A DNA stretch of 64,000 bases, taken from Saccharopolyspora elongata (GTDB lineage Bacteria > Actinomycetota > Actinomycetes > Mycobacteriales > Pseudonocardiaceae). Location of the stretch: assembly GCF_004348985.1 (NCBI RefSeq), contig NZ_SMKW01000047.1, positions 1 to 64,000 of the forward strand, written 5' to 3'. Shown here piece by piece: positions 1 to 64,000 of the stretch (positions are counted from its first letter, which is position 1; the number at the start of each line of letters is the position of its first letter). The position numbers and the translations under genes are program-made. Under the pieces are notes generated by a model, which was not told the DNA's origin, did no database searches, and saw only the letters and a program-made list of their open reading frames with translations.

Positions 1-94
1 GGTTCGGGTCGTCCGGGCGTCCGGACAACAGTGCGGAGATCAGTCTGCCCACGACGAAGAAGTAGGCCTGGACCTGGTCACGTCGGGATCGCAT
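1..94 (-). CDS. eccB: Type VII secretion protein EccB, N-terminus only
   Basis: The first 31 residues run off the window edge. They begin MRSRRDQVQAYFFVVGRLIS, which matches the conserved cytosolic start of EccB, where an RRDQ-type motif precedes the single transmembrane helix. EccB is a core inner-membrane subunit of the ESX secretion machine. The gene lies 54 bp downstream of eccD on the same strand, so the two are probably co-transcribed. Identification rests on this short segment and the eccD/eccC/mycP context; the rest of the gene is outside the window. Confidence 0.75.
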   Translation of the reverse strand, partial: MRSRRDQVQAYFFVVGRLISALLSGRPDDPN

Positions 95-148
95 GAACGC
101 TCGCCTCAGAACGGTTTCGAATGGAGTGGGGTGCGCCGCCCGCGGCTG

Positions 149-1546
149 CTAACCGGCGAGCCCTCGCACGAGGACGTAGACGTCGAGGACCGCCAGCAGC
201 AGCGGGATCAGCCCCACCGCCGCCACGCCTTCCAGGATGTCGATCGCGCGGCCCCAGTACGGCTTGGGACGCCGCCCGGGCATAGCCCGCACGCTCAGCA
301 GGAGCACGAGCGCCAGCACCAGCGACGCGGGGAACAGCACCGCCAGCCGCAACACCGGGTCCGCGCCGACCAGCAGCCACGCCCAGAAGACCGCGACCCC
401 GTAACCACCGGCGATCAGCACCGGCCACCGCGACCAGGCGCCTTCCAGCGAACGGGCCCGCAGCAGCAACACCCCGGCGGTGACGATGGCCAGCACCGCT
501 TGCCACAGCTGCCACGTGGAGATGACCACGGTGAACAGGACCACCTCGGTCGCGGTGAGGGCGATGCCGAGGGCTACCAGGTACTGCGCCGCCACCGCCG
601 AACGCTCGACCACGGTTTCGTGCGGAACCGGTTCGACGTCCTCGTCCAGTTCGTCGGCGCTGTTGGGCAACGCGGGGAGCGTTAGCCCCGCGAACCGGAA
701 CGACATGGTCGGCACGAAGCTCATGACGACCACGCAGAGCAAAAGCCCGAACGCCGCGGCTTGGTCGGCTCGCCACGACAAGGCGGCGCTCATCAGCAGC
801 ACCACGGTGATCAGCGCACCAGGCAACAGGATCCCCACGAACAGCAGCGCGGCGTCGGAGATGGCGAGCAGCGCGAGGACCGCCAGCAGCATGCCGAGGA
901 CCGCCGCGCACACCAAACCCATTGCCGGTGGCGCCGCGGGGTAGATCGCGACCGGCAGGAACCACCCGGACTGCGCGGCGTAGGCCACGGCCAGGACGCC
1001 GAGGACAGAACCCGTGACGGTTGCGGACTTCGCCCGGGCAAGCGCTCCCCCCGCCGCCAGCAGGCCGACGGCACCCGCTCCGGCGAGCACAGCGGACAAC
1101 AGCGGGTACTCCGCGACGGCGAGCGTTATCCAGCCCAGCACCAGTGCGAACCCCGCGAACGCCAACAACATCCATCGCGTCAACCGGTCGTTCCAGCGGT
1201 CGCGGCGGGCACGCATCTCCGCTGCGATCCCGTCCACGAGGTCGTCGAAATCCATCTCCGGCAAGGCCGCCGACCTCGGTCTGAGGTGGATGGTCTCGCC
1301 GTCGGCGAGCCCGAGTTCGGCGGTCGTCCGGTTCTCGTCCAGCGGGGGCTGTCCGAGGCGTTGCAGCACCCACCCCTCGTGCTCCACCCCCTGGTCGGCC
1401 AGGTCCTGGCCCGCGTGCCGCAGGATCGCCGGCAGCAGGTCCGCCAGCGGAACCTCGGTGGGGACCGCGAGTTCGACCGATCGGGATCCGATCGTCAGCC
1501 GTAGCCGGACGAGTCGGCTTGTGACATCCTTGGCAGTGCCTTTCAT
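149..1546 (-). CDS. eccD: Type VII secretion integral membrane protein EccD
   Basis: 465 residues. The first 90 or so form a ubiquitin-like (YukD-type) cytosolic domain, beginning MKGTAKDVTSRLVRLRLTIG. The remainder is a run of about eleven hydrophobic helices, ending VYVLVRGLAG. This is the standard EccD architecture; EccD forms the membrane channel scaffold of the ESX complex. The frame stays open upstream to 1813, but the extra 89 residues are low-complexity and overlap eccC, so the ATG at 1546 just before the ubiquitin-like fold was chosen. It is divergent from eccC with a 139-bp gap and precedes eccB. Confidence 0.9.
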   Translation of the reverse strand: MKGTAKDVTSRLVRLRLTIGSRSVELAVPTEVPLADLLPAILRHAGQDLADQGVEHEGWVLQRLGQPPLDENRTTAELGLADGETIHLRPRSAALPEMDFDDLVDGIAAEMRARRDRWNDRLTRWMLLAFAGFALVLGWITLAVAEYPLLSAVLAGAGAVGLLAAGGALARAKSATVTGSVLGVLAVAYAAQSGWFLPVAIYPAAPPAMGLVCAAVLGMLLAVLALLAISDAALLFVGILLPGALITVVLLMSAALSWRADQAAAFGLLLCVVVMSFVPTMSFRFAGLTLPALPNSADELDEDVEPVPHETVVERSAVAAQYLVALGIALTATEVVLFTVVISTWQLWQAVLAIVTAGVLLLRARSLEGAWSRWPVLIAGGYGVAVFWAWLLVGADPVLRLAVLFPASLVLALVLLLSVRAMPGRRPKPYWGRAIDILEGVAAVGLIPLLLAVLDVYVLVRGLAG

Positions 1547-1685
1547 TTCGGTGTCCGGTTCCTCTCTGGCTGGCTGGCCGCAACCGCGACACGGCGAAAA
1601 GTAGCCGCGTCGAACCGCTCGCGAACCCGTTGTCCGGGCGCGCGGGGAATCCGTAGGGGAACGCTTCACCAGAAGGGCGATCACG
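1547..1685. promoter_or_regulatory. Divergent eccD/eccC control region
   Basis: This 139-bp gap separates the divergent starts of eccD and eccC and must hold both promoters. No clear palindrome or strong -35/-10 pair was recognised. An AAGGG-type ribosome-binding site (about 1671-1676) sits upstream of the TTG start of eccC. Confidence 0.45.
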
Positions 1686-4600
1686 TTGACCACGACGTTG
1701 TTCAACCGGCCCGCGCGCCGCGTGGGACCGAAGATGCCGGAGGGCGAACTCGCTCTCCAGGAGCCGCCGCCGGTACCGGAGTCGAAGAGCAACAGCCTGA
1801 GCACGGTGCTCACCTACCTGCCCATGGTGCTCATGTCGGGCAGCATGACGATGACGTTCCTGCAACGCCCCGGCCCGATGACCTACGTCGCGGGCGGTGT
1901 CATGGTGATCGCCATGGTGGGCATGGTCGTCAGCCAGCTCATCCGCGCGGCCAGCGAGCGCAAGCACAAGATGGGCGGCGACCGCCGGGACTACCTGCGC
2001 TACCTCTCGCAGCAGCGCCAGAAGGTGCGCCGGTCGCTGGCCGAGCAGCAGGCCGCGGCGGCCTGGACGCACCCGCACCCGGGGTCGCTGTGGTCGCTGG
2101 CGCTGAGCTACCGGCTCTGGGAACGGCGCGGCACCCACGAGGACTTCGGCGAGGTGCGCATCGGCGTCGGACCGCAGCACTCCGCGCTGAAACTGGTGCC
2201 CCCGGAGACCAAACCGGTCGAAGACCTGGAACCGCTGTCGGTGCACGTACTCCGCCGGTTCCTGCGCGCCTACAGCAGCCTGCCCGCCGCGCCGGTGCCG
2301 GTCTACCTGCGCGGGTTGGCGCGTATCCAGCTGCGCGGCCATGCCGAAGCGGCACGCGCGATGACCCGCGCGATGGTCGCCCAGCTCGCCACCTTCCACT
2401 CGCCCGACGACCTGGTGATCGCGGTCTGCGCCGGTGGCCGGGAGCGCCCGGCCTGGGACTGGGTCAAGTGGTTGCCGCACGCCCAGGACGTGCAGCGCCG
2501 CGACGGCGCCGGGCCGGTCCGGCTGATGGCCGACAACGTGACCGAGGCCGAGGATCTGCTGGGCGGGGACTTCACCGAACGGCCGCGCTTCGAGGGCGCC
2601 AGTCCCATCACCGCCCGCGAGCCGCTCGTCGTCGTCGTGCTCGACGGCGTCACCGTCCCCACTGGACATCGGTTCGCCGACGAGGGCTACCGCAACACCG
2701 TGGTCATCGACGTCGGAGACGGGCTTCCCTGGCGGCCCGAACGCGACACCCTGCACCTGGACGTCGCGGAGGACGAGCTGAGCACCGTCACCTTCAACCG
2801 CGCGGGCAAGGAGTCGGCCACCTGGCTCGGCGCCCCCGACGCGCTCGGGGGCGCGGCAGCGGCGGCGCTGGCGCGCGCGCTCTCCCCGTTCCGCATCGGC
2901 ACGGCCACCGACACCAGCGAACCGCTGGCGACCGACTACGAGCTGACCACGTTGCTGGGCATCGGTGACGCGCACGGGTTCGACCGCGACGAGCTGCGAC
3001 AGGGCCGCCCCGCGCGGCAGCGGCTGCGGGTGCGGATCGGCATCGACACCTCCGGTGTCCCGATCGAGCTGGACATCAAGGAGTCCGCCGAGGACGGCAT
3101 GGGCCCGCACGGCATGCTCATCGGCGCCACCGGCTCCGGCAAGAGCGAGCTCCTGCGCACCCTCGTGCTCGGGTTGGCGGTAACGCATTCCTCCGAAGAA
3201 CTCAACTTCGTGCTCGTGGATTTCAAGGGCGGCGCGGCCTTCCTGGGTTTCGACCGGCTGCCGCACACCTCCGCCGTGATCACCAACCTGGTCGACGAGA
3301 TCGAACTCGTCGACCGCATGCAGGACGCCCTGACCGGGGAGATGAACCGCCGGCAGGAACTGCTGCGCTCGGCCGGGAACTACGCGTCGCGGCGCGACTA
3401 CGAGAAGGCTCGCCGAACCGGCGCGCCGCTGGAGCCGATGCCCGCGCTGTTCGTCGTCGTCGACGAGTTCAGCGAAATGCTGGTCACCAAACCGGAATTC
3501 ATCGACGTGTTCGCGATGATCGGCCGCCTCGGCCGCAGCCTCGGCGTCCACCTGCTCCTGGCCTCGCAACGGCTGGACGAGGGCCGCATCAGCAAGGTCG
3601 AGACGCACCTGTCCTACCGCATCGGGCTGCGCACCTTCTCCGCGATGGAAAGCCGCAGCGTCATCGGCGTACCCGACGCCTACGAATTGCCCACCGCGCC
3701 GGGCAACGGCTACCTCCGCTCGGACACCCAGACCCTGACCCGCTTCAAGGCGGCCTACGTCTCCGGCCCCTACCGCGCCCCGCGCAGGCGGGCCGGCCAG
3801 AAGGTCGTCGCGGAGCAGCTGGCCGAATTCACCGGCGAGCACGTGGCCCAGCGCCAGATCGACGTCGAAGAACCCGTCGTGGCACAACCGCAGACCGGCG
3901 AGGAACGGCTGTCCACGATGGACGTGATCCTCGACCGGCTGGCGGGCCACGGCCCGGCGGCGCGCCGGGTGTGGCTACCGCCGCTGCGGGAACCCGCAGC
4001 GCTGGACGACCTGCTGCCCGCTCTGCAGGAGGACCCCGAGCTGGGTCTGCACGCGGTGGACCGGGATCCGGCGCGCACGCTGGTCGTCCCGGTGGGCCTG
4101 GTCGACCTCCCCGCTCAGCAACGCCGCGAGCTGCTCACCGCCGACCTGTCCGGCGCGAAGGGGCACGTGGCGATCGTCGGTGCGCCGCAGAGCGGCAAAT
4201 CCACGCTGCTGCGCACCCTGATCTGCGCCTTCGCACTGACCCACACCTCCACCGAGGTGCAGTTCTACTGCCTGGACTTCGGCGGCGGGTCGCTGGCCGC
4301 GCTGTCCGGCCTGCCGCACGTCGGCAGCGTCGCGAACCGGCTGGACCGGGACCGCATCACCCGCACCGTGCAGGAGATCACCAACCTGCTGCAACGCCGA
4401 GAGCAGCTGTTCGCCTCGCACAACCTCGACTCGATGGCCGCGTACCGGCGGGCTCGCGCCCAGGGCCGGTTCCTCGACGAGGACCCCTACGGCGACGTCT
4501 TCCTGGTCATCGACGGCTGGTACACGCTGCGCAGCGAGTTCGACGACCTGGAGACCCGGTTGCAGGACATCGCCGCGCGCGGGCTCGGCTTCGGCATCCA

Positions 4601-5690
4601 CCTGGTGGTGTGCTCCGCGCGGTGGTCCGACATGCGCCCGTGGCTGCGGGACGTGCTGGGCACGCGGTTCGAGCTGCGCCTCGGCGACCCGGTCGAGTCC
4701 GAGGTCAACGGCAGGCTGGCGGCCACCGTTCCGGCCACGCCCGGCCGGGGCATCACCACGAGCAGGCGGCACTTCCTCGCCGCCCTCCCGCGGATCGACG
4801 GCCGCTCGTCGAGCGAGGACCTCGCCGATGCGGTGGCCGACCTGGTGCAAGCCATCGGCGGCCCCGGCGCGGTGCCCGCGCCCCCGGTTCGAATGCTGCC
4901 GCCGGAGGTCCCGACGCGGCAGCTCCCCGAACTCCGCGTGGCGCACGAGAACGCGGTGTTCCAGGTGCCGCTCGGCCTCGACGACGTCGAGCTCGGGCCG
5001 CTGTGGCACGACTTCGACCAGACCCCGCACCTGGTCGTGTTCGGCGACACCGAGAGCGGCAAGACGAACATGCTCCGCTACCTCGCCGAGGCGGTGACCC
5101 GCCGGTACTCGCCGGAGCAGGCCCGAGTGCTGTTCGCCGACCCCAGGCGGGAGATGCACGACGCGGTGCCCGCCGAGTACCAGATCGGGTACTCGGTGAC
5201 CGCCGAGAGCCTCGCGAAGCAGATCGCGGAGGCGGCGGAGGCGCTGGCCGCGCGGGTGCCCGGCCCGGAGATCGGACCGGACCGGCTGCCGAAGCGCGAC
5301 TGGTGGTCCGGTGGCCGGCTGTTCATCGTCGTCGACGACGCCGAGCTGGTGGAGAGCGGCCTGACCAATCCGCTGCAGCCGCTGATTTCGTTGCTCCCGC
5401 AGGGCCACGACATCGGGTTGCACCTGATCATCGCCCGCAGCACCTCCGGCGGCGGCCGGGCGATGATGGACCCTGTGATGCGCCGGCTGTGGGAGCTCGG
5501 CACACCGGTGCTGCTGTTCTCGTGCCCCAAGGACGAAGGCAGCTTCGTGGGCAACCTGCGGCCCCGGCAGCTTCCGCCCGGACGTGCCCAGTTCGTCAAC
5601 CGCCGACGCGTGGTCCGGCTGGTGCAGACGCCGCTGCTCGACGGTGATCGATCCGGGAACGCTCCGGTGGCGGGCTCGGCGCGGAGCTGA
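1686..5690 (+). CDS. eccC: Type VII secretion ATPase EccC (fused EccCa/EccCb)
   Basis: 1,334 residues. Two transmembrane helices (about 40-85) follow the family opening, then come three FtsK/SpoIIIE-type ATPase domains. Walker A motifs are GATGSGKS (about 480), GAPQSGKS (about 828) and GDTESGKT (about 1115). The first domain has a full Walker B (FVVVDEFSEM); the second reads FLVIDGW and lacks the usual second acidic residue; the third has FIVVDDAE. EccC recognises substrates and powers ESX secretion. The TTG start at 1686 is preferred because the next residues (TTTLFNRPARRVGP) match the family N-terminus and an AAGGG site precedes it. Its TGA stop directly abuts the opposing mycP stop. Confidence 0.95.
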   Translation: MTTTLFNRPARRVGPKMPEGELALQEPPPVPESKSNSLSTVLTYLPMVLMSGSMTMTFLQRPGPMTYVAGGVMVIAMVGMVVSQLIRAASERKHKMGGDRRDYLRYLSQQRQKVRRSLAEQQAAAAWTHPHPGSLWSLALSYRLWERRGTHEDFGEVRIGVGPQHSALKLVPPETKPVEDLEPLSVHVLRRFLRAYSSLPAAPVPVYLRGLARIQLRGHAEAARAMTRAMVAQLATFHSPDDLVIAVCAGGRERPAWDWVKWLPHAQDVQRRDGAGPVRLMADNVTEAEDLLGGDFTERPRFEGASPITAREPLVVVVLDGVTVPTGHRFADEGYRNTVVIDVGDGLPWRPERDTLHLDVAEDELSTVTFNRAGKESATWLGAPDALGGAAAAALARALSPFRIGTATDTSEPLATDYELTTLLGIGDAHGFDRDELRQGRPARQRLRVRIGIDTSGVPIELDIKESAEDGMGPHGMLIGATGSGKSELLRTLVLGLAVTHSSEELNFVLVDFKGGAAFLGFDRLPHTSAVITNLVDEIELVDRMQDALTGEMNRRQELLRSAGNYASRRDYEKARRTGAPLEPMPALFVVVDEFSEMLVTKPEFIDVFAMIGRLGRSLGVHLLLASQRLDEGRISKVETHLSYRIGLRTFSAMESRSVIGVPDAYELPTAPGNGYLRSDTQTLTRFKAAYVSGPYRAPRRRAGQKVVAEQLAEFTGEHVAQRQIDVEEPVVAQPQTGEERLSTMDVILDRLAGHGPAARRVWLPPLREPAALDDLLPALQEDPELGLHAVDRDPARTLVVPVGLVDLPAQQRRELLTADLSGAKGHVAIVGAPQSGKSTLLRTLICAFALTHTSTEVQFYCLDFGGGSLAALSGLPHVGSVANRLDRDRITRTVQEITNLLQRREQLFASHNLDSMAAYRRARAQGRFLDEDPYGDVFLVIDGWYTLRSEFDDLETRLQDIAARGLGFGIHLVVCSARWSDMRPWLRDVLGTRFELRLGDPVESEVNGRLAATVPATPGRGITTSRRHFLAALPRIDGRSSSEDLADAVADLVQAIGGPGAVPAPPVRMLPPEVPTRQLPELRVAHENAVFQVPLGLDDVELGPLWHDFDQTPHLVVFGDTESGKTNMLRYLAEAVTRRYSPEQARVLFADPRREMHDAVPAEYQIGYSVTAESLAKQIAEAAEALAARVPGPEIGPDRLPKRDWWSGGRLFIVVDDAELVESGLTNPLQPLISLLPQGHDIGLHLIIARSTSGGGRAMMDPVMRRLWELGTPVLLFSCPKDEGSFVGNLRPRQLPPGRAQFVNRRRVVRLVQTPLLDGDRSGNAPVAGSARS

Positions 5691-6920
5691 TCAGCGGTGT
5701 TCGGTGGCCCCGTCCGCGACGACGACCTTGCGGGCGGGGCGCCAGCCCCGGCGACGCCCGGCCGGGACGAGCACGGAAATCAGCCACGTGACGACGCCGA
5801 GCACGACCGCCGAGGCGGCGGTGACAACGACGATGCGCCCGGGCGTCGGGTCGGGCGCGGGCGCGACCGGGTGCTCGACCCGTTCGACGGCCCCACCACC
5901 CGGCCGCGCATCGGCACCGCCCGCGGCGACGGCGGCGGTCACCGCCGCGTACGGATTCACCATGCCCCAACCGGTGTCCGGGTCCGGAACGGTTCCTCCC
6001 GACGGATTCGCGGTCGCCAGCAGGCGTTGTGCGACCTGGTCGGCGTTGAGCTCCGGGCGGTACGCGCGGACGAGCGCCGCCGTGGCGGAGACGAAAGGAG
6101 TCGCGTAAGCCGTACCCGAGCCCTGCCAATGCCCCGGCCCGCCGGGGCCGATGCTGACGACGCCCTCGCCGGGCGCGACGAGTTCGACCGACGCACCGGT
6201 CTCCGCATAAGCGCCGGGTTGCCCGGTTTCGTTGACGGCTCCCACCGCGAGCACCCCCTGGTAGGCCGCCGGGTAGGTGACCGAGCCGTCGTCGCCGCCC
6301 TTCGCCGCGGCGGCGACGACCAGCGCGTCGCGGGACCGGGCGTATGCGACCGCGGATTCGAGGTCGGCGCTGGGCTGCGAGGTGGTGGTGGAGACGTTGA
6401 TGACGCGGGCTCCCGAATCCGCCGCGATGCGGATCCCCTTCGCCAGCATGCCGGGATCCCCGTTCCCCTGGCCGTCCAGGACGCGCACCGGCAGGATGCG
6501 CGCCTCCGGCGCGATCCCGGCGAAGCCGATGCCGTGCACCTGCTTGGCGGCGATGATCCCGGCGACGAACGTGCCCTGCCCCGAACAATCGGAGTCGGCC
6601 GCCCCCGAAACGGCCTTGCCCGGCAACACCGAACCGGCCAGCTGGGGCGAGTTGGGGTCGACACCCGAGTCGACGACGGCGACGACGACCCCCTGCCCGC
6701 GCGTGACCTTCCAAACCCGCTGCGGGGCGAGTTGCAACTGCGCCCACGGGATGGCCCCGTCGGTGACGGTCGGCGGCGGGGCGCAGCCCTGGATCGACGA
6801 CCTGTCGGGCGGTCCCGCATTCGGCGCCGCAAGCGCCGGTTGCACCGCACCTCCCGACATCGCGCACGCCAAGCACAACGCGGCGGCGGTGCGAGCGGAA
6901 CGGCTGGCGAAAGCGTTCAT
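5691..6920 (-). CDS. mycP: Mycosin-type subtilase MycP, predicted catalytically inactive
   Basis: 409 residues: signal peptide (about 1-32, ending in an Ala-rich stretch), subtilase domain, proline-rich linker and one C-terminal transmembrane helix (about 360-385), as in mycosins. The Asp motif VAVVDSGVD is intact (D84). The His motif reads GQGTFVAGI, with Gln at 115; the Ser motif reads GSGTAYATP, with Ala at 271; the oxyanion Asn region reads AAAAKGG. The codons are clear (CAG and GCT). In mycobacteria MycP stabilises the ESX membrane complex apart from its protease activity, so a structural role is likely here. The ATG at 6920 has a GGAGTG site; a GTG at 6962 overlaps the upstream stop and is an alternative. 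Confidence 0.9.
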   Translation of the reverse strand: MNAFASRSARTAAALCLACAMSGGAVQPALAAPNAGPPDRSSIQGCAPPPTVTDGAIPWAQLQLAPQRVWKVTRGQGVVVAVVDSGVDPNSPQLAGSVLPGKAVSGAADSDCSGQGTFVAGIIAAKQVHGIGFAGIAPEARILPVRVLDGQGNGDPGMLAKGIRIAADSGARVINVSTTTSQPSADLESAVAYARSRDALVVAAAAKGGDDGSVTYPAAYQGVLAVGAVNETGQPGAYAETGASVELVAPGEGVVSIGPGGPGHWQGSGTAYATPFVSATAALVRAYRPELNADQVAQRLLATANPSGGTVPDPDTGWGMVNPYAAVTAAVAAGGADARPGGGAVERVEHPVAPAPDPTPGRIVVVTAASAVVLGVVTWLISVLVPAGRRRGWRPARKVVVADGATEHR

Positions 6921-6958
6921 CGGTTCACTCCGAAGGAGTTGACGGAATTCTGCGGTGC

Positions 6959-9277
6959 TCACGAGGCCGTCGCGGAAATGGACTGCCCCGCCACGGCACC
7001 TGCCACGAGCCCCACGGGGCTCTGGAAGCGAGACGCCTGCACCTCACCCATCACGGACGGCTCAACGGCACGGCGAAGCCGCAACGCTTCGCGAAGCTTC
7101 TCCGCTACGGCAAGATCGTGGTCGGTCAGCTCGCCGGTACCGCCCTTTTCGTCTGCGGCGAGTTCTCCCAGCAGCACGGCCGGACGAGTGTCTGCGCTGT
7201 CGTCAACGGCCAGCACCTTGAATCGACTGCGCTGGCAGAACACCAGCTCCTCGATCTCCCCAGGGGTAGCGAGGGCCGACGCACGGCGCGCGGTCCTGGA
7301 CCAGATGCCGAAATCGACGGCCAAGTCCGCGGCGACGCACTCGCCCTCGGGCACGGCGCTGAGCAATCCCGGCTCCGACAGCACCTCGCCAAGCGGGTAT
7401 GCATCCCGCACGTCCTGCTGCCACGACCAACTTGCCTGGCGGAAGACCGGCCCGCGCCGCACCGGCAGTCGCCGGAGCCCGGAGGTCAGGCACGCCAGGA
7501 ATTCAGCGCAAGGCAGCACCCGCTCCTCCCTGAGCGCCTCGTTGAGCGCCGCACCGCCACGCGCACCGGCACCGAGGTAGAGGCGCACCGCGACGAGGTC
7601 AACACGCGCGGCGGTCTCGTCGTCGCCCCGCAGCGCCGGTGTGAGCGCGAGTGCTGCGTTCACAACACCCACCGCGTCGTTGAACTCGTCGGCCGCCCAT
7701 GCAAGGAATGCCGCCCGCTCACCCTCGCTGCTCTTATGTCCGCTGGGGACCAGAGGAGGAGCATGCGGAGCTGAGCGGACGCCGGTGAATCGCGCGTCCA
7801 ACCGCGCGGTCGGCGGCTCGGCGCGCTCCGAAGACGGCGAAGCCGATGGTCCGGAACTCAACGTGGCCGGCCGAGACTTCGCCGCGGTCGGGATCACCAC
7901 AGTGGACTCTTCACCGGACTTGGCCTTCGCACGTGGCGATTCCACGGCGACCAGACCACCGCGCACATCGAGCTCCACTCCGGATTCTCTCGCTATGCCG
8001 CGGAGTTGATCACGCAAGCGCTCCTCCTGCACACCCACCGCGAGGAGCCGAGCACAGCCACCGCACCGTTGCGCCAACCAGCCGAGCAGATCCCGCAGCA
8101 GGTCCACCTCCTCAACCGCAGCGGATGGAGTCACCGCGATCGTCATCCGATGCGGCTCGAATGGTCCTCCCACGGGGCCTGCGGTGTCACCGGGGCCCGT
8201 CATGACGAGGCCGGCCGGCACCACGCGAAGTCCAACCCGCTGTCCCGCCGCCGGGCGATAGCCCAGCGCACCATCCGCGACCCACCCGCGGGGAGGTGGT
8301 GCAGCAGCCAGGACTTCAGCGGGCGCTCCGGGTGAATACCGGAGCAGGGTGGGCATCGTGGGCCACGCTCTTCCGCCAGGCACCTCTCGGACGACGACCG
8401 AGCCATCGGCCATCGGGACCCCGGGGGTTACGACGACGCCGCGCCCCAACGACTCGGCAAGCCCCTGCGACCAAGCCGCAACCTGTGTACCTGCTGTGAG
8501 CGGCACGAACCAAGCCACGTCAAGCAATTGAGGTGGCAGCCGGCGCAACCCGGCCACGAGCTGCTCGTGAGGGATTTCGTCCGCCCCGGGCCGTCCCAGC
8601 ACCACGCGCGGTCGGCGCGCGTCCACCGGTACGTCCCACGCGGGATCGCCCGGGCAGGAAGGCCGCGAACGCACGTCCCGCACCAGCAGCCCGGCGGGAA
8701 CGTGTTCGAATACGAGGTCCTTCTCGACCAGAGGAAGACCGGGGAGCATCGCCTCCCAGCTCGGCGGCGGCAGCCGATACCCGAAGGGGGCGCTCCGCGC
8801 GCCTCGGCGGAAGCGGTTCCAACCCGCCGCACCGGCGGCTCCGACCGCGAACGCGGGCCCGGGTGGAATGACAGCGAGCTGACCGGCGGGCGCGATGACC
8901 TCAACGCCGAAGGAGTCCGCCAGCACCTGAGCGCAAACGTTCCCGAACGCGTCGGGACGCCCCGCCCCCGGCATGACCAACCACAGCATCCGATGCGGCA
9001 CGGGGCCGCCGAAGAGCTTCCCGCATGCCTGCCACAAAGCCGTCGTCAGCCCCGGATCGCTGGCAGCAGCACCGGAAACCACCAGTGCAGCGACGCCCGG
9101 GGCCTGTGGCAACGCGTCGAGCACGCCGCTTTCGCGCGTGTCGGCCGCCTCGCCGCGCTGACCGACTAGGCCGATCGATCCCCGCCACCGGAACACCAGG
9201 CGGCCGCCCTCGGTGTTCTCAACCGCATCGCGCGGAACGGCCGCCCATCGTTTCGAAGATGGACCAGGTATTGACAT
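6959..9277 (-). CDS. Large T7SS-linked protein with ADP-ribosyltransferase-like C-terminus
   Basis: 772 residues, upstream of mycP and probably in its transcription unit (stop at 6959, mycP start at 6920 or 6962). No signal peptide or transmembrane helix is seen. The middle (about 470-520) is Ser/Ala/Pro/Lys-rich and looks like a linker. The C-terminal 170 residues carry the order expected of a mono-ADP-ribosyltransferase fold: an Arg-Gly element (LPVRRGPVFR, about 605), a WSRTARRAS strand (about 660), and EIEELVFCQRSRFKVLAV (about 674), resembling the E-x-E...FxV catalytic strand. The family call is inference from motifs. It could be a secreted effector or an accessory factor. The ATG at 9277 has an AGGGG ribosome site. 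Confidence 0.6.
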   Translation of the reverse strand: MSIPGPSSKRWAAVPRDAVENTEGGRLVFRWRGSIGLVGQRGEAADTRESGVLDALPQAPGVAALVVSGAAASDPGLTTALWQACGKLFGGPVPHRMLWLVMPGAGRPDAFGNVCAQVLADSFGVEVIAPAGQLAVIPPGPAFAVGAAGAAGWNRFRRGARSAPFGYRLPPPSWEAMLPGLPLVEKDLVFEHVPAGLLVRDVRSRPSCPGDPAWDVPVDARRPRVVLGRPGADEIPHEQLVAGLRRLPPQLLDVAWFVPLTAGTQVAAWSQGLAESLGRGVVVTPGVPMADGSVVVREVPGGRAWPTMPTLLRYSPGAPAEVLAAAPPPRGWVADGALGYRPAAGQRVGLRVVPAGLVMTGPGDTAGPVGGPFEPHRMTIAVTPSAAVEEVDLLRDLLGWLAQRCGGCARLLAVGVQEERLRDQLRGIARESGVELDVRGGLVAVESPRAKAKSGEESTVVIPTAAKSRPATLSSGPSASPSSERAEPPTARLDARFTGVRSAPHAPPLVPSGHKSSEGERAAFLAWAADEFNDAVGVVNAALALTPALRGDDETAARVDLVAVRLYLGAGARGGAALNEALREERVLPCAEFLACLTSGLRRLPVRRGPVFRQASWSWQQDVRDAYPLGEVLSEPGLLSAVPEGECVAADLAVDFGIWSRTARRASALATPGEIEELVFCQRSRFKVLAVDDSADTRPAVLLGELAADEKGGTGELTDHDLAVAEKLREALRLRRAVEPSVMGEVQASRFQSPVGLVAGAVAGQSISATAS

Positions 9278-9562
9278 GAGCCTCTGTTCCCCTGCAGCAG
9301 CGGGCTCCAGGCCACCCCAACCGCCGGGACGCCTGCCGACATTGTTGGCGGAAGATGCCACCGCGATTCTGGACACCCGCGCCCAGCCGCAACGACTGCC
9401 TGGGCAGACCATTCCCCAAGCCAGGGTTTTTCCTCACCGGCCATCGACAGCACGACCGCGACGATGCCGCGAAAAGGCGGAGTTACTCCTGCCACGGTAC
9501 GAAAAGGCAGGCCGGTTCCAACATTTTGCCCGCCCAGTCCGCTAGAGTCGACGGACCGGCAT

Positions 9563-9832
9563 CTAGTTCGATTCCCTGCCCGGTCTGCAAACTCGGCATC
9601 GCTGATCATCCCGGGTACCTTGCTCGGCTGGCACCACCGATTCATCGCTGCGGGCGATGGCGCGCGTCCAGGCTGCTGCCCGGTCAGGGTCGTTGCCGCT
9701 GCTGCGTGCCAGGGTGTCGACGAAGTCGCGGGCGTCGTCGAGGTCGTCCCGGCTGGCCTTGAGTGCGAGCACAGCGACGTCGTAAGCGGCTTCGCCGTTG
9801 ACGCCGCACGGGTCGATGAACCAGCGAAAGCA
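9563..9832 (-). pseudogene. C-terminal fragment resembling a streptomycin 6-kinase-type phosphotransferase
   Basis: Directly after, and in the same frame as, the stop of the epoxide hydrolase, an open stretch reads WFIDPCGVNGEAAYDVAVLA and continues through a helical segment (ARDFVDTLARSSGNDPDRAA). This resembles the Mg-binding Asp region and C-terminal helices of APH(6)-type kinases (ID-P-G-x-AYDVA). No start codon, nucleotide-binding or HGD catalytic loop is present, so it would be a remnant. Identification is by eye and tentative. Confidence 0.4.
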
Positions 9833-10777
9833 CTAGCTTGGCAACGAATCCAGGAACGACAGCAACGCTTCGTTGACCTCGTCAGGGCGTTCCGCCTGAA
9901 CCCAGTGCCCCGCACCATCGAGGAAGGTGGCTCGACCCATGGCTTCTGCTGCGGTACGGAATCCCGGAAACTGCAGTACGGTGTCCAAGGCTCCACCGAC
10001 GTAGGCAGCCGGCACGGGCAACGCCATATCGTGCCACGCGGCGGTGAGCTCCCAGTTGCGTTGGAACACCCGGTAACCGTGCAGTCCACCGCGAAATCCG
10101 GTGCGCGAGTACGCAGTCGAATAGACGCTGAGATCGGCCTCGGAGAGGAAGTGCATGGGGCCGTCCGGCGCGGGCAGTTCGTCGACGAGAGTGCTCCCCT
10201 CTGGCACCGTCATGGTGAACGGAGCTTGTGGGTTCTGGCCGGAGTTGGCGTAGATGAGGCGGCGCAGGCTTTCGGTGATGTCGCGTTCCAGATCCTGTTC
10301 GGCAACGCCGGGCTTCTGAAAGTAATGCATGTAGAAGCCGTCCGGTACCGTGTCGTCGAACGCATCGAGAACGCTCAGCGGTCCACGCGGAACATAGGGC
10401 ACGGAGAGCCCCATGACGCCGCGCACCCGGTCCGGCCGCATCAGGGCGGCGTGGTAGACCGTCGACGTGCCGGCATCGTGCCCGACCAGCGCGGCCCGGT
10501 CGATGCCCAGAAGGTCCATCAAGCCGATGACATCGCCGACCGTTTGGCATACGTCGTAGTCCTCGATCTTGATGGGTGCGTCGGATTCGCCGTGGCCACG
10601 CATGTCGAGCGCAATGGCGCGATAGCCCGCCTGCGCCAAGGCGTGGAGCTGATGGCGCCAGCTGTACCAGAGTTCGGGAAAGCCGTGGCACAGAACGACT
10701 GCGGGTCCTGCACCTGCCTCGACGTAGTGCAGCTTTATCCGGTTGACGCTGACACGGTGATGCCGCAGGTCGGTCAT
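9833..10777 (-). CDS. Epoxide hydrolase-type alpha/beta hydrolase
   Basis: 314 residues. The oxyanion motif HGFPELWYSW, nucleophile elbow GHDAGT (Asp nucleophile), cap-domain tyrosines (FYMHYF, YRVFQRNW), acidic residue (GGALDTVLQF) and catalytic His (GAGHWVQAERP) all fit soluble epoxide hydrolases, which open epoxides to diols through an alkyl-enzyme ester. A related ring-fission or dehalogenase-like role cannot be excluded. The ATG at 10777 has a GAGGTGAAG site. It lies 65 bp downstream of the nitroreductase gene and probably shares its operator-controlled transcript. Confidence 0.85.
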   Translation of the reverse strand: MTDLRHHRVSVNRIKLHYVEAGAGPAVVLCHGFPELWYSWRHQLHALAQAGYRAIALDMRGHGESDAPIKIEDYDVCQTVGDVIGLMDLLGIDRAALVGHDAGTSTVYHAALMRPDRVRGVMGLSVPYVPRGPLSVLDAFDDTVPDGFYMHYFQKPGVAEQDLERDITESLRRLIYANSGQNPQAPFTMTVPEGSTLVDELPAPDGPMHFLSEADLSVYSTAYSRTGFRGGLHGYRVFQRNWELTAAWHDMALPVPAAYVGGALDTVLQFPGFRTAAEAMGRATFLDGAGHWVQAERPDEVNEALLSFLDSLPS

Positions 10778-10842
10778 TGATCTTCACCTCGTACCGGTTT
10801 CGATGCCGCGGGACTAGCGTCGTCTGCGCGGCGAGAAGGATC

Positions 10843-11457
10843 TCAGGCCCAGCGGACGATGTCGGCGGAGTCGAGGCGGGGCAGGCGATCGAACCACGGG
10901 TTTTCGCCGGGATGGCCGATGTTCACCACGAGGATCGATCGCCACTGCTCCTCGGAGAAGAACTCGGCATCAACACCGGCAGCGTCGAACCCGCCCATGG
11001 GCCCTGCCGCGAGACCGAGGGCGCGCACAGCGAGGATGAAGTACCCGGCTTGCAGCGCTGAGTTGAACTGCCCTGTGCTGGTGCGCAGTTCCTCGTTGGC
11101 CGCGAGGACATCACCCAGCTCGGGTTTGAAGGGCAGCAGTGTTGACATGTGCTCGTGGAATCGGGGGTCCAATGCGAGCACTGCGACGGCTGGTGCCGCC
11201 TCGGTCTTCGCCTTGTTGCCGTCGTCCATGTGCTTGACCAGCCGCATGCGCGCCTCGCCGCGTCCGATGTACAACACCCGCAGGGGCTGGGTGTTCGCGC
11301 CCGTTGGTGCCCAGCGAGCGAGTTCCCAGATTTCTCGGAGCTCGGCCTCGGTGACCGGGGTGTCGGCGAAGCTGTTCGCGGTGCGCGCTTGGGTGAACAG
11401 CGCCGCGCGACCGGTCTCGTCGAGGCGCGGCAACGCACGGGTTGTCTCGGCGATCAT
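10843..11457 (-). CDS. Nitroreductase-family (RutE/HadB-like) oxidoreductase
   Basis: 204 residues of the FMN-dependent nitroreductase fold. ARTANSFADTPVT at the start, ARWAPTGANTQP for FMN binding, and GPMGGFDAAGVDAEFF with a terminal IGHPG motif place it near the malonic semialdehyde reductase RutE group. The substrate cannot be read from sequence. The ATG at 11457 follows a GAAGGAAG site; a TTG eight codons upstream is an alternative. It is the first gene of a two-gene unit with the epoxide hydrolase, divergent from an FAH-family gene across a region with three 21-bp palindromes, so TetR control is likely. Confidence 0.8.
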   Translation of the reverse strand: MIAETTRALPRLDETGRAALFTQARTANSFADTPVTEAELREIWELARWAPTGANTQPLRVLYIGRGEARMRLVKHMDDGNKAKTEAAPAVAVLALDPRFHEHMSTLLPFKPELGDVLAANEELRTSTGQFNSALQAGYFILAVRALGLAAGPMGGFDAAGVDAEFFSEEQWRSILVVNIGHPGENPWFDRLPRLDSADIVRWA

Positions 11458-11499
11458 GGGGCTACTTCCTTCTTCGCTCAAGAGGCATCGTTACTGACT

Positions 11500-11577
11500 G
11501 TCTTGACTTGCATTCAAGACCATCTCATGACTGCGAGTCAAGAGGTTGACATCACTCTCTTGACTGTTAATCAAGAC
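11500..11577. promoter_or_regulatory. Three TetR-type operators between nitroreductase and FAH genes
   Basis: Three 21-bp palindromes with 9-bp arms and a 3-bp centre lie at 11500-11520, 11524-11544 and 11557-11577. The shared form is CTCTTGACT-N3-AGTCAAGAG, with one or two mismatches per site. Start spacings are 24 and 33 bp. A further half-site (TCAAGAG) lies near 11478. They fill the gap between the divergent starts at 11457 and 11710. The same motif recurs at 15111-15164 and 15885-15929. Confidence 0.8.
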
Positions 11578-11709
11578 TCTTCTACCGTACGTGCGGCTGA
11601 GCACCAGCCACCCCGACGCGGGATGCTCGCGTCTTTTCCCGCCACCGTTGCTTGAACATTGCGAGCAGGCTTTGACCCCCTGCCACGATCCGATCCGGAG
11701 AACCAGCTA

Positions 11710-12576
11710 ATGCGTCTTTACGCCACCGACCAGGGGATCGCGCGAGAGGATACGAGCGGAATCCTTGCCCTCCTCGGCTTGCCGGCTTCCGACCTGAGCG
11801 AGCTGCTCACTGGTGACGGCATCACGGCTGCCCGGACCGCGCAGCCGGTGCGCGATGTACGGCTGGAATCAGTGACCTTGCGTCCCGTGCTTTCCCGGCC
11901 CGGCAAGTTCCTGGCGGTCGGGCTCAACTACCCGAGCCACGCCGAGGAAGCGTTGGAGAAGTACGCGTCGATCGGACGACATGACGTCGCACTGCCGACC
12001 GAACCGAACGTCCAAATCGCCGCGGGCTCGGCGGTAACCGGGCATGGCATGCCGATCGTGCTGCCTCCGGTTGCGGCCACCCACGTCGATTTCGAAGGTG
12101 AGGTCGCGATCGTGATCGGCCGCAAGGCTGCGGATGTCGATCCGCTCGAGGCGTGGCAGTGCGTCGCCGGACTGACGGTGATCAACGATGTCACCGCTCG
12201 CGACATACAGCGCCGCGCCTACGCCGGGGATCCGGTTGCCTCGATCGGGGTGGCCAAGAGTTTCGACACGTTCAAGCCTCTCGGGCCATGCCTGGTGACC
12301 GCCGACGAATTCACCGAGCCAATGGATCTTCGCCTTCGCACATGGGTCAATGGTGAACTGCGCCAGTACGATCGGACGAGCAACTTCCTGTACTCGATCC
12401 CGGATCTGATCGCCTACGTGTCCCGTTACCAGACCTTGGAACCGGGCGATGTCATCGCCACCGGAAGCCCGCGTGGAGCAGGGCAGTTCACTGAACGCTT
12501 CCTGCGTCCTGGCGACGTGGTGGAGATCGAAGTCGAACGCATCGGCACTCTGTCCAACCGGGTATCCGCAGCCTGA
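11710..12576 (+). CDS. Fumarylacetoacetate hydrolase-family enzyme (copy 1)
   Basis: 288 residues. After an 80-residue N-terminal region comes the FAH fold with KFLAVGLNYPSHAEE, the metal-binding HVDFEGEVAIVIG and the NDVTARDIQRR signature. Members cleave or isomerise 2-oxo/2-hydroxy dienoates after aromatic ring fission (HpcE/HpaG, acylpyruvases). The ATG at 11710 has a GGAGAA site; the 17 codons upstream are not conserved with the paralogue at 15969, which starts at the same MRLY position and has the same length. It is transcribed alone, divergent from the nitroreductase, and ends at a strong hairpin. Confidence 0.88.
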   Translation: MRLYATDQGIAREDTSGILALLGLPASDLSELLTGDGITAARTAQPVRDVRLESVTLRPVLSRPGKFLAVGLNYPSHAEEALEKYASIGRHDVALPTEPNVQIAAGSAVTGHGMPIVLPPVAATHVDFEGEVAIVIGRKAADVDPLEAWQCVAGLTVINDVTARDIQRRAYAGDPVASIGVAKSFDTFKPLGPCLVTADEFTEPMDLRLRTWVNGELRQYDRTSNFLYSIPDLIAYVSRYQTLEPGDVIATGSPRGAGQFTERFLRPGDVVEIEVERIGTLSNRVSAA

Positions 12577-12849
12577 ACTCGCGCGATGCCATACCCGCAT
12601 TGGACGAGGAGGGTGCTCGGTGCGAGCCGATCACGTAATGAAATCCGGTGTTCCACAGCAAACTCTGCCGCTCCCGCTGCACTTCAGTGAGTTCGCGACC
12701 GGCGAAGCGCGGTGGAAGAACACCATCCTGGCTCGGTAGAAGGCGATGTTCTCCAGCTTGATCGACTCGTGGCCCGCGCACCGTGCCCGGCACGTCGGCA
12801 ATTTCAACTGCGGCCACGGTTGCTGTTTGTCTCGCCACAGCAGAGATGT
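12577..12849. other. Intergenic stretch without a supported gene
   Basis: Short frames on both strands are interrupted and show no recognisable domain. It ends at the perfect hairpin that closes this transcription unit. Confidence 0.5.
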
Positions 12850-12892
12850 CCGTAGCCTGGATCCACCGGTAGCGGGTGGATCCAGGCTACGG
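12850..12892. terminator. Perfect 18-bp hairpin between convergent genes
   Basis: Arms 12850-12867 and 12875-12892 are perfect reverse complements (CCGTAGCCTGGATCCACC and its complement) around a 7-nt loop. It lies between the convergent FAH gene and flavin monooxygenase and probably terminates both. There is no T-tract, as is common in actinomycetes. Confidence 0.8.
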
Positions 12893-12900
12893 AGCTGACG

Positions 12901-14568
12901 TCAGGAAGCGAATTCTGCTGCCCCGCAGGCGGTTCGCAGCGCCGTTGCAAGTTCGACGGCAGCGGTAGCAGACAATTTCGCCGAGCGCCAGGCAATATGA
13001 CCGTCGGGGCGAACCAGCACGGCGCCGGTATCCGGAATTCCACACAATTCCGGTCCCTCGAACATGAAGTCCCTGCCCACGACGAGCGCCTGGGACGGCA
13101 CTCCAGCCGCCACCCGGGCCCAGGCGTCGGCCCAAGCCGCGCCGTCGCGCCCGGCGAGGAGGGTGAACCCCGGGATGATCAGATCGAGGATCGACATTCG
13201 CACCCCGTTCCTGGTGACCCAGCCGTGCGGTAGCCGGCCACCGGGCACCGCCACGGTGATGGGGTCGTCCGACGGCTTCGTCTCGTCCGAAGCGCCGTAC
13301 ACATAGCCGATTTCCAACTCGAGATGGTCGAAGTGCGGGCGTTGCTCGGGTACCGAGGCACCCAGTCGCATCCGCTCGGCGGCGGCAATCGCCGGATCCG
13401 AGCTCTCCAACCGGGCCGCCACTTCGAGGGTGTTGGACCCGATCCCGATCCCGCTGCCGGCCAACTTGACGGCGTTGTCGATACTGCTCTGCGCATTGGC
13501 CACGGCGACCGGGCGTCGCTCGGATTCATAGGTGTCCAACAGGTCTTCCGCAGCCCACTCTTGGATTACCGCGGCCAGCTTCCACCCGAGGTTGTCGGCA
13601 TCGACGAGGCCGGTGTTCATGCCGAGACCGCCAGTCGGCGGAAACTGGTGCGCCGCATCGCCCGCCAAGAAGATGCGGCCCTTCCGGTACTGCCGTGCCG
13701 TGCTCGCACCCAGAATCCAGGTGCCGATGGTGCGGACGTCGACCTCCAGGTCCGGTGCTCCAACCGCGCTGCGGATCAGTTCTACGCAGCGCGCCGGAGT
13801 GTAGTCCGCCACCGTTTCCCGCGCGGGGTCGAAGCCGAAGTTGAAAGTCCAGCGGTTCCCGCCCATCCGAATGATCACACCGGGACAGGCGGTGTTGAGC
13901 ACCCAGAACAGCAGGGCCGGGTCCTTATCGGCCCACTCGCTGAGATCGGCATGGAAGTAGACGTTGATCTGGCGCCCGAACTCCGGGATGCCCTCGACTT
14001 CGATCCCGAGGCCGTGCCGAATCGACCCAGCGGCACCCTCCGCCGCGACGACATAATCCGCGCTCAACCGCTCGGTCTCACCGCAGATCTCGACGGCAAC
14101 GGCCACCGACGCGCCGAGATCTTCGACACCGGCGACTCGCGTCCCGAATCGGACTGTGGCCATGCCCTGCTCGTACACCGCATCCAGCAGCCGTTGCTGC
14201 ACCCGATCTTGCGCGCACGATCCGATGGTGACCGGCGAGGCCCCCAGGCGTCGCGCCACATGCTCGGGCGGCGAGTCGGCGAGGTCGATCCGGCCGAATT
14301 CCTCACCCGCGACCGTGTGCTTCCAGACGAAACTCAGCCCGCAGTTGAGGTCGACGGCATCCTCGATGATGCCGTCGTAGATACCCCAGCTGCGCAGCAG
14401 CTCCATCGACCTGGTGTTGACCACATGGGCGCGCGGGTGCGGGTTGATCCCGTCGTACTGATCACACACGATGCTTCGAATCCCGTGCCTGCCTAGCACG
14501 TACGCGGTGGCCAGCCCGACCGGACCTGCCCCGACGATCAGCACCGGAGTTCGTTCATCCGCGCTCAC
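12901..14568 (-). CDS. FAD-dependent aromatic monooxygenase (MhpA/PheA-like)
   Basis: 555 residues of the class A flavoprotein hydroxylase family. An N-terminal Rossmann motif (VLIVGAGPVGLATAYVLGRHG), the second FAD motif GRIFLAGDAAHQFPPTGGLG and a C-terminal thioredoxin-like domain (about 400-555) match 3-(3-hydroxyphenyl)propionate hydroxylase-type enzymes, which hydroxylate phenolic rings ortho to OH using NAD(P)H and O2. The GTG start at 14568 overlaps the dioxygenase TGA by 4 bp (GTGA), showing translational coupling. The open frame extends upstream, but that part lies inside the dioxygenase. Coupling to a dioxygenase supports a hydroxylate-then-cleave pathway. Confidence 0.88.
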   Translation of the reverse strand: MSADERTPVLIVGAGPVGLATAYVLGRHGIRSIVCDQYDGINPHPRAHVVNTRSMELLRSWGIYDGIIEDAVDLNCGLSFVWKHTVAGEEFGRIDLADSPPEHVARRLGASPVTIGSCAQDRVQQRLLDAVYEQGMATVRFGTRVAGVEDLGASVAVAVEICGETERLSADYVVAAEGAAGSIRHGLGIEVEGIPEFGRQINVYFHADLSEWADKDPALLFWVLNTACPGVIIRMGGNRWTFNFGFDPARETVADYTPARCVELIRSAVGAPDLEVDVRTIGTWILGASTARQYRKGRIFLAGDAAHQFPPTGGLGMNTGLVDADNLGWKLAAVIQEWAAEDLLDTYESERRPVAVANAQSSIDNAVKLAGSGIGIGSNTLEVAARLESSDPAIAAAERMRLGASVPEQRPHFDHLELEIGYVYGASDETKPSDDPITVAVPGGRLPHGWVTRNGVRMSILDLIIPGFTLLAGRDGAAWADAWARVAAGVPSQALVVGRDFMFEGPELCGIPDTGAVLVRPDGHIAWRSAKLSATAAVELATALRTACGAAEFAS

Positions 14569-15080
14569 GGACGCCTCACCAGTTCCGCGAACGGCTCCCC
14601 CGATTCGAACCGCGCGATCAGCTCTTCCGGATCGAAGTCGACACCAATCGGATTGGTCACGAACGCATCGGATTCGAAGAACGCCTGGGTCTCCTCCTCG
14701 GTGTCGAAGCTGTCGATCTGCAACTCGATCTGGTTGCCGTCGGGGTCCTGGTAGTACATCGACATGGTCGGGCCGTGGTTGACGCACCAGAACGGCTGCA
14801 CCCCTTCGGACTTCAGCCTGCGATAGGTGCCGAGCAGATCACCGAGCGAATCGTAAGTGAAGGCCACGTGATGCAGGCCGGTGTGCATGTCCTCGGGCCG
14901 CTGCGACGCGCCGGTTGCAATGAAGGCGACCCGGTGGTGCTCGTCGTCGTAGGTCATGAACGCGAGCTGGTCGTTGGCGAACGCCACACGTCCCTCGAGG
15001 ACCCGCACGTACCAGTCCTTCATCTGCTGAAGCCGATTCGTCCGCAGCACGATGTGCGCGAGCTTGACGGGTGACGCCAT
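14565..15080 (-). CDS. Single-domain VOC-family (extradiol-type) dioxygenase
   Basis: 171 residues with the paired beta-alpha-beta-beta-beta modules of the vicinal-oxygen-chelate fold. Probable metal ligands are His in VKLAHIVLRT, His in TGLHHVAFTY and Glu in DGNQIELQID, the 2-His-1-carboxylate set used by extradiol ring-cleavage dioxygenases and glyoxalases. At about half the usual BphC length, it resembles small one-domain dioxygenases. The ATG at 15080 has a strong CGGAGGTG site. It is the first gene of the unit with the flavin monooxygenase, and two operator palindromes lie 31-84 bp upstream. Confidence 0.8.
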   Translation of the reverse strand: MASPVKLAHIVLRTNRLQQMKDWYVRVLEGRVAFANDQLAFMTYDDEHHRVAFIATGASQRPEDMHTGLHHVAFTYDSLGDLLGTYRRLKSEGVQPFWCVNHGPTMSMYYQDPDGNQIELQIDSFDTEEETQAFFESDAFVTNPIGVDFDPEELIARFESGEPFAELVRRP

Positions 15081-15110
15081 CGTTGACACCTCCGGTAGAG
15101 AGATCAAATT

Positions 15111-15164
15111 CTCTTGAATGCAACACAAGAGACCGTAGCCATGCTCATGAATGAGAGTCAAGAG
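15111..15164. promoter_or_regulatory. Two TetR-type operators upstream of the dioxygenase
   Basis: Copies of the 21-bp palindrome lie at 15111-15131 (arms CTCTTGAAT and ACACAAGAG) and 15144-15164 (CTCATGAAT and AGTCAAGAG). Their 33-bp offset equals that of the last two sites near 11.5 kb. They sit where repressor binding would block dioxygenase-monooxygenase transcription. Confidence 0.75.
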
Positions 15165-15281
15165 ATGGGGCGTTCCGCATCACCGTCCACCGGTAAGACC
15201 AAGGTCGTCACTGGCGAGCACGGGTGACTGCACTGCGGCTCCGAACCGGAACCGCGGCAGGCAACGTCGATCAGCGACCGG

Positions 15282-15857
15282 TCAACGTGGCACCTTCGCG
15301 ATCGCGGCAGCGACCAGCGAATCGATGATGAGATCAATGAGATCACCCAACGGGCGATCGAGCCGACGGGTACTGACCAAGATGCCCTCGAACAGCACGT
15401 GTGCCACGTCGGCGACCAAGTCGATATCAGCCCCCTCGGGCAACCGACTCGCGATCGCGGCGAAAAGCCGCTGCTCCATCCACTGGTGAACGTGCTGATA
15501 CGCGGCGCACACCGATTCGGACTCCGCCATCCGCTCGTATGCCTCCCGGTGCAGCGCCCGGTACGGCTGCACCTCGGCCAGCAGTGCGACCAGTTCGTCA
15601 CGCGGGTCGCCGCCGATGGCCGGATCAGCCTCGACCTGGTCGCGCGCGGTCTCGAAGATCGAGCTCAAGGCCGCCGCGAAGAGATCGTCCTTGGTCGGGA
15701 AGTACCAGTGCACCGCAGCCGCGGCGATTCCCGCCGCGCGCCCGACCGAGGTGATGCTCGTGCCGCGATATCCGTTCGTCACGAACAACTCCACCGCCTG
15801 CCCCACCACGGCAGCCTCGCGCTCGGCCTTCGGGATGTGCTGTCGGTTCCTGGGCAT
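15282..15857 (-). CDS. TetR-family regulator of the surrounding catabolic genes
   Basis: 191 residues. The N-terminal HTH (about 13-60) contains AVELFVTNGYRGTSITSVGR and AAAVHWYFPTKDDLFAAAL, a clear TetR recognition region; the rest is an all-helical ligand-binding domain. It lies at the centre of the catabolic cluster, divergent from the second FAH gene across two operator copies, so it is the natural candidate to bind the seven-site palindrome family. Autoregulation follows from the operator position between 15857 and 15969. The ligand is unknown, presumably a pathway substrate or CoA ester. Confidence 0.88.
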   Translation of the reverse strand: MPRNRQHIPKAEREAAVVGQAVELFVTNGYRGTSITSVGRAAGIAAAAVHWYFPTKDDLFAAALSSIFETARDQVEADPAIGGDPRDELVALLAEVQPYRALHREAYERMAESESVCAAYQHVHQWMEQRLFAAIASRLPEGADIDLVADVAHVLFEGILVSTRRLDRPLGDLIDLIIDSLVAAAIAKVPR

Positions 15858-15884
15858 AACGCGAGCTTACCCCTCGACGACGGC

Positions 15885-15929
15885 CTCTTGACTGTGAGTC
15901 ATGAAATGCTCTTAACTCGGAGCCAAGAG
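15885..15929. promoter_or_regulatory. Two TetR-type operators between tetR and the second FAH gene
   Basis: Palindrome copies lie at 15885-15905 (CTCTTGACT and AGTCATGAA) and 15909-15929 (CTCTTAACT and AGCCAAGAG). Their 24-bp offset equals that of the first two sites near 11.5 kb. The divergent arrangement would regulate both tetR and the FAH-ligase unit. Confidence 0.75.
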
Positions 15930-15968
15930 CGGCGATGGTGCCGCGCCGATGATCGCGGAGGTAGTGGA

Positions 15969-16835
15969 ATGCGTCTCTACAGCACCACGGTCGGCATCGC
16001 TCGAGAGGATCGGCCGGGCCTGCTTTCGGTTCTCGACCTGCCGTATCGGGATATCGGTCAGCTACTCGACGGACCGGGGCTAGCCGCCGCACGGGATGCG
16101 GCGACCATTCGCGAGCTCCCGCTCGGGGAGGCAACGCTGCACGCCCCGGTCCGCAGGCCCGGCAAGGTGGTCATCGTCGGGCTCAACTACCCCAGTCATG
16201 CCGAAGAAGCCCTCGCCGCCTTCGCGGCGATCGGTCGCGCCGACATCGAGCTGCCGACAGAACCCAATATGCAGATCACCGCGGGCTCCGCGGTCGCCGA
16301 CCCGGGAAGCCCGATCGTGCTGCCTCCGGTTGCCTCCGACGAGGTGGATTATGAAGGTGAACTCGCCGTCATCATCGGCAGTGCGGCGACGAATGTCCCC
16401 GTCGCGGATGCCTGGGATCACGTGGCCGGCCTGACGGTCGCTAATGATGTCGGCGCGCGCGATATTCAGCGTCGCGCGATGACCGGCGACGCTGTCGCAT
16501 CGATCGCTGTGGCCAAGAGCTTCGACACCTTCAAACCACTCGGACCATGTCTGGTCAGCGCCGACGAATTCGCCGCGGACGTCGACCTGGCGATCCGGAC
16601 GCGCGTGAACGGTGAACTGCGCCAGGACGATCGGACGAGCAGCTTCATCCACTCCATCCCCGAGCTCGTCTCCCACCTGTCCCGGTTCCACACGTTGCAA
16701 CCCGGTGATGTGATCTGCACCGGCACCCCGAGTGGCGCCGGCTCCTTCTCCGGTCGGTTCCTGCGCGCGGGCGACGTCATCGAGATCGATGTGGAACGCA
16801 TCGGTGTGCTGAGCAATCGGGTGGTGGCGGCATGA
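15969..16835 (+). CDS. Fumarylacetoacetate hydrolase-family enzyme (copy 2)
   Basis: 288 residues, a close paralogue of the gene at 11710: same length, same MRLY start, and near-identical signatures (VVIVGLNYPSHAEEALAAFA, VDYEGELAVIIG, NDVGARDIQRR, SFDTFKPLGPCLV). It probably acts on a related 2-oxo-dienoate intermediate. The ATG at 15969 has a GCGGAGG site; the long open frame upstream lies antisense to the TetR gene and is not coding. Its TGA overlaps the ATG of the acyl-CoA ligase (ATGA), so the two are coupled. Two operators precede it. Confidence 0.9.
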   Translation: MRLYSTTVGIAREDRPGLLSVLDLPYRDIGQLLDGPGLAAARDAATIRELPLGEATLHAPVRRPGKVVIVGLNYPSHAEEALAAFAAIGRADIELPTEPNMQITAGSAVADPGSPIVLPPVASDEVDYEGELAVIIGSAATNVPVADAWDHVAGLTVANDVGARDIQRRAMTGDAVASIAVAKSFDTFKPLGPCLVSADEFAADVDLAIRTRVNGELRQDDRTSSFIHSIPELVSHLSRFHTLQPGDVICTGTPSGAGSFSGRFLRAGDVIEIDVERIGVLSNRVVAA

Positions 16836-18673
16836 CCCCGCCAGCAATTCCCGTGCCGCTGGCCGAAAGACGTTTGCCCGCAACCACATACGAACTGCTC
16901 ACCCGATCCGCGCGGCGCCGCCCCGGTGCGCCCGCCCTGCACCTGCTGCCCGGTGGCAACCGCTGGGACGAACCGCAAACCTGGACGTATGGCGATCTGC
17001 TGGCACGGGTCAACCAGGCCGCGAACCTCTACTCGGCCCTGGGACTCGAACCCGGCGGTGTTGTCGGGCTGCTGCTGCCGAATACCGGTACCACCTATGC
17101 GGCGCTCCTGGGCGCACAGGTCATCGGCATCGCCAATCCCGTCAATCCGATGCTCGCCACCGAACACATCATCGAGATCATGCGGCTAACGGACGTCCGG
17201 ATACTGGTCGCGCCGGCGCCCGAACTCGATCCCGCCGGCTGGTACAAGGCGTGCTCGGTCGCCGAGGCCCTGCCACGCCTGCGGGCACTGATCTCCGTGG
17301 GAGGGGCGACAAGAGCCGCGTCCCCAGCCTGGGTGGGCGATTTCGATCTCTTCGCCGATGCTCAGCCCAGCGAACACCTCATCGACGAATATCGTTCGAC
17401 GGCAACGGATATCGCCGCTTACTTCCATACCGGGGGCACCACCGGTGTGCCGAAGGTCGCGCCACATACGCATGCGAATGAGGTGTATGTCGCCTGGGCG
17501 CTGAGCGAGCACGCAGTGTTCGATGGGGATGCCGTGGTGCTCTCCGGTCTGCCGCTGTTCCACGTCAATGCCATCCTGGTCTCCACGCTCGCCCCGCTGT
17601 TGAAAGGCGGCGCTGCCGTTTCGATGGGCGCACTCGGGTTCCGGGACCGGGAGGCGATGACGGACTTCTGGCGGATCGTAGAGCGGTATCGGATCACGAC
17701 GTTCTCGGCCGTGCCGACGGTGTACGCCGCATTGCCGCCGGTCCCGGACGGCGTCGACATCTCCAGTTTGCGGGCGGGCATCGTCGGCGCGGCGCCCCTG
17801 CCGAATCGCGTCCGCACCGAATTCGAATCCAACACCGGGGTACCGATGGTCGAGGGCTACGGTCTGACCGAGGGCACCTGCGCGAATACCTTCACACCGC
17901 TCACTGGCGGACCACCAGGAACCGTCGGTCTTCCGCTGCCCTATCAGGATGTCAAGGCGATTCGACGGGGGCCAGACGGTCTTTCGTTCACCGACTGCGC
18001 CGTCGGTGAGACCGGAGAACTGGCCATCAAGGGGCCCAGCGTTTTTCCGGGCTATCTCCGGCCGGGGCCGAACGGACCAGCGCCGGATCCGACCGGCGTG
18101 GTCATCGACGGCTGGTTGCTCACCGGCGATCTCGGTCGCGTGGATGGCGACGGCTTCGTCCATCTCACCGGGCGTGCCAAAGACGTCATCATCCGCGGCG
18201 GCCACAACATCGACCCGCGCCTGGTCGAGGAGGCGATGCTGGCGCACCCTGATGTTGCGGCGGCGGCCGTGGTGCCACGGCCGGATCCGCACGCCGGTGA
18301 GGTGCCCGCCGCCTACCTCGTCCTGCGCAACGGGGCGAATCCTGCTCCCGGAGAGCTCGAGGAATGGGCGCGCCGACACGCACCGGAACGTGCGGCCGTC
18401 CCCAAGTTCGTGCACACGGTCCAGGCGCTACCGGTCACCGTGGTAGGCAAGGTGAACAAGGTGGCGTTGATTCACGATGCGGTCGGTCGAGTTGTGCGCG
18501 AAGAACTCCGGAGTGCCGGTCTCGCCGCAGAGGTGACGGTGACTGATCGCGGCGGCCGGGCTCACGCCGGAATCCGGTTATCCGTTGATCCAGGAGCGGA
18601 TCGCCTCGACGAGCTGACCGACCGCCTGTGCGCGTACTCGTTCTCCTACAAGCTCGGCGATCCGAACCCGTAA
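16832..18673 (+). CDS. Acyl-CoA synthetase (AMP-forming)
   Basis: 613 residues of the ANL superfamily. The P-loop-like FHTGGTTGVPKVAPHTH, adenine-binding VEGYGLTEGTCANTF, hinge WLLTGDLGRVDGDGFVHLTG with RAKDVIIRGG, and the catalytic Lys region (VVGKVNKVAL) are present. The C-terminus extends about 50 residues beyond the usual end. It activates a carboxylic acid as its acyl-adenylate and then CoA thioester. Coupling to the FAH hydrolase suggests the acid is a ring-cleavage product or the original substrate. Confidence 0.9.
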   Translation: MTPPAIPVPLAERRLPATTYELLTRSARRRPGAPALHLLPGGNRWDEPQTWTYGDLLARVNQAANLYSALGLEPGGVVGLLLPNTGTTYAALLGAQVIGIANPVNPMLATEHIIEIMRLTDVRILVAPAPELDPAGWYKACSVAEALPRLRALISVGGATRAASPAWVGDFDLFADAQPSEHLIDEYRSTATDIAAYFHTGGTTGVPKVAPHTHANEVYVAWALSEHAVFDGDAVVLSGLPLFHVNAILVSTLAPLLKGGAAVSMGALGFRDREAMTDFWRIVERYRITTFSAVPTVYAALPPVPDGVDISSLRAGIVGAAPLPNRVRTEFESNTGVPMVEGYGLTEGTCANTFTPLTGGPPGTVGLPLPYQDVKAIRRGPDGLSFTDCAVGETGELAIKGPSVFPGYLRPGPNGPAPDPTGVVIDGWLLTGDLGRVDGDGFVHLTGRAKDVIIRGGHNIDPRLVEEAMLAHPDVAAAAVVPRPDPHAGEVPAAYLVLRNGANPAPGELEEWARRHAPERAAVPKFVHTVQALPVTVVGKVNKVALIHDAVGRVVREELRSAGLAAEVTVTDRGGRAHAGIRLSVDPGADRLDELTDRLCAYSFSYKLGDPNP

Positions 18674-18885
18674 CAGTCAGCGACGCATCAATCTTCCCTC
18701 ACTGCTTGCTTTTCTCGGGATGAGCACCCGTTCCACGCACATGCCCCAGAACCGTCCACAATGCTCAACTGCCTCCACAGAATCGCCGTGTGGCTCAGAT
18801 CATGCGGAAACGGTGAGCAACGGGAGGCCTTCTTCATGTTCAGGCCGACGCTCCCGACCACTGCCGAGTCCACCGCCGACTGACG

Positions 18886-19473
18886 TTAGAGGCTGAAGTG
18901 GGTTGGGTACGAGAGTTGGGGCCGCTCCTTCCGAAACTCCCGGATCTGCCCGAGCGTGGGCAGCCAGTCGTAGAGGAGCTGCTTGGCCGACATCAATTCC
19001 ACTCCTGCCGCCTGCATCCGTTGCAAGCCGTAATCGTGCGCGGCCTTCGGTGAGTACACGCAGTCATGGACGACGGCGACGCGTTTACCGGCCTCTTGCA
19101 GACCCAAGGCCGAGTGGCAGACGCAGATGTCGGTCTCCGTCCCAACGAGAACGGTGGTCGACCGATCGAGGGAGTCGAGTGCCTCCATGATCCGCGGGTC
19201 GCCGGCAACACCGAAGGACGTCTTCGGATAGATTTTGCTTGATGCGGGAAGAGATTCCACGATGGCATGGTGAGTTGGCCCGTTCTTCTCCGGGTCCTCT
19301 TCCGCCACGACGACCGGGATGCTGAGACCTCGTGCGACTTCGACGACCCATGCGGCGTTTTCAAATACGACGTTGAGGGCGCTGCGGTCGACATCGCGTC
19401 GCCCGGGAGGGTAGAAGCCGGGTTGCATGTCGATGACGAGCAGGACCGTGTCTTGGATATCGAGAAATTTCAT
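18886..19473 (-). CDS. Isochorismatase-family cysteine hydrolase
   Basis: 195 residues. The Asp-Lys-Cys triad is visible: LLVIDMQPGFYP (Asp), IYPKTSFGV (Lys) and GTETDICVCHSAL (Cys). Family members hydrolyse amides, carbamates or N-carbamoyl compounds. The ATG at 19473 begins 2 bp after the stop of the metallo-hydrolase gene, so it is the last gene of a three-gene operon with an MHS transporter. The substrate is unknown; an imported amide-like small acid fits the context. Confidence 0.87.
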   Translation of the reverse strand: MKFLDIQDTVLLVIDMQPGFYPPGRRDVDRSALNVVFENAAWVVEVARGLSIPVVVAEEDPEKNGPTHHAIVESLPASSKIYPKTSFGVAGDPRIMEALDSLDRSTTVLVGTETDICVCHSALGLQEAGKRVAVVHDCVYSPKAAHDYGLQRMQAAGVELMSAKQLLYDWLPTLGQIREFRKERPQLSYPTHFSL

Positions 19474-19475
19474 GG

Positions 19476-20270
19476 TCAAGCGTGCTCCGAGGTTGTGGGC
19501 TCTTCCTGGGTTCTTGCTAGGTATTTCCGGCAGATCGCGCGGGCTTTGCGAGGCGAGAGCGGAGGACCGTGGCCCGGATACGCGACGGCGAACTCCAACG
19601 AGAGAAGATGCGTCATCGTCGCGCGGTAGTCCGTCGCACTGGAGTGGGCCAAATCGTCCAGGAGCGTGCCGTCGTACAGTGCGTCGCCGGTGAACAGCGC
19701 CCCGGATTCGCTGTCGAGAAACCCGAGACTGCCGGGAGAATGCCCCGGCAGCTCCAGGACGGTCAGCCGCCGCGAACCGAGGTCGATGCTGTCGTTTTCG
19801 ACGAGCGTCTGCGTTGCGGCTGCCGCACGGACGTGGAAACTGTCGATGTCGAAGTGTTCCTCGGGCACGGCGTCGAGCAGAACTGGCGGTAGCCGACTGC
19901 CAAGGACATTGAGAGTCGTCCCGAGATGCTTGCACAGCGCATCGGCGTAGAGGCTCGCCGCGCGCGGCTGGCGCACCTCGTCGGCCTCGGACTCATGAAC
20001 GCCTATGTCGTCGAACTCGTAGGCTCCTCCTGCGTGGTCGAGGTGCGCGTGTGTGAGCAGCAGGAGCGGCGACCGCGCGAAGAGGTGCGGAAAGCTGTTG
20101 CGCAGCGATGCGATACCGAGGCCGGCGTCGATGAACACATCGCGGTCAGATCCCTGAAGGTGCCAGATACTGGCCCGCAACAAGGGATGCACGTACGGCT
20201 CTGTGATTCGTGTGATCCCGGCCCGGTATTTGGTCTGGACGAACCACGCGGGTGCCACATCCAACGTCAT
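19476..20270 (-). CDS. Metallo-beta-lactamase-fold hydrolase
   Basis: 264 residues. The binuclear zinc motif THAHLDHAGG, a further His in LPGHSPGSLGF, Asp in LFTGDALYDG and terminal His in AYPGHGPPLS are intact, as in glyoxalase II- and lactonase-type enzymes. No signal peptide. The ATG at 20270 is 4 bp after the transporter stop, with a GGAGT site formed by the end of that gene, so translation is probably coupled. The reaction is not readable from sequence; ester, lactone or thioester hydrolysis is likely. Confidence 0.87.
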   Translation of the reverse strand: MTLDVAPAWFVQTKYRAGITRITEPYVHPLLRASIWHLQGSDRDVFIDAGLGIASLRNSFPHLFARSPLLLLTHAHLDHAGGAYEFDDIGVHESEADEVRQPRAASLYADALCKHLGTTLNVLGSRLPPVLLDAVPEEHFDIDSFHVRAAAATQTLVENDSIDLGSRRLTVLELPGHSPGSLGFLDSESGALFTGDALYDGTLLDDLAHSSATDYRATMTHLLSLEFAVAYPGHGPPLSPRKARAICRKYLARTQEEPTTSEHA

Positions 20271-20274
20271 GGGT

Positions 20275-21606
20275 TTACTCCGTTGCATTCGCGCCTGGCA
20301 TCGGTTGGGCGTTTGCCGGGTTGGCGATCGGCGCGTCACGCAGCTGAGGCGCGAACAGCGCGCAGCAGACTGCCAGAACGCATAGCGCGAGCAGCAACCC
20401 AATGACCGACCAGACGGATCCGGTGGCACTGTAGAGCAGCGTGGCCGCGAGAGGGGACAGCCCACCGAAGATCGCCGCGGAGCCTTGGTATGCAAGCGAC
20501 ATGCTCGTGTAGCGGGACTCGGTCGGAAACATCTGCGCCAATAGGGTGGCGAGGGCGGCGTAAGCGCCGCTGCTGGCGAACCGCATCGCCGAGAAGACGA
20601 CGAAGATCAGGATGTGGGAAGAGCCCGAGAGCACGACGAACTCCGCGAGTCCCAGCAGCCCCATCGCGACAACCCCGGCGATGAAGACGCGCACCCTGCC
20701 GAGGCGGTCACCGAGCCACGCGCTGGGCAGGGTCGCGAGCAGTTCGAAGAACGAGCCGACGGTGAGGACGTTCAGAATGAACGTTGCTGACAGGCCAACC
20801 GCATCGCCGGTGGCGTAGGCGGTGGCATAGGTCGTGACGATGTAGTAACCCCCAGACGGCACGGCGACCATGCCGATGGCCAGCAGAATGGGTTTCCAGT
20901 TGTGGACCACAGCGAACTTGAGCGGAAGGACCGTCGCTGCCTGGCTCTGTGCCTTGGCGTCGTCGAAGACGGGAGACTCCTCCACTTTCGCCCGGACGTA
21001 GATCCCCACCGCGATCAGTGCGGCGGAGATGAGGAATGGGCCGCGCCATCCCCACTCCTCAAGACTGTCCTGGCCGAGACTGGAGAAGATGCTGAAGACA
21101 CCGGTGGCCAGCAGTCCCCCGGCGGGATTGCCCAGCTGGGGAAAGCCTCCGTAGAAGGTCTTGGACTTCTCGGGGGCGTGCTCAACGGCGAGGAGCACGG
21201 CCCCGCCCCACTCGCCACCCACCGCGACTCCCTGCACGATGCGGAGCGCGACCAGCAGGACGGGCGCCCAAGGACCGACGGTCGCGTACGTGGGCAACAG
21301 TCCAGTGAGGAACGTCGCCGCGCCCATCAGGATCAGCGTCGCGACCAGCGCAGGGCGCCGCCCGATCCGGTCGCCGACATGACCGAAGATGATCGCCCCC
21401 AGAGGGCGGGCGATGAACCCGACGGCGTAGGTGGCGAACGAGGCCGCAAGTCCTGTGATCGCATTGCTCGACGGAAAGAACACGGGACCGAACACAAGGG
21501 CGGCCGCTGTCGAGAAGACGTAGAAGTCGTACCACTCGACCGTCGTGCCGACGAAGGCCGCGAGCCCAGCCCTGCGGTGCTGACGAGACCCACCCGATGT
21601 CCTCAT
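20275..21606 (-). CDS. MHS-family (ShiA/ProP-like) MFS transporter
   Basis: 443 residues with twelve predicted helices. TTVEWYDFYVFSTAAALVF at the start, the loop GHVGDRIGRRPALVATLILM and RIVQGVAVGGEWGGAVLL are hallmarks of the metabolite:H+ symporter subfamily, which imports organic acids, osmolytes or shikimate-like compounds. The ATG at 21606 has a strong AGGAGGGCG site. It heads the three-gene unit and is divergent from a TetR gene, so it probably brings in the substrate of the two downstream hydrolases. Confidence 0.9.
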   Translation of the reverse strand: MRTSGGSRQHRRAGLAAFVGTTVEWYDFYVFSTAAALVFGPVFFPSSNAITGLAASFATYAVGFIARPLGAIIFGHVGDRIGRRPALVATLILMGAATFLTGLLPTYATVGPWAPVLLVALRIVQGVAVGGEWGGAVLLAVEHAPEKSKTFYGGFPQLGNPAGGLLATGVFSIFSSLGQDSLEEWGWRGPFLISAALIAVGIYVRAKVEESPVFDDAKAQSQAATVLPLKFAVVHNWKPILLAIGMVAVPSGGYYIVTTYATAYATGDAVGLSATFILNVLTVGSFFELLATLPSAWLGDRLGRVRVFIAGVVAMGLLGLAEFVVLSGSSHILIFVVFSAMRFASSGAYAALATLLAQMFPTESRYTSMSLAYQGSAAIFGGLSPLAATLLYSATGSVWSVIGLLLALCVLAVCCALFAPQLRDAPIANPANAQPMPGANATE

Positions 21607-21757
21607 CGCGCCCTCCTGGCCGCATGCCACACGGCTGCACGGCCGTGTTCCGTTCCTGGTGTCCACGGCGGCGACGGGATGCGCTCCAGCCTGACGCCGG
21701 CTGATCTCCACGTGCCGCGAGGCGGTGTTCTGCCTGATGAACTCATGCCCGACCCAT

Positions 21758-21790
21758 CTATTGGTCAAGTGTTCAGTAGACTATTGGACA
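21758..21790. promoter_or_regulatory. Direct-repeat candidate operator for the MHS operon and tetR
   Basis: CTATTGGTCA at 21758 and CTATTGGACA at 21781 form a direct repeat with 23-bp offset (about two helical turns), just ahead of the TetR ATG in the divergent gap. Assignment as operator is inference. Confidence 0.45.
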
Positions 21791-21800
21791 GGAAGTTAAT

Positions 21801-22427
21801 ATGATGGGGCGCATGACGTCAAGGCCCACAGCCAAGAGGATCCGCAAAACGCCGGCGGAACGGCGCGCGGAGATCATCAACGCCGCGACACAACTCGCGC
21901 ACCTCCACGGGCTGGACCGGCTGACCGTCCGCGACGTAGCCTCCGACGTCGGCGTGACTCCCGGACTGCTGCACCACTACTTCCCGCAGATCGACGACCT
22001 CATCGCAGAAGTCTTCACCACCGTGGTCGGCCACGACCTCGACGAGCTGCACGCAGGACTCGACGACATGGAACCTCTAGACGCCGCAAAGGACTTCCTC
22101 GCGCGGTCAATGTCCAACCAACGAACGCCAACACTGGCGTTGTGGCTCAGTGCGTGGGTGACCGCACCGCGACGCGAACCGCTCGCGCGGGAGGTCGAGA
22201 TCCGCATGGCCGACGGCGTCAGCAAACTCGCAGACCTGATCCAAAGGGGCTACCACGCCGGCGTCTTCAACGCACCCGAACCGAAACTCGCGGCGTGGAG
22301 AATCCTGGTCGTCATGGACGGAACCCTCATCCAACGCTCCGTACGCACTGCCCAGTTCCCAGGCCAAAGCGTCGAAGGCATCCTCACTTCCGCGATGGAA
22401 AACGAACTAGGAGTCTCACTTTCCTAG
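21801..22427 (+). CDS. TetR-family regulator
   Basis: 208 residues. The HTH (about 20-65) includes ATQLAHLHGLDRLTVRDVAS and VTPGLLHHYFPQIDDLIAEV; the C-terminal domain is helical (BetI/RutR-like look). It starts at tandem ATGs preceded by AGGAAG; an ATG at 21813 is also possible. It is divergent from the MHS-transporter operon, which it most likely represses. It is unrelated in sequence to the TetR at 15.3 kb, and its upstream region lacks that 21-bp palindrome. Confidence 0.87.
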   Translation: MMGRMTSRPTAKRIRKTPAERRAEIINAATQLAHLHGLDRLTVRDVASDVGVTPGLLHHYFPQIDDLIAEVFTTVVGHDLDELHAGLDDMEPLDAAKDFLARSMSNQRTPTLALWLSAWVTAPRREPLAREVEIRMADGVSKLADLIQRGYHAGVFNAPEPKLAAWRILVVMDGTLIQRSVRTAQFPGQSVEGILTSAMENELGVSLS

Positions 22428-22551
22428 CGCAACGTCTATGCACCTTGGTCCGATCAGGACCACAAATGAGCGAAGCCCACCGCTACCAGCAGCTTCGCAG
22501 CCACCTGTGCCACTGGTGATCTCGAACGCGCCTGCGCCCGCCGTTTACCGC

Positions 22552-23043
22552 CTAGGCGGTGAGCTTGATCAGTGTCGCCAAGTCGACGCCTTGGAGGTGT
22601 TCCGGCTGCTGTGGGTCCAAGGGGTAAAAACCGAACTTTTCGAAGAACGCCAAGCGCCCACCGGCATCTGAGGACTCGTCAGCTTTCAACGCGACATGCG
22701 AACATCCACGCTCGGAGGCTTCCACCGCGAAATGGTGCAGTAGGCGACGGCCGACGCCCGTTCGGCGAGCCCGCTTGGACACGCAGATCCAATCGATCTT
22801 GCAGTGTGGAGGGTCGACGTGCTCGAACGGCCCGAAGCACTCATTAAAGATCCGCCCGTCTGGCGGATACCCGTCAACCAGCCCCTGAATGAAGCCGACA
22901 ATGTCGCCGTCGGTCCCCTCCGCAACGAGGCACGGGCGCTTGGAACGCCGGAAACTCCCTGCCATGGTCGCCCATCCCGCCTCAACGATCAGCGCTTCAA
23001 CTTTGCGCAGGTCGTCGTCGAGTCGCCACCGCACAGTGACCAT
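22552..23043 (-). CDS. GNAT-family N-acetyltransferase
   Basis: 163 residues. The acetyl-CoA-binding motif A is clear: IDWICVSKRARRTGVGRRLL (R/Q-x-x-G-x-G/A), followed by a C-terminal strand with AFFEKFGFYPL. It transfers an acetyl group to an unknown amine. The ATG at 23043 has a GGGAGG site; the frame extends 11 codons further without support. It is monocistronic and convergent with the TetR gene. Confidence 0.82.
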   Translation of the reverse strand: MVTVRWRLDDDLRKVEALIVEAGWATMAGSFRRSKRPCLVAEGTDGDIVGFIQGLVDGYPPDGRIFNECFGPFEHVDPPHCKIDWICVSKRARRTGVGRRLLHHFAVEASERGCSHVALKADESSDAGGRLAFFEKFGFYPLDPQQPEHLQGVDLATLIKLTA

Positions 23044-23423
23044 CGTTCGCCTCCCGTGTATCCCGGCCACCCGCATATCGGAAAGCAGGCTCGGCCGTTA
23101 CCCCGGGGTTGGGGATTTTGAGACGCGGAAAGCGCGGCTCCGGCGGCGCCCTCCACGGCGGCGAAGCGCTGTGATCTGAACTCCCCTATGAGGCAGTGCA
23201 GTGGCAGGGAAGCGCCTAGAGGGCATTGGATAGTCTGGCGTTCCACAGCTACGAGAGACGCCAGGCGGACCACGTCTTCGTCATCCGCGCCAGGGCAGGG
23301 CACTCTCGTGGTGCTTCCTTCAACTGGCGATCGGGTTGCCGAGGATCCGGCCAGTGCGGCGCTTTTTGAGAGAAGGCGGGTCAGCATGGCCGCGGCGGAC
23401 GAGGCAAACGACCATCGGCACTC
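23044..23423. other. Intergenic stretch without a supported gene
   Basis: Open frames here are short, Arg/Ser/Pro-rich and lack recognisable domains. It separates the GNAT promoter from a broken RapZ-like fragment. Confidence 0.4.
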
Positions 23424-23641
23424 GATGAGGTCCGCTACCACCCGCTGGGTTTCGTGGACGTTGGCTGCGACGTGCGGGTAGACGTGTCATGCAAGAACGG
23501 TCGGCACCGCAGCGTCAGTGTGGCCGAAGCTGTGTCCGAGCGGCTGCGGCCGGCGGGCACGGCGTGCTGCTGATCCACCACCACATCGACCAGCAGCACG
23601 AACCGCGCCCTCATGGCCTGGCTCAACCGCGGTCGCGGTGA
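23424..23641 (+). pseudogene. RapZ C-terminal-domain-like fragment with frameshift
   Basis: One frame reads VRVDVSCKNGRHRSVSVAEA followed by VSERLRPAG, matching the conserved nucleotide/RNA-binding G-G-x-HRSV-x-x-AE motif of the RapZ C-terminal domain. It then hits a stop; shifting one base near 23543 continues as GHGVLLIHHHIDQ, the expected next strand. The N-terminus is not recognisable. A small RapZ-C-only protein of the kind common in actinomycetes was probably here and has decayed. Confidence 0.5.
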
Positions 23642-23716
23642 CCCGGGGTCCTCGTAGTACTCGCCGGAAAACGGGCGAACATCACCCCAGCAATTGCCGA
23701 CTGAAGATGCTTCTCG

Positions 23717-24085
23717 CTAGGTGCAGACCGAGTACTCGCCCCCGAACGGCCTGCTGTCAGAGCTGCTGCCGCCAGGACGGATTCTCCAAGCGAGATTTCC
23801 GTTGGCGTCGAAGAAATCCACGTAGACGGGCAGGTTGTTGCGGTAAGAGTTGACGTGATCGCGCAGCCCGTAGACGAGGAGGGTCCAACAGCCGACTCCG
23901 GTTCGCTCGGTCACGAACCTCATGTCGTTGAATCCGGTGTTGTAGTACAGGCACAAGCCATTCGGTCGGCAGGCCTCAGCAGCCGAGGCCTGCGGTGCGG
24001 CCACGACGCCGGTGGTCGCCAGCGTCACTGCCGCAGCGACGGCGACCCCGCCTCGCCCTACCCGTCGGGTGAATCTCATCAGCAT
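23717..24085 (-). CDS. Small secreted protein, peptidase-inhibitor I36-like
   Basis: 122 residues. A signal peptide (MLMRFTRRVGRGG, then a hydrophobic core ending ASAAEA) precedes a compact domain with NGLCLYYNTGFNDMRFV, paired cysteines (CRPNGLC, GVGCW, SVCT) and a Tyr/Gly/Asn-rich core. This resembles the beta/gamma-crystallin-like I36 (SMI-type) family of Streptomyces protease inhibitors. It is probably exported by Sec. The ATG at 24085 has a GAGGGC site; ATG 24079 is an alternative. The inhibitory function is inferred from family resemblance. Confidence 0.68.
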   Translation of the reverse strand: MLMRFTRRVGRGGVAVAAAVTLATTGVVAAPQASAAEACRPNGLCLYYNTGFNDMRFVTERTGVGCWTLLVYGLRDHVNSYRNNLPVYVDFFDANGNLAWRIRPGGSSSDSRPFGGEYSVCT

Positions 24086-24333
24086 TTGCCCTCGCGTCCG
24101 ATTGGTGCCCGGCCCGTTCCGGGCCCCTCCCGCACAAACGTCCAGATCGAAAATGTTGTTGTCCCGGAGCGAGCACATCACCCAGACGGCGGTCTCCGGC
24201 CTTCACGTCGTAGAGCTGCCACGAGGCGTACAGGTTCAGAAGCCCTTCCTCGAGGTCGGACCGCATAAGCAACCGTGCCAGCGCTGCTGTGCACGACACC
24301 CGTCGCACACGCCGAACCTCGCTGCGGTCCCCT

Positions 24334-24516
24334 TCAAACACCGCCGTTCCGGAGGGTCTGGGAGGGGTGGACGCCAAAGCGCTTGCGGTAAGACGAAGCG
24401 AACCGTCCGAGGTGGGTGAATCCCCAACGGTGGGCGACGTCGGAGACGCTGTCCGCTCCGGTCCTGAGTTCGGCGTGAATGCCGGCTGCGACGGCAGGTG
24501 TCGGCTCGACCAAGTT
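24334..24516 (-). pseudogene. AraC-family regulator, C-terminal HTH fragment
   Basis: The translated end reads DSVSDVAHRWGFTHLGRFAS followed by SYRKRFGVHPSQTLR, the second HTH and closing motif of AraC/XylS regulators. The upstream frame (to about 24663) has no AraC N-terminal domain and related pieces fall in other frames, so this is a decayed remnant. Confidence 0.72.
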
Positions 24517-25089
24517 CCCAGCGCTCGAGCTGATGCCTGGGCCTCTCCAGCGTGGCGGGGTGCGCAAGGCGTACGAAGAGCACATCCCCCGGCTCTGACG
24601 ACTGGAGAAAGCAGACAAGATCGATTGGATATTTGTTCGCTCACGACAATGGGCACGGCCCAAGCCTCGGCCATCCTCGGTATGGAGCGGTTGCGTCGAA
24701 TCCGGGAGGGCTGGTCATGGTCGACGATATCGAAAACACCCGTCGCGGTCCGCGGATCGCGTTCGTGACCGGCGCACGCCCGGCCAACCATGCGACCACC
24801 TGGTTCAAACAGGCGCGCAACCGGCGGTGACCGCCCCTCTCGGCCGATACAGCACTGCGGCTCTTCGGTAATACGCAGTCTGCGTATTACCAAGATCAGC
24901 GAGCCCTGAACGGACCGCCGGCTCCGGCACTGCGCGCCTGCACGCGCTCCCGCACCGAGAGTTTTCGGCTTCATCCGCGTCGCGGAAGGTTGATCAACGA
25001 AGCGGACACGGGCTGCGATGCACGCGCCGCCACGCACCCGGGACATCGCTGATCAACACCGGCCTCGCTCGGGCAAGCTACCGCCACCC
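24517..25089. other. Intergenic stretch with AraC debris, no supported gene
   Basis: About 570 bp with scattered short frames and no convincing domain. It contains the perfect inverted repeat at 24867-24891. Confidence 0.4.
24867..24891. repeat. Perfect 11-bp inverted repeat
   Basis: GGTAATACGCA (24867-24877) and its exact complement (24881-24891) flank a 3-nt centre. It is AT-richer than the surroundings. The short loop fits a protein-binding palindrome better than a terminator. No adjacent gene start is close, so its role is unknown. Confidence 0.6.
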
Positions 25090-25122
25090 CTCTAACCGCC
25101 GAACGTATTTCGGCGGTTAGAG
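25090..25122. terminator. Perfect 14-bp hairpin upstream of the Gre-like gene
   Basis: CTCTAACCGCCGAA (25090-25103) pairs perfectly with 25109-25122 around a 5-nt loop. It ends 39 bp before the Gre-like ATG, so it may insulate or attenuate that gene. Confidence 0.55.
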
Positions 25123-25161
25123 ATCCGCGACCAAACCAATCGATCGACACAGAGGAATACC

Positions 25162-25632
25162 ATGACCGCTACTCAACGCCGCTGGTTGACCCAGGATGCT
25201 TACGACCGGCTGAGGGACGAGCTCGTAGAACTGCTCGCCCACCGTTCCGCTGGTTCTGAACGTGGCGATGGCACGGTCGACAGCGAGTCCGACCAGTTCG
25301 TGGATGAGGGGCGTCGGCGCGCCCGCATCCGCCAGATCCAGGGGTTGCTGTACAACGCGGTGGTCGGTCAAGCACCACCGGACGACGGGATCGCCGAGCC
25401 CGGCATGGTCCTCACCGTCCGCTTCGACGACGGCGAGACCGAAACGTTCCTGCTCGGTGCGCGTGATGGAGCCGACCTCGACGGGCTTGCGGTCTACTCG
25501 CCCGAGTCACCCCTCGGGGCCGCCCTGTCTGGGGCCAGACAGGGCGAGCAACGGACGTACAGCGTTCCCAACGGTGGGACGGTGCAAGTAACGCTCCTGC
25601 GGGCGGTACCCCACGGGCACCACCGTCCGTAG
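25162..25632 (+). CDS. GreA/GreB-family transcription elongation factor-like protein
   Basis: 156 residues. An N-terminal helical hairpin (QDAYDRLRDELVELLAHRSA, then RRARIRQIQGLL) precedes a C-terminal FKBP-like GreA domain (GMVLTVRFDDGETETFLLGA, SPLGAALSGARQGEQRTY). GreA stimulates transcript cleavage by backtracked RNA polymerase through acidic residues at the coiled-coil tip. Here the tip region (ERGDGTVDSESDQFVDEG) is acidic but diverged, so it may be a Gre-fold regulator rather than the housekeeping GreA. ATG with an AGAGGAA site; monocistronic behind a perfect hairpin. Confidence 0.8.
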   Translation: MTATQRRWLTQDAYDRLRDELVELLAHRSAGSERGDGTVDSESDQFVDEGRRRARIRQIQGLLYNAVVGQAPPDDGIAEPGMVLTVRFDDGETETFLLGARDGADLDGLAVYSPESPLGAALSGARQGEQRTYSVPNGGTVQVTLLRAVPHGHHRP

Positions 25633-25970
25633 ACCGCTGGGTGCGCAGGTGTCGCGGTCAGTACCGTTTTTTAGCGTTGCTTAAAAGAACTGGACCTCGA
25701 CCGGTGGCCGCGTGTTACGTTGCGGAAGTCCAGCTGATTCTCTTTGTTCCGCCTTGCCCTGGAAGAGGTGTTTTTGTGCCCCGGACCGCGCCGAGCGCGC
25801 CTCGCCGCACCGCGTAGCCGTCCCCGATGCAGTGACGCCACGGCGTCCTACCGGGACGGAATCCCGGTGCCTTACTCCAACCCGTAGGCTCCGCAACGGA
25901 ATGCGGGTGTTCCGAGGCCGCTCGGCCTGCTCTTGCTGTCATCTCGTACCTCTCAGCAAGGAGCATCCGG
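25633..25970. other. Leader region before the RNHCP genes
   Basis: No supported gene in 338 bp. It contains a small hairpin (CCGGGA 25851-25856 with TCCCGG 25862-25867) and probably carries the promoter and leader of the RNHCP pair. No known riboswitch was recognised. Confidence 0.4.
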
Positions 25971-26339
25971 GTGTCCGGCAACGACATCTCTCACCACCAG
26001 AGCACCATCAACACCTTCACCTGCGTACGGTGCGGACTGACCGTATCGGCCCTGGTCCCTGACGGCGGCCGGCGCAATCACTGTCCGGCCTGCCTGCACT
26101 CACGGCACGTCATCGACCAGGTCGAGGGCGGCCCGTCCGACTGCGGCTCGCGGATGAGCCCGATCTCCATCGCGGTGCTGCGCACCGGCGACTGGATGCT
26201 CATCCACCGCTGCGTGCGCTGCGACGAGCTCACCTCGAACCCGGTGTGCGCGGACGACAACCAGCTCATCCTGATGCGCATGGCCGTGCGCCCGCTGGCG
26301 CAGCCTCCGTTCCCACTCGAAGCGTTCGGCACGCTCTGA
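25971..26339 (+). CDS. RNHCP domain protein (copy 1)
   Basis: 122 residues. It contains the signature GGRRNHCPACLHSRHVID plus an upstream FTCVRCGL pair and downstream HRCVRCDEL, giving three Cys-x-x-Cys-type zinc-ribbon knuckles as in the RNHCP family, whose function is unknown. GTG start with an AAGGAG site. It is followed 29 bp later by a second RNHCP gene. Probably cytosolic and metal-binding. Confidence 0.83.
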   Translation: MSGNDISHHQSTINTFTCVRCGLTVSALVPDGGRRNHCPACLHSRHVIDQVEGGPSDCGSRMSPISIAVLRTGDWMLIHRCVRCDELTSNPVCADDNQLILMRMAVRPLAQPPFPLEAFGTL

Positions 26340-26368
26340 ACGCTCGCTACGGAAAGGAGAGTTCAGCC

Positions 26369-26797
26369 ATGCCACGCCGCACACAACCGAGCGGTCGCGG
26401 GCAGCGAAGCCGTCCGCAGCGGCACAAGGACGTGCTGCACAGCAATGGCGGTCACCGGGCGCATGACTTCCGGTGCGTGGGCTGCCGGCTCGACGTATCC
26501 CTCGTCGCGCCCGGTACCGCGCACCGCAACCATTGCCCGCACTGCCTGGTCAGCCAGCACGTCGACCACCGCATTCCGGGCGATCGCGCGGCCGACTGCC
26601 GCGGGCGCATGGAGGCCCTGAGCCTGACCGTCCGCGCGGACGGCGAATGGATGATCATCCACGAGTGCCTGTCCTGCGCCGAGCTCAGTGCCAACCGCAT
26701 CGCCGGTGACGACAACGCGCTCGCCCTGATACGCCTGGCTCTCAGGCCGCTTCAGGACAGCCGTGCCACGGCCAGCACCCTGCTCGCCGCACTGTGA
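26369..26797 (+). CDS. RNHCP domain protein (copy 2)
   Basis: 142 residues. A basic N-terminal extension (Arg/Gln-rich, about 1-25) precedes the same domain: DFRCVGCRLDV, HRNHCPHCLVSQHVD and IHECLSCAEL. It is clearly homologous to the gene just upstream and probably arose by tandem duplication. ATG with a GGAAAGGAGAG site. The basic tail could contact nucleic acid, but that is inference. A strong hairpin follows. Confidence 0.83.
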   Translation: MPRRTQPSGRGQRSRPQRHKDVLHSNGGHRAHDFRCVGCRLDVSLVAPGTAHRNHCPHCLVSQHVDHRIPGDRAADCRGRMEALSLTVRADGEWMIIHECLSCAELSANRIAGDDNALALIRLALRPLQDSRATASTLLAAL

Positions 26798-26820
26798 CAC
26801 CGCGACCGCGAACCATGTAG

Positions 26821-26848
26821 TGCCGGGGCGGATGCCCCCGCCCCGGCA
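26821..26848 (+). terminator. GC-rich hairpin after the RNHCP pair
   Basis: TGCCGGGGCGG (26821-26831) pairs perfectly with 26838-26848 around a 6-nt loop, 24 bp after the second RNHCP stop. No T-tract. Confidence 0.7.
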
Positions 26849-27293
26849 CCTACTACTCGCCCACCCCCTTTCGTGCTCGCCTCGGAAGAGGGTGGGCGAA
26901 CTATCGAGGAACCACCTTGTCTTCCGTCATGCCCGAGATCCGCACCATCGCCGACGAGGCCGAGCTCGCCCAGTGGCACAACGGGTGCGGGTTCCGTCCG
27001 GTTGGGTGTGGCGGTGGCGAGGCTGGCCCGGACCCGATGGTCCACCAACCGGGCCGCGTTCTCGTCCCAGCCAGCCGCCGCATGTGGGTCCTTCGGTGTG
27101 GTCGTCCTCCGCGAGCTGGACCAGACGTCGGTTCCGGGGGTCCGAACCTTCCGCTTCGATCTGAATCGTTGGTGAACCCAATTTGAATCGGCATCGTACC
27201 CCTCTATCTATTGCGTACCGCGCCGGAAAATGGCGTGCTGGTAATTGCCAGCACTGCGGACAGAGCGCCGACCGCGATGTACCTGGGGCAGTT
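26849..27293. other. Intergenic stretch before the protease module
   Basis: No supported gene in 445 bp. One frame ends SFGVVVLRELDQTSVPGVRT and may be a decayed coding segment, but no family was recognised. The promoter of the downstream module must lie here. Confidence 0.35.
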
Positions 27294-27944
27294 ATGACCG
27301 ACAAGCCGGGAACCAGTAAGGCGATGGATCTTATCTCGGCCATTGTGGCGGGCGATGCAGAGATCCAGGACGGCACCGCTGAACTCAAGGAGGAAGGAAT
27401 ATCTTTTCCGGAAGAAGCCCCTTACCACGCTGAAGGGAGAGTCGAACAGGGACAGGTCGAGGCTGTGTCCCACGAGTGTGCGGTCATGACTGTCGGCCAT
27501 GAGGGCCTTTACCTCGTCTCGGCCCGACACGGGGGTGCACGGCCACTCGATCGGGTTGCTGTCAGCGAGGAAGCCTTCGAGAATTGTTGGCGGAGTCTCT
27601 ACTCGCCGCGAGGCAACTGGGTGTTCGACGTGAGATCATCTAAGGCTCGGTTCGCGTCGCGCTGCGCCGCAGGAGGTGACGCGAGGATGGTCACCGGAGA
27701 ATTGTGGATCGCGCGGGTCACGCCCCCGGAGAACGGTGAAATGAGGGAACTGCTCGCGCGTGCCCGGGGGCTTGACGTGTGGGAGCGGCGCGCCGACATG
27801 CTGATCGTGGCGGCTGACGAGCTGGTGCTGGCCGAGTTGGAGCGTCGTGGGATCGGTCACGTCGAGCGATTGCTCCCGCTAGCCGAGTTCGAGGAGCGTG
27901 CCCGACACCGAGCGGAGGGCGCGGAAGGAGAAGGCTCGACATGA
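27294..27944 (+). CDS. Unknown protein with carboxypeptidase prodomain-like C-terminus
   Basis: 216 residues, no signal peptide. The first 140 residues are acidic and unassigned. The segment near residues 150-200 (MRELLARARGLDVWERRADM, then ERRGIGHVERLLPL) aligns well by eye with the N-terminal prodomain-like part of the downstream M14 carboxypeptidase (LHRLLASSAGLDVWEVKPDH, then MGYVVEQLQ). It may therefore act in trans as a partner or inhibitor of that enzyme. The stop overlaps the carboxypeptidase ATG (ATGA). The ATG at 27294 was chosen; an open frame from 27183 has no ribosome site. Confidence 0.7.
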   Translation: MTDKPGTSKAMDLISAIVAGDAEIQDGTAELKEEGISFPEEAPYHAEGRVEQGQVEAVSHECAVMTVGHEGLYLVSARHGGARPLDRVAVSEEAFENCWRSLYSPRGNWVFDVRSSKARFASRCAAGGDARMVTGELWIARVTPPENGEMRELLARARGLDVWERRADMLIVAADELVLAELERRGIGHVERLLPLAEFEERARHRAEGAEGEGST

Positions 27945-29071
27945 GTATCATCGCGAGTATCCGGGCGCGCGACGGGATCGCGTCGCTGCACCGACTTTTA
28001 GCCAGCTCGGCCGGCCTGGACGTCTGGGAAGTGAAGCCGGACCACCTCGTTGTCCAGGCCACTGAGGCACAAGCGGACCGGATCCAGCAGATGGGTTACG
28101 TCGTCGAGCAACTGCAGACAACGGAGCGCTATCTGTCGTCGTTCGGTGCACAGCTGACTACCGGCTACCACTCCGCGGAGTCGCTCGAGACGGACATGCG
28201 CCAGCTCGCCGAACGTCACCCTGAGATCGCGGAGGTGCACGAGATCGGCCGCAGCGTGGAGAACCGCCCGATCCTGGCGCTTCGGATCGGCGAGCGGAGC
28301 GACAGCACGCTGAAGATGCTTTTCCTCGGCTGTCACCACGCTCGGGAGTGGATCGCCGTTGAGATCCCGTACCTGCTCGCCGAGCACCTGTTGGAGAACG
28401 CCTCATCCTCCTCGGCCGTGCAATCGTGGCTCCGAAAGGGGGAAGTCTGGGTCGTTCCGATGGTGAACCCGGACGGCCACGAGCACACGCGTACGAGCAA
28501 CCGGTTGTGGCGGAAGAACCGCGCCCGGAATCGAGACGGAACCGTCGGGGTCGACCCGAACCGGAACTACGGCTACATGTGGGGCACGCTAGACATCGAC
28601 ACTTCCAGTCATGTACCGGGAGACGAGACCTACGTCGGCACGAGAGCGTTTTCCGAGCCGGAGGTGCGGGCGGTCCGTAACCTGGTCGGACGCGAATTGT
28701 TCTCCGGCGTACTTACCTACCACAGCTACTCACAGCTGATCCTCTTCCCATGGGGCTACACCACCGACCCCATCAACGACACGGCGAGCCGGCAGCTCAT
28801 GGAGGACGTCGCCGGCGACATGCAAAACGCGATTAACGGGGTCCACGGAGAAAAGTACACCGTCACTCAATCGTCCGGCCTCTATCCCACCGCGGGAGAC
28901 ACGACCGATTGGACCTACGGAGAATTCTACGTGCCCTCTCTGACCGTCGAGCTCCGTCCGCAGACACACGCGGAAGGTGGGTTTATCCTTCCGCCGGACC
29001 AAATTCGGCCGACCTGGGAAGAGAACGAGCCCGCGGCTCTGAGCTTCATCGGCCGAGTGTTCGGCAACTAG
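27941..29071 (+). CDS. M14-family zinc carboxypeptidase, no signal peptide
   Basis: 376 residues. A prodomain-like segment (about 15-70) precedes the catalytic domain. Zinc ligands are in FLGCHHAREWIAVEI (H-x-x-E) and GVLTYHSYSQLILFPWG (His). Substrate residues are in VDPNRNYGYMWG (Asn-Arg) and the catalytic Glu in SLTVELRPQTH. It resembles carboxypeptidase T/A enzymes that remove C-terminal residues. Unusually, no Sec signal is present although most relatives are secreted. Coupled to the upstream gene by a 4-bp overlap; a subtilase gene follows 171 bp later. Confidence 0.9.
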   Translation: MSIIASIRARDGIASLHRLLASSAGLDVWEVKPDHLVVQATEAQADRIQQMGYVVEQLQTTERYLSSFGAQLTTGYHSAESLETDMRQLAERHPEIAEVHEIGRSVENRPILALRIGERSDSTLKMLFLGCHHAREWIAVEIPYLLAEHLLENASSSSAVQSWLRKGEVWVVPMVNPDGHEHTRTSNRLWRKNRARNRDGTVGVDPNRNYGYMWGTLDIDTSSHVPGDETYVGTRAFSEPEVRAVRNLVGRELFSGVLTYHSYSQLILFPWGYTTDPINDTASRQLMEDVAGDMQNAINGVHGEKYTVTQSSGLYPTAGDTTDWTYGEFYVPSLTVELRPQTHAEGGFILPPDQIRPTWEENEPAALSFIGRVFGN

Positions 29072-29242
29072 GCATTCTCGGCGCACAGGCGAGGAAACGA
29101 CCTGGTGAGCGACGAGAACGAATCGCGCGGCGCGAGCAGCAGAATCCCTGGCAAGGTGCCGACTGATCGAACTAGCGGCGCCCCACCTGGATGCCTGGTC
29201 CGGCCACCGTAACCGGACCAAAGATCACGGAGGGATAATGCG

Positions 29243-30520
29243 ATGTCAAAACTGGAGCCTCGTCTGCAGGCGGCAATCGAGCAGAGCCGTTCCCGCGCCG
29301 TGGCGTTGGGACAGTCGGCCGAGCGGGTGAACCAGCACGAGGCGTTCACCGTCACCGTGTTGCACCAAGAGAGTGTGCTCGCCACCGAGGCACCCAACGA
29401 CCGTTTGGGCGGACTGGAGGACCTCAAGCGGCGCGCCGAGGCGAGCGAACAGCCGGTGATCTCGTTGCTGCGGGAAATAGGCGTAGAGGTGCGCACGGTC
29501 CACACCCTGGCCAACGCGGTGACGGCGCGCCTAACCCCACAGCAGATGGAAAGGGTCGCTGAGTTAGACGAAGTAAAGCGCCTGACCCTCGAGGCACCCG
29601 ACCAGGTCACCTGCATGAACGAGAGTCCCCTCACGATCGAGGTGCCGCAAGCCTGGGAGGACTTCGACGCCCAGGGGCGGGGCATCAAGGTCGCGGTCCT
29701 CGACTCGGGAGTCGACGCGAACCACCCGGCGCTCGCCGGCAAGGTTGTGGACAACGTGAGCACCGCCGGGGAGGGCACCGACATCCCCGGCGAACACGGG
29801 ACGCACGTCGCCGGGACGATCGCGAGCAATGACCCCGTGTTCCGCGGGGTGGCCTTCCATAGCGAGATCATCAATATCAAGGTGCTTACCTCGACGGGCT
29901 TCGGCGAACCCCAGTTCGTCATCGATGGCCTCGAGCAGGCGGTGCGGCGCGGGGCACACGTCGCGAACCTCAGCCTCGGATGGAGCGAGCCCTTTCACAG
30001 CTGGGTGTGCGACGACGCCGATTGCATCCTGTGCCGCGCCGCCGACAACGCGTCGAGGCTGGGCGTAACGGTGGTGGTCGCGGCCGGGAACGAAGACAGC
30101 TTTGCTTCGGACGGGCAGTCCAACATTCGACACCCCGGGGCGGCGCGCAACGTCATCACGGTGGGCGCGATCGACAAGGCCAAGATGCTGGCCGACTTCT
30201 CGAGTACGGGTCCCTCGAGCGGCCGGCTCAGTCCTGGATCGGGGATCCGGCTTACCAAACCGGACCTGGCCGCTCCCGGGGTGTCGATCACGTCCGCCAT
30301 CCTGAATGGCACGTTCGCACCCCTGAGCGGCACGTCGATGGCCAGCCCGCACGTGGCCGGAGTCGCAGCTCTGATCAGCGAGGCGGACCCGGCCCTTCTG
30401 CCCAGGATGATCAAGAAGCTGCTCGAGGACACCTCGGAGCCGCTGCCCTTCGGACCGAATCAGGTCGGCTACGGCTCGGTCAACGCCTACGCGGCCCTGT
30501 TGAGGACGCGCATGAAGTAG
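29243..30520 (+). CDS. S8 subtilisin-like serine protease, no signal peptide
   Basis: 425 residues. An I9-like N-terminal domain (about 35-125) precedes a subtilase domain with an intact triad: KVAVLDSGVD (Asp), GEHGTHVAGTIA (His), VVAAGNED (oxyanion Asn) and SGTSMASPHVAG (Ser). A Cys pair (CDDADCILC) lies in a loop. No signal peptide, so it is probably cytosolic or released by a non-Sec route. ATG at 29243 with a GGAGGG site. It probably belongs with the two genes upstream as a three-gene peptidase module. Confidence 0.9.
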   Translation: MSKLEPRLQAAIEQSRSRAVALGQSAERVNQHEAFTVTVLHQESVLATEAPNDRLGGLEDLKRRAEASEQPVISLLREIGVEVRTVHTLANAVTARLTPQQMERVAELDEVKRLTLEAPDQVTCMNESPLTIEVPQAWEDFDAQGRGIKVAVLDSGVDANHPALAGKVVDNVSTAGEGTDIPGEHGTHVAGTIASNDPVFRGVAFHSEIINIKVLTSTGFGEPQFVIDGLEQAVRRGAHVANLSLGWSEPFHSWVCDDADCILCRAADNASRLGVTVVVAAGNEDSFASDGQSNIRHPGAARNVITVGAIDKAKMLADFSSTGPSSGRLSPGSGIRLTKPDLAAPGVSITSAILNGTFAPLSGTSMASPHVAGVAALISEADPALLPRMIKKLLEDTSEPLPFGPNQVGYGSVNAYAALLRTRMK

Positions 30521-30616
30521 CGACGTGAGCGCGCGTACTGCGGGAAGAGCACTGGGGGTCGCCGTCTCGACGAAAATCGGGCGGCCCCACCAGTCTCGCT
30601 AGGTTCGCTTTGCACG

Positions 30617-30755
30617 TTGCCGTGGCTCGGGTTCGTCCCCGATGACGTGGCGTCGGCACCGCGAGCGGCGGTGGCACGGCTGGCCGAGCACCTGCAGGTC
30701 GACCCGGATCTACGGGCGGCGGGCGAAGACGCGGACGGATCATCTGCGGCGGGTG
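30617..30755 (+). pseudogene. Tn3-family transposase N-terminal fragment
   Basis: One frame reads WLGFVPDDVASAPRAAVARL followed by AEHLQVDPDL, the opening of the DUF4158 domain of Tn3-type transposases. A one-base shift near 30708 continues YGRRAKTRTDHLRRV, the next conserved block. The rest of the transposase is missing, so this is a short scar. Confidence 0.7.
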
Positions 30756-30800
30756 AACTCGATTATGGAGAGATGGGTACAAACGTGCCGGCGCGAGCTC
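30756..30800 (+). pseudogene. Integrase-type transposase fragment fused to the Tn3 scar
   Basis: Directly continuing in frame, NSIMERWVQTCRREL matches the conserved block near the catalytic Glu of rve-type integrase transposases. The junction shows two unrelated element remnants joined by deletion. Confidence 0.5.
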
Positions 30801-30813
30801 AAGGCAGGGGCGT

Positions 30814-31068
30814 TCAGGATGAGCCGTCGCTGCCGCAACCAGGCTCCATCCGCAGCCTGGACACGATCCGGTAGTCGACGTGAACCTCGCGGTATGTGAC
30901 GCCCGCGAGAACGGGGTCTGGGAGGTGGGTGCGCTCGCTGCCGGACACCGACTCCTCGCCGGGATGGCCTGTGAACTCGACCTGGGTGTCCGGCACTTCG
31001 TGAAAGCGCATCTCCCGCGCGTACACCATGCTGGTGAACGTCACCTCCGCTGCTCCATCGACTGTCAC
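30814..31068 (-). CDS. Small conserved-looking protein of unknown function
   Basis: 84 residues, beginning TVDGAAEVTFTSMVYAREMR. Beta-rich, no membrane segment, no recognised domain. The GTG start overlaps the stop of the helical-repeat gene upstream by 4 bp (GTGA), so the two are translationally coupled, which supports both being real. Confidence 0.6.
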   Translation of the reverse strand: MTVDGAAEVTFTSMVYAREMRFHEVPDTQVEFTGHPGEESVSGSERTHLPDPVLAGVTYREVHVDYRIVSRLRMEPGCGSDGSS

Positions 31069-31898
31069 TGGTTCACATCCCGTCCAGTCGGCCTGGGCCG
31101 CTTGGGAGGCTCCCGCCGTGGCCCGCCTGACGCCCAGCGTTCGGTGGGTGTGCTGGCCTGGGCGCCACGTCTGGCTTTTCCCCCTGCTCGCTCCCGTGGG
31201 CGTTGACCGCCCTTGGTGGGACGGCTCGTGTCCTCGTCACCGACGGCTTCCCCGACATCTTCGACCGCTTGGTCCACAGTTCGTCCGACCTGTTCGACGG
31301 CGCCTCTGGTGGTTTCACCCACCTCTTCGACGGTCTCGCCGACGTCTTCTACCGCTTCACCCGCACCGCGCCCGACGTCCTTGACGGCCTCACCTGTACC
31401 TCCCCCGACCTCTTCGACCGCCTCACCCGCACCGCGCCCGACCTGCTTGACCGCCTCACCAGCTCCCGCACCGATACCCTTGGCCGCCGACTCCACGCCC
31501 CGGGTCACGTGTTCGAGGATTTGCGGGTTGCGGTCGATCGTCTTCAGCACTCGGTCCAGGATCGCGGCGACGTTGTCGAGGCGAACCTTCAACAGCGCCT
31601 GCGCCTCGACGCCCTTGATCTCGAGCGCTACGCGCCCCAGTGCCGCGTCCACCCCGACATTGAGCTTGAGCAGGTCCAGGACCTCGGCTTGCAGGGACAC
31701 CCGGGCGCGGAGATCCTCGACCTCGAGGCTGATCTCGTCCACTTTCAGGACAGGGACGTCCAGGAAAACATCCGGCGGCTCGTTCGCCTCGCCGCCCAGC
31801 TCGAGTTCGTCGTAGCTCTGCTGTTCGTCGGTGTCGCCATCCTCCGGCTCGACCTCGAACCGGTCCGCGCCGGCTTCTTCCGATGCACCCTCGGACAT
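31065..31898 (-). CDS. Helical-repeat protein with conserved amphipathic core
   Basis: 277 residues, no signal or membrane helix. An acidic N-terminus leads into a conserved-looking core (about 50-135) with VPVLKVDEISLEVEDLRARV and VGVDAALGRVALEIKGVEAQ. Residues about 145-225 are about seven degenerate repeats of the form G-E-A-V-x-x-V-G, predicted amphipathic helix like LEA or apolipoprotein repeats. The C-terminus is basic and low complexity. The ATG at 31898 has a GGGAG site. A structural or membrane-surface role is possible; function unknown. Confidence 0.7.
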   Translation of the reverse strand: MSEGASEEAGADRFEVEPEDGDTDEQQSYDELELGGEANEPPDVFLDVPVLKVDEISLEVEDLRARVSLQAEVLDLLKLNVGVDAALGRVALEIKGVEAQALLKVRLDNVAAILDRVLKTIDRNPQILEHVTRGVESAAKGIGAGAGEAVKQVGRGAGEAVEEVGGGTGEAVKDVGRGAGEAVEDVGETVEEVGETTRGAVEQVGRTVDQAVEDVGEAVGDEDTSRPTKGGQRPRERAGGKARRGAQASTPTERWASGGPRREPPKRPRPTGRDVNQ

Positions 31899-32121
31899 GT
31901 CTCCCACACCCCTGAAATGTCCTGGAGGTTCGTGACGCCGTGCCGCCAAGGTAAACCCGCAACGTCGCGGGCACCGGGCAACGAGCGACCGGAAATCTGC
32001 CGGTAGCCGACCGTGAGTCGGCTGGGCCGCCATCGCTGCCACACGACTCACGGCCCGTTTCGCCACCGCGGATCCAGGGTTGGTGCGGCTGAACCGCCCC
32101 TATTTGTGCTGCAGCCCTGGC

Positions 32122-32868
32122 TCAGGGGCATGTCGACGTTGAATCCGGACCCGCTCTCGGTTCCTGGGCGCATGTGGTCGTGCGGCGCGTGTGGATATGG
32201 ACGCCTCCGCGTGCTCGGCCGTGGGCGAGGTCGGCGGCGCGCAGACAGCAGCGCACCCACATGTTGAGTTGCATTTCCTTGGCCAGCCGCGCTCGTGCGT
32301 AGAGCAGATTCACCAGCCGGGTGCTGGGGCGCGCCCAGGCTTCGATCTCGAATCGAACCGCCTCTTCCTCCGGCCAGGCGCGGAACTCGATCTGCCCGGC
32401 TTCGAGGTGCCCCCGCAGCGTCACCATCCGAAACGAAGTGTTCTCGCAGGCCACAACCCGGACCGGCGCGTTCCACGGCCCCGGCATCCGGACCACGAGC
32501 TCGTCACCGACCCGCAGGCCACCTTCCCTACCTCGGGTTCGTTGCACCGTCGCGACCTCGCGCGGGAAGGCTCGGTTGAGATCAGTCATGACCACCGCCA
32601 TCAACGTGGGGGCGTCGAGGTCGCCGGCCTCGATCCGCACGCTGAAGGTGCGGTGGAACAGCTGGCCGGTCCCATCACCGACCAGCTGGCAGCGCTCGTC
32701 GATGAGGTCATCGGACAACGCAGGGGGCAGGTCCGACTCATCTCCGCACTCCTCGCTCCGGTGCAGCGGCGTGATCTGCCACAGGTAGCGCCACGAGATC
32801 AAGGCCATGCCAAGCAGCAAACGCGCCACCGCGAGCGCGCGGCGGACGAAAGAACCCTTGGACGCCAC
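32122..32868 (-). CDS. DUF1990-type protein (copy 1)
   Basis: 248 residues. A hydrophobic helix near the start (RRALAVARLLLGMALISWRY) is followed by a domain with GDELVVRMPGPWNAPVRVV, TLRGHLEAGQIEF and a final helix rich in Arg/Ala, fitting the DUF1990 fold. GTG start at 32868 chosen because AGGAG lies 8 bp upstream; the longer frame is antisense debris. The C-terminal 35 residues are low complexity. It is divergent from a small membrane-protein gene and a second DUF1990 gene. Confidence 0.65.
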   Translation of the reverse strand: MASKGSFVRRALAVARLLLGMALISWRYLWQITPLHRSEECGDESDLPPALSDDLIDERCQLVGDGTGQLFHRTFSVRIEAGDLDAPTLMAVVMTDLNRAFPREVATVQRTRGREGGLRVGDELVVRMPGPWNAPVRVVACENTSFRMVTLRGHLEAGQIEFRAWPEEEAVRFEIEAWARPSTRLVNLLYARARLAKEMQLNMWVRCCLRAADLAHGRARGGVHIHTRRTTTCAQEPRAGPDSTSTCP

Positions 32869-32953
32869 AACGGCACTCCTTTCGCGTGGATTGCCCGGGC
32901 CGGGCATGCTCGTGTCATGCCCCGAAACGCCAGCGATGACACGGGGAGGACCA

Positions 32954-33202
32954 GTGGTCGTTCGGACACTGCACCAGGTCGGGCTGCGCAGCACCCATCT
33001 GCAGGTGCTGTCGCTGGGGTCGGTTCTGCTGTGCTTGGGCCTGTGGGTCAGGGCCAAGACCGTCGACGAGGAACAGCGCGGCAACGCCGAGCGCCGAGCC
33101 CTGTTCACCGGTTTGTGGCCACCAACGCTGTGGTTGATTGGTGCTTCACTGCACGAACTCGAACGAAGTCGCGATGCGCGCTCGACTGCTCCGCGGCGTT
33201 GA
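32954..33202 (+). CDS. Small two-helix membrane protein
   Basis: 82 residues. Two hydrophobic segments (HLQVLSLGSVLLCLGLWV and LFTGLWPPTLWLIGASL) flank a polar loop with DEEQRGNAERRA, a pattern seen in short actinobacterial membrane proteins of unknown function. The GTG at 32954 has a GGGGAGG site close upstream; ATG 32936 is an alternative without a site. Its end overlaps the next gene by 29 bp, indicating one transcript. Confidence 0.65.
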   Translation: MVVRTLHQVGLRSTHLQVLSLGSVLLCLGLWVRAKTVDEEQRGNAERRALFTGLWPPTLWLIGASLHELERSRDARSTAPRR

Positions 33203-33923
33203 CTACGTCTCAGCTCTGGGGAACTTGCGGCACCGCCAGGTGAATTTCACCGCTGAGCAAGTCCAACCGCCGGAATGGCACTTCGACACCTACCGCCAAT
33301 ACCTCGCGCGCGAACGACCAGGCCCGCCGGAGCCCGGCGGCGCCTGGGAGATCGCCTGCCGACTCGTCCGGGACTACGAGTTCTCGGTGCCTGCGATCGT
33401 CCGTGCCGTCTACGACGGCCGCGACCCCCTGCTGGGGCGGGACCTGCTCCTCGAAGGGCGCTTCCACGGGTTGCGCTTCTACATGGGCGTGCGTGTGACC
33501 CATGTGGTCGACGAGACGCGTGGCGGCTCGCAGCAGGTGTGGGGCTGGGCTTACGCGACGCTCGAAGGCCACCTCGAGCGCGGCAGGATGAGCTACGAAC
33601 TCGTCAAGGACCTGGAGTCCGGCAAGGTCGAGTTCGTGATCACCGGCTTCTCGCAACGCTCGCCCGCCCTGGGCCCGATCACCCGGCTGGGCTGGTCGCT
33701 GTTCGGCCGCCGCACCCAGCTGCGCTTCTACCGCCAGTGCGGCGCACGCCTGCGCAGGCTGGTGCAAGACCGCCTCACAGGTGCCACCGCAGCGGCGACC
33801 GTCCTGCACGATGGAGACCTGGTGCTTGCGCCCTCCGGCATCCACCCCACCGTCGGCGATCTGCTCACCGTGCGGTGGCACCATCCGGGTATCCGAGGTG
33901 CTCTCCACGGAGATGGCAAGTGA
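33174..33923 (+). CDS. DUF1990-type protein (copy 2)
   Basis: 249 residues. VWGWAYATLEGHLERGRMSY is the characteristic DUF1990 strand (YGTL-GHxE-G), followed by FVITGFSQRSPALGPITRL. Soluble, with a lipocalin- or START-like beta-rich look; the function of the family is unknown. ATG at 33174 within the end of the small membrane-protein gene. The two DUF1990 genes flank the same control region in opposite directions. Confidence 0.75.
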   Translation: MRARLLRGVDYVSALGNLRHRQVNFTAEQVQPPEWHFDTYRQYLARERPGPPEPGGAWEIACRLVRDYEFSVPAIVRAVYDGRDPLLGRDLLLEGRFHGLRFYMGVRVTHVVDETRGGSQQVWGWAYATLEGHLERGRMSYELVKDLESGKVEFVITGFSQRSPALGPITRLGWSLFGRRTQLRFYRQCGARLRRLVQDRLTGATAAATVLHDGDLVLAPSGIHPTVGDLLTVRWHHPGIRGALHGDGK

Positions 33924-34100
33924 AGGCGTACAGCAATCAGATCCCGCTTCCGCATTCGCTACCCCGTTGGAGGCCGGAACGCTGCCCTTGCCGAATACCT
34001 CATCCGGCTTGGTGGGGTCCGGTGCATGGGATGTCGAGCGCGGCCGGTCGAGCCGACGCTTCCGCGCGGCTGGTGATCTTGGGGGCATGATGATCGACCC

Positions 34101-34892
34101 GTGCTGCTGCGACCGGCCTACCTGCCACCAGCGTCAAAGGCGCCGAGATCGACCGGTGGTACCGGTCTGATCCACGTACCCGATCTGCACGACCCGTCGG
34201 TAGCCAGCGTGCCGATGGACGGCTGCATCATCGCCCACCCGTACGGTTCCGACGAGGTGCTGACCGAGCTGCTGCACCGGGGAATCCCGGTGGTCACCAT
34301 CGAGGAGGACCCGGAACGGCCCGAGTTCACCTGGGCGGTCCGGCTCGACTACACCACCGCGGTCTCAGCCCTGCTGGACCACCTCCGCGATCAAGGCGCA
34401 CGCGATGTCGTGCTGCTCACCGGAACCGAGGACAACGCGTGGAACCGGCGCACCCGGGAGACCTACCTCGCCTGGAGCCAACGGAACGGCCGTGCAGCGC
34501 GCACCGACCTGCTCAGCGAAGGTCTCAACACCGATGACGCGGCGGCGGTGTTCCGCCCGCTCCTCGCGAGTTCCGAACGGCCCGACGCGGTGGTAGTCGC
34601 CACCAGCGACTTCGCCGCGATCGCCGCAGAGGTCGCCGCGGCCCAGAAACTCCGGGTGCCGCACGACCTGATGATCGCCTCCCTGACCGACTCCGAGCAT
34701 TCGCGGGTCTCCGCTCCGCCGATCACCGCGATGGACCTCAAGCACGAAGGACTCGCGAAGCGCGCCGTCGAGCTCATGCTCGCCAGGCTCGCCGGCGCCG
34801 AGACACCTGCCGAAGCCGCCGTCCTCTCCCCCACCCTGCGTCTTCGTCAGTCGACGCAGCGAAGGCCCCGAGATGCCCGCCCGCGGCGCTGA
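34101..34892 (+). pseudogene. LacI-family regulator lacking its DNA-binding domain
   Basis: The 263-residue frame matches only the periplasmic-binding-like effector domain: MDGCIIAHPYGSDEVLTELL, PVVTIEEDPERPEFTWAVRL, HLRDQGARDVVLLTG and ITAMDLKHEGLAKRAVELML. The N-terminal HTH and hinge (about 60-70 residues) are absent, and the preceding 180 bp have no such sequence in any frame. The domain order is otherwise intact to the C-terminus, so it is probably a 5'-truncated gene. Confidence 0.75.
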
Positions 34893-34897
34893 TCCGG

Positions 34898-35200
34898 TCA
34901 AGCCAAGCCGATCACCTTGGGAACGAAGAGGATCGCGACGTAGTAGGCCATGAACTGCACGCCCGCGTGCATTCCGTACAGGCGGTTGGCAACGCCGGCG
35001 ACCATCGCGATCAGCAGCGTGGCCACTACGCCGAAGGCGCCGCCTTCATACCAGGAGATCACCACGATCAGGCCGGCGAAGGCACCGATCAGCGCTTCGT
35101 GGCTGACTTTCCGCATGACCCACAGGCTTGCCGCACGGGCGAAGTTCATGCTCAACGGGTAGGCCACGATCGCGGCGAGCGCCACGCCGACCAGGCCGGT
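34898..35200 (-). pseudogene. C-terminal fragment of a polytopic membrane protein
   Basis: About 100 residues with three to four hydrophobic helices (IVAYPLSMNFARAASLW, ALIGAFAGLIVVISWYEGGA, VVATLLIAMVAGVANRLYG, FMAYYVAILFVPKVIGLA). The upstream sequence in the same frame is unrelated low-complexity, so the N-terminal part is lost. The look is that of a TctA-type carboxylate permease end, but that assignment is weak. It is convergent with the headless LacI gene, 5 bp apart. Confidence 0.5.
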
Positions 35201-35801
35201 CGGTTGTTGAGGCCTGGATGAGGCGCCACTCCGTGCCCGCTGCGGAGGGCTGCCAGAACGCCGATCGCGGCGCACCGGCGGACCCGCGCGCTGAGGCTGC
35301 CACGCGTCACAGCCATCCCGGCGCCCGTCACCTAGCTCCGAATTCGGATTTACATATCCGCCAATGTTCTTAGTTGTCAACCAGAACAAAACGACTGTTG
35401 CCGTCTTAGTCGAACGCTGCTTTACTTCAGGCAGGACCGGAGCCCGATCGACCCTCGCGTCGATCCAACTCGTCGTGGGCGCGGCATCGAGATCAGCCAA
35501 CCCGAGGATCGCCGTTTCCACGGTGTCGTTCAGGAGGACCCGGCATTGGCCGTTCAGCACAACCCGCATGTCACCACCACCGGAGGCACCCGCGCGCGGC
35601 AGCAACGCCGCGCCTGGGCTGGTGGTCGCACTGCTGGGAAGAGAACTGCCGTCTGCACTACCGGCGCGCCCGTGCATCGGCGATGTGGGCCGGCACCCCA
35701 GCCGCCACCGGCAGTGGTCGGCGGATCAGCTGCTCACCGGCTAGCAGCTGATGACCCGGTCGGAGATCGACAACAGCACCGACGAGAAGAGGAGAACCGC
35801 C
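35201..35801. other. Intergenic stretch without a supported gene
   Basis: About 600 bp. One minus-strand frame (RVVLNGQCRVLLNDTVETAI and onward) looks protein-like but has no recognisable domain, start or ribosome site. The promoter for the TauD-type gene should lie at its end. Confidence 0.35.
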
Positions 35802-36680
35802 GTGGAACTCGAACTCATCCGAGGTGGCGTCCGCGAACTGAACAGGACAAGAACCGGCAAGCCGTACACGCGGTTCGAGGTGCGTCCCTCCACACCGGTG
35901 ATCGGCGCAGAACTCCGAGGAGTTGATCTCGCTGCCGAGCTCGATGGCGAACTACGCGCCGAACTGCGGCGAGCCTTGCTGGAGTTCAAGGTGATCTTCT
36001 TCCGCGACCAGGAGATCACCTCGACGCGCCAACTCGAGATCGCCCGCATCTGGGGCGAGCCGGAGGCGAACCCGTTCTTCCCCACCGGCGACGAGGTCAA
36101 CATCTCCCGGCTGGCCAAGGACGGCCAGATGTTCGGAATGGAGAACGTCTGGCATTCAGACCACTCGTTCCTGGCCAAGCCGGCCCGCGGCGCCGTCTTG
36201 CGCGCAGCGGAAGTGCCCGCCAACGCGGGGGACACGATGTGGGCCGACATGGCGGCCGCGTACGACAACCTCCCGGAAGACGTGCGGACCCTCATCCACG
36301 GGCTGGAAGCAGAGCACGACTGGATCTCCACCTGGGGCCGGATCCTCCCGGACGACAAGCGGGATGCGCTCCGCGAGGAGCTTCCGACGGTCGTGCACCC
36401 GGTGGTCAAGGTCCATCCCGAAACAGGTCGCCGCACCCTCTACGTGAACGAGCCGTTCACCGTCAGCATCCTGGGAATACCCGAGGCCGAGGGGCAAGCC
36501 CTCCTGGAGTACCTGCGCCTCCAGGCGCGAGTACCCGAGTACCAGGTGAGGTTCCGGTGGGCACCTGGTTCGGTTGCGATCTGGGACAACTGGGCCGTCC
36601 AGCACTACGCGATCAACGACTACTACCCGAGCCGCAGGGTCATGGAGAGAGTGGCGATTGCGGGTGACGGCTGGGACTGA
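35802..36680 (+). CDS. TauD/TfdA-family Fe(II)/2-oxoglutarate dioxygenase
   Basis: 292 residues. The iron triad is visible: ENVWHSDHSF (H-x-D) and WAVQHYAINDY (distal His), with the 2-oxoglutarate Arg in PSRRVMERVAI. Members hydroxylate carboxylates, sulfonates or ethers with O2 and 2-oxoglutarate. The GTG at 35802 is preferred because AGAGGAGAA lies just upstream; the frame reaches 35751. It precedes the acyl-CoA ligase by 172 bp and may open the pathway of this acyl-CoA region. The substrate cannot be read from sequence. Confidence 0.85.
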   Translation: MELELIRGGVRELNRTRTGKPYTRFEVRPSTPVIGAELRGVDLAAELDGELRAELRRALLEFKVIFFRDQEITSTRQLEIARIWGEPEANPFFPTGDEVNISRLAKDGQMFGMENVWHSDHSFLAKPARGAVLRAAEVPANAGDTMWADMAAAYDNLPEDVRTLIHGLEAEHDWISTWGRILPDDKRDALREELPTVVHPVVKVHPETGRRTLYVNEPFTVSILGIPEAEGQALLEYLRLQARVPEYQVRFRWAPGSVAIWDNWAVQHYAINDYYPSRRVMERVAIAGDGWD

Positions 36681-36852
36681 TCACCCCTCCGATCACCGAG
36701 AGGTCCGGAACATACGGCGTCTGACGCCGATTTCCCGTTGGACGCTACGAGCATCCCGCCTCCGGCAAGTCACACCGGAAGCACGTCGTTGCTTCGGCAG
36801 ACCACGAAGTCCGCCACGCCTCTGGCGGACAGCCGTCCCGAAAGGTAGCGCG

Positions 36853-38427
36853 ATGACCCCAAAACCCGATTCGACCGGGTTCTTCCGCCATGCCGACTCA
36901 CACCGCCACCGCACAGCCTTGATCCTCTCCGATGACACCGAGATCAGCTATGGCGCACTGCTCGATCGGGTGCACCGGATCTCTCGCGTCCTCCGGCAGG
37001 AGGGCCTGCGGCGTGGCGACGGCGTGGCCGCCGTGCTGCCCAACGTTCCCGACTACCTCGCACTCCAATTGGCCGCCGACCAGCTCGGCCTCTACTTCAC
37101 ACCGGTCAACCGGCACCTGACGGCAGGGAAGGTCGGCTACGTCCTGAGCGACTCCGGCGCCGCCGTCGTGGTCACGGCCCCGAGGTTCGCCGGGGTAACG
37201 GCAGAAGCGGCCGATCTCGCCGGAATGGCAGGGGAAACTCGTCTGTGCTTCGGCCCCGCCACGGGGTTCATCGACCTCGACGCACGGGCTTCGGCCAGTC
37301 CGCCCACCGCACCCGAGGAACGCAGCGCGGGTGCTGTCCAGTTCTACAGCTCGGGCACCACCGGCAAACCCAAGGGGATCAAGCGGCCTCTGCCGGATGG
37401 AGCCCCGGAGAACGTCTACGCGCAGATCGTGCGCAACCGGAGCGAGCAGTTCGGACTGCGCGTCGGGGACGAAGTTTCCCTGGCCGTCGCCCCGCTGTAC
37501 CACTCGGCCCCGAACATGACCGCGATCTCCTCGCTCCACATGGGACACGTGGTCGTGCTGGCCGAACGGTTCGACGCCGAGAAGACGCTGCAGCTCATCG
37601 AGAAGCACGGGGTCACCACCGGGTTCGTGGTGCCGACCATGTTCCACCGCATGCTCGCGCTTCCGGAGGAGGTCCGGCGCTCGTACGACCTTTCGTCCCT
37701 GCGCGTCCTCACCCATTCCGGAGCGTCCTGCCCGATCGAGGTCAAACAGGCCGTGCTGGACTGGCTCGGCCCGGTCCTCTACGAGTACTACGGCGCCACC
37801 GAGACCGGTGCAGCCGTTCTCTGCACACCTCAAGAATGGCGCGAACACCCCGGGACGGTCGGACGTGTGGTTCCGGGGTACGACGTGAAGATCCTCGACG
37901 AACACGGCGAAGAGCAACCTCCCGGGGCCGCTGGCGAGATCTACATCAAGGGCGGTCCCTCGTTCGCCTACCGCGGCAAGGAGGCCGAGACCGCGCACCA
38001 ATGGCGGGGCGAGCATTTCGCACCCGGCGACGTGGGATATTTCGACGACGCCGGTTGGCTGTACATGTGCGACCGGCGCACCGACCTGATCATCTCCGGC
38101 GGCGTCAACATCTACCCCGCCGAGATCGAAGCCGTCCTGCTCAGCCACCCCGCGGTCGCCGATGCCGGGGTGATCGGCATCCCGGATCCCGAATGGGGGC
38201 ATCGCGTGGTGGCGGTCGTCGAGCCCAAGGACGACGCGGGACGAACGCGGCTCGCGGCGGAGTTGGTTGATCACTGCAGGAAGCACCTGGCGGGCTTCAA
38301 GAACCCCGGCCGCATCGAATTCGCCCCGCTGCCGCGCACTCCCACCGGCAAGCTCAGCCGATCCCGCCTGCGCGAGGCGTACCTGGCCAATGCCGCCGGG
38401 TCCACCGCGACCCCGCCGGACTCGTGA
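36853..38427 (+). CDS. Acyl-CoA synthetase (AMP-forming)
   Basis: 524 residues, ANL family. FYSSGTTGKPKGIKRPL (phosphate-binding loop), YEYYGATETGAAVLC (adenine motif), HFAPGDVGYFDDAGWLYMCD with RRTDLIISGGVNIYPAEIE (hinge) and RTPTGKLSRSRLRE (catalytic Lys) are all intact. ATG at 36853 with an AAAGG site. Its stop overlaps a short crotonase remnant. Together with the racemase downstream it points to activation of a branched or short-chain acid. Confidence 0.9.
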   Translation: MTPKPDSTGFFRHADSHRHRTALILSDDTEISYGALLDRVHRISRVLRQEGLRRGDGVAAVLPNVPDYLALQLAADQLGLYFTPVNRHLTAGKVGYVLSDSGAAVVVTAPRFAGVTAEAADLAGMAGETRLCFGPATGFIDLDARASASPPTAPEERSAGAVQFYSSGTTGKPKGIKRPLPDGAPENVYAQIVRNRSEQFGLRVGDEVSLAVAPLYHSAPNMTAISSLHMGHVVVLAERFDAEKTLQLIEKHGVTTGFVVPTMFHRMLALPEEVRRSYDLSSLRVLTHSGASCPIEVKQAVLDWLGPVLYEYYGATETGAAVLCTPQEWREHPGTVGRVVPGYDVKILDEHGEEQPPGAAGEIYIKGGPSFAYRGKEAETAHQWRGEHFAPGDVGYFDDAGWLYMCDRRTDLIISGGVNIYPAEIEAVLLSHPAVADAGVIGIPDPEWGHRVVAVVEPKDDAGRTRLAAELVDHCRKHLAGFKNPGRIEFAPLPRTPTGKLSRSRLREAYLANAAGSTATPPDS

Positions 38428-38522
38428 CCGAAATCGCGAAACCGGTGTTCGAATCCGAAGACGCCAAGGAAGGTGCCCGTCCCTTCGCCGAGAAGCGGGC
38501 ACCGATCTGGACTGGAAGGTGA
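38424..38522 (+). pseudogene. Enoyl-CoA hydratase (crotonase) C-terminal remnant
   Basis: The 32 codons read PVFESEDAKEGARPFAEKRA followed by PIWTGR, the hallmark C-terminus of actinobacterial enoyl-CoA hydratases (SEDAxEGxxAFxEKRxPxWxGR). It starts with a GTG overlapping the ligase TGA and ends 6 bp before the racemase start. The catalytic body of the crotonase has been deleted between ligase and racemase, leaving the tail. Confidence 0.8.
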
Positions 38523-38528
38523 ACTGAC

Positions 38529-39665
38529 GTGACCGAAGCACGAGGACCGCTCGCGGGTATCCGGGTCCTGGAACTCGGCGGGATCGGGCCGGGCCCGTTC
38601 TGCGGCATGATGCTCGGCGACATGGGCGCCGACGTCATCCGCATCGACCGCCCCGGCAGCCCGGCCCACCCCGTGCTGCAGCGCAACCGCCGTTCGCTGG
38701 CGATCAACCTCAAAGACCCGCAGGGTGCTGCGGCGGTGCGAAAACTGGCCGCGACCTGCGACGCCGTGCTGGAAGGCTTCCGCCCCGGCGTGGCCGAACG
38801 CCTCGGACTCGGCCCCGACGACCTGCTGGCGGTCAACCCGGCGCTGGTCTACGGGCGCATGACCGGCTGGGGCCAGGACGGGCCGCTGGCCCAGATGCCC
38901 GGGCACGACATCAACTACATCGCCATCGCCGGAGCCTTGCACGCCATCGGCGGGCCCGAGGACCCGGTGCCGCCGCTGAACCTCATCGGAGACTTCGGCG
39001 GCGGCGGAATGCTGTTGGCCTACGGGCTGGCCTGCGCGATGCTGCGGGCGAAGATCAGCGGAACCGGTCAGGTCGTCGACGCCGCCATGGTGGACGGCAC
39101 CGCCGCCCTGCTAGCCATGACCTACGGGTTCCTCGGCGCCGGCGCCTGGCAAGACCGCCGAGCCGTGAACCGGCTCGACGGCGGCGCACCGTACTACCGC
39201 GTCTACCGCTGCGCCGATGGCAAGCACATGGCCGTCGGCTGCGTCGAACCCCAGTTCTTCGCCGCGTTCCTGCAGATCCTCGGACTCAGCGACGACCCGG
39301 ACTTCGCCGCCCAGAACGACGAAGCAGCCTGGCCGACCATGCATCGCCGGTTGGAGGAGATCTTCACCGCCAAGCCCCGTGACGAGTGGGCGGAACTGTT
39401 CACCGGGACCGACGCCTGCACCACACCGGTGCTGTCCCTGCACGAAGCCCCCGAACATCCGCACAACGCCGTCCGCAGCACCTACCGAACCGCCGACGGC
39501 ATCGTGCAGCCCATGCCCGCACCTCGCTTCGGCACCACACCATCCGCCGTGCCTCGCCCGGCACCGCAACCCGGCCAGAACACCCGCAAGGTGCTCGCCG
39601 ATGCGGGACTCCCCGACCACGAGATCGAAAACCTGATCAACACCGGCGTGGCGACCGAGGTTTGA
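38529..39665 (+). CDS. Alpha-methylacyl-CoA racemase (CoA-transferase family III)
   Basis: 378 residues. The opening GIRVLELGGIGPGPFCGMML and GADVIRIDRPG are typical. The catalytic His-Asp pair of alpha-methylacyl-CoA racemases is present in MPGHDINYIAIAG and NLIGDFGGGGMLLAYG, with the conserved Glu in VGCVEPQFFAAF. This points to racemisation of 2-methyl-branched acyl-CoA rather than CoA transfer. GTG start with a GAAGG site. It supplies the stereoisomer an acyl-CoA dehydrogenase can use; one is encoded at 43.2 kb. Confidence 0.9.
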   Translation: MTEARGPLAGIRVLELGGIGPGPFCGMMLGDMGADVIRIDRPGSPAHPVLQRNRRSLAINLKDPQGAAAVRKLAATCDAVLEGFRPGVAERLGLGPDDLLAVNPALVYGRMTGWGQDGPLAQMPGHDINYIAIAGALHAIGGPEDPVPPLNLIGDFGGGGMLLAYGLACAMLRAKISGTGQVVDAAMVDGTAALLAMTYGFLGAGAWQDRRAVNRLDGGAPYYRVYRCADGKHMAVGCVEPQFFAAFLQILGLSDDPDFAAQNDEAAWPTMHRRLEEIFTAKPRDEWAELFTGTDACTTPVLSLHEAPEHPHNAVRSTYRTADGIVQPMPAPRFGTTPSAVPRPAPQPGQNTRKVLADAGLPDHEIENLINTGVATEV

Positions 39666-39836
39666 GGCCCGCGACCATGACGGCGGGGTGCGCGAGTGCG
39701 GCGAACCGTGCTCGCGCACCCGTCCCGGTCGCCAGATCACCTGGCCGGTTCCCGCAGCCGAATGCGAATCGCCGGGGTCGCCCCGGGCGCGTCGAGCCCC
39801 GCGGCTGAACCGCGCGCACAGCGCTGGCGCCGGAGT

Positions 39837-41015
39837 TCAGATCTCCGCGCGCAAGATCGCGCTGGCGACGGCCGTGAGGTTGGCGTAGAACCCCGGACGG
39901 CGGACGAGGCTCTGGTTCGAGTTCAGGTGGTTGATCACGTTGATCGCCGCTCTGACCAGTGCACGTGCGGTGGCGGAGGAGAGTTCCGGCCGGCTGGCCA
40001 TCAGCAGCGAAACCCATTCCTGCACGTACTCGAGCTGGTTGCGCCGGCTCTCCGGCAACGTGCCCACCTCGGTGACCAGGACCGAGACCAGGTACGGCTG
40101 CGACCTGCAGAGGGCGATGTAGGACTCCACAACGCGGTCGAGCGCTGCGGCCTCGGTCGCGCTCGAACTCAACGCGGCGTGCAGATCCAGCCAGAGCGCG
40201 TGGCTCGCTCGCGCCAGCACCGCCACGAGGATGTCGGCCTTGTTGGCGAAGTGGGTGTAGAGGCTGGGACCGCTGACGTCCGCCGCAGCCCCGATGTCGG
40301 CCAGGCTGGTGTTCTGGAACCCGCGCTCACCGAACAACCGCACGGCTGCCGCTAGCAGCTTCTCCCGTTTGGACGCCGGCTTGAACCCGCGCGCGGGCGA
40401 CTTCTCCGCGGCCGAACCGGGTCGGAGTTCCACACCGGCGGCGGCGCGGCACCCGGCCAGCAGGCAATTGCCGTAATCCTTGGTCGACAGGCCTCTGATG
40501 TGACCGCTGGTGCTGGCCAGAACCGACTGCATCGCACAGGCCAGCAGCACCGCGTCGTCCTCGGTGAGTTCCGGCCTGTCCTTCCGGAGAGCATCGCGGT
40601 AGATCCGGTTCACCCGGCGCGACCGAACGGCCAGCTGCTTGCGGTCCGACTCGGAGAGGTGCCGAGCTTCCCTGGACCACAGCACACCGATGGTCGGCAT
40701 TTCAGCCGCGGTCCTCGCCCGCTCCTGCAGGATTCCGTCCAGCGAACCAGAGTCGCCGCTCGCCGCGTCGAGCCGGTCGAAGAAGTTCAGCAGGGTCGCG
40801 TTGAGCAGCTCGTCCTTGCCCTTGAAGTGCCGGTACAGAGCGCCGGCGGTGATACCCACCTCGCTCGCGATCCGGTTCATGGTCACGTTGTGGAACCCGT
40901 GCTCGGCGAAGAGCAGACCGGCGGTCCACAAGATCTGCTGCTTCCGGTCCCGCGGGCGCTGGCGAGCACCACCGTGCGAGCCATCCCGCTCCACAGCCAC
41001 CGCGTCCTGCCCCAC
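39837..41015 (-). CDS. Tandem TetR regulator with two HTH domains
   Basis: 392 residues, about twice normal TetR length, with two complete TetR units in one chain. The first HTH (about 25-70) includes TMNRIASEVGITAGALYRHF; the second (about 218-265) includes SLADIGAAADVSGPSLYTHF. Each is followed by a helical ligand domain. Such a fusion behaves like a covalent dimer and could bind long operators. A perfect 30-bp palindrome lies 26 bp upstream of the GTG start. It probably controls the acyl-CoA genes around it. Confidence 0.88.
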   Translation of the reverse strand: MGQDAVAVERDGSHGGARQRPRDRKQQILWTAGLLFAEHGFHNVTMNRIASEVGITAGALYRHFKGKDELLNATLLNFFDRLDAASGDSGSLDGILQERARTAAEMPTIGVLWSREARHLSESDRKQLAVRSRRVNRIYRDALRKDRPELTEDDAVLLACAMQSVLASTSGHIRGLSTKDYGNCLLAGCRAAAGVELRPGSAAEKSPARGFKPASKREKLLAAAVRLFGERGFQNTSLADIGAAADVSGPSLYTHFANKADILVAVLARASHALWLDLHAALSSSATEAAALDRVVESYIALCRSQPYLVSVLVTEVGTLPESRRNQLEYVQEWVSLLMASRPELSSATARALVRAAINVINHLNSNQSLVRRPGFYANLTAVASAILRAEI

Positions 41016-41040
41016 AGGTCAATCCTCCACGTGCGCATGA

Positions 41041-41070
41041 CTAAGGTGACGACGGCCGTCGTCACCTTAG
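41041..41070. promoter_or_regulatory. Perfect 30-bp palindrome upstream of the tandem TetR
   Basis: The 15-bp arm CTAAGGTGACGACGG (41041-41055) is followed directly by its exact complement (41056-41070). It lies 26 bp upstream of the tandem TetR start, the expected place for an autoregulatory operator. CTAAGTAAA at 41083-41091 recurs in inverse form (TTTACTTAG) at 42980-42988 in the thioesterase/dehydrogenase gap. Confidence 0.75.
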
Positions 41071-41143
41071 CCACTCTACACTCTAAGTAAATGTAAATTA
41101 ACCAGACACGCAGTTCCAGGTGGGCAACCTCCGGAAGGGCACG

Positions 41144-41362
41144 TCAGCGGCTGATCCGCGCAAGCGACGACGAGACATGAACTCGCTTGCCATTTTTGTA
41201 AATCTCAAATAAAAGATTGATCACATCGGCGACGTTTCGCAGGAAGACGTGCGATCCGCCCATCACGCACTGGTTGTTCCAGGCGGCCAACGCGGCCAAG
41301 TGGAACAGCGGAGCGACGTGCAGGGCTCGACCTCCGCGCCGGGAGCTCTGATGTCTTGACAT
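41144..41362 (-). pseudogene. Acyl-CoA synthetase internal fragment
   Basis: A 72-residue frame contains ALHVAPLFHLAALAAWNNQC followed by VMGGSHVFLRNV, the conserved PLFH region of AMP-forming acyl-CoA ligases. No other part of the enzyme is nearby, so it is a remnant. Confidence 0.65.
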
Positions 41363-41515
41363 TTACTTCTACCCAGGAACCATGGGCAAGTCAACACTTT
41401 AGTTCGCCATCAGACTGACTTCACGTTCACTTCAGGGCCTCGCCAAGGTGCGTCTCCTGGTCTAGCCTGAACCGGCGTTCACCCAAAGTTCCACAGCGGG
41501 AGGAGAGCAGCGCAC

Positions 41516-42020
41516 ATGCAACGCGACGTGTTCACCGAGGACCACGAAGCGGTCCGGGAGACCATCCGGGCACGCGGTCGGGCGCAAGCTCGACAAGATC
41601 GGCATGCTCGCCTCCGACACCGCCGAACTCTCGTTCACCGACGTCGAGGTGCCCGTGGAGAACCTCCTCGGCGAGGAAGGCAATGCCTTCTACTACCTGT
41701 CCGACAACCTGGTGCAAGAACGCCTGATCATCGCCATCGGCGCCTGCGCCAGCGAGATCGAGGCAGCCCAAGCGATGGTCGACCGGGCCATGAACCTCCA
41801 CGACAAGGACGAGCTGACCGCCGCCGACGCCGCCAAGCTGAAGCTCTTCGGCACCGAGATGGCCGGCCGCGTCATCGACAAGTGCCTCCAACTGCACGGC
41901 GACTACGGCTACATGCGGGATTACCCGATCGCCCGGCTCTACGCGGACACCCGCGTCTCGCGGATCTACGGCGGCACCAACGAAGTCCAGAAGACCGTGA
42001 TCGCCAAATCCCTCGGCCTG
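41516..42020 (+). pseudogene. Acyl-CoA dehydrogenase with large internal deletion
   Basis: The gene starts properly at ATG 41516 (QRDVFTEDHEAVRETIRA, the usual N-terminal helix) after GGGAGGAGAG. At about 41575 it jumps, out of frame, into the middle of the protein (GRKLDKIGMLASDTAELSFT), continuing to the C-terminal YGGTNEVQKTVIAKSLGL. Roughly the first half of the protein is missing, and the last codons read through into unrelated sequence to 42188. The C-terminal half alone cannot bind FAD. Confidence 0.85.
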
Positions 42021-42120
42021 CAGTCCACCCTCCGAGCGGGGGCCGGCTCTGCTCGGCGCGCGAGACGGCTTGCAACGCGCCGTGAGATGGCCCCCGCCGG
42101 GACAGGTTCGAGGCTGCCGG

Positions 42121-42960
42121 TCAGCTCTTCCGCTTGCGGATCAGCACCTCCTGGACGACCGATGCGACCAGCTCGCCGTTCTGGGTGAAGAACTGACCGC
42201 GTGTCAGACCGCGGGAAGACGCGTAGCTCGGACTGTCCATTGTGAACAACAACCAGGTATCGGCTCGGAAGGGACGGTGAAACCACACGGCATGGTCCAA
42301 CGACGCCATCCTGGGCGCGACAGGCGCGTCGCGGAAGGGCAGGTACGCGGTGGACGCCAATCGCACGTCCGAGGTGTAGGTCAGCGCGCAGGCGTGCACC
42401 AGCGGGTCGTCGGGAAGTTCACCGACCACGCGCACCCACATCTTCTGCTGCGGCCCCTGCCCGGTATCGAAGTCCTGGCGCGAGTCGGCAATCCGCCGGG
42501 TCTCCAACGCTCCCTGGAAGATCTGCCGCTCCGCCTCGTCCTCGGCGCTCCTTCCGGCGGCCGGACTGCCCGGCTGCGGCACCTCGGGCATGTCGACCTG
42601 GTGCTCCTCGCTGTCCTCGGACCGCTGGAACGAAGCGGACAGGCTGAAGATCGTCTCGCCGTCCTGCACGGCGACGACCCGGCGGGTGGTGAAGGAAGCG
42701 CCTTCACGAGTGCGATCCACTTGGTAGACGATCGGCCGATCAGTCCTTCCAGGACGGATGAAATACCCGTGCAGGGAATGCACTGCGCGCTCGACCGGCA
42801 CCGTCGACCCCGCTGCGATCAGCGACTGCGCCGCCACGTGTCCACCGAACGCCGTCAACGGGGCGCCCGGGTGACAAGTGCCCCGGTACAGGTTCTCCTC
42901 AACCCGTTCCAGCTCGATCAGCTTGGTGAACGGCGCCGCAGCATCAAGATCAGAAGTCAT
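42121..42960 (-). CDS. Acyl-CoA thioesterase II (TesB-type)
   Basis: 279 residues with the double hot-dog fold. LTAFGGHVAAQSLIAAG opens the first domain, and SLDHAVWFHRPFRADTWLLF carries the catalytic Asp of the second; SRGLTRGQFFTQNGELVASV supplies the Gln. It hydrolyses medium- or long-chain acyl-CoA to free acid. Divergent from the acyl-CoA dehydrogenase across 215 bp. It may relieve CoA trapping in the surrounding pathway. Confidence 0.9.
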   Translation of the reverse strand: MTSDLDAAAPFTKLIELERVEENLYRGTCHPGAPLTAFGGHVAAQSLIAAGSTVPVERAVHSLHGYFIRPGRTDRPIVYQVDRTREGASFTTRRVVAVQDGETIFSLSASFQRSEDSEEHQVDMPEVPQPGSPAAGRSAEDEAERQIFQGALETRRIADSRQDFDTGQGPQQKMWVRVVGELPDDPLVHACALTYTSDVRLASTAYLPFRDAPVAPRMASLDHAVWFHRPFRADTWLLFTMDSPSYASSRGLTRGQFFTQNGELVASVVQEVLIRKRKS

Positions 42961-43175
42961 ACATCTACCTTATCCGTCGTTTACTTAGTATCCTAAGACC
43001 ACGTTCCTCTTGCCGTGTTGATCACATTTCACCGATCGGTGATCGATCTACAGCTGATCCTCTACTTACGTTTCACGTCGCGGACCCGCTGCGACCGCCG
43101 TCAGAGACCTTCCCGAATGAGAGCAGGCCGCCCCTGGCCGAGCTCGACATCTCCATCGACACAAGGACGAAGAAC

Positions 43176-44336
43176 ATGATCGCATCCGAGGTCCGCGCAC
43201 TGGACTTCAACGGATACTTGAATCTCATCGCGCGCTTCACCGACGAGGAGCTGATCCCGCGGGAGCAGGAGATGGTCACGCGCGGCGAGGTACCACCCGA
43301 CGTGGTCGGACGCATGGCCGAGCTCGGCCTGTTCGGTATCACGCTGCCCCGCGAGCACGGCGGGCTCGGCTGGAACGTCGAACAGCAGGTCCGGCTGACC
43401 CTGGAATTCACCCGCGCATCCTGCGTCTACCGATCGCGGTTCTCCACGACCATCGGACTGGCCAGCCAGATCATCCTCGACCACGGCACCACCGAACAAC
43501 GCGATCGCTACCTGGCGGCGATGGCCGCCGGCGAATGCGTCACCGCGTTCGCGCTCACCGAGCCCGACGCCGGTTCCGACGCCGCCGCCGTCGGTACCCG
43601 CGCGATCCGCGACGGCGAACACTACGTGCTCGACGGGGAGAAGCGGTACATCACCAATGCCGCATGGGCCGACCTCCTCATGGTCTTCGCGCGAACCGAC
43701 CCCGACTCCCCCGGCGGAGCCGGGCTGTCGGCGTTCCTCGTCGATCCGTCCGCGCCCGGCGTGGACATCCGAGTGCCGCCCCGGATGAACGGCCACGAGA
43801 CCGGACCGGTCGCCGAGATCACCCTCGCCGAGGTGCGGGTGCCGGTCGCGAACCTCATCGGAGGGAAACCCGGCAACGGTCTGCGCCTCGCGCTGCGAGG
43901 GATCAACCACGCCCGAACCCACGTCGCCGCCACCGCGGTCGGCCAAGCCACACGGCTGCTGAACGACGCCGCGGTCCACGCCTCCCGCCGCCACCAGTTC
44001 GGCCGCCCCTTGGCCGACATCGGCACCGTCGAAGCCATGCTCGGCACCAGCTACGCCGAACTTCAGGCCGGCCGCGCCCTGGTCCTCGACACCGCCCGCG
44101 CCTTTGACACCGGCCCCATCCCGCGCCACCAGATCGCCGCGGCGAAGTACTTCTGCACGGAGATGGCCGGCCGCATCGCCGACCGCGCTGTCCAGGTCCT
44201 CGGCGGCGAGGGCATCGTCGGCGACCACGCGATTCCCCGGATGTGGCGCGACGTACGCGCGCTCCGCATCTACGAAGGAGCGTCACAAGTGCACGAGCAC
44301 AACCTCGGCAGGTACGTCGCAGAAAGCGTCTCGTAG
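43176..44336 (+). CDS. Acyl-CoA dehydrogenase
   Basis: 386 residues: N-terminal helical domain, middle beta domain (FALTEPDAGSDAAAVGTRA, EKRYITNAAWADLLMVFAR), C-terminal helical domain with RRHQFGRPLADIGTVEAML and YEGASQVHEHNLGR, whose Glu is the probable catalytic base. FAD-dependent alpha,beta-dehydrogenation of acyl-CoA. ATG with an AGGACGAAG site. With the ligase and racemase it makes a partial beta-oxidation route for a methyl-branched acid; the hydratase is only a remnant here. Confidence 0.92.
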   Translation: MIASEVRALDFNGYLNLIARFTDEELIPREQEMVTRGEVPPDVVGRMAELGLFGITLPREHGGLGWNVEQQVRLTLEFTRASCVYRSRFSTTIGLASQIILDHGTTEQRDRYLAAMAAGECVTAFALTEPDAGSDAAAVGTRAIRDGEHYVLDGEKRYITNAAWADLLMVFARTDPDSPGGAGLSAFLVDPSAPGVDIRVPPRMNGHETGPVAEITLAEVRVPVANLIGGKPGNGLRLALRGINHARTHVAATAVGQATRLLNDAAVHASRRHQFGRPLADIGTVEAMLGTSYAELQAGRALVLDTARAFDTGPIPRHQIAAAKYFCTEMAGRIADRAVQVLGGEGIVGDHAIPRMWRDVRALRIYEGASQVHEHNLGRYVAESVS

Positions 44337-44411
44337 CGATCCTCGTTCTTCAGAGCCAATCGATGCTTTGGCGGCTGGTTCCGACCGCAGCGAGGGCTGC
44401 GCTAGCGGAAG

Positions 44412-44711
44412 GTGCTGCTGCCAGGCGTGACCAGGCTGGCACGGCTGGTCGGTTCGTGCCAGGAGGCAGCGGTTGTGGGGACGCTGCACCGGCTGCTCGA
44501 CGACGACCAGGGCGCCGCCTTGGGCGAGCTGCTAGAAGTCCCGGAGGGGAACCGGAATTCGCAGCTGGACCAGCTGCGTCGGCCGCCGACGCGGGTGTCG
44601 GGTCCGGCGATGGTCGACGCACTCCAGCCCGCTTCGGAGATCCCGGGACTGAGGTTCGCCGAGGTCGACACCGAGGTGGTGCCGCCTCGACGACTGGCCG
44701 AGCGCCTTTGA
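44412..44711 (+). pseudogene. Tn3-family transposase fragment (second piece)
   Basis: The frame reads VLLPGVTRLARLVGSCQEAA, then LGELLEVPEGNRNSQLDQLR and RPPTRVSGPAMVDAL, conserved blocks of the DUF4158 region of Tn3-type transposases lying downstream of the blocks found at 30617-30755. It stops at 44709-44711. No terminal inverted repeat or resolvase was found. Confidence 0.68.
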
Positions 44712-44805
44712 ACGGTACGGTGCGTATCGCATCAAGGAGCATGGTTTAGCGCGGCTCATGACCCCAAACGGTACGGAACGTTGCGTATCGACCTTGAGCA
44801 TGGTT
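44711..44805. repeat. Imperfect tandem duplication in a TetR promoter
   Basis: 44711-44746 and 44767-44805 share AACGGTACGG, TGCGTATCG and GAGCATGGTT in order, differing by a 4-nt insertion and a few changes. The first copy contains AAGGAG-C-ATG-GTT-TAG, an aborted start. It looks like a duplicated promoter or operator just ahead of the TetR ATG at 44816. Confidence 0.65.
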
Positions 44806-44815
44806 GTATGTGCGC

Positions 44816-45412
44816 ATGACCGATGCCGCCACGCGTCACGCGAGCCGCGCTCGTAGCCCTGAGCTGACGGACCGGATCCTCGCCGCAGCGGAGCGCGCAT
44901 TGCGATTCGACGGGTTCACCGGATTGAAGGTGGAGCACGTCGCTGCAAGCGTCGGATGCAGCAAAACTGCGATCTACCGGCGCTGGGCCACGAAGGAAGA
45001 ACTCGCAGCAGCAGTACTCCTCAAAGATGCGGATCTCGGCACGCTTCCAGACACCGGAACGCTCGCCGGCGACCTCGCCATCCACATGCGACAGAGTGGC
45101 ACCTACCGTCGTTTCGAGACCCCCGTCGACGGTCCGCGGAATCTCTGGGCCTTGCTCGTCGAGCCTGATGTGCGCAGGATCGTTGACTCGGCATTCCTCT
45201 CGGACCGCCGCGAGCAAGGCCGCACCATCGTCGCGCGCGCCGTGCAACGAGGCGAAATCCCACCCGAGACCGATGCCGACATGATCCTCGACATGATCGC
45301 CGGGTTCTCGTTCTACCGGTCAGCGATCCGAGACCAGGAGCTCACGGAGACGGACATGCGGCAGATCGCTGAATCGGTCGCCGCCTCTCCGCCCTTGCGC
45401 GTGCACCAGTAG
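44816..45412 (+). CDS. TetR-family regulator
   Basis: 198 residues. HTH region (about 20-62) has ILAAAERALRFDGFTGLKVE and VGCSKTAIYRRWATKEELAA, followed by a TetR C-terminal domain of the YcdC/MarR-unrelated helical type. ATG at 44816; the open frame extends four codons further to a TTG. A duplicated upstream element suggests autoregulation. The adjacent MFS and amidohydrolase genes, its likely targets, are both broken. Confidence 0.85.
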   Translation: MTDAATRHASRARSPELTDRILAAAERALRFDGFTGLKVEHVAASVGCSKTAIYRRWATKEELAAAVLLKDADLGTLPDTGTLAGDLAIHMRQSGTYRRFETPVDGPRNLWALLVEPDVRRIVDSAFLSDRREQGRTIVARAVQRGEIPPETDADMILDMIAGFSFYRSAIRDQELTETDMRQIAESVAASPPLRVHQ

Positions 45413-45540
45413 TCGCACTTTTCGCTCGTCACACATTCACCCGTATGGGCCCCATCGTGCTGCCCAAACGCCATCCCCGGCTGAAATGCGCCCAGAGCCG
45501 ACGTTGGCTGGGCGTGATTCCTGAGAAAGAGAACTCATCT

Positions 45541-46195
45541 ATGTCGCAGCATCCAATGGCGGATACCAGCGCGACGTCTGCCGCCCCGCTCAAGACAAAG
45601 GTCGCCACCGTGGTCGGCTTCCTTCTGTTCGTCGAGTTCAGCAGCGGATTCCTACAGGGCTACTACGGTCCTCTGTTCGGTGAGATGATCCCGCACTGGG
45701 GCATCACGGACGCCAACATCACGTGGTTCGTGACAGTGCAAACTCTCGCCGCCGGCGTCAGCGTGCCCGTGCTGGCGAAGCTCGGCGACATCTACGGGCA
45801 CCGCCGCATTCTGCGAATCAGCGTCATCGCCGTGGCCATCGGCGCCGCGCTTGTGGCGCTATCGCCGAGCTTCGAGATCGCGCTTGTCGGCCGTGTGCTC
45901 TGCGGCCCGCTCGCGGTCTGGTTGCCGCTGGAGATCGGCATCGCGCACAGCCGCCTCGTCGGTGACACCTCCCGCCGGGCGATCGGCATGCTTGTCGCGT
46001 GCCTAACGCTCGGTGCCGTCGTCGGTTCGCTCGCCGCAGGTCAAGCCGGACACATCTCCAACCTTACCGTTGTCTTGCTGCTTCCCGTCATCATGCTCGT
46101 TCTGCGCGACCATGTTCATCGTCGGCCTGCTCGTCATGCCCGTGCTGCGCCGGCACCGCCCCACCACGACCGAGATCTCAGCCGTCGACGCCTGA
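45541..46195 (+). pseudogene. MFS transporter with internal deletion and frameshift
   Basis: From ATG 45541 the first about 185 residues are a normal MFS N-terminal half (FLLFVEFSSGFLQGYYGPLF, LAKLGDIYGHRRILRISVIA, AVWLPLEIGIAHSRLVGDTS). At about 46090-46110 the frame breaks, and another frame supplies only the final segment TMFIVGLLVMPVLRRHRP and a stop at 46195. Six or so helices are missing. It probably once exported or imported the amidohydrolase substrate. Confidence 0.8.
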
Positions 46196-46235
46196 CCTCG
46201 CGACCGAATCCATGCCCCACAAGAAGGAGAACCCG

Positions 46236-47523
46236 ATGTCACGCGCAGCGCGGCTCCCACAGGTGCCCACGCACCACGGCCGCTACCGCATCATCGGCTG
46301 CTCGCTCTGGGACGGCACCGGGGAGGGCATCCTCGACGACGCCGAACTCATTGTCGACGACGGCAGAATCGAATACGCCGGTTCGCGACGAGCCGATCTC
46401 GAGTGGCATACCGCCCCCACGATCGACCTCGATGGTGCGTACGTGCTGCCCGGGTTCATCGACACGCACGTGCATCTCCGCATTCCTCACGAAGAAGCGC
46501 CGCAGGCGTTGCTCGCACGGTTCGCTTCTCACATGAGTCTCCGCGCTGCGACGACCATCAAGGACACTTTGAATGCGGGTATCACGACCGCTCGCGACCT
46601 CGGCGGGCTCGATGCCGGATATCGCAATGCCATCGCCGAAGGCACCATCGACGGCCCGCGCCTCCACCTCGCCGTGAGTGTGATCTCCCCGACCGGAGGT
46701 CACGTCGACATGCATCTACCGAACGGGGCGAGAGTGGGCAGGGAGGACGCGAGCATCGCCAAGATCGCCGACACCGACGATGAAATCCGGCGAGCAGTGC
46801 GGGAGCTCATCCGTTCCGAGGCAGACGTCATCAAGATCTGCACCACCGGTGGGGTCTCGAGCCCATCCGATACACCGCACGACCTTGGTGTATCTGAACA
46901 CCAGGTTCGGATCATCCTTGAAGAGACCGCCCGACGAGCCGGGGCAGCCGGTCGCCGCGCACGCCCAAGGTACCCAGGGCATCCTCGAAGCGGTCCGCGG
47001 CGGTGCAGCCAGCGTTGAGCACGGTTACGAGATCGACGACGAGACCATCGTTCTGATGAAGGAACACGGCACCTTCCTCGTCCCGACGCTGAGCTCGGCC
47101 CTGCGCGTCCCCTCTCCGGAGAAGGTCCCACCGTACCTGTATCAGAAGAAGACCCTCTGGTCGCAGATCGCGAGGGATCATCTCGAGGTGGCGTTGTCCG
47201 CGGGAGTAAAGGTCGCGCTAGGCACGGACGCGGGCGTCTGCCCTCATGGCCAGAATCTCACTGAGCTCGGTCATCTGGTCGACCTGGGGCTCCGCCCCTG
47301 GCAGGCACTGCAGGCCGGCACAGCCAATGCTGCTGAACTCATGCGGCTCAGCGCCGACCTCGGCACCCTCGAGCAGGGCAAGCTCGCCGATCTGGTCGTC
47401 ACGACGAAGCACCCCTTCCGCAACATTCACGACCTCGCCGTTCCGGACTCAATTCGCGCCGTTGTCCAAGGCGGCCACGTGAAGAAGGACCTCGACGAGC
47501 AGTTCGCGCCTCTGGCCGCATAG
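46236..47523 (+). pseudogene. Metal-dependent amidohydrolase interrupted by one-base frameshift
   Basis: Two frames together give a full amidohydrolase of about 428 residues. The first has the H-x-H motif (GFIDTHVHLRIPHE) and the probable bridging Lys (ADVIKICTTGG); the second has VAAHAQGTQGI and ASVEHGYEID (His ligands), LGTDAGVCPHG (Asp) and a normal C-terminus. The switch falls at a run of four G at 46941-46944; three G would restore ...RRAGQPVAAHA. All catalytic residues are intact, so it is either a very recent mutation or a sequencing error. Relatives act as Xaa-Pro dipeptidase- or imidazolonepropionase-like hydrolases. ATG 46236 has an AAGGAGAA site. Confidence 0.85.
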
Positions 47524-48224
47524 CCGCAATGGCTCCCCGTGCTGTCCAGCACTATCCCCACCGCCGAGCGCAGCAGCATCGGCACGCCGAGGATCCCGGT
47601 CAGTGATCTGAGAGATCTGCCCTTCTATGCCGAAGCGCCATAGACGTCATCGGGATGCGCGGCGACCCCGAGCACTTGTCGGCCACGATCGCCGAGCTAC
47701 CTGTGATCGAGGTCGTACGGCCCCAAAAGGTGGCGTCCACCGAAGAACTGACCAGGGTAGTCCACGCCGACACCAACGATGCCGGGCTTGCCGAGATCGC
47801 CGAACGGCGGTCCCACTGAGTCAGCCCGACAAAATGGTCGCACACCGGGGCCGCGTCCACCGGTGGACTCGAACTCGGAGTCATCGGGCTGTTCCGGCTC
47901 GGGCGTCACCACCGGAGGACACCTCCCTGTTCCGATCACCGCATGCCGAGCCTGCAATTCGCGGCGCTCCAGCAGGACCTGCTCGACGTCATCGCTTCAC
48001 TCCCGGCGCCGAGTACTTGTCGGCGACCTGGCGTGCGTGATCGAGACGCCGCTCGTGAAGGTCTTGCTATGCCGCCTTGGCTGCTCGCACTCGTTCCCGG
48101 CTCGTCGTGCTGCCCGTACCCGGCATCCGCGCCTCCGCATCGTGATCTGCGGCCACCGTATCGAAGAGACAGGCCGTGGAAACAGCTGATCGGAACTTCT
48201 GGCGAGCCGGCGAGACGTCGATAG
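47524..48224. other. Eroded stretch with no supported gene
   Basis: About 700 bp of short frames. One (47655-47819, MRGDPEHLSATIAELPVIEV and onward, 54 residues) looks protein-like but has no ribosome site or recognised family; it may be the tail of a lost gene. Confidence 0.4.
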
Positions 48225-48632
48225 TCAGGGAAGGTAGGGCTTCTCGTTGTTGCTGGGATGGGTGCGTTCGAGCTCCTCTTCAAGGAACTGGTGATGGCGT
48301 TGTGCGGCTTCGGATGACGGTTGACCGAGTTCCTCGGCGATGCGCTGCCAGGAATACCCCTGTGCGAGGGCACGCTCGACGTAGGCGACCTCGGACTGGT
48401 TGACTACGCGGCGGTGTCGGACCAGTTCCCGACGCCAGGCAGCGAGAACCGGGTCAGGAATCTGGGGCGGCTCCGCTTGGGTGCACGCCAGGGTTAACCC
48501 CGACAATTGTTCGACTGACAGGAACATGCTGCTCTTTTCGCCGAGTTCATCTCTGAACCACTGGTCGATTATCGGGTTCCTCGTCACCACAGTCATAGAC
48601 GGTATTGTCCTCGTCATCGTCAATTCGGTCAA
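48225..48632 (-). CDS. Small protein with sigma-like HTH
   Basis: Up to 135 residues. The C-terminal half has SEVAYVERALAQGYSWQRIA then EELGQPSSEAAQRHHQFLEE, a plausible helix-turn-helix; the N-terminus (IIDQWFRDELGEKSSMFLSV) is unassigned. The start is uncertain: TTG 48632, ATG 48617 and ATG 48596 are all possible and none has a clear ribosome site. A regulator role is inference only. Confidence 0.5.
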   Translation of the reverse strand: MTELTMTRTIPSMTVVTRNPIIDQWFRDELGEKSSMFLSVEQLSGLTLACTQAEPPQIPDPVLAAWRRELVRHRRVVNQSEVAYVERALAQGYSWQRIAEELGQPSSEAAQRHHQFLEEELERTHPSNNEKPYLP

Positions 48633-48905
48633 AGATCGTCAGGTTCACCTTGACGGTTCTTCCACTGGCGACGACCCGCCAAGGCAGTCTTTGTGACATT
48701 GCAGCGATCTCTGCGATGTTGCAGTCTTCTTTGCACCTGGGGCGTGCAATGAGCTGCAAACAACTTTGCAATAGGCTTGGCCAACCCATGCACGTTCTCG
48801 GCGGACCTTGCCGAGTCTCGCGGTCTCGCACGACCTGGTGTGTGTAGTACTGGCAGGGCCAGCTATGCCCTTGGTGATCGGCTGGGTGACAAGCAGACTC
48901 AGGGC

Positions 48906-49400
48906 ATGGGCAATAACGACTTGGGCGACTTCCTGCGGGCCCGCCGTGCTGGACTCACACCGGATGAGATCGGTCTGCCGGTCGAGTTCGGCGCCGGTCG
49001 CCGGGTCGCCGGTCTGCGGCGCGGTGAGGTCGCGCAGCTGGCCGGGGTGAGTACCGAGTACTACACCCGTCTGGAACAAGGCCGCGCCCGGCAGCCGTCC
49101 GAACAGGTACTGCATGCCCTCTGCGACGCGCTGCGGTTCGATGACATCGAGCGGCGGCATCTGTTCGCCCTCGCGGGCACCACAGCCGGGCGCAAGGACC
49201 GGGCCGAGCACTCGTCACAGCTACGACCGGCGCTGCGACAGGTGCTGGAGTCGATGGATCTGGCTTCTGCTTTTGTCAGCGACCGGAACCTCACTGTCGT
49301 CGGCGGGAACACGTTGTGGGCGTTGCTGTTTCCCGATGTGGCCGAGCTGCCGCGCCGGGAACGCAGCGAACTTTGGGGCCGTTCCGTCGCAAAGCCTCTG
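48906..49400 (+). pseudogene. XRE-family (MmyB-type) regulator truncated at the C-terminus
   Basis: The frame begins MGNNDLGDFLRARRAGLTPD and contains the HTH (RGEVAQLAGVSTEYYTRLEQ, GRARQPSEQVLHALCDALRF). The ligand-binding MmyB domain starts (NLTVVGGNTLWALLFPDVAE) but breaks near 49395, where unrelated sequence continues to a stop at 49574 overlapping the phosphotransferase gene. About 120 C-terminal residues are missing. The HTH itself is intact and might still bind DNA. Confidence 0.78.
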
Positions 49401-49440
49401 ATCTGCCACTCCGTCTGCTGCCTCAGTACACTGACTTCGC

Positions 49441-50337
49441 ATGACCGACACCGAGATCGAGATCACCGCCGACCTGGTCCGCGACCTGCTGCAGGAGCAA
49501 CATCCAGACCTTGCAGGGCTGACCATCCGCGAGGTGGCGGGCGGCTGGGGCAACCAGATGTGGCGCCTTGGTGACGAGTTGGCCGTGCGCATGCAGCGCA
49601 TGGACCCAACCCCGGAGCTCCAGCTCAAGGAGCGGCGGTGGCTACCCGTGTTGGCCCCGCGCCTGCCGCTCCCGGTGCCGACCCCGGTGCGGTTCGGCGA
49701 ACCGTCCGAGCGCTTCCCCAAGCACTGGACCGTGATGACGTGGGTTCCCGGCGAGCCGCTGGACCACGGCACGATCAGCCGCGACGCCCATGCGGCCGAC
49801 ACGCTGGCGGGCTTCCTCCAGGCGCTCCATGTGGAGGCACCCGCCGAGGCACCGATCGCTACAGACCGCGGAGCCCATCCCAGGAACTGCACAGACGGCT
49901 TCGAGAATTTCTTCCAGGCCGTTGCTCCCGACGACATCGCTGCCGACGTCCGGACCGTCTGGGACGACGCCGTTGCGGCCCACGCGTGGGAGGGCCCGCC
50001 GGTGTGGGTGCACGGCGACCTCCATCCCGCGAACGTCGTCGTCTCGGACGGAACGCTCTCGGGCATCGTCGACTTCGGTGACATGTTCGCCGGCGATCCG
50101 GCGTGGGATCTCGCTGCCGCATGGGTGGTGCTACCCGCGGGCACGGCCTCACGGTTCTTCGACGTGTACGCGCAAGCAGATGAGGCGGCGATCCGGCGCG
50201 CCCGCGGGCTGGCCGCTATGAAGAGCCTCTTCCTGATGCTCATGGGGCAGAACGGAGATCGGGGCCTCCCCGGCGGTAAGCCGAACTGGGGACCTGCTGG
50301 CCGGGCGGCACTTGATCGTGTTCTGAAGGGCGTTTGA
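49441..50337 (+). CDS. Aminoglycoside phosphotransferase-family kinase
   Basis: 298 residues. The catalytic loop VWVHGDLHPANVVVS (about 194) and metal-binding IVDFGDMFAGDPAWDLA (about 212) are intact, with the N-terminal nucleotide-binding lobe (VAGGWGNQMWRLGDELAVRM). Relatives phosphorylate aminoglycosides, macrolides or small metabolites; resistance cannot be claimed from sequence alone. ATG 49441 has no clear ribosome site, and the gene begins just where the truncated XRE gene loses homology. Confidence 0.85.
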   Translation: MTDTEIEITADLVRDLLQEQHPDLAGLTIREVAGGWGNQMWRLGDELAVRMQRMDPTPELQLKERRWLPVLAPRLPLPVPTPVRFGEPSERFPKHWTVMTWVPGEPLDHGTISRDAHAADTLAGFLQALHVEAPAEAPIATDRGAHPRNCTDGFENFFQAVAPDDIAADVRTVWDDAVAAHAWEGPPVWVHGDLHPANVVVSDGTLSGIVDFGDMFAGDPAWDLAAAWVVLPAGTASRFFDVYAQADEAAIRRARGLAAMKSLFLMLMGQNGDRGLPGGKPNWGPAGRAALDRVLKGV

Positions 50338-50582
50338 TGCAATCCTCCAGTCGGCCGCGTTGGGCCGAGTCCGGCCGCAGGAGCGAACACCTGACACATG
50401 CATGCTCATGAACACAAGGAGTTGAGAAGGTTCGGCCGCAGGTGCCAATGGACACCTTGCGCTTCTCGAAGTTTCTCCGCACTTGTCGAACTTGATCTTG
50501 GACCGGGTGTCAAAGTCTGCGCACGCGGCTTGGGCCGAAGTGGAAGCTGTCCCGCTGGGCCTCTTCTCGTAGGTGAACTCGA

Positions 50583-50609
50583 CGCGCCCGCTGTCTATCA
50601 GCGGGCGCG
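50583..50609. terminator. GC-rich hairpin between convergent genes
   Basis: CGCGCCCGCTG (50583-50593) pairs perfectly with 50599-50609 around TCTAT. It lies in the 384-bp gap between the convergent phosphotransferase and amidase genes, which otherwise holds no supported gene. Confidence 0.72.
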
Positions 50610-50721
50610 CAGCGACGGCGCTTCAGAACATCCGCTATTGCCGACGAGCGCGCGTTGGCAGGGATGGGAGTTCTCGACAACGCCTGTCCCTGCCGTATCC
50701 CGGCCAGCTGGCCAGTACGCA

Positions 50722-52173
50722 CTACTTCGGTGCCTGGAAGCCGCCGGTCTTCTGCTCGAGCAGTTCGGCCAGCCGCAGCGGGGTGCGGTCCTCGAACATC
50801 GGACCGATGAGCTGCACTCCGACCGGCAGGCCCTCGGGGGACCGGCCCGCGGGTATGGCGGTGGCGGGCAGGCCGGGCATGGTGGCCAGGCCGGCCCAGA
50901 CGAGCTGGTCGAAGTACGGGTACTCGACGCCGTCGATGTCGATGCGCCGTTCCAACGGATTGGGGTTGTGGTCGTGCGGGAACGCGGGCGTCGGCGTGAT
51001 CGGGCACACCACGGCGTCGAACTCGGCGAACAGCTGCCGCCAGCCGTGGCGGTGGACCTCGCGGCGGTTGTTCGCCTCAATCCAGTCGCGGTGGCTGAAC
51101 ACCATGGCGCGCAGCCGAACGGCGTCAAGACTCTGGTCGTCCGCGCTCAGTCCGGCGGCGCGGGTCCGCAGCTGCTCGTGCGATTCGATGGGAAAACGCG
51201 CAACGGAGCCCGAAATCAGCAACTGCATGTAGAGCGTCGCGGCTTCGGCCAGGTCGGGCAGCAGCGGACTGTGCCGTTCGACTCGGGCTCCGCCGTCGAC
51301 GAGCGCGGCGGCCACCCGGTTCACGCCCGCCCGCACGGCGGACCCGGTCGGAATGAGCGGATGCTCGTCGAGGACCAAGACCCGGAAATCGCAGAGCCGC
51401 TCGTGGCGGGCGGGCGGCAGTGCCAAACGGTGCGCCACGCCGAGCGTCAGCGGGTCCGGTCCGGCCATGACGTCGAGCAGGAGCGTGAGGTCGCGGGCGG
51501 TGCGCGCCATCGGACCGACGACGGCGAGGTCGAGGTCGGCCGGCAATGCCGGCTCGGACGGCGGGACCATACCGCGGTTAGCCGCCAGTCCGAGCGTCGG
51601 CTTGTGCGCGTAGACGCCGCAGAAATGCGCGGGGGTGCGCAGCGAGCCGGCGAGGTCGGAGCCGATGGACAGCGCGCCGAATCCGGACGCCAGGGCCGCC
51701 GCTGATCCGCCGGAGGATCCGCCCGGCGTGCGACCGTGATCCCACGGGTTGTTGGTGGTGCCGTAGATCTCGTTGAAGCTCTGGATATCTTGCAGCCCCA
51801 ACGGCACGTTGGTCTTGCCGAGCACCACCGCGCCCGCGGCCTTGAGTCGCGACACCTGTACCGCGTCCTCGGCCGGCATGTAGTTCCGGTGCGGCGGCAT
51901 GCCCCAGGTCGTGGGCAGCCCGGCGATGTTGTAGGACTCCTTGACCGTCACCGGAATGCCGAGCAGCGGCCGGTCCTCACCACGCGCGCGTGCCTGGTCG
52001 GCACGGTGTGCGGCGGCCCGCGCGCGGTCGAAGTCCGGCACGCAGATCGCGTTGATCACCTTGTCGTCGCGCTCGATACGGGCGATCGCCTCGTCGGTCA
52101 GTTCCACCGATGTCACCGCACCGGCGCACAACGCGGCAACGAGCTCTTCGGCCGTCTGAAAGCTCCACTCCAT
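50722..52173 (-). CDS. Amidase signature-family enzyme
   Basis: 483 residues. The Ser-cisSer-Lys triad is present: GIPVTVKESYNIAG (Lys), GRTPGGSSGGSAAALASGFG and GALSIGSDLAGSLRTPAHFC (Ser pair). The C-terminus (TMPGLPATAIPAGRSPEGLP) is complete. It hydrolyses an amide; substrate unknown. ATG at 52173 chosen because MEWSFQTAEELVAAL begins the family; the frame upstream to 52848 is antisense to a transposase remnant. The ribosome site is weak (CTTCGGA). Confidence 0.9.
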   Translation of the reverse strand: MEWSFQTAEELVAALCAGAVTSVELTDEAIARIERDDKVINAICVPDFDRARAAAHRADQARARGEDRPLLGIPVTVKESYNIAGLPTTWGMPPHRNYMPAEDAVQVSRLKAAGAVVLGKTNVPLGLQDIQSFNEIYGTTNNPWDHGRTPGGSSGGSAAALASGFGALSIGSDLAGSLRTPAHFCGVYAHKPTLGLAANRGMVPPSEPALPADLDLAVVGPMARTARDLTLLLDVMAGPDPLTLGVAHRLALPPARHERLCDFRVLVLDEHPLIPTGSAVRAGVNRVAAALVDGGARVERHSPLLPDLAEAATLYMQLLISGSVARFPIESHEQLRTRAAGLSADDQSLDAVRLRAMVFSHRDWIEANNRREVHRHGWRQLFAEFDAVVCPITPTPAFPHDHNPNPLERRIDIDGVEYPYFDQLVWAGLATMPGLPATAIPAGRSPEGLPVGVQLIGPMFEDRTPLRLAELLEQKTGGFQAPK

Positions 52174-52425
52174 GAATCCGAAGCTATCGACCTGCCACAG
52201 AGGACACGAAATCCCGGTTCGCGCAACAGGGAGGCCGAACGGGCCACCTTCACCGACGAAGTCGCGCACTCGTTCTACCACCGAAGGTGGCCCACCGCAG
52301 GTCACAGCGCCGACAGTGGGCCAACTCCACCCGCACAGGCCATGAAATGCCGCATCGCGCAACGGGATGGAGGTCTCAAATCTTGTCCGCTGACCGTTGA
52401 TGTTCCCGATCGCCCATTGGGCCTT

Positions 52426-52873
52426 GCCCAACACAGGGACCGCAAACTGGTCTCGCGGAAATGGGACTACACGGCACGGAGCAGGCCCGGACGGCCACCG
52501 ATCACCACGGCGATCAAGAAACTCGTGATCCGCATAGCAACCGACAATCCTCAATGGGGGCACCGCCGAATCCAGGGTGAGCTCGTCCGGCTCGGGCATC
52601 GCATCGCCGCCTCCACCGTATGGCAAATCCTCAACGCTGCCGGCGTCAGTCCCGCACCACGACGGTCCGGTCCGACGTGGAAGCAGTTCCTCACGGCGCA
52701 GGCCAAGGGCATCCTCGCAGTGGACTTTATGTATGTGGACACCGTGTTCCTGAAGAGGCTCTACGTACTGAACGTCATCGAGCACCGCTCCCGCCGGGTG
52801 CACGTCGCCGGAGTAATCGCGAACCCGACCGGCGCATGGACCGTACAAGCCGCCCGCAACCTATCGACCCAAA
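52426..52873 (+). pseudogene. Integrase-core IS transposase, truncated
   Basis: The frame carries an HTH region (ITTAIKKLVIRIATDNPQWG, HRRIQGELVRLGHRIAASTV) and the start of the DDE domain (FLTAQAKGILAVDFMYVDTV, with the first Asp). It ends at AARNL, where related transposases continue for about 120 more residues including the other catalytic acids. No flanking inverted repeats were recognised. Confidence 0.75.
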
Positions 52874-53157
52874 TCCAATATCCGAGCCCCACAAGCACAA
52901 GCGATGCAAGATCACGCCTGAGCCCGCGTTGATCAACCATGTCGGGAACATAGCAGAAAGCGCCTCTGAGCTGCGAAAACTATGCTCTTGGTTCAGTCGG
53001 CACAGCGTGAACGGCTCGCGCTGCTACGTGTCGTCGGCAACGCGATCACCGTCCATTGTGCATGGGTGGTCAGCAACCAGAACGGGTCGTTGGCGGGCCT
53101 GGCGGCGTGTTGAGGATGCGCTCGCTGGTTGTGGAGTCAGGCAGTCGGCTGGCTTGT

Positions 53158-53640
53158 TCAGCTCACCGCGACGGCGACCACGAGTCCCAGGGCGAAGTGC
53201 CCGGCCCCGACGATCAGGCTGACCGGGGAGAACCGATCGGCCTGCAGCACAAGCCCGATGTCGATGCCAATGATCCGCTCGAGCAGCCGGACCGCCAGGA
53301 CCTGCACTGCGATTCCCACCAGGCCGAAGATCACCGACGTGAGCAGTCCTTCGAGCAGACGGTCGGAAGTGGAGTAGATCGCCACCACGACGATCAGCGC
53401 CATGCTCACCAGACCCAGCGCGGTCACCACGACCGCGTTCGGCGCTCCTTCCCGCACCAAGTGGCCCAACCGACCCGGTGTGGTCACGTCTATGGCGTAG
53501 AAGCCGATGATCATCAGGGCCAGGCCGACGAGCGCGTAGAGCAGGATCGCACCGACACCGCGACCGATGGCTTCGAGGAAGCCGGGCGCGAGCGCCAACT
53601 CGTCCTGCTCGGCGAGCGCCGTGATCATGTGCTGCCCCAT
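53158..53640 (-). CDS. DUF350-type integral membrane protein
   Basis: 160 residues with four predicted helices (GRGVGAILLYALVGLALMII, AVVVTALGLVSMALIVVVAI, LLTSVIFGLVGIAVQVLAVR, VSLIVGAGHFALGLVVAVAV). This is the DUF350 pattern; function unknown. ATG 53640 with a GGAGG 11 bp upstream; ATG 53628 is an alternative. Confidence 0.72.
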   Translation of the reverse strand: MGQHMITALAEQDELALAPGFLEAIGRGVGAILLYALVGLALMIIGFYAIDVTTPGRLGHLVREGAPNAVVVTALGLVSMALIVVVAIYSTSDRLLEGLLTSVIFGLVGIAVQVLAVRLLERIIGIDIGLVLQADRFSPVSLIVGAGHFALGLVVAVAVS

Positions 53641-53957
53641 TCCGCGGAGAACCTCCTACGTCCGGCGGATACTGGTGGGACCGGCCGAAGCGTCGCCGTG
53701 CTCACCGCTGCCCGCAGACCGCCTCCAGGGTGAGCCACGACGCCCTTCCGCGCCGCACGAACGCGCGTGGCCTGCGCCGGAGCGCCGACTGATTAAAGTT
53801 CGGGCTGGTCACCCTCCCCTGCACACTGCACCGGGCGACCCGCGATCGCTCCGCCAGCTTCCACCCGGTCCACACCTGCGGCGGACGCATCCGCTACCGG
53901 AAGTCCAGCGAGCGCGAAAACCCGCGAGGTACCGCTGGCGCCAGCGCCTACGACTAC
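53641..53957. other. Intergenic stretch, nothing recognised
   Basis: 317 bp between the DUF350 gene and the end of the AtoE gene. Frames are short and Arg/Pro-rich. No hairpin or known RNA was seen. Confidence 0.4.
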
Positions 53958-55394
53958 TCAGGGCTGGACGGGCGGGTGGTACGCGAGGGTGGGTGAGAGC
54001 AGGGTGAGCAGGCCGAGCACGACGGGGAGCAGGACCACCAGGTAGAGGAAGGTGTAGCCGACGATGTCGCGGGCCTTGAGTGAGAGCACGCCGAGCAGCG
54101 GCAGCATCCAGAACGGGTTGATCAGGTTGGGCAGTGCTTCTGCGGCGTTGTAGATCTGCACGGTCCAGCCGAGGTTCACACCCACGTCGGAGGCCGACTG
54201 CATGACGTAGGGAGCTTCGATGATCCACTTGCCACCCCCGGATGGGATGAGGAAGCCGAGGATCACCGAGTAGCCGCCGATCAGGAGCGGGAACAAGCCG
54301 GGTGAGCCGACGCTGGTGAAGGCCGACGCGAGGTAGTGGGACAGCGTGTGACCGCTGCCGTCGTCGGCCTTGGTCATGATTGCGGCGATTCCGGCGTAGA
54401 AGGGGAACTGGATGAGGACGCCGCCAGTGGCGGGTACTGCTTTGGTGACCGCGGCGAGGAACCGGCGGGGCCGCCAGTGCAGCAGCAGGCCGAGGGCGAG
54501 GAACAGCAGGTTGTAGGTGTTGAGGCCGGAGATCGCGACGATCGGGTCCTGGCCGGCGAATTGCTGCACCGCCCACCCGCCGACGAGCGCGACGACGACC
54601 ACGGTGAGGATCGGGCTGTACTCGAGCCATTCGCCGGGCCGCGACCGTGGCGGGTCGTCCTCGATCGGGTCATGCGGGTCGATGCTGAGATCAGTGGCGG
54701 TGCGCGCAAGCTCGCCCCGCGGTGCGGAGAAGAACGCGATGATCACACAGACGACCACGATCGCTGCGGCGACCAGCAGTGACTGCCAGGTGAAGATGGT
54801 CTCCCGGAAGGGAATCACGCCTGTGATCGGCAGTAGTGACTTGGGGATGCTCGCCGGGTTGGCCTGGAGCTGGGCTGCCGAGGAGCTCAGACCGAGTGCC
54901 CAACTGCCCCCGAGACCGAGGTAGGCCGCCGCGGAGGCGGCTCGGTAGTCCATGCGCAGCGAGTCACGTTCGGCCAGCCGCCGCACCAGCAGGGCACTGA
55001 AGATCAGGCTGAAGCCCCAGTTGAGCAGGGCCGTGAGCAAGCTGACGGTGGCCACCATGGCCACGGCGCCGCGGGGTGTCTTCGGCAGCTGGGCGAATTT
55101 GGTGATGACGCGGCTGATCGGGCGCGAGGTAGCCACTACGTACCCGCCGATGGCGACCATGGCCATTTGCATCGTGAATGGGATCAGGTCCCAGAACCCG
55201 TTGCCGAAAACAGACGAGACCGTGGCGGGCGACGCGCCAATGCACAGTGCCGCGATGGCCACGACCGCGACCGTGAGCAGTGCGAATACCAGGGTGTTGG
55301 GGAACCATCGTTCAGACCAGGCGGCGCTGTGGGTGGCGATCCTGGCCAGCAATCCGGATTTGCTGCTGCGTGAGGTGGGAGCGGTATCACTCAT
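53958..55394 (-). CDS. AtoE-family short-chain fatty acid transporter
   Basis: 478 residues, about ten to twelve hydrophobic helices. Conserved stretches include ALLNWGFSLIFSALLVRRLA, AAAYLGLGGSWALGLSSSAA, LIPSGGGKWIIEAPYVMQSA and NLINPFWMLPLLGVLSLKAR, all typical of AtoE/YfcC-type carboxylate transporters. ATG 55394 shares a base with the stop of the cyclodeaminase gene (TGATG), so translation is coupled. It is the last gene of the molybdoenzyme operon and suggests a short-chain or keto acid substrate or product. Confidence 0.9.
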   Translation of the reverse strand: MSDTAPTSRSSKSGLLARIATHSAAWSERWFPNTLVFALLTVAVVAIAALCIGASPATVSSVFGNGFWDLIPFTMQMAMVAIGGYVVATSRPISRVITKFAQLPKTPRGAVAMVATVSLLTALLNWGFSLIFSALLVRRLAERDSLRMDYRAASAAAYLGLGGSWALGLSSSAAQLQANPASIPKSLLPITGVIPFRETIFTWQSLLVAAAIVVVCVIIAFFSAPRGELARTATDLSIDPHDPIEDDPPRSRPGEWLEYSPILTVVVVALVGGWAVQQFAGQDPIVAISGLNTYNLLFLALGLLLHWRPRRFLAAVTKAVPATGGVLIQFPFYAGIAAIMTKADDGSGHTLSHYLASAFTSVGSPGLFPLLIGGYSVILGFLIPSGGGKWIIEAPYVMQSASDVGVNLGWTVQIYNAAEALPNLINPFWMLPLLGVLSLKARDIVGYTFLYLVVLLPVVLGLLTLLSPTLAYHPPVQP

Positions 55395-56353
55395 CACGAC
55401 TCCTGGTGGATTCTCTGCACGGGCTGGCCCGCAGCGCGGTAGACGAGTGCTGCGGCGGTGAGGTCAGCCAAGGCTGTGCCTACGGTTTTGAACACGGTGA
55501 CTTGCTCGTTGTCAGCGCGGGCGGGCAGCTCGCCGCGACAGAGCTCGGGCAGGGTGCCGGCCACCGAGGCAGGATCGAGGACACCTGCGGCGATGGGCTG
55601 GGTGAGGTCGCCGGACTCCTCGAGTGCGACTAGGGAATCGAGGTAGACGGTTCCGCGGCGGACGCACTCGTCGTCGGCTTCGCGCATGGTGGGGCGGAAG
55701 CTCCCGATGAGGTCCAGATGGGTGCCGGGGCGGAGCCAATCGCCGTGGATGACCGGGCTCGTGGCGAGGGTGGCACACGTGATGATGTCGGCATGAGCGA
55801 CGGCGGTGGGCACGTCGGTGACCGGGCGCGCGTCGATCCCGTCGTTGGCCAGCTGGTTGATTAACCGCTCCACTGCCGCGGGATTCTGGTCGTACACCAG
55901 GACCGTTTGAATGTCGAGCACGGCCGAGTAGGCCGCGGCGGCGAGGCTACCGACGTGGCCTGCGCCGACGATCAGCTGGACGCTGCTGTCCTTGCGGGCG
56001 AGGTAGGACGCGGCCAGCGCCGAAGTGGCCACGGTACGTCGGCGCGTGAGCTCGTTGCCGTCGATCACCGCGAGGTGCTTGCCGGTGGCGGCGCTGGCCA
56101 GGACGAACGCCGAGGACAGGGCCGGCAGGCCGAAGGTGCTGTTGGCGGGAAAGACGTTCACGAGTTTGACGCCGAGGTACTCTCCGTCACTCCACGACGG
56201 CATCAGCAGCAGGGTGGAGTCGGTTGTGGCATCAATGGTGTGATGGTGGCGGTCCGGGGTGTGCGCGCCTCGCACGAATCCGTTCCGCAGCGCGGGAATG
56301 AGTGTGTCGAAGGCGAGGGCTCGGGCGGTGTACTCGGCGTTCACGGTCAGCAT
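55394..56353 (-). CDS. Ornithine cyclodeaminase/mu-crystallin-family enzyme
   Basis: 319 residues. The NAD(P)-binding Rossmann motif LIVGAGHVGSLAAAAYSAVL, the substrate Lys/Arg region (YLGVKLVNVFP, RRTVATSALAASYLA) and the DLIGSFRPTMREAD segment match the family, whose members act as cyclodeaminases, imine reductases or amino-acid dehydrogenases. The C-terminus (TVFKTVGTALADL) is complete. ATG 56353 with GAGAGAA; 17 bp after the molybdoenzyme stop. Confidence 0.88.
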   Translation of the reverse strand: MLTVNAEYTARALAFDTLIPALRNGFVRGAHTPDRHHHTIDATTDSTLLLMPSWSDGEYLGVKLVNVFPANSTFGLPALSSAFVLASAATGKHLAVIDGNELTRRRTVATSALAASYLARKDSSVQLIVGAGHVGSLAAAAYSAVLDIQTVLVYDQNPAAVERLINQLANDGIDARPVTDVPTAVAHADIITCATLATSPVIHGDWLRPGTHLDLIGSFRPTMREADDECVRRGTVYLDSLVALEESGDLTQPIAAGVLDPASVAGTLPELCRGELPARADNEQVTVFKTVGTALADLTAAALVYRAAGQPVQRIHQES

Positions 56354-56370
56354 GGGTTCTCTCTTTTGGG

Positions 56371-59300
56371 TCAGGCGTCGAGGACGAGGTCGGTGGTCGG
56401 TACTGACTGGCACGTCAGGCAGTGGTCGTCGGGCAGGTCGTCAGCCGGGGCGATGAGGTGGGCGACACTGCCGCTCAGTACGGGAACGGCGCAGCTTTCG
56501 CACTGCCCCAGCCGGCATCCGCTGGGCAGGGAGATTCCTTCCCGTTCGGCCAGTTCCAGCAGGGTTCCGTCGGCCTTGCGCCAGCGCAGTTCCTGGTTCG
56601 AGCGCGCGAAACGGACAGTCGCGGTGGCATCGTCGGGAACGACGACATCGCGTACCGCCGAGTGAAACTTCTCGGCGAAGATGTCGAACCGGGGGACGCC
56701 GTGGGCGACCAGTCCGGTGGTGATTTCGTCGAGCATCACCTCGGGTCCGCACAGGTAAAAGCGGGCGCGGCGGTAGATAAGGTCGGGATCGATCGCTGCG
56801 GCGGTGATCCGGCCGCGCACCGCGTAGTCTCTGCCGACGAGGTCGCCGGGAGCGGGCCTGCTGTAGTGGTCGACTACGCGCAGAGTGGGTATTGACTGAG
56901 CCAGGACGTGGATGCGGTGCGCGAACACATGGCTTGTCTTGTCGCGGCTGCCGTGGTGCAGCACGACCTCCGGTATGTCTGCGTCCGAGGTAGCCAGCGT
57001 CTCCAGGTAACCGAGGAACGGCGTGACCCCGATTCCTGCGGCCAGCAGCACGATCGGCTGGGAGTGTGTAAGCGGGAGGGCGAACAGACCGCCGGGCGAT
57101 GTGACCAGTACCCGAGTACCGGACCGGAACCGGTCGTGGATCACTGTGGACAGTTGGCCGTCGGTGACTCGGCGCACCGCGATGGAGTAGCCGGTGCGCT
57201 GTTGTTCGCGGGCCGGGCCGGTGAGGGAGTAGCTGCGGGCAGTCGCGGGGTCGTCGGCGGCGGCGACCGTGACGTGCTGGCCAGGCCTGTAGTCCGGCAG
57301 CGGGAAGCCCTTCGCCGGGCGAAGGCGCAGCGAGACGACTTCTGGGGTCACCGGCAACGCGGCGTCGACGACGAACTCACGCTGACCGTGCCAGTCAGTC
57401 GCGGGTACCCGCCGCACCTCGCATGGGGTCGAACGCATCGGCACCGAACCGCTGACCGGGTCATGGCTGTCATCGTCGATGAGCAGGTTGTAGTTCGTTC
57501 CGCCGGAGTGCAGCGGATCCGACCCGGGCAGGCCGAGATCGGGTGTCTCCTGCCACCATCCGTACTCGGCGACCACCACATCGGAGTGCAGTGAGTCGTC
57601 GATGCGGGCGCGCATCCGTACGGTGTCGTTGCGGGTCCTGATCTCGATCCAATCGCCGTTCTCGATGCCACGCGCGGCGGCAAGTCCGGCGCTGATGTCG
57701 GCTGTCGGCTCCGGAAAGCGCTTGCGTAGCGAGGCCAGCCCTCGATGCTGGCTGTGGCAGAAGTAGCCGTTCTTGGCGCAAGTGAGGACAAGCGGGAAAC
57801 GTGGGTCTGGGGCGACCGGACGATGCACGGGGACCGGTGAGTAGCCGTGTTCGGCCAGCCGCTCGGAATAGAACTCGACTCGCCGGGTCGGGGTCGCGAA
57901 ACCGGTCACTCCACCACCGGCGTCGCGGTCGGCATGCTTGCGATACCGGGTGCGCAGTGGGATGCGAATCCCGCCGGGATGCAGGCGCAAGTCCGCGACA
58001 CGAACTCCGAGCGGCGCCAGCTGGTGATCCCATGCGGCTTCGATGTCGCCGCCAAAGAACTGTCTCCCCATGCCCAGCCGTCGCGCGAGGTCGAACACGA
58101 CCTCGGTATCCGAACGTGACTCACCGATGGGCTCGACCATCCGGGGCCGGAGCTGCACTTGTTCCTGCGCCCGTGGGGTGATCTCAAAGCCCACCTTGAT
58201 CGCCTCATGTTCCCAGGGGCTGTTGACGGGCAACAGGATGTCGGCGAAGCGGGCGGCGGTGGGGTTTTCGAATAGGTCCAGGTGGACGCAGAACTCGAGG
58301 GCCCTTAGCGCGGCCGCGGTGCGCACGGGATCGGGTTGGGAGAGCAGGAGGTTCCCACCGAAGGAGAACAGCGCTCGGATCGGGTAAGGGCGACCGGTGA
58401 GCATGGCTTGACACAGATCGCGCATGTTCACCCAGCCCTGATTAGGCGGCCCGAGCGGGAACCGTTGCGAGCCAAGGGCTTTAGCGCGCTGATCGGCCGA
58501 CAGTTGGTCGGGCGTGGTCACCTGGTTGACCGGATGGCGCGGCAGGACAACGTTGCCGCCGGGGACGTCATAACTGCCGGTCAGGGCGTACAAAGTAGCG
58601 ATAGCGCGTTCGGTCTGGGTGGCGTTGGCGTGCTGCCCGACGCCGGACCACGCCGCGTATGCCACAGAGGAGGCGTGGGCCAGGTCGTCGGCGAAGGCGG
58701 CGATCTGGCCTGACTCGACGCCGGTGATGGCCGCAGTGCGGTCCAGCGGCCAGGCTTCGCACGCGTCGGTATAGCGCTCAAACGCCGGCACGCAGTCGAC
58801 CTGGCCGGTGTAGGTCAGAACACGCTGCTTTCCGCGCAGCGCGAACCGCTCCGGCGACACGGCGGCTCTCACCGGGTCATAAGGCTCGGCGCGTCCGGAC
58901 TGCTCGTTCCACACCACGTAGCCGGTCAGCTCCGGATCTAGTTCTTCCGCGCGTAGGAACCGGCCGTTGTCGAGCCGCACGAGCAGCGGAGCATTGCTCC
59001 ATGTACGGACGAACGCCTCGTCGTAACCTCCAGTCGTAAGCAGTCGCCCGGCTACGCCAAGCGCCAGCGCCGCGTCGGTACCCGGCCGCACGCGCAGCCA
59101 GTGATCGGCATGCATCGCACTGGTGGACCGGCGCGGGTCGACCACGGCCAGGCGGGCACCCCGGCTGCGTGCCTCAGCCAGTGCTGCGGACTGTGCCAGC
59201 CAGGACTTGGCCGGGTTGTGCCCCCAGAGCACAGCCAGGTCGGTGCCCGCGTAGTCGGCCGCGGGCAGCCCGCTGCCGAAGGTGAATGCGTGCGCGAAGT

Positions 59301-59736
59301 CCTTGTGCCAGTTGCAGATCTCGGTCGAGTAGCACGTGTTGGGGCTGCCGAACAGCCGAATGAACCGCTCGACCCAGTCGATCGAGTCCGACATCGGGGT
59401 GCCGCTTGGGGAGGTGACGGAGAAGGCCACGGCCTCAGGCCCGCTCTCATCTCGGATTTGCCCCAAGCGGTCGGCGACCTCACCGAGCGCCTCATCCCAG
59501 CTGATCTCGCGCCAACGCGGGTCGGGATCGGATTTCGGGGTGGTCCGGCGCAGGGGACGGGTGAGCCGCCCAGGGCTGTGCACGATCTCGCCGGCAGCAC
59601 GACCCTTCGGGCACATCGCTGCGCCGGTCGGGTGTTCGGCGTCGGGTCGGACCGCGAGCAGTGAGCCGCCTTCCACCGTGTAGACCGCGCCGCATCGCGA
59701 GCGGCACAACGTGCAGTAACCCCGTACTTCACCCAT
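56371..59736 (-). CDS. Molybdopterin oxidoreductase fused to FAD/NAD(P) reductase and 2Fe-2S ferredoxin
   Basis: 1,121 residues in one chain. Residues 1-60 hold a 4Fe-4S motif (Cys 8, 11, 15, 42). Residues about 60-790 are a DMSO-reductase-family bis-MGD domain; EICNWHKDFAHAF contains a possible Cys Mo ligand. About 800-1030 is a ferredoxin-reductase module (RPGQHV, ARSYSLTG, LLAAGIGVTPFLGYLE, FYLCGPEVML). The last 90 residues are a plant-type 2Fe-2S domain (SGCRLGQCESCAV...CLTCQ). Electrons can thus pass NAD(P)H-FAD-2Fe-2S-4Fe-4S-Mo within one protein. ATG 59736 with AGGAGTAG. It heads an operon with a cyclodeaminase-family enzyme and an AtoE transporter; the substrate is unknown. Confidence 0.92.
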   Translation of the reverse strand: MGEVRGYCTLCRSRCGAVYTVEGGSLLAVRPDAEHPTGAAMCPKGRAAGEIVHSPGRLTRPLRRTTPKSDPDPRWREISWDEALGEVADRLGQIRDESGPEAVAFSVTSPSGTPMSDSIDWVERFIRLFGSPNTCYSTEICNWHKDFAHAFTFGSGLPAADYAGTDLAVLWGHNPAKSWLAQSAALAEARSRGARLAVVDPRRSTSAMHADHWLRVRPGTDAALALGVAGRLLTTGGYDEAFVRTWSNAPLLVRLDNGRFLRAEELDPELTGYVVWNEQSGRAEPYDPVRAAVSPERFALRGKQRVLTYTGQVDCVPAFERYTDACEAWPLDRTAAITGVESGQIAAFADDLAHASSVAYAAWSGVGQHANATQTERAIATLYALTGSYDVPGGNVVLPRHPVNQVTTPDQLSADQRAKALGSQRFPLGPPNQGWVNMRDLCQAMLTGRPYPIRALFSFGGNLLLSQPDPVRTAAALRALEFCVHLDLFENPTAARFADILLPVNSPWEHEAIKVGFEITPRAQEQVQLRPRMVEPIGESRSDTEVVFDLARRLGMGRQFFGGDIEAAWDHQLAPLGVRVADLRLHPGGIRIPLRTRYRKHADRDAGGGVTGFATPTRRVEFYSERLAEHGYSPVPVHRPVAPDPRFPLVLTCAKNGYFCHSQHRGLASLRKRFPEPTADISAGLAAARGIENGDWIEIRTRNDTVRMRARIDDSLHSDVVVAEYGWWQETPDLGLPGSDPLHSGGTNYNLLIDDDSHDPVSGSVPMRSTPCEVRRVPATDWHGQREFVVDAALPVTPEVVSLRLRPAKGFPLPDYRPGQHVTVAAADDPATARSYSLTGPAREQQRTGYSIAVRRVTDGQLSTVIHDRFRSGTRVLVTSPGGLFALPLTHSQPIVLLAAGIGVTPFLGYLETLATSDADIPEVVLHHGSRDKTSHVFAHRIHVLAQSIPTLRVVDHYSRPAPGDLVGRDYAVRGRITAAAIDPDLIYRRARFYLCGPEVMLDEITTGLVAHGVPRFDIFAEKFHSAVRDVVVPDDATATVRFARSNQELRWRKADGTLLELAEREGISLPSGCRLGQCESCAVPVLSGSVAHLIAPADDLPDDHCLTCQSVPTTDLVLDA

Positions 59737-59753
59737 CAGCTACTCCTGTGACC

Positions 59754-59781
59754 GGTAACCGGTTACCCATCACCGGTTAAC
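59754..59781. promoter_or_regulatory. Palindromic operator for the GntR regulator
   Basis: GGTAACCGGTTACC (59754-59767) is a perfect 14-bp palindrome, followed by the related half ACCGGTTAAC (59772-59781). It lies 17 bp upstream of the molybdoenzyme ATG and 62 bp before the divergent GntR start, so it could control both. Confidence 0.75.
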
Positions 59782-59843
59782 GAGTAAGATGCATCCCGTT
59801 GAGAGAGAAGTCAAGGGCTCGTAGCCGGTAAAGAGGTGTTGAG

Positions 59844-60497
59844 GTGGCGGGACTGCAGTACACGAACCTGCGTGACCAAGCGCTGGAGGTGATCCGGCAG
59901 GCGCTCGTGTCGGGTGAGATACGTCCGGGAGACATTTACTCCGCGGCCGCGCTGGCGAACCAGCTCGGGGTGTCCAGCAGCCCGGTGCGAGAGGCCATGT
60001 TGACCCTGGTGAACCAGGGGCTAATGGAGCCTGTGCGCAATCGCGGTTACCGGGTTGTGGCGATGAGTGAGCATGATCTCGACGAGGTCTACGAAATGCG
60101 CCTGCTGGTCGAGGTGCCAGGCACGTTGCGGGCTGCCGAGAACGCCACGCAAGAGGATCTCAGCCGGCTGGCTGCCGTCGCCGCCGAGATCGAGGAGGCA
60201 GCGAAGGATGGTGACATCGCGCGCTTCCTCGATGCCGACCGCCGCTTCCACCTCGACCTGCTCGCACTCTGCGGGAACCAGCGTCTAGTCAACACCGTAG
60301 CGGCCTTGCGTGACCAGACGCGCCTGTACGGATTGGAAAGCCTCGCGGATGCCGGACGATTGGTCGATTCGGCCGGTGAGCACCGCGACTTCCTGGCCGC
60401 AATAGCCGAACGCGACACTCAACGACTCGAGACCATCGTGCAACGCCACCTGCGTCATGTCCGGGCCGACTGGGCGGGTGTCGACGCGGACAACTGA
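59844..60497 (+). CDS. GntR-family regulator (FCD/FadR subfamily)
   Basis: 217 residues. Winged HTH (about 10-70): LEVIRQALVSGEIRPGDIYS, AALANQLGVSSSPVREAMLT and EPVRNRGYRVV. The FCD effector domain has the metal-binding positions in DADRRFHLDLLALCGN (Asp, His) and a later His pair (GEHRDFLAAI, QRHLRHV). Regulators of this type respond to organic acids. GTG start 59844. Divergent from the molybdoenzyme operon, which it most likely represses. Confidence 0.9.
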   Translation: MAGLQYTNLRDQALEVIRQALVSGEIRPGDIYSAAALANQLGVSSSPVREAMLTLVNQGLMEPVRNRGYRVVAMSEHDLDEVYEMRLLVEVPGTLRAAENATQEDLSRLAAVAAEIEEAAKDGDIARFLDADRRFHLDLLALCGNQRLVNTVAALRDQTRLYGLESLADAGRLVDSAGEHRDFLAAIAERDTQRLETIVQRHLRHVRADWAGVDADN

Positions 60498-61606
60498 CTC
60501 ATACCGGTTCCAGGCCGTCGCCGACGGTGCCGCTCGGCCTGAGGCTGGCCGCATGCCCATGCGATCTCATCCATCCTGCAGGGCACTCGGTGGCTGGCGT
60601 CGGCTCACCGATGCCAGCCGCCAACAGTTTCTCGAACACCCGGGAAACGGGTGCGTCACCACTGTAGTGCGCGACAGGTTCTCGGTCTGGCAGCCGCGGC
60701 GGGTTGGCGCTGCGGTCCGGTTCGCGCGATCCGTTGAGGATCTTGGCCGTCTTCAGGATCTTGGCGTGGCAGCAACTCCCGGAAGTGAGGCCTGCGCAAG
60801 AACCCCCACCCGTTGACGGTAGGAGGCTCGGCGCATGGTGCAGGATTCCACCGAGTACCGGTGATCGAAGATGAGGTGACGACGCGCCTTGGGGTCGTCG
60901 AGCGGCGCGCTTGACCCCGAAGAACGAACTTAGATCACGAAAGAAGGGTCTTCACGGCTGCGACCCGCGAAGATCCCTTTGGCCGTCGGGCTGACATGAT
61001 TTGAACCTGCGGCCCCGTGACTCCGGAACTGTCCATACGAGACAGTGATCAGCGTAAACCGAGAAACCCCGGGACAGCGGTGGAAGTATCCAGATCTCGC
61101 AACTTTCCACGACTGCCACGTGATCATTGGTAGCAGAGTCGTTTCAGACATGAATTTCACTCTCGCCACCGTCCGATAACAGACACAGGCTCCCTCGGAG
61201 AAGTCGGTTCATCCATCGCCCGGTGACTACCCGTTGTGCAGTAATCGAAACGAGCTCATCGATCGGATGCCGACAAGTCGTCATCGACTGGGTGGTCGGG
61301 CTCGGCCTGATCGCTGCTTCTGCGAGCGGCGGTACCTTTCCGGTGTATGACGAGGTTTTCGGCCGGGAGCAGGCCGCATGCTCGCCAGGTTCATCCAGGT
61401 GGGCGGGGACTGCCCAAGGTCGTCTGGCTACGTGCTTCTCCGAGTCTTAAAGTCGGGTCCCTGTGTCTGCTTCGACTGTCGCTCAAGGTGGCGATCGCGC
61501 CGAAGTCGCCATGTGCGGACGGCATCACCGAAGACTCGAAAGCATTGATCGGCACCGACTTGAGGCACGAGCACACGGACAGCCGTAGATCACCTGAGGA
61601 GTAGGA
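60498..61606. other. 1.1-kb gap without a supported protein gene
   Basis: Short frames only. It holds a degenerate tRNA-Pro-like 3' end (60985-61024) and, at its end, the promoter and GAGGAG ribosome site of the manganese catalase. AGGATCTTGGC occurs twice near 60740-60760. This could be the edge of a former integrated element. Confidence 0.45.
60985..61024 (-). other. Degenerate tRNA-Pro-like 3' end (possible attachment-site remnant)
   Basis: On the minus strand the sequence contains CGCAGGTTCAAATC then TGTCAGCCCGAC, the T-arm and acceptor end of an actinobacterial tRNA-Pro. One T-stem base pair is broken, and no D-arm or anticodon arm is found upstream. Such 3' halves mark integration sites of mobile elements; here it is a scar. 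Confidence 0.5.
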
Positions 61607-62560
61607 ATGTTCTTCCACGTCCAGCGAATGATCAACGAGATCGTGCCCGACGAACCGGACCCGGCCGCAGCCAACGCCCTCCAGGAAGGATTGGGAGGCC
61701 AGTTCGGTGAAATGCGAACGATGATGCAGTACCTGTTCCAGAGCTTCAACTTCCGTGGCGCGGACGCCAAGCCTTACCGGGACCTCTTGTACGGCATCGG
61801 TACCGAAGAGATCAGCCACGTGGAACTGATCGCGACCACGATCGCTCGGCTGACCGACGGTTCACCGCGCTACAACGGCGCGAAAACGGATCCGCTGGAT
61901 CAACCAGCTGCTGGTGGTAGTACGCCGCTGTCCAACGCGTTGTCCGAGGGGAACATCCACCACTTCCTCGTCGGTGCCCAGGGCGCGCTGCCGGTCGACG
62001 CGGTCGGAAACCCCTGGTCCGGGTCCTACATCTACAACAGCGGTAACCTGGTGCTCGATCTGCTGTACAACCTGATGCTCGAGTCCACTGGGCGGCTGCA
62101 GAAGTGCCGCATCTACGAGATGAGCTCCAACAAAACCCTGCGTTCGACGGTCGCGTACCTGATCGTGCGCGACCAGGCGCACGAGAACGCCTACGCCAAG
62201 GCGCTGGAAAGCCTCGGGGTCAACTGGGGCAAGACGCTGCCGATCCCGAAGACCAGCGCCGAACGCTACCCAGAAGTCGCAACGCTGCTGGAACGCGGCC
62301 TGCACAACAAGCAATACACCTTCAACCTCGACAACCTCTCCGAGGCGGCGAAGGTGTTTCAAGGCAGCTCCCCTTCCGCACGGGACGGCGAAGTGCTGCG
62401 AATGGCACAAGCCCCCGAAGGCGTCGCCATGGACATAGCCCCGGAACGACCGGAGGAGTTCAGCCCCGGACTCGATCCGGAACTCGTCGAACTCATCCAG
62501 GCCACCGCCGAGATGGAAGTCTCCGCCGCCGACGAGCCAGTCCGCTACGGACCGGCGTGA
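61607..62560 (+). CDS. Manganese catalase
   Basis: 317 residues of the ferritin-like dimanganese catalase family. Metal-ligand regions are visible: GGQFGEMRTMMQYLFQSF (Glu), GTEEISHVELIATTIARL (Glu, His), LMLESTGRLQKCRIYEMS (Glu) and RDQAHENAYAKALESLG (His). It dismutates H2O2 without haem. ATG 61607 with a GAGGAGTAGG site. Monocistronic; cytosolic. Confidence 0.93.
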   Translation: MFFHVQRMINEIVPDEPDPAAANALQEGLGGQFGEMRTMMQYLFQSFNFRGADAKPYRDLLYGIGTEEISHVELIATTIARLTDGSPRYNGAKTDPLDQPAAGGSTPLSNALSEGNIHHFLVGAQGALPVDAVGNPWSGSYIYNSGNLVLDLLYNLMLESTGRLQKCRIYEMSSNKTLRSTVAYLIVRDQAHENAYAKALESLGVNWGKTLPIPKTSAERYPEVATLLERGLHNKQYTFNLDNLSEAAKVFQGSSPSARDGEVLRMAQAPEGVAMDIAPERPEEFSPGLDPELVELIQATAEMEVSAADEPVRYGPA

Positions 62561-62795
62561 GGGAGTGATCCGAAGACGCGCGGGCATCGCCTGTGGGCGA
62601 CCGATCTGCTCCCGAAGGCGTGGGTCTCCCCCGCCCCATCCAGACGGCCACCTGGTCAGCCAGCGACCCCGAACTCCAGCAGGGTGCGGGACTCCGCCAC
62701 CGGCACGGTGTGCCGCCGCAGCCTAGTCGCTCATTTGAGTGTTCATCGACCACACCATCCTGCGAATTCGGGGTTGGTGCTTAAACTCCTCGCCC

Positions 62796-63170
62796 ATGAC
62801 TGCGCCGACCTCTCGGGAGGAAGCCCTGCGCGGGGCCGTGGACACAGCCTTGATCGACCTGCTGACGCTGCCGGTGGCGGGCGGTGAGCACGTGCGGGGA
62901 GAGCGTGCCCGTCAGGAGTTGGCCCGCGCGACTCATCTGCTCGATCAAGAGCCACACCTGGATGTACCTAACGCCGCTGTGATCGCGGTACGAACTGCCG
63001 CCGACCACCTCTCCCAGGACAACAAGAACGAGGCCCGCACCGAACTGATCATCGCCCGAGGGCAGCTAGCCCGACCAGGCTCCCGCCTCGGCGCTGCACG
63101 CGAAATGCCGCCCGCGGAGCAGCAGTCGTACGCCGAAGTCGAAAACTCAGGTCAGGGCAGTGATCCGTAA
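62796..63170 (+). CDS. Small helical protein of unknown function
   Basis: 124 residues, predicted all-helical: ALRGAVDTALIDLLTLPVAG, RARQELARATHLLDQEPHLD, AVIAVRTAADHLSQDNKNEA and RTELIIARGQLARPG. No known domain recognised. Weak start context at ATG 62796. A related fragment lies 200 bp downstream. Confidence 0.55.
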   Translation: MTAPTSREEALRGAVDTALIDLLTLPVAGGEHVRGERARQELARATHLLDQEPHLDVPNAAVIAVRTAADHLSQDNKNEARTELIIARGQLARPGSRLGAAREMPPAEQQSYAEVENSGQGSDP

Positions 63171-63363
63171 TGCGAACCCGCTGCGGTCGCCTACCGGTGC
63201 CGAAGGTCGGCAGGCGAATCCCGGTGGCGTCACGGTGAGGAGATAGCGGCCGAAGTGCGGGGCACGGTGGTCTCCCGTACGTGTTCGATGAGGCGGTGAC
63301 TCGCCCTGCATTGCAACCCAGTGTCCCGGACGCGTCCGTGTCCCACCGATCCCACCGCATGAC

Positions 63364-63573
63364 TTGCTGGGGAACCCGCCGGACCACACAGATCCTCAGG
63401 TCGCATCGCGCGCCTTGTCCTCCCTTGACCAGACGCTGGTGCCCGGCCTCGCGGACGCCCTTCCGGCCGAAGTAGCCGGGCCGATACGCAAGGCCGCGGA
63501 GTTGATGGCCCTCAACCGACTTCACGACGCGCGCTCCCTGCTTCTGCAGGCCCGTGGCCTCCTGATGCCCAGC
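63364..63573 (+). pseudogene. Paralogous fragment of the small helical protein
   Basis: The frame reads ALSSLDQTLVPGLADALPAE, then GPIRKAAELMALNRLHDARS and LLLQARGLLMPS, which resembles the helices of the gene at 62796 (AAD-LxxxxxxEARxxLxxARGxL). It lacks a proper start and runs into sequence antisense to the MerR gene, so it is probably a remnant. Confidence 0.35.
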
Positions 63574-63613
63574 CCAGGCCTGTGCCCCAGCACTCCGGGC
63601 GCTGACAGCGCAA

Positions 63614-63967
63614 TCACGGGAGAGCGTCGGAATCAGGGTGTTCCGGCTGATTCGTGTTCGGCGGCGCGGGTGTGGTGGGGGCGGCGAGATCGCGTTCGAG
63701 TTCGGCGATGCGGCAGGCGGCGGACAGGACGGTGAGGCCGGAGTCGAGGAGTTCGCGGACGCGGGCGGCGAGGGTGAGCTCGGTGCGGCTGTAGCGGCGG
63801 TGCCCGCCGGCGGAGCGGTCGGGGGCGAGCAGGCCGGCGGCGTCGAGGCTGCGGAGGAACTCCGGGGTGACGCCGAGCATCGCGGCGGCGCGGCCCATGG
63901 TGTAGGCGGGGTAGTCGGCGTCGTCGAAGGCGCTGGCCGCGCGATCGGCCGGGGATTGATCGGTCAT
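63614..63967 (-). CDS. MerR-family-type regulator
   Basis: 117 residues. YPAYTMGRAAAMLGVTPEFL followed by RSLDAAGLLAPDRSAGGHRR is a winged HTH of MerR type, with a short coiled helix (LTLAARVRELLDSGLTVLSA) and Pro/Asn-rich tail. It lacks an effector domain, like HspR-type or small MerR proteins. ATG 63967 with a GAGGTGG site; GTG 63973 is an alternative. Confidence 0.82.
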   Translation of the reverse strand: MTDQSPADRAASAFDDADYPAYTMGRAAAMLGVTPEFLRSLDAAGLLAPDRSAGGHRRYSRTELTLAARVRELLDSGLTVLSAACRIAELERDLAAPTTPAPPNTNQPEHPDSDALP

Positions 63968-64000
63968 AACCACCTCAGGAGCTCGGAGTGCGCCCGGGTC

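Follow-up and report, generated by a model that had tools for sequence, protein, structure and literature searches.

Whether a mycosin serves its ESX system as a protease or as a structural part has so far been argued from mycobacterial mutants. According to PMC5082899, MycP1 and MycP5 are required for secretion and for complex stability, with the active-site Ser dispensable; protease-dead mutants of both mycosins still support secretion, and the mycosin stabilises the complex. In the ESX-5 structure, MycP5 forms a cap over the cavity and allows the EccB5 dimers to trimerise (PMC8131196). Our search of the PMC literature, where most subscription papers are absent, yielded no account of mycosins that lack the catalytic triad in nature. 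Here, we analyze such a gene from Saccharopolyspora elongata. We refer to the whole stretch of DNA analyzed, positions 1 to 64,000 of contig NZ_SMKW01000047.1 (64,000 nucleotides), as the window. Judged by their sequences, the window gene and others like it appear to be natural pseudoprotease mycosins.

The window gene, mycP, occupies positions 5691..6920 on the minus strand, with its ATG start codon at 6918-6920 and its stop codon at 5691-5693, and encodes 409 amino acids without interruption. Its product scored 304.1 bits against TIGR03921, the NCBIfam mycosin model, which passes the cutoff of 278.75, and matched the Peptidase_S8 profile (PF00082) at 144.2 bits over the whole length of the model. 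We placed the catalytic columns by alignment to subtilases of solved structure and to active mycosins. Asp84 (codon GAC, 6669..6671, minus strand), read from the DNA and the alignment, is the sole residue of the triad that is retained. The catalytic His is replaced by Gln115 (CAG, 6576..6578), the catalytic Ser by Ala271 (GCT, 6108..6110), and the oxyanion Asn by Lys207 (AAG, 6300..6302), all on the minus strand and all read from the DNA and from alignments with active mycosins. With both reference sets, Q115 aligned under His, A271 aligned under Ser, and K207 fell within the oxyanion-Asn loop. Of the Asp-His-Ser triad and oxyanion Asn that characterize an active S8 peptidase, window mycP has only the Asp. 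We rejected the possibility that the motifs had been misplaced, because the alignments with subtilases and with active mycosins offered no His or Ser at a shifted place within a matching motif. These results match a previous sequence-only reading, which had proposed a retained D84, the same three replacements, and an open frame; that reading also named an alignment with intact His and Ser at other positions as the result that would count against it, and we found no such placement.

The leader of the protein was seen by reading the translation. Mycosins carry an N-terminal extension and two Cys residues that form a disulfide; the window protein has the extension, and Cys46 and Cys112, invariant in a 10-row alignment, would be the pair. 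Near the C terminus, a hydrophobic stretch read by eye (residues 363-385; 5766..5834, minus strand) is a likely membrane helix and is followed by a basic tail, RRRGWRP. A hydrophobic C-terminal stretch was also visible by eye in the other degenerate rows inspected, except in L146, whose row stops short of it.

The window locus, with the order eccD(-), eccC(+), mycP(-), 817-aa gene(-), is ESX-4-like. Mycosin genes lie beside ESX core genes, and here eccC and eccD adjoin while eccB starts at 94-1. The eccD gene (149..1546, minus strand), which encodes an integral membrane ESX component, matched TIGR03920 at 212.7 bits (cutoff 94.95). The eccC gene (1686..5690, plus strand), which encodes the ESX ATPase, matched TIGR03924 at 961.1 bits and TIGR03925 at 846.6 bits, both above cutoff, and three GKS/GKT (Walker A) motifs are readable in its translation. 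The contig begins inside eccB, so that only N-terminal codons are present (1..94, minus strand, from the sequence of window positions 1-160); the likely rest of the gene is the end of contig C206 of the same genome (L196), whose EccB is 92.5% identical to S. shandongensis EccB from residue 35 onward. The eccB/WXG100 side of the window locus falls beyond the contig edge. The corresponding loci of S. shandongensis and S. rosea extend into eccB and two small WXG100-like genes, and an ESX-4-type gene set (eccB, eccC, eccD, mycP, and small WXG100) is present in both. Two WXG100-like proteins were scanned; one scored 47.6 bits, over the NCBIfam cutoff of 44.85, and the other scored 30.6 bits, under it. 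No match to eccE was found among the locus proteins individually scanned.

The gene on the other side of mycP (6959..9412, minus strand, start codon uncertain) encodes a protein of 817 aa with no Pfam or NCBIfam matches. Its C-terminal part is ADP-ribosyltransferase-like: a profile built from five relatives matched, at its C-terminal end, structures of ADP-ribosyltransferases (6dre_B, E value of 1.4e-8; XopAI, 6k93_A, 9.8e-6). Relatives of this gene stand beside mycP at other loci of the window clade. Distant relatives, which are not those covered by the PDB comparison, come after eccB in mycosin-less loci, which raises the possibility that the 817-aa protein is a component or a substrate of ESX. 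Elsewhere in the window, a second subtilase gene (29243-30520, plus strand) has Asp, His, Asn, and Ser intact (hereafter, D-H-N-S) and lies in a 3.9-kb stretch (L009) without an ESX gene.

Orthologues of window mycP occur in S. shandongensis (L046, contig NZ_FNOK01000024.1) and S. rosea (L047, contig NZ_CP102826.1), with 93% and 72% identity, respectively. Gln115 and Ala271 are common to all three species, and the motifs directly flanking these two residues are the same in all three. The Lys207 column is less fixed, with Lys, Gly, or a gap in S. shandongensis, depending on the alignment, and Ala in S. rosea. Given that the same Gln and Ala recur in assemblies of two other species, sequencing error is an unlikely source of these residues.

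We estimated dN/dS by the Nei-Gojobori method on single pairs, which is a crude measure. Between the window and S. shandongensis, dN/dS was 0.227 for mycP, 0.251 for eccC, and 0.249 for eccD; mycP gave 0.245 in the comparison with S. rosea. Other pairs of degenerate mycosins gave values of 0.16 to 0.30, and two active pairs gave 0.24 and 0.39. Because dN/dS for mycP was no higher than for the adjoining eccC and eccD, the gene is not decaying; it is kept under purifying selection, without sign of decay. Open frames in three species and a dN/dS of ~0.23 disfavor its being a pseudogene. The view that the gene encodes an intact pseudoprotease, rather than being a decayed gene, is therefore upheld by the open frame, the profile score above cutoff, the two orthologues, and dN/dS values of 0.23 to 0.25.

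The Gln/Ala mycosin was present in 3 of 22 Saccharopolyspora genomes. An intact counterpart in a like locus, with 54 to 57% identity, was found in two of the 22 (S. subtropica and S. soli). We built a tree of 115 rows by thinning 131 cores at >93% identity with the same catalytic letters, in which the three Gln/Ala mycosins grouped together with full support in the midst of eight intact ones. The clade holding the window group and these eight active mycosins had SH-aLRT support of 98 in the 115-row tree and 89 in a 53-row tree. For the window clade as sister to the active mycosins, some support in the 115-row tree was only moderate (80), and the 53-row tree showed an unresolved fork. A family search of 200 genomes gave 34 matches at an E value of 1e-80 or better, of which 30 were obtained as loci, 27 of them new (rows G172:C18, G098, and G128 were left out of the reading). 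All 27 newly read loci were D-H-N-S. The G005 row of this search is a degenerate mycosin of a different group (L066, DRIG). A Lentzea fragment (L057) retains Ser, has Asp at the place of Asn, and lacks the part that would hold Asp and His; it may be another degenerate mycosin related to the window clade. Conservation of Q115 and A271 in close relatives had been proposed as a check, and its outcome is that both residues are the same in two close species while other relatives read intact. The simplest reading is that the loss in the window clade would have been a single event inside Saccharopolyspora.

Catalytic loss was not confined to this clade. We aligned subtilase cores from loci fetched in 61 genomes belonging to the order and from 13 further loci, reading matches above ~200 bits minus two of G045 (which have internal stops) and one of G055. 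A family of subtilases with lower scores, among them L158 and L163 (D-H-N-S, in a fetched stretch without an ESX gene), was not counted as mycosin. Among the matches listed, there were 147 distinct subtilase cores: 92 D-H-N-S, a number that includes non-mycosin subtilases; 51 degenerate, or 50 given that L043 and L073 are the same gene; and 4 fragment rows (L128, two pieces of L056 from Actinoalloteichus, and L057 from Lentzea). The degenerate kinds, named by their letters at the four positions, were DRVE (9 rows), GRGA (7), GRVG (6), GY(T/A)(A/S) (5), (G/S)L.E (5), DHTA (3), DQ.A (3), DR.G (3), and ten singles. For 48 of the 51 degenerate rows, eccB, eccC, or eccD lay within the fetched stretch.

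Within Saccharopolyspora, 37 of the 66 mycosins in 22 genomes, among the matches listed, lacked at least one of Asp, His, Asn, and Ser, and the other 29 were D-H-N-S. A degenerate copy was found in 17 of the 22 genomes, again among the matches listed; these per-genome counts rest on alignment letters and the loci fetched, with the G005 fragment L128 left out. This commonness of catalytic loss in the genus goes beyond what the sequence-only reading had in view. Degenerate mycosins often fall under the TIGR03921 cutoff, as do all four others of the window genome. We also observed three clustered mycosin-like genes in L144 (G050, 4151-9972), each of them degenerate (DHAD, DTTE, and DRDA). In L056 (9779-11577), the Actinoalloteichus caeruleus mycosin is split over two frames near the Ser motif, with D, H, N, and S all present; a frameshift or a fault in the assembly could account for this split.

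We asked how many separate losses these degenerate rows represent using AU tests on the 53-row tree, a subset of the 115 rows in which 10 degenerate near-copies were skipped and 23 active rows were hand-chosen. The catalytic columns were left out of the tree for these tests, and the groups were picked after inspection of the tree. A single clade of all degenerate rows was rejected (p 0.0026), as was a single clade of the degenerate rows minus the window clade (p 0.004). When group A (here, the AFDA, SSDQ, GQDP, GI.A, and (G/S)L.E kinds) was also removed, one clade was not rejected (p 0.50). Undirected parsimony gave 4 changes; starred branches force 3 on the 115-row tree and only 2 on the 53-row tree, and a FastTree tree of eccC gave much the same groups. 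The two AU rejections imply at least three separate losses if the site was never regained. On these trees, we estimate that the catalytic site was lost at least three times among related ESX mycosins, which is a lower bound on the condition that there was no regain.

To compare what erodes with what is kept, we took the 57 columns whose conservation reached 90% or more across 60 active rows that have ESX genes nearby, and scored them in 40 degenerate rows. The least retained were Asn207, Ser271, His115, Asn175, Thr270, Ser177, and Asp84, a ranking that is partly circular because the degenerate rows are defined by the four catalytic columns; the erosion of Asn175, Ser177, and Thr270 lies outside that definition. 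Twenty columns, including Cys46 and Cys112, were retained in all 40 degenerate rows. The window protein, which represents a younger loss, retains Asn175, Ser177, Thr270, and Asp84. Members of the DHTA kind, in which Asp and His are present and Asn and Ser are lost, look like an intermediate state. These columns bear on the idea that the pseudoprotease does more than scaffold, binding substrates in its empty site as a luminal gate, chaperone, or decoy. The active sites of MycP5 look onto the lumen, the presumed path of the substrates (PMC8131196), and the sameness of the motifs around Q115 and A271 in all three window-clade species favors substrate binding. However, Asn175, Ser177, and Thr270, which are next to the site, erode across the 40 degenerate rows, though not in the window protein itself, and a substitution directed at the substrate pocket of MycP1 and MycP5 left secretion running (PMC5082899). 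Its authors point out that N239 has a part in the oxyanion hole too and that the mutant was not shown to have lost EspB binding. Overall, we consider a substrate-binding role unlikely.

Another possibility is that cleavage for this ESX is supplied in trans, by the intact mycosin of a different system in the cell, perhaps through mixed trimers with the pseudoprotease. All 22 Saccharopolyspora genomes keep at least one intact mycosin, among the matches listed, which leaves room for cleavage of this kind. The sequence-only reading had suggested a search for a second active mycosin, and the window genome has two mycosins with intact letters alongside five degenerate ones, among the matches listed. 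In addition, the authors of PMC5082899 consider mycosin redundancy possible for MycP5. Against this, the introduction of PMC5082899 states that each MycP acts specifically in its own ESX system, and degenerate and intact mycosins never share a fetched locus. When 109 eccC rows were classified by the mycosin at their locus, 57 had an active mycosin, 41 a degenerate one, 11 none, and 0 both. We reject an active partner mycosin at the same locus, since none was present beside a degenerate one in any fetched locus, and we judge cleavage in trans to be slightly less probable still than substrate binding.

Some related loci have no mycosin. Nine loci (L185-L193) in six Saccharopolyspora genomes have the order eccC-eccD-eccB followed by a distant relative of the 817-aa gene, and no mycosin was found within the 17 to 20 kb fetched for each. 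Loci L194 and L199 are not counted among the nine, since their position in the eccC tree assigned them to systems whose mycosin is on another contig. One genome, G014, has six intact eccB genes (on two contigs) and five mycosins, among the matches listed. The eccC of the nine mycosin-less loci is sister to the window eccC clade. We asked which columns conserved with active mycosins persist when the mycosin is dead (here, a threshold of at least 80%) yet have gone from the nine loci (at most 20%), and found 5 of 51 in EccB and 5 of 50 in EccD; the reverse pattern, counted with a laxer loss limit (at most 50%), was seen in 1 column of EccB and 2 columns of EccD. Because the nine loci form one clade, this contrast is only suggestive. 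That mycP is itself decaying toward loss, with the mycosin-less loci as the endpoint of the same road, is highly improbable: such loci exist and their eccC is sister to that of the window clade, but the window frame is open in three species, its dN/dS of ~0.23 sits within the range of other degenerate pairs, beside 0.24 and 0.39 for two active pairs, and degenerate kinds recur between species, as in the 7 rows of GRGA and the 6 of GRVG. The nine loci also suggest that some ESX relatives may need no mycosin, which weakens any claim that the scaffold is indispensable.

Taken together, the window protein is probably a mycosin that no longer cuts and is kept as a cap or scaffold that stabilises EccB, a function proposed by analogy with MycP1 and MycP5. 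The mycP product would be exported and anchored through its C-terminal helix. There it would cap the EccB assembly on the extracytoplasmic side of the ESX-4-like complex to which it belongs. The cap would hold EccB dimers together and let EccC drive secretion. Given its chemistry, a D-Q-K-A site should be incapable of peptide hydrolysis as a serine protease, and, if MycP1 and MycP5 are a guide, substrates of the window ESX would exit uncut by its own mycosin. The structural role that the sequence-only reading had proposed gains indirect support from the MycP1 and MycP5 papers and from the fact that the site was lost repeatedly in proteins otherwise preserved.

More broadly, we favor, guardedly, the view that protease-free ESX is a repeatedly evolved kind of T7SS in actinobacteria. 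Clamping EccB would be the essential and older job of the mycosin, and cutting would be an optional one, dropped at least three times and from the majority of the extra ESX copies that Saccharopolyspora carries. One branch (the nine loci with eccC-eccD-eccB and then an 817-aa relative) would have gone on without a mycosin, having lost EccB positions that systems with a dead mycosin keep. Natural independent losses of the site, together with loci in which no mycosin was found, offer an evolutionary answer to the question of protease or structural part, and soil actinomycetes would allow it to be tested. Should the view be correct, the label "serine protease mycosin" misstates the chemistry of 37 of this one genus's 66 mycosins, among the matches listed, and comparing the active, dead, and absent sets could pinpoint the residues that form the cap.

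Among subtilase-fold pseudoproteases, CspBA and CspC, which act in clostridial germination, keep the fold in a non-catalytic role. They share with window mycP the status of pseudoprotease on a subtilase fold, but the subfamily, host, and process differ, and the match is weak (18.1 bits to NF040809, the CspBA model). The mycobacterial mycosins MycP1 and MycP5 (peptidase family S8) belong to the same profile family as window mycP and keep the same company of eccB, eccC, and eccD. The layout also reads as shared: a leader, an N-terminal extension with Cys residues, a subtilase domain, and a likely C-terminal hydrophobic helix. MycP1 and MycP5 have a full catalytic site, whereas window mycP is without the His, the Ser, and the oxyanion Asn. 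A further likeness is to the laboratory mutants MycP1 S354A and MycP5 S461A, in which the Ser nucleophile is gone, as it is in window mycP, and secretion is supported (PMC5082899 and PMC5156307). Unlike in these mutants, the loss in the window mycosin is natural, is fixed in three species, involves more than one catalytic residue, and recurs in other mycosin lineages.
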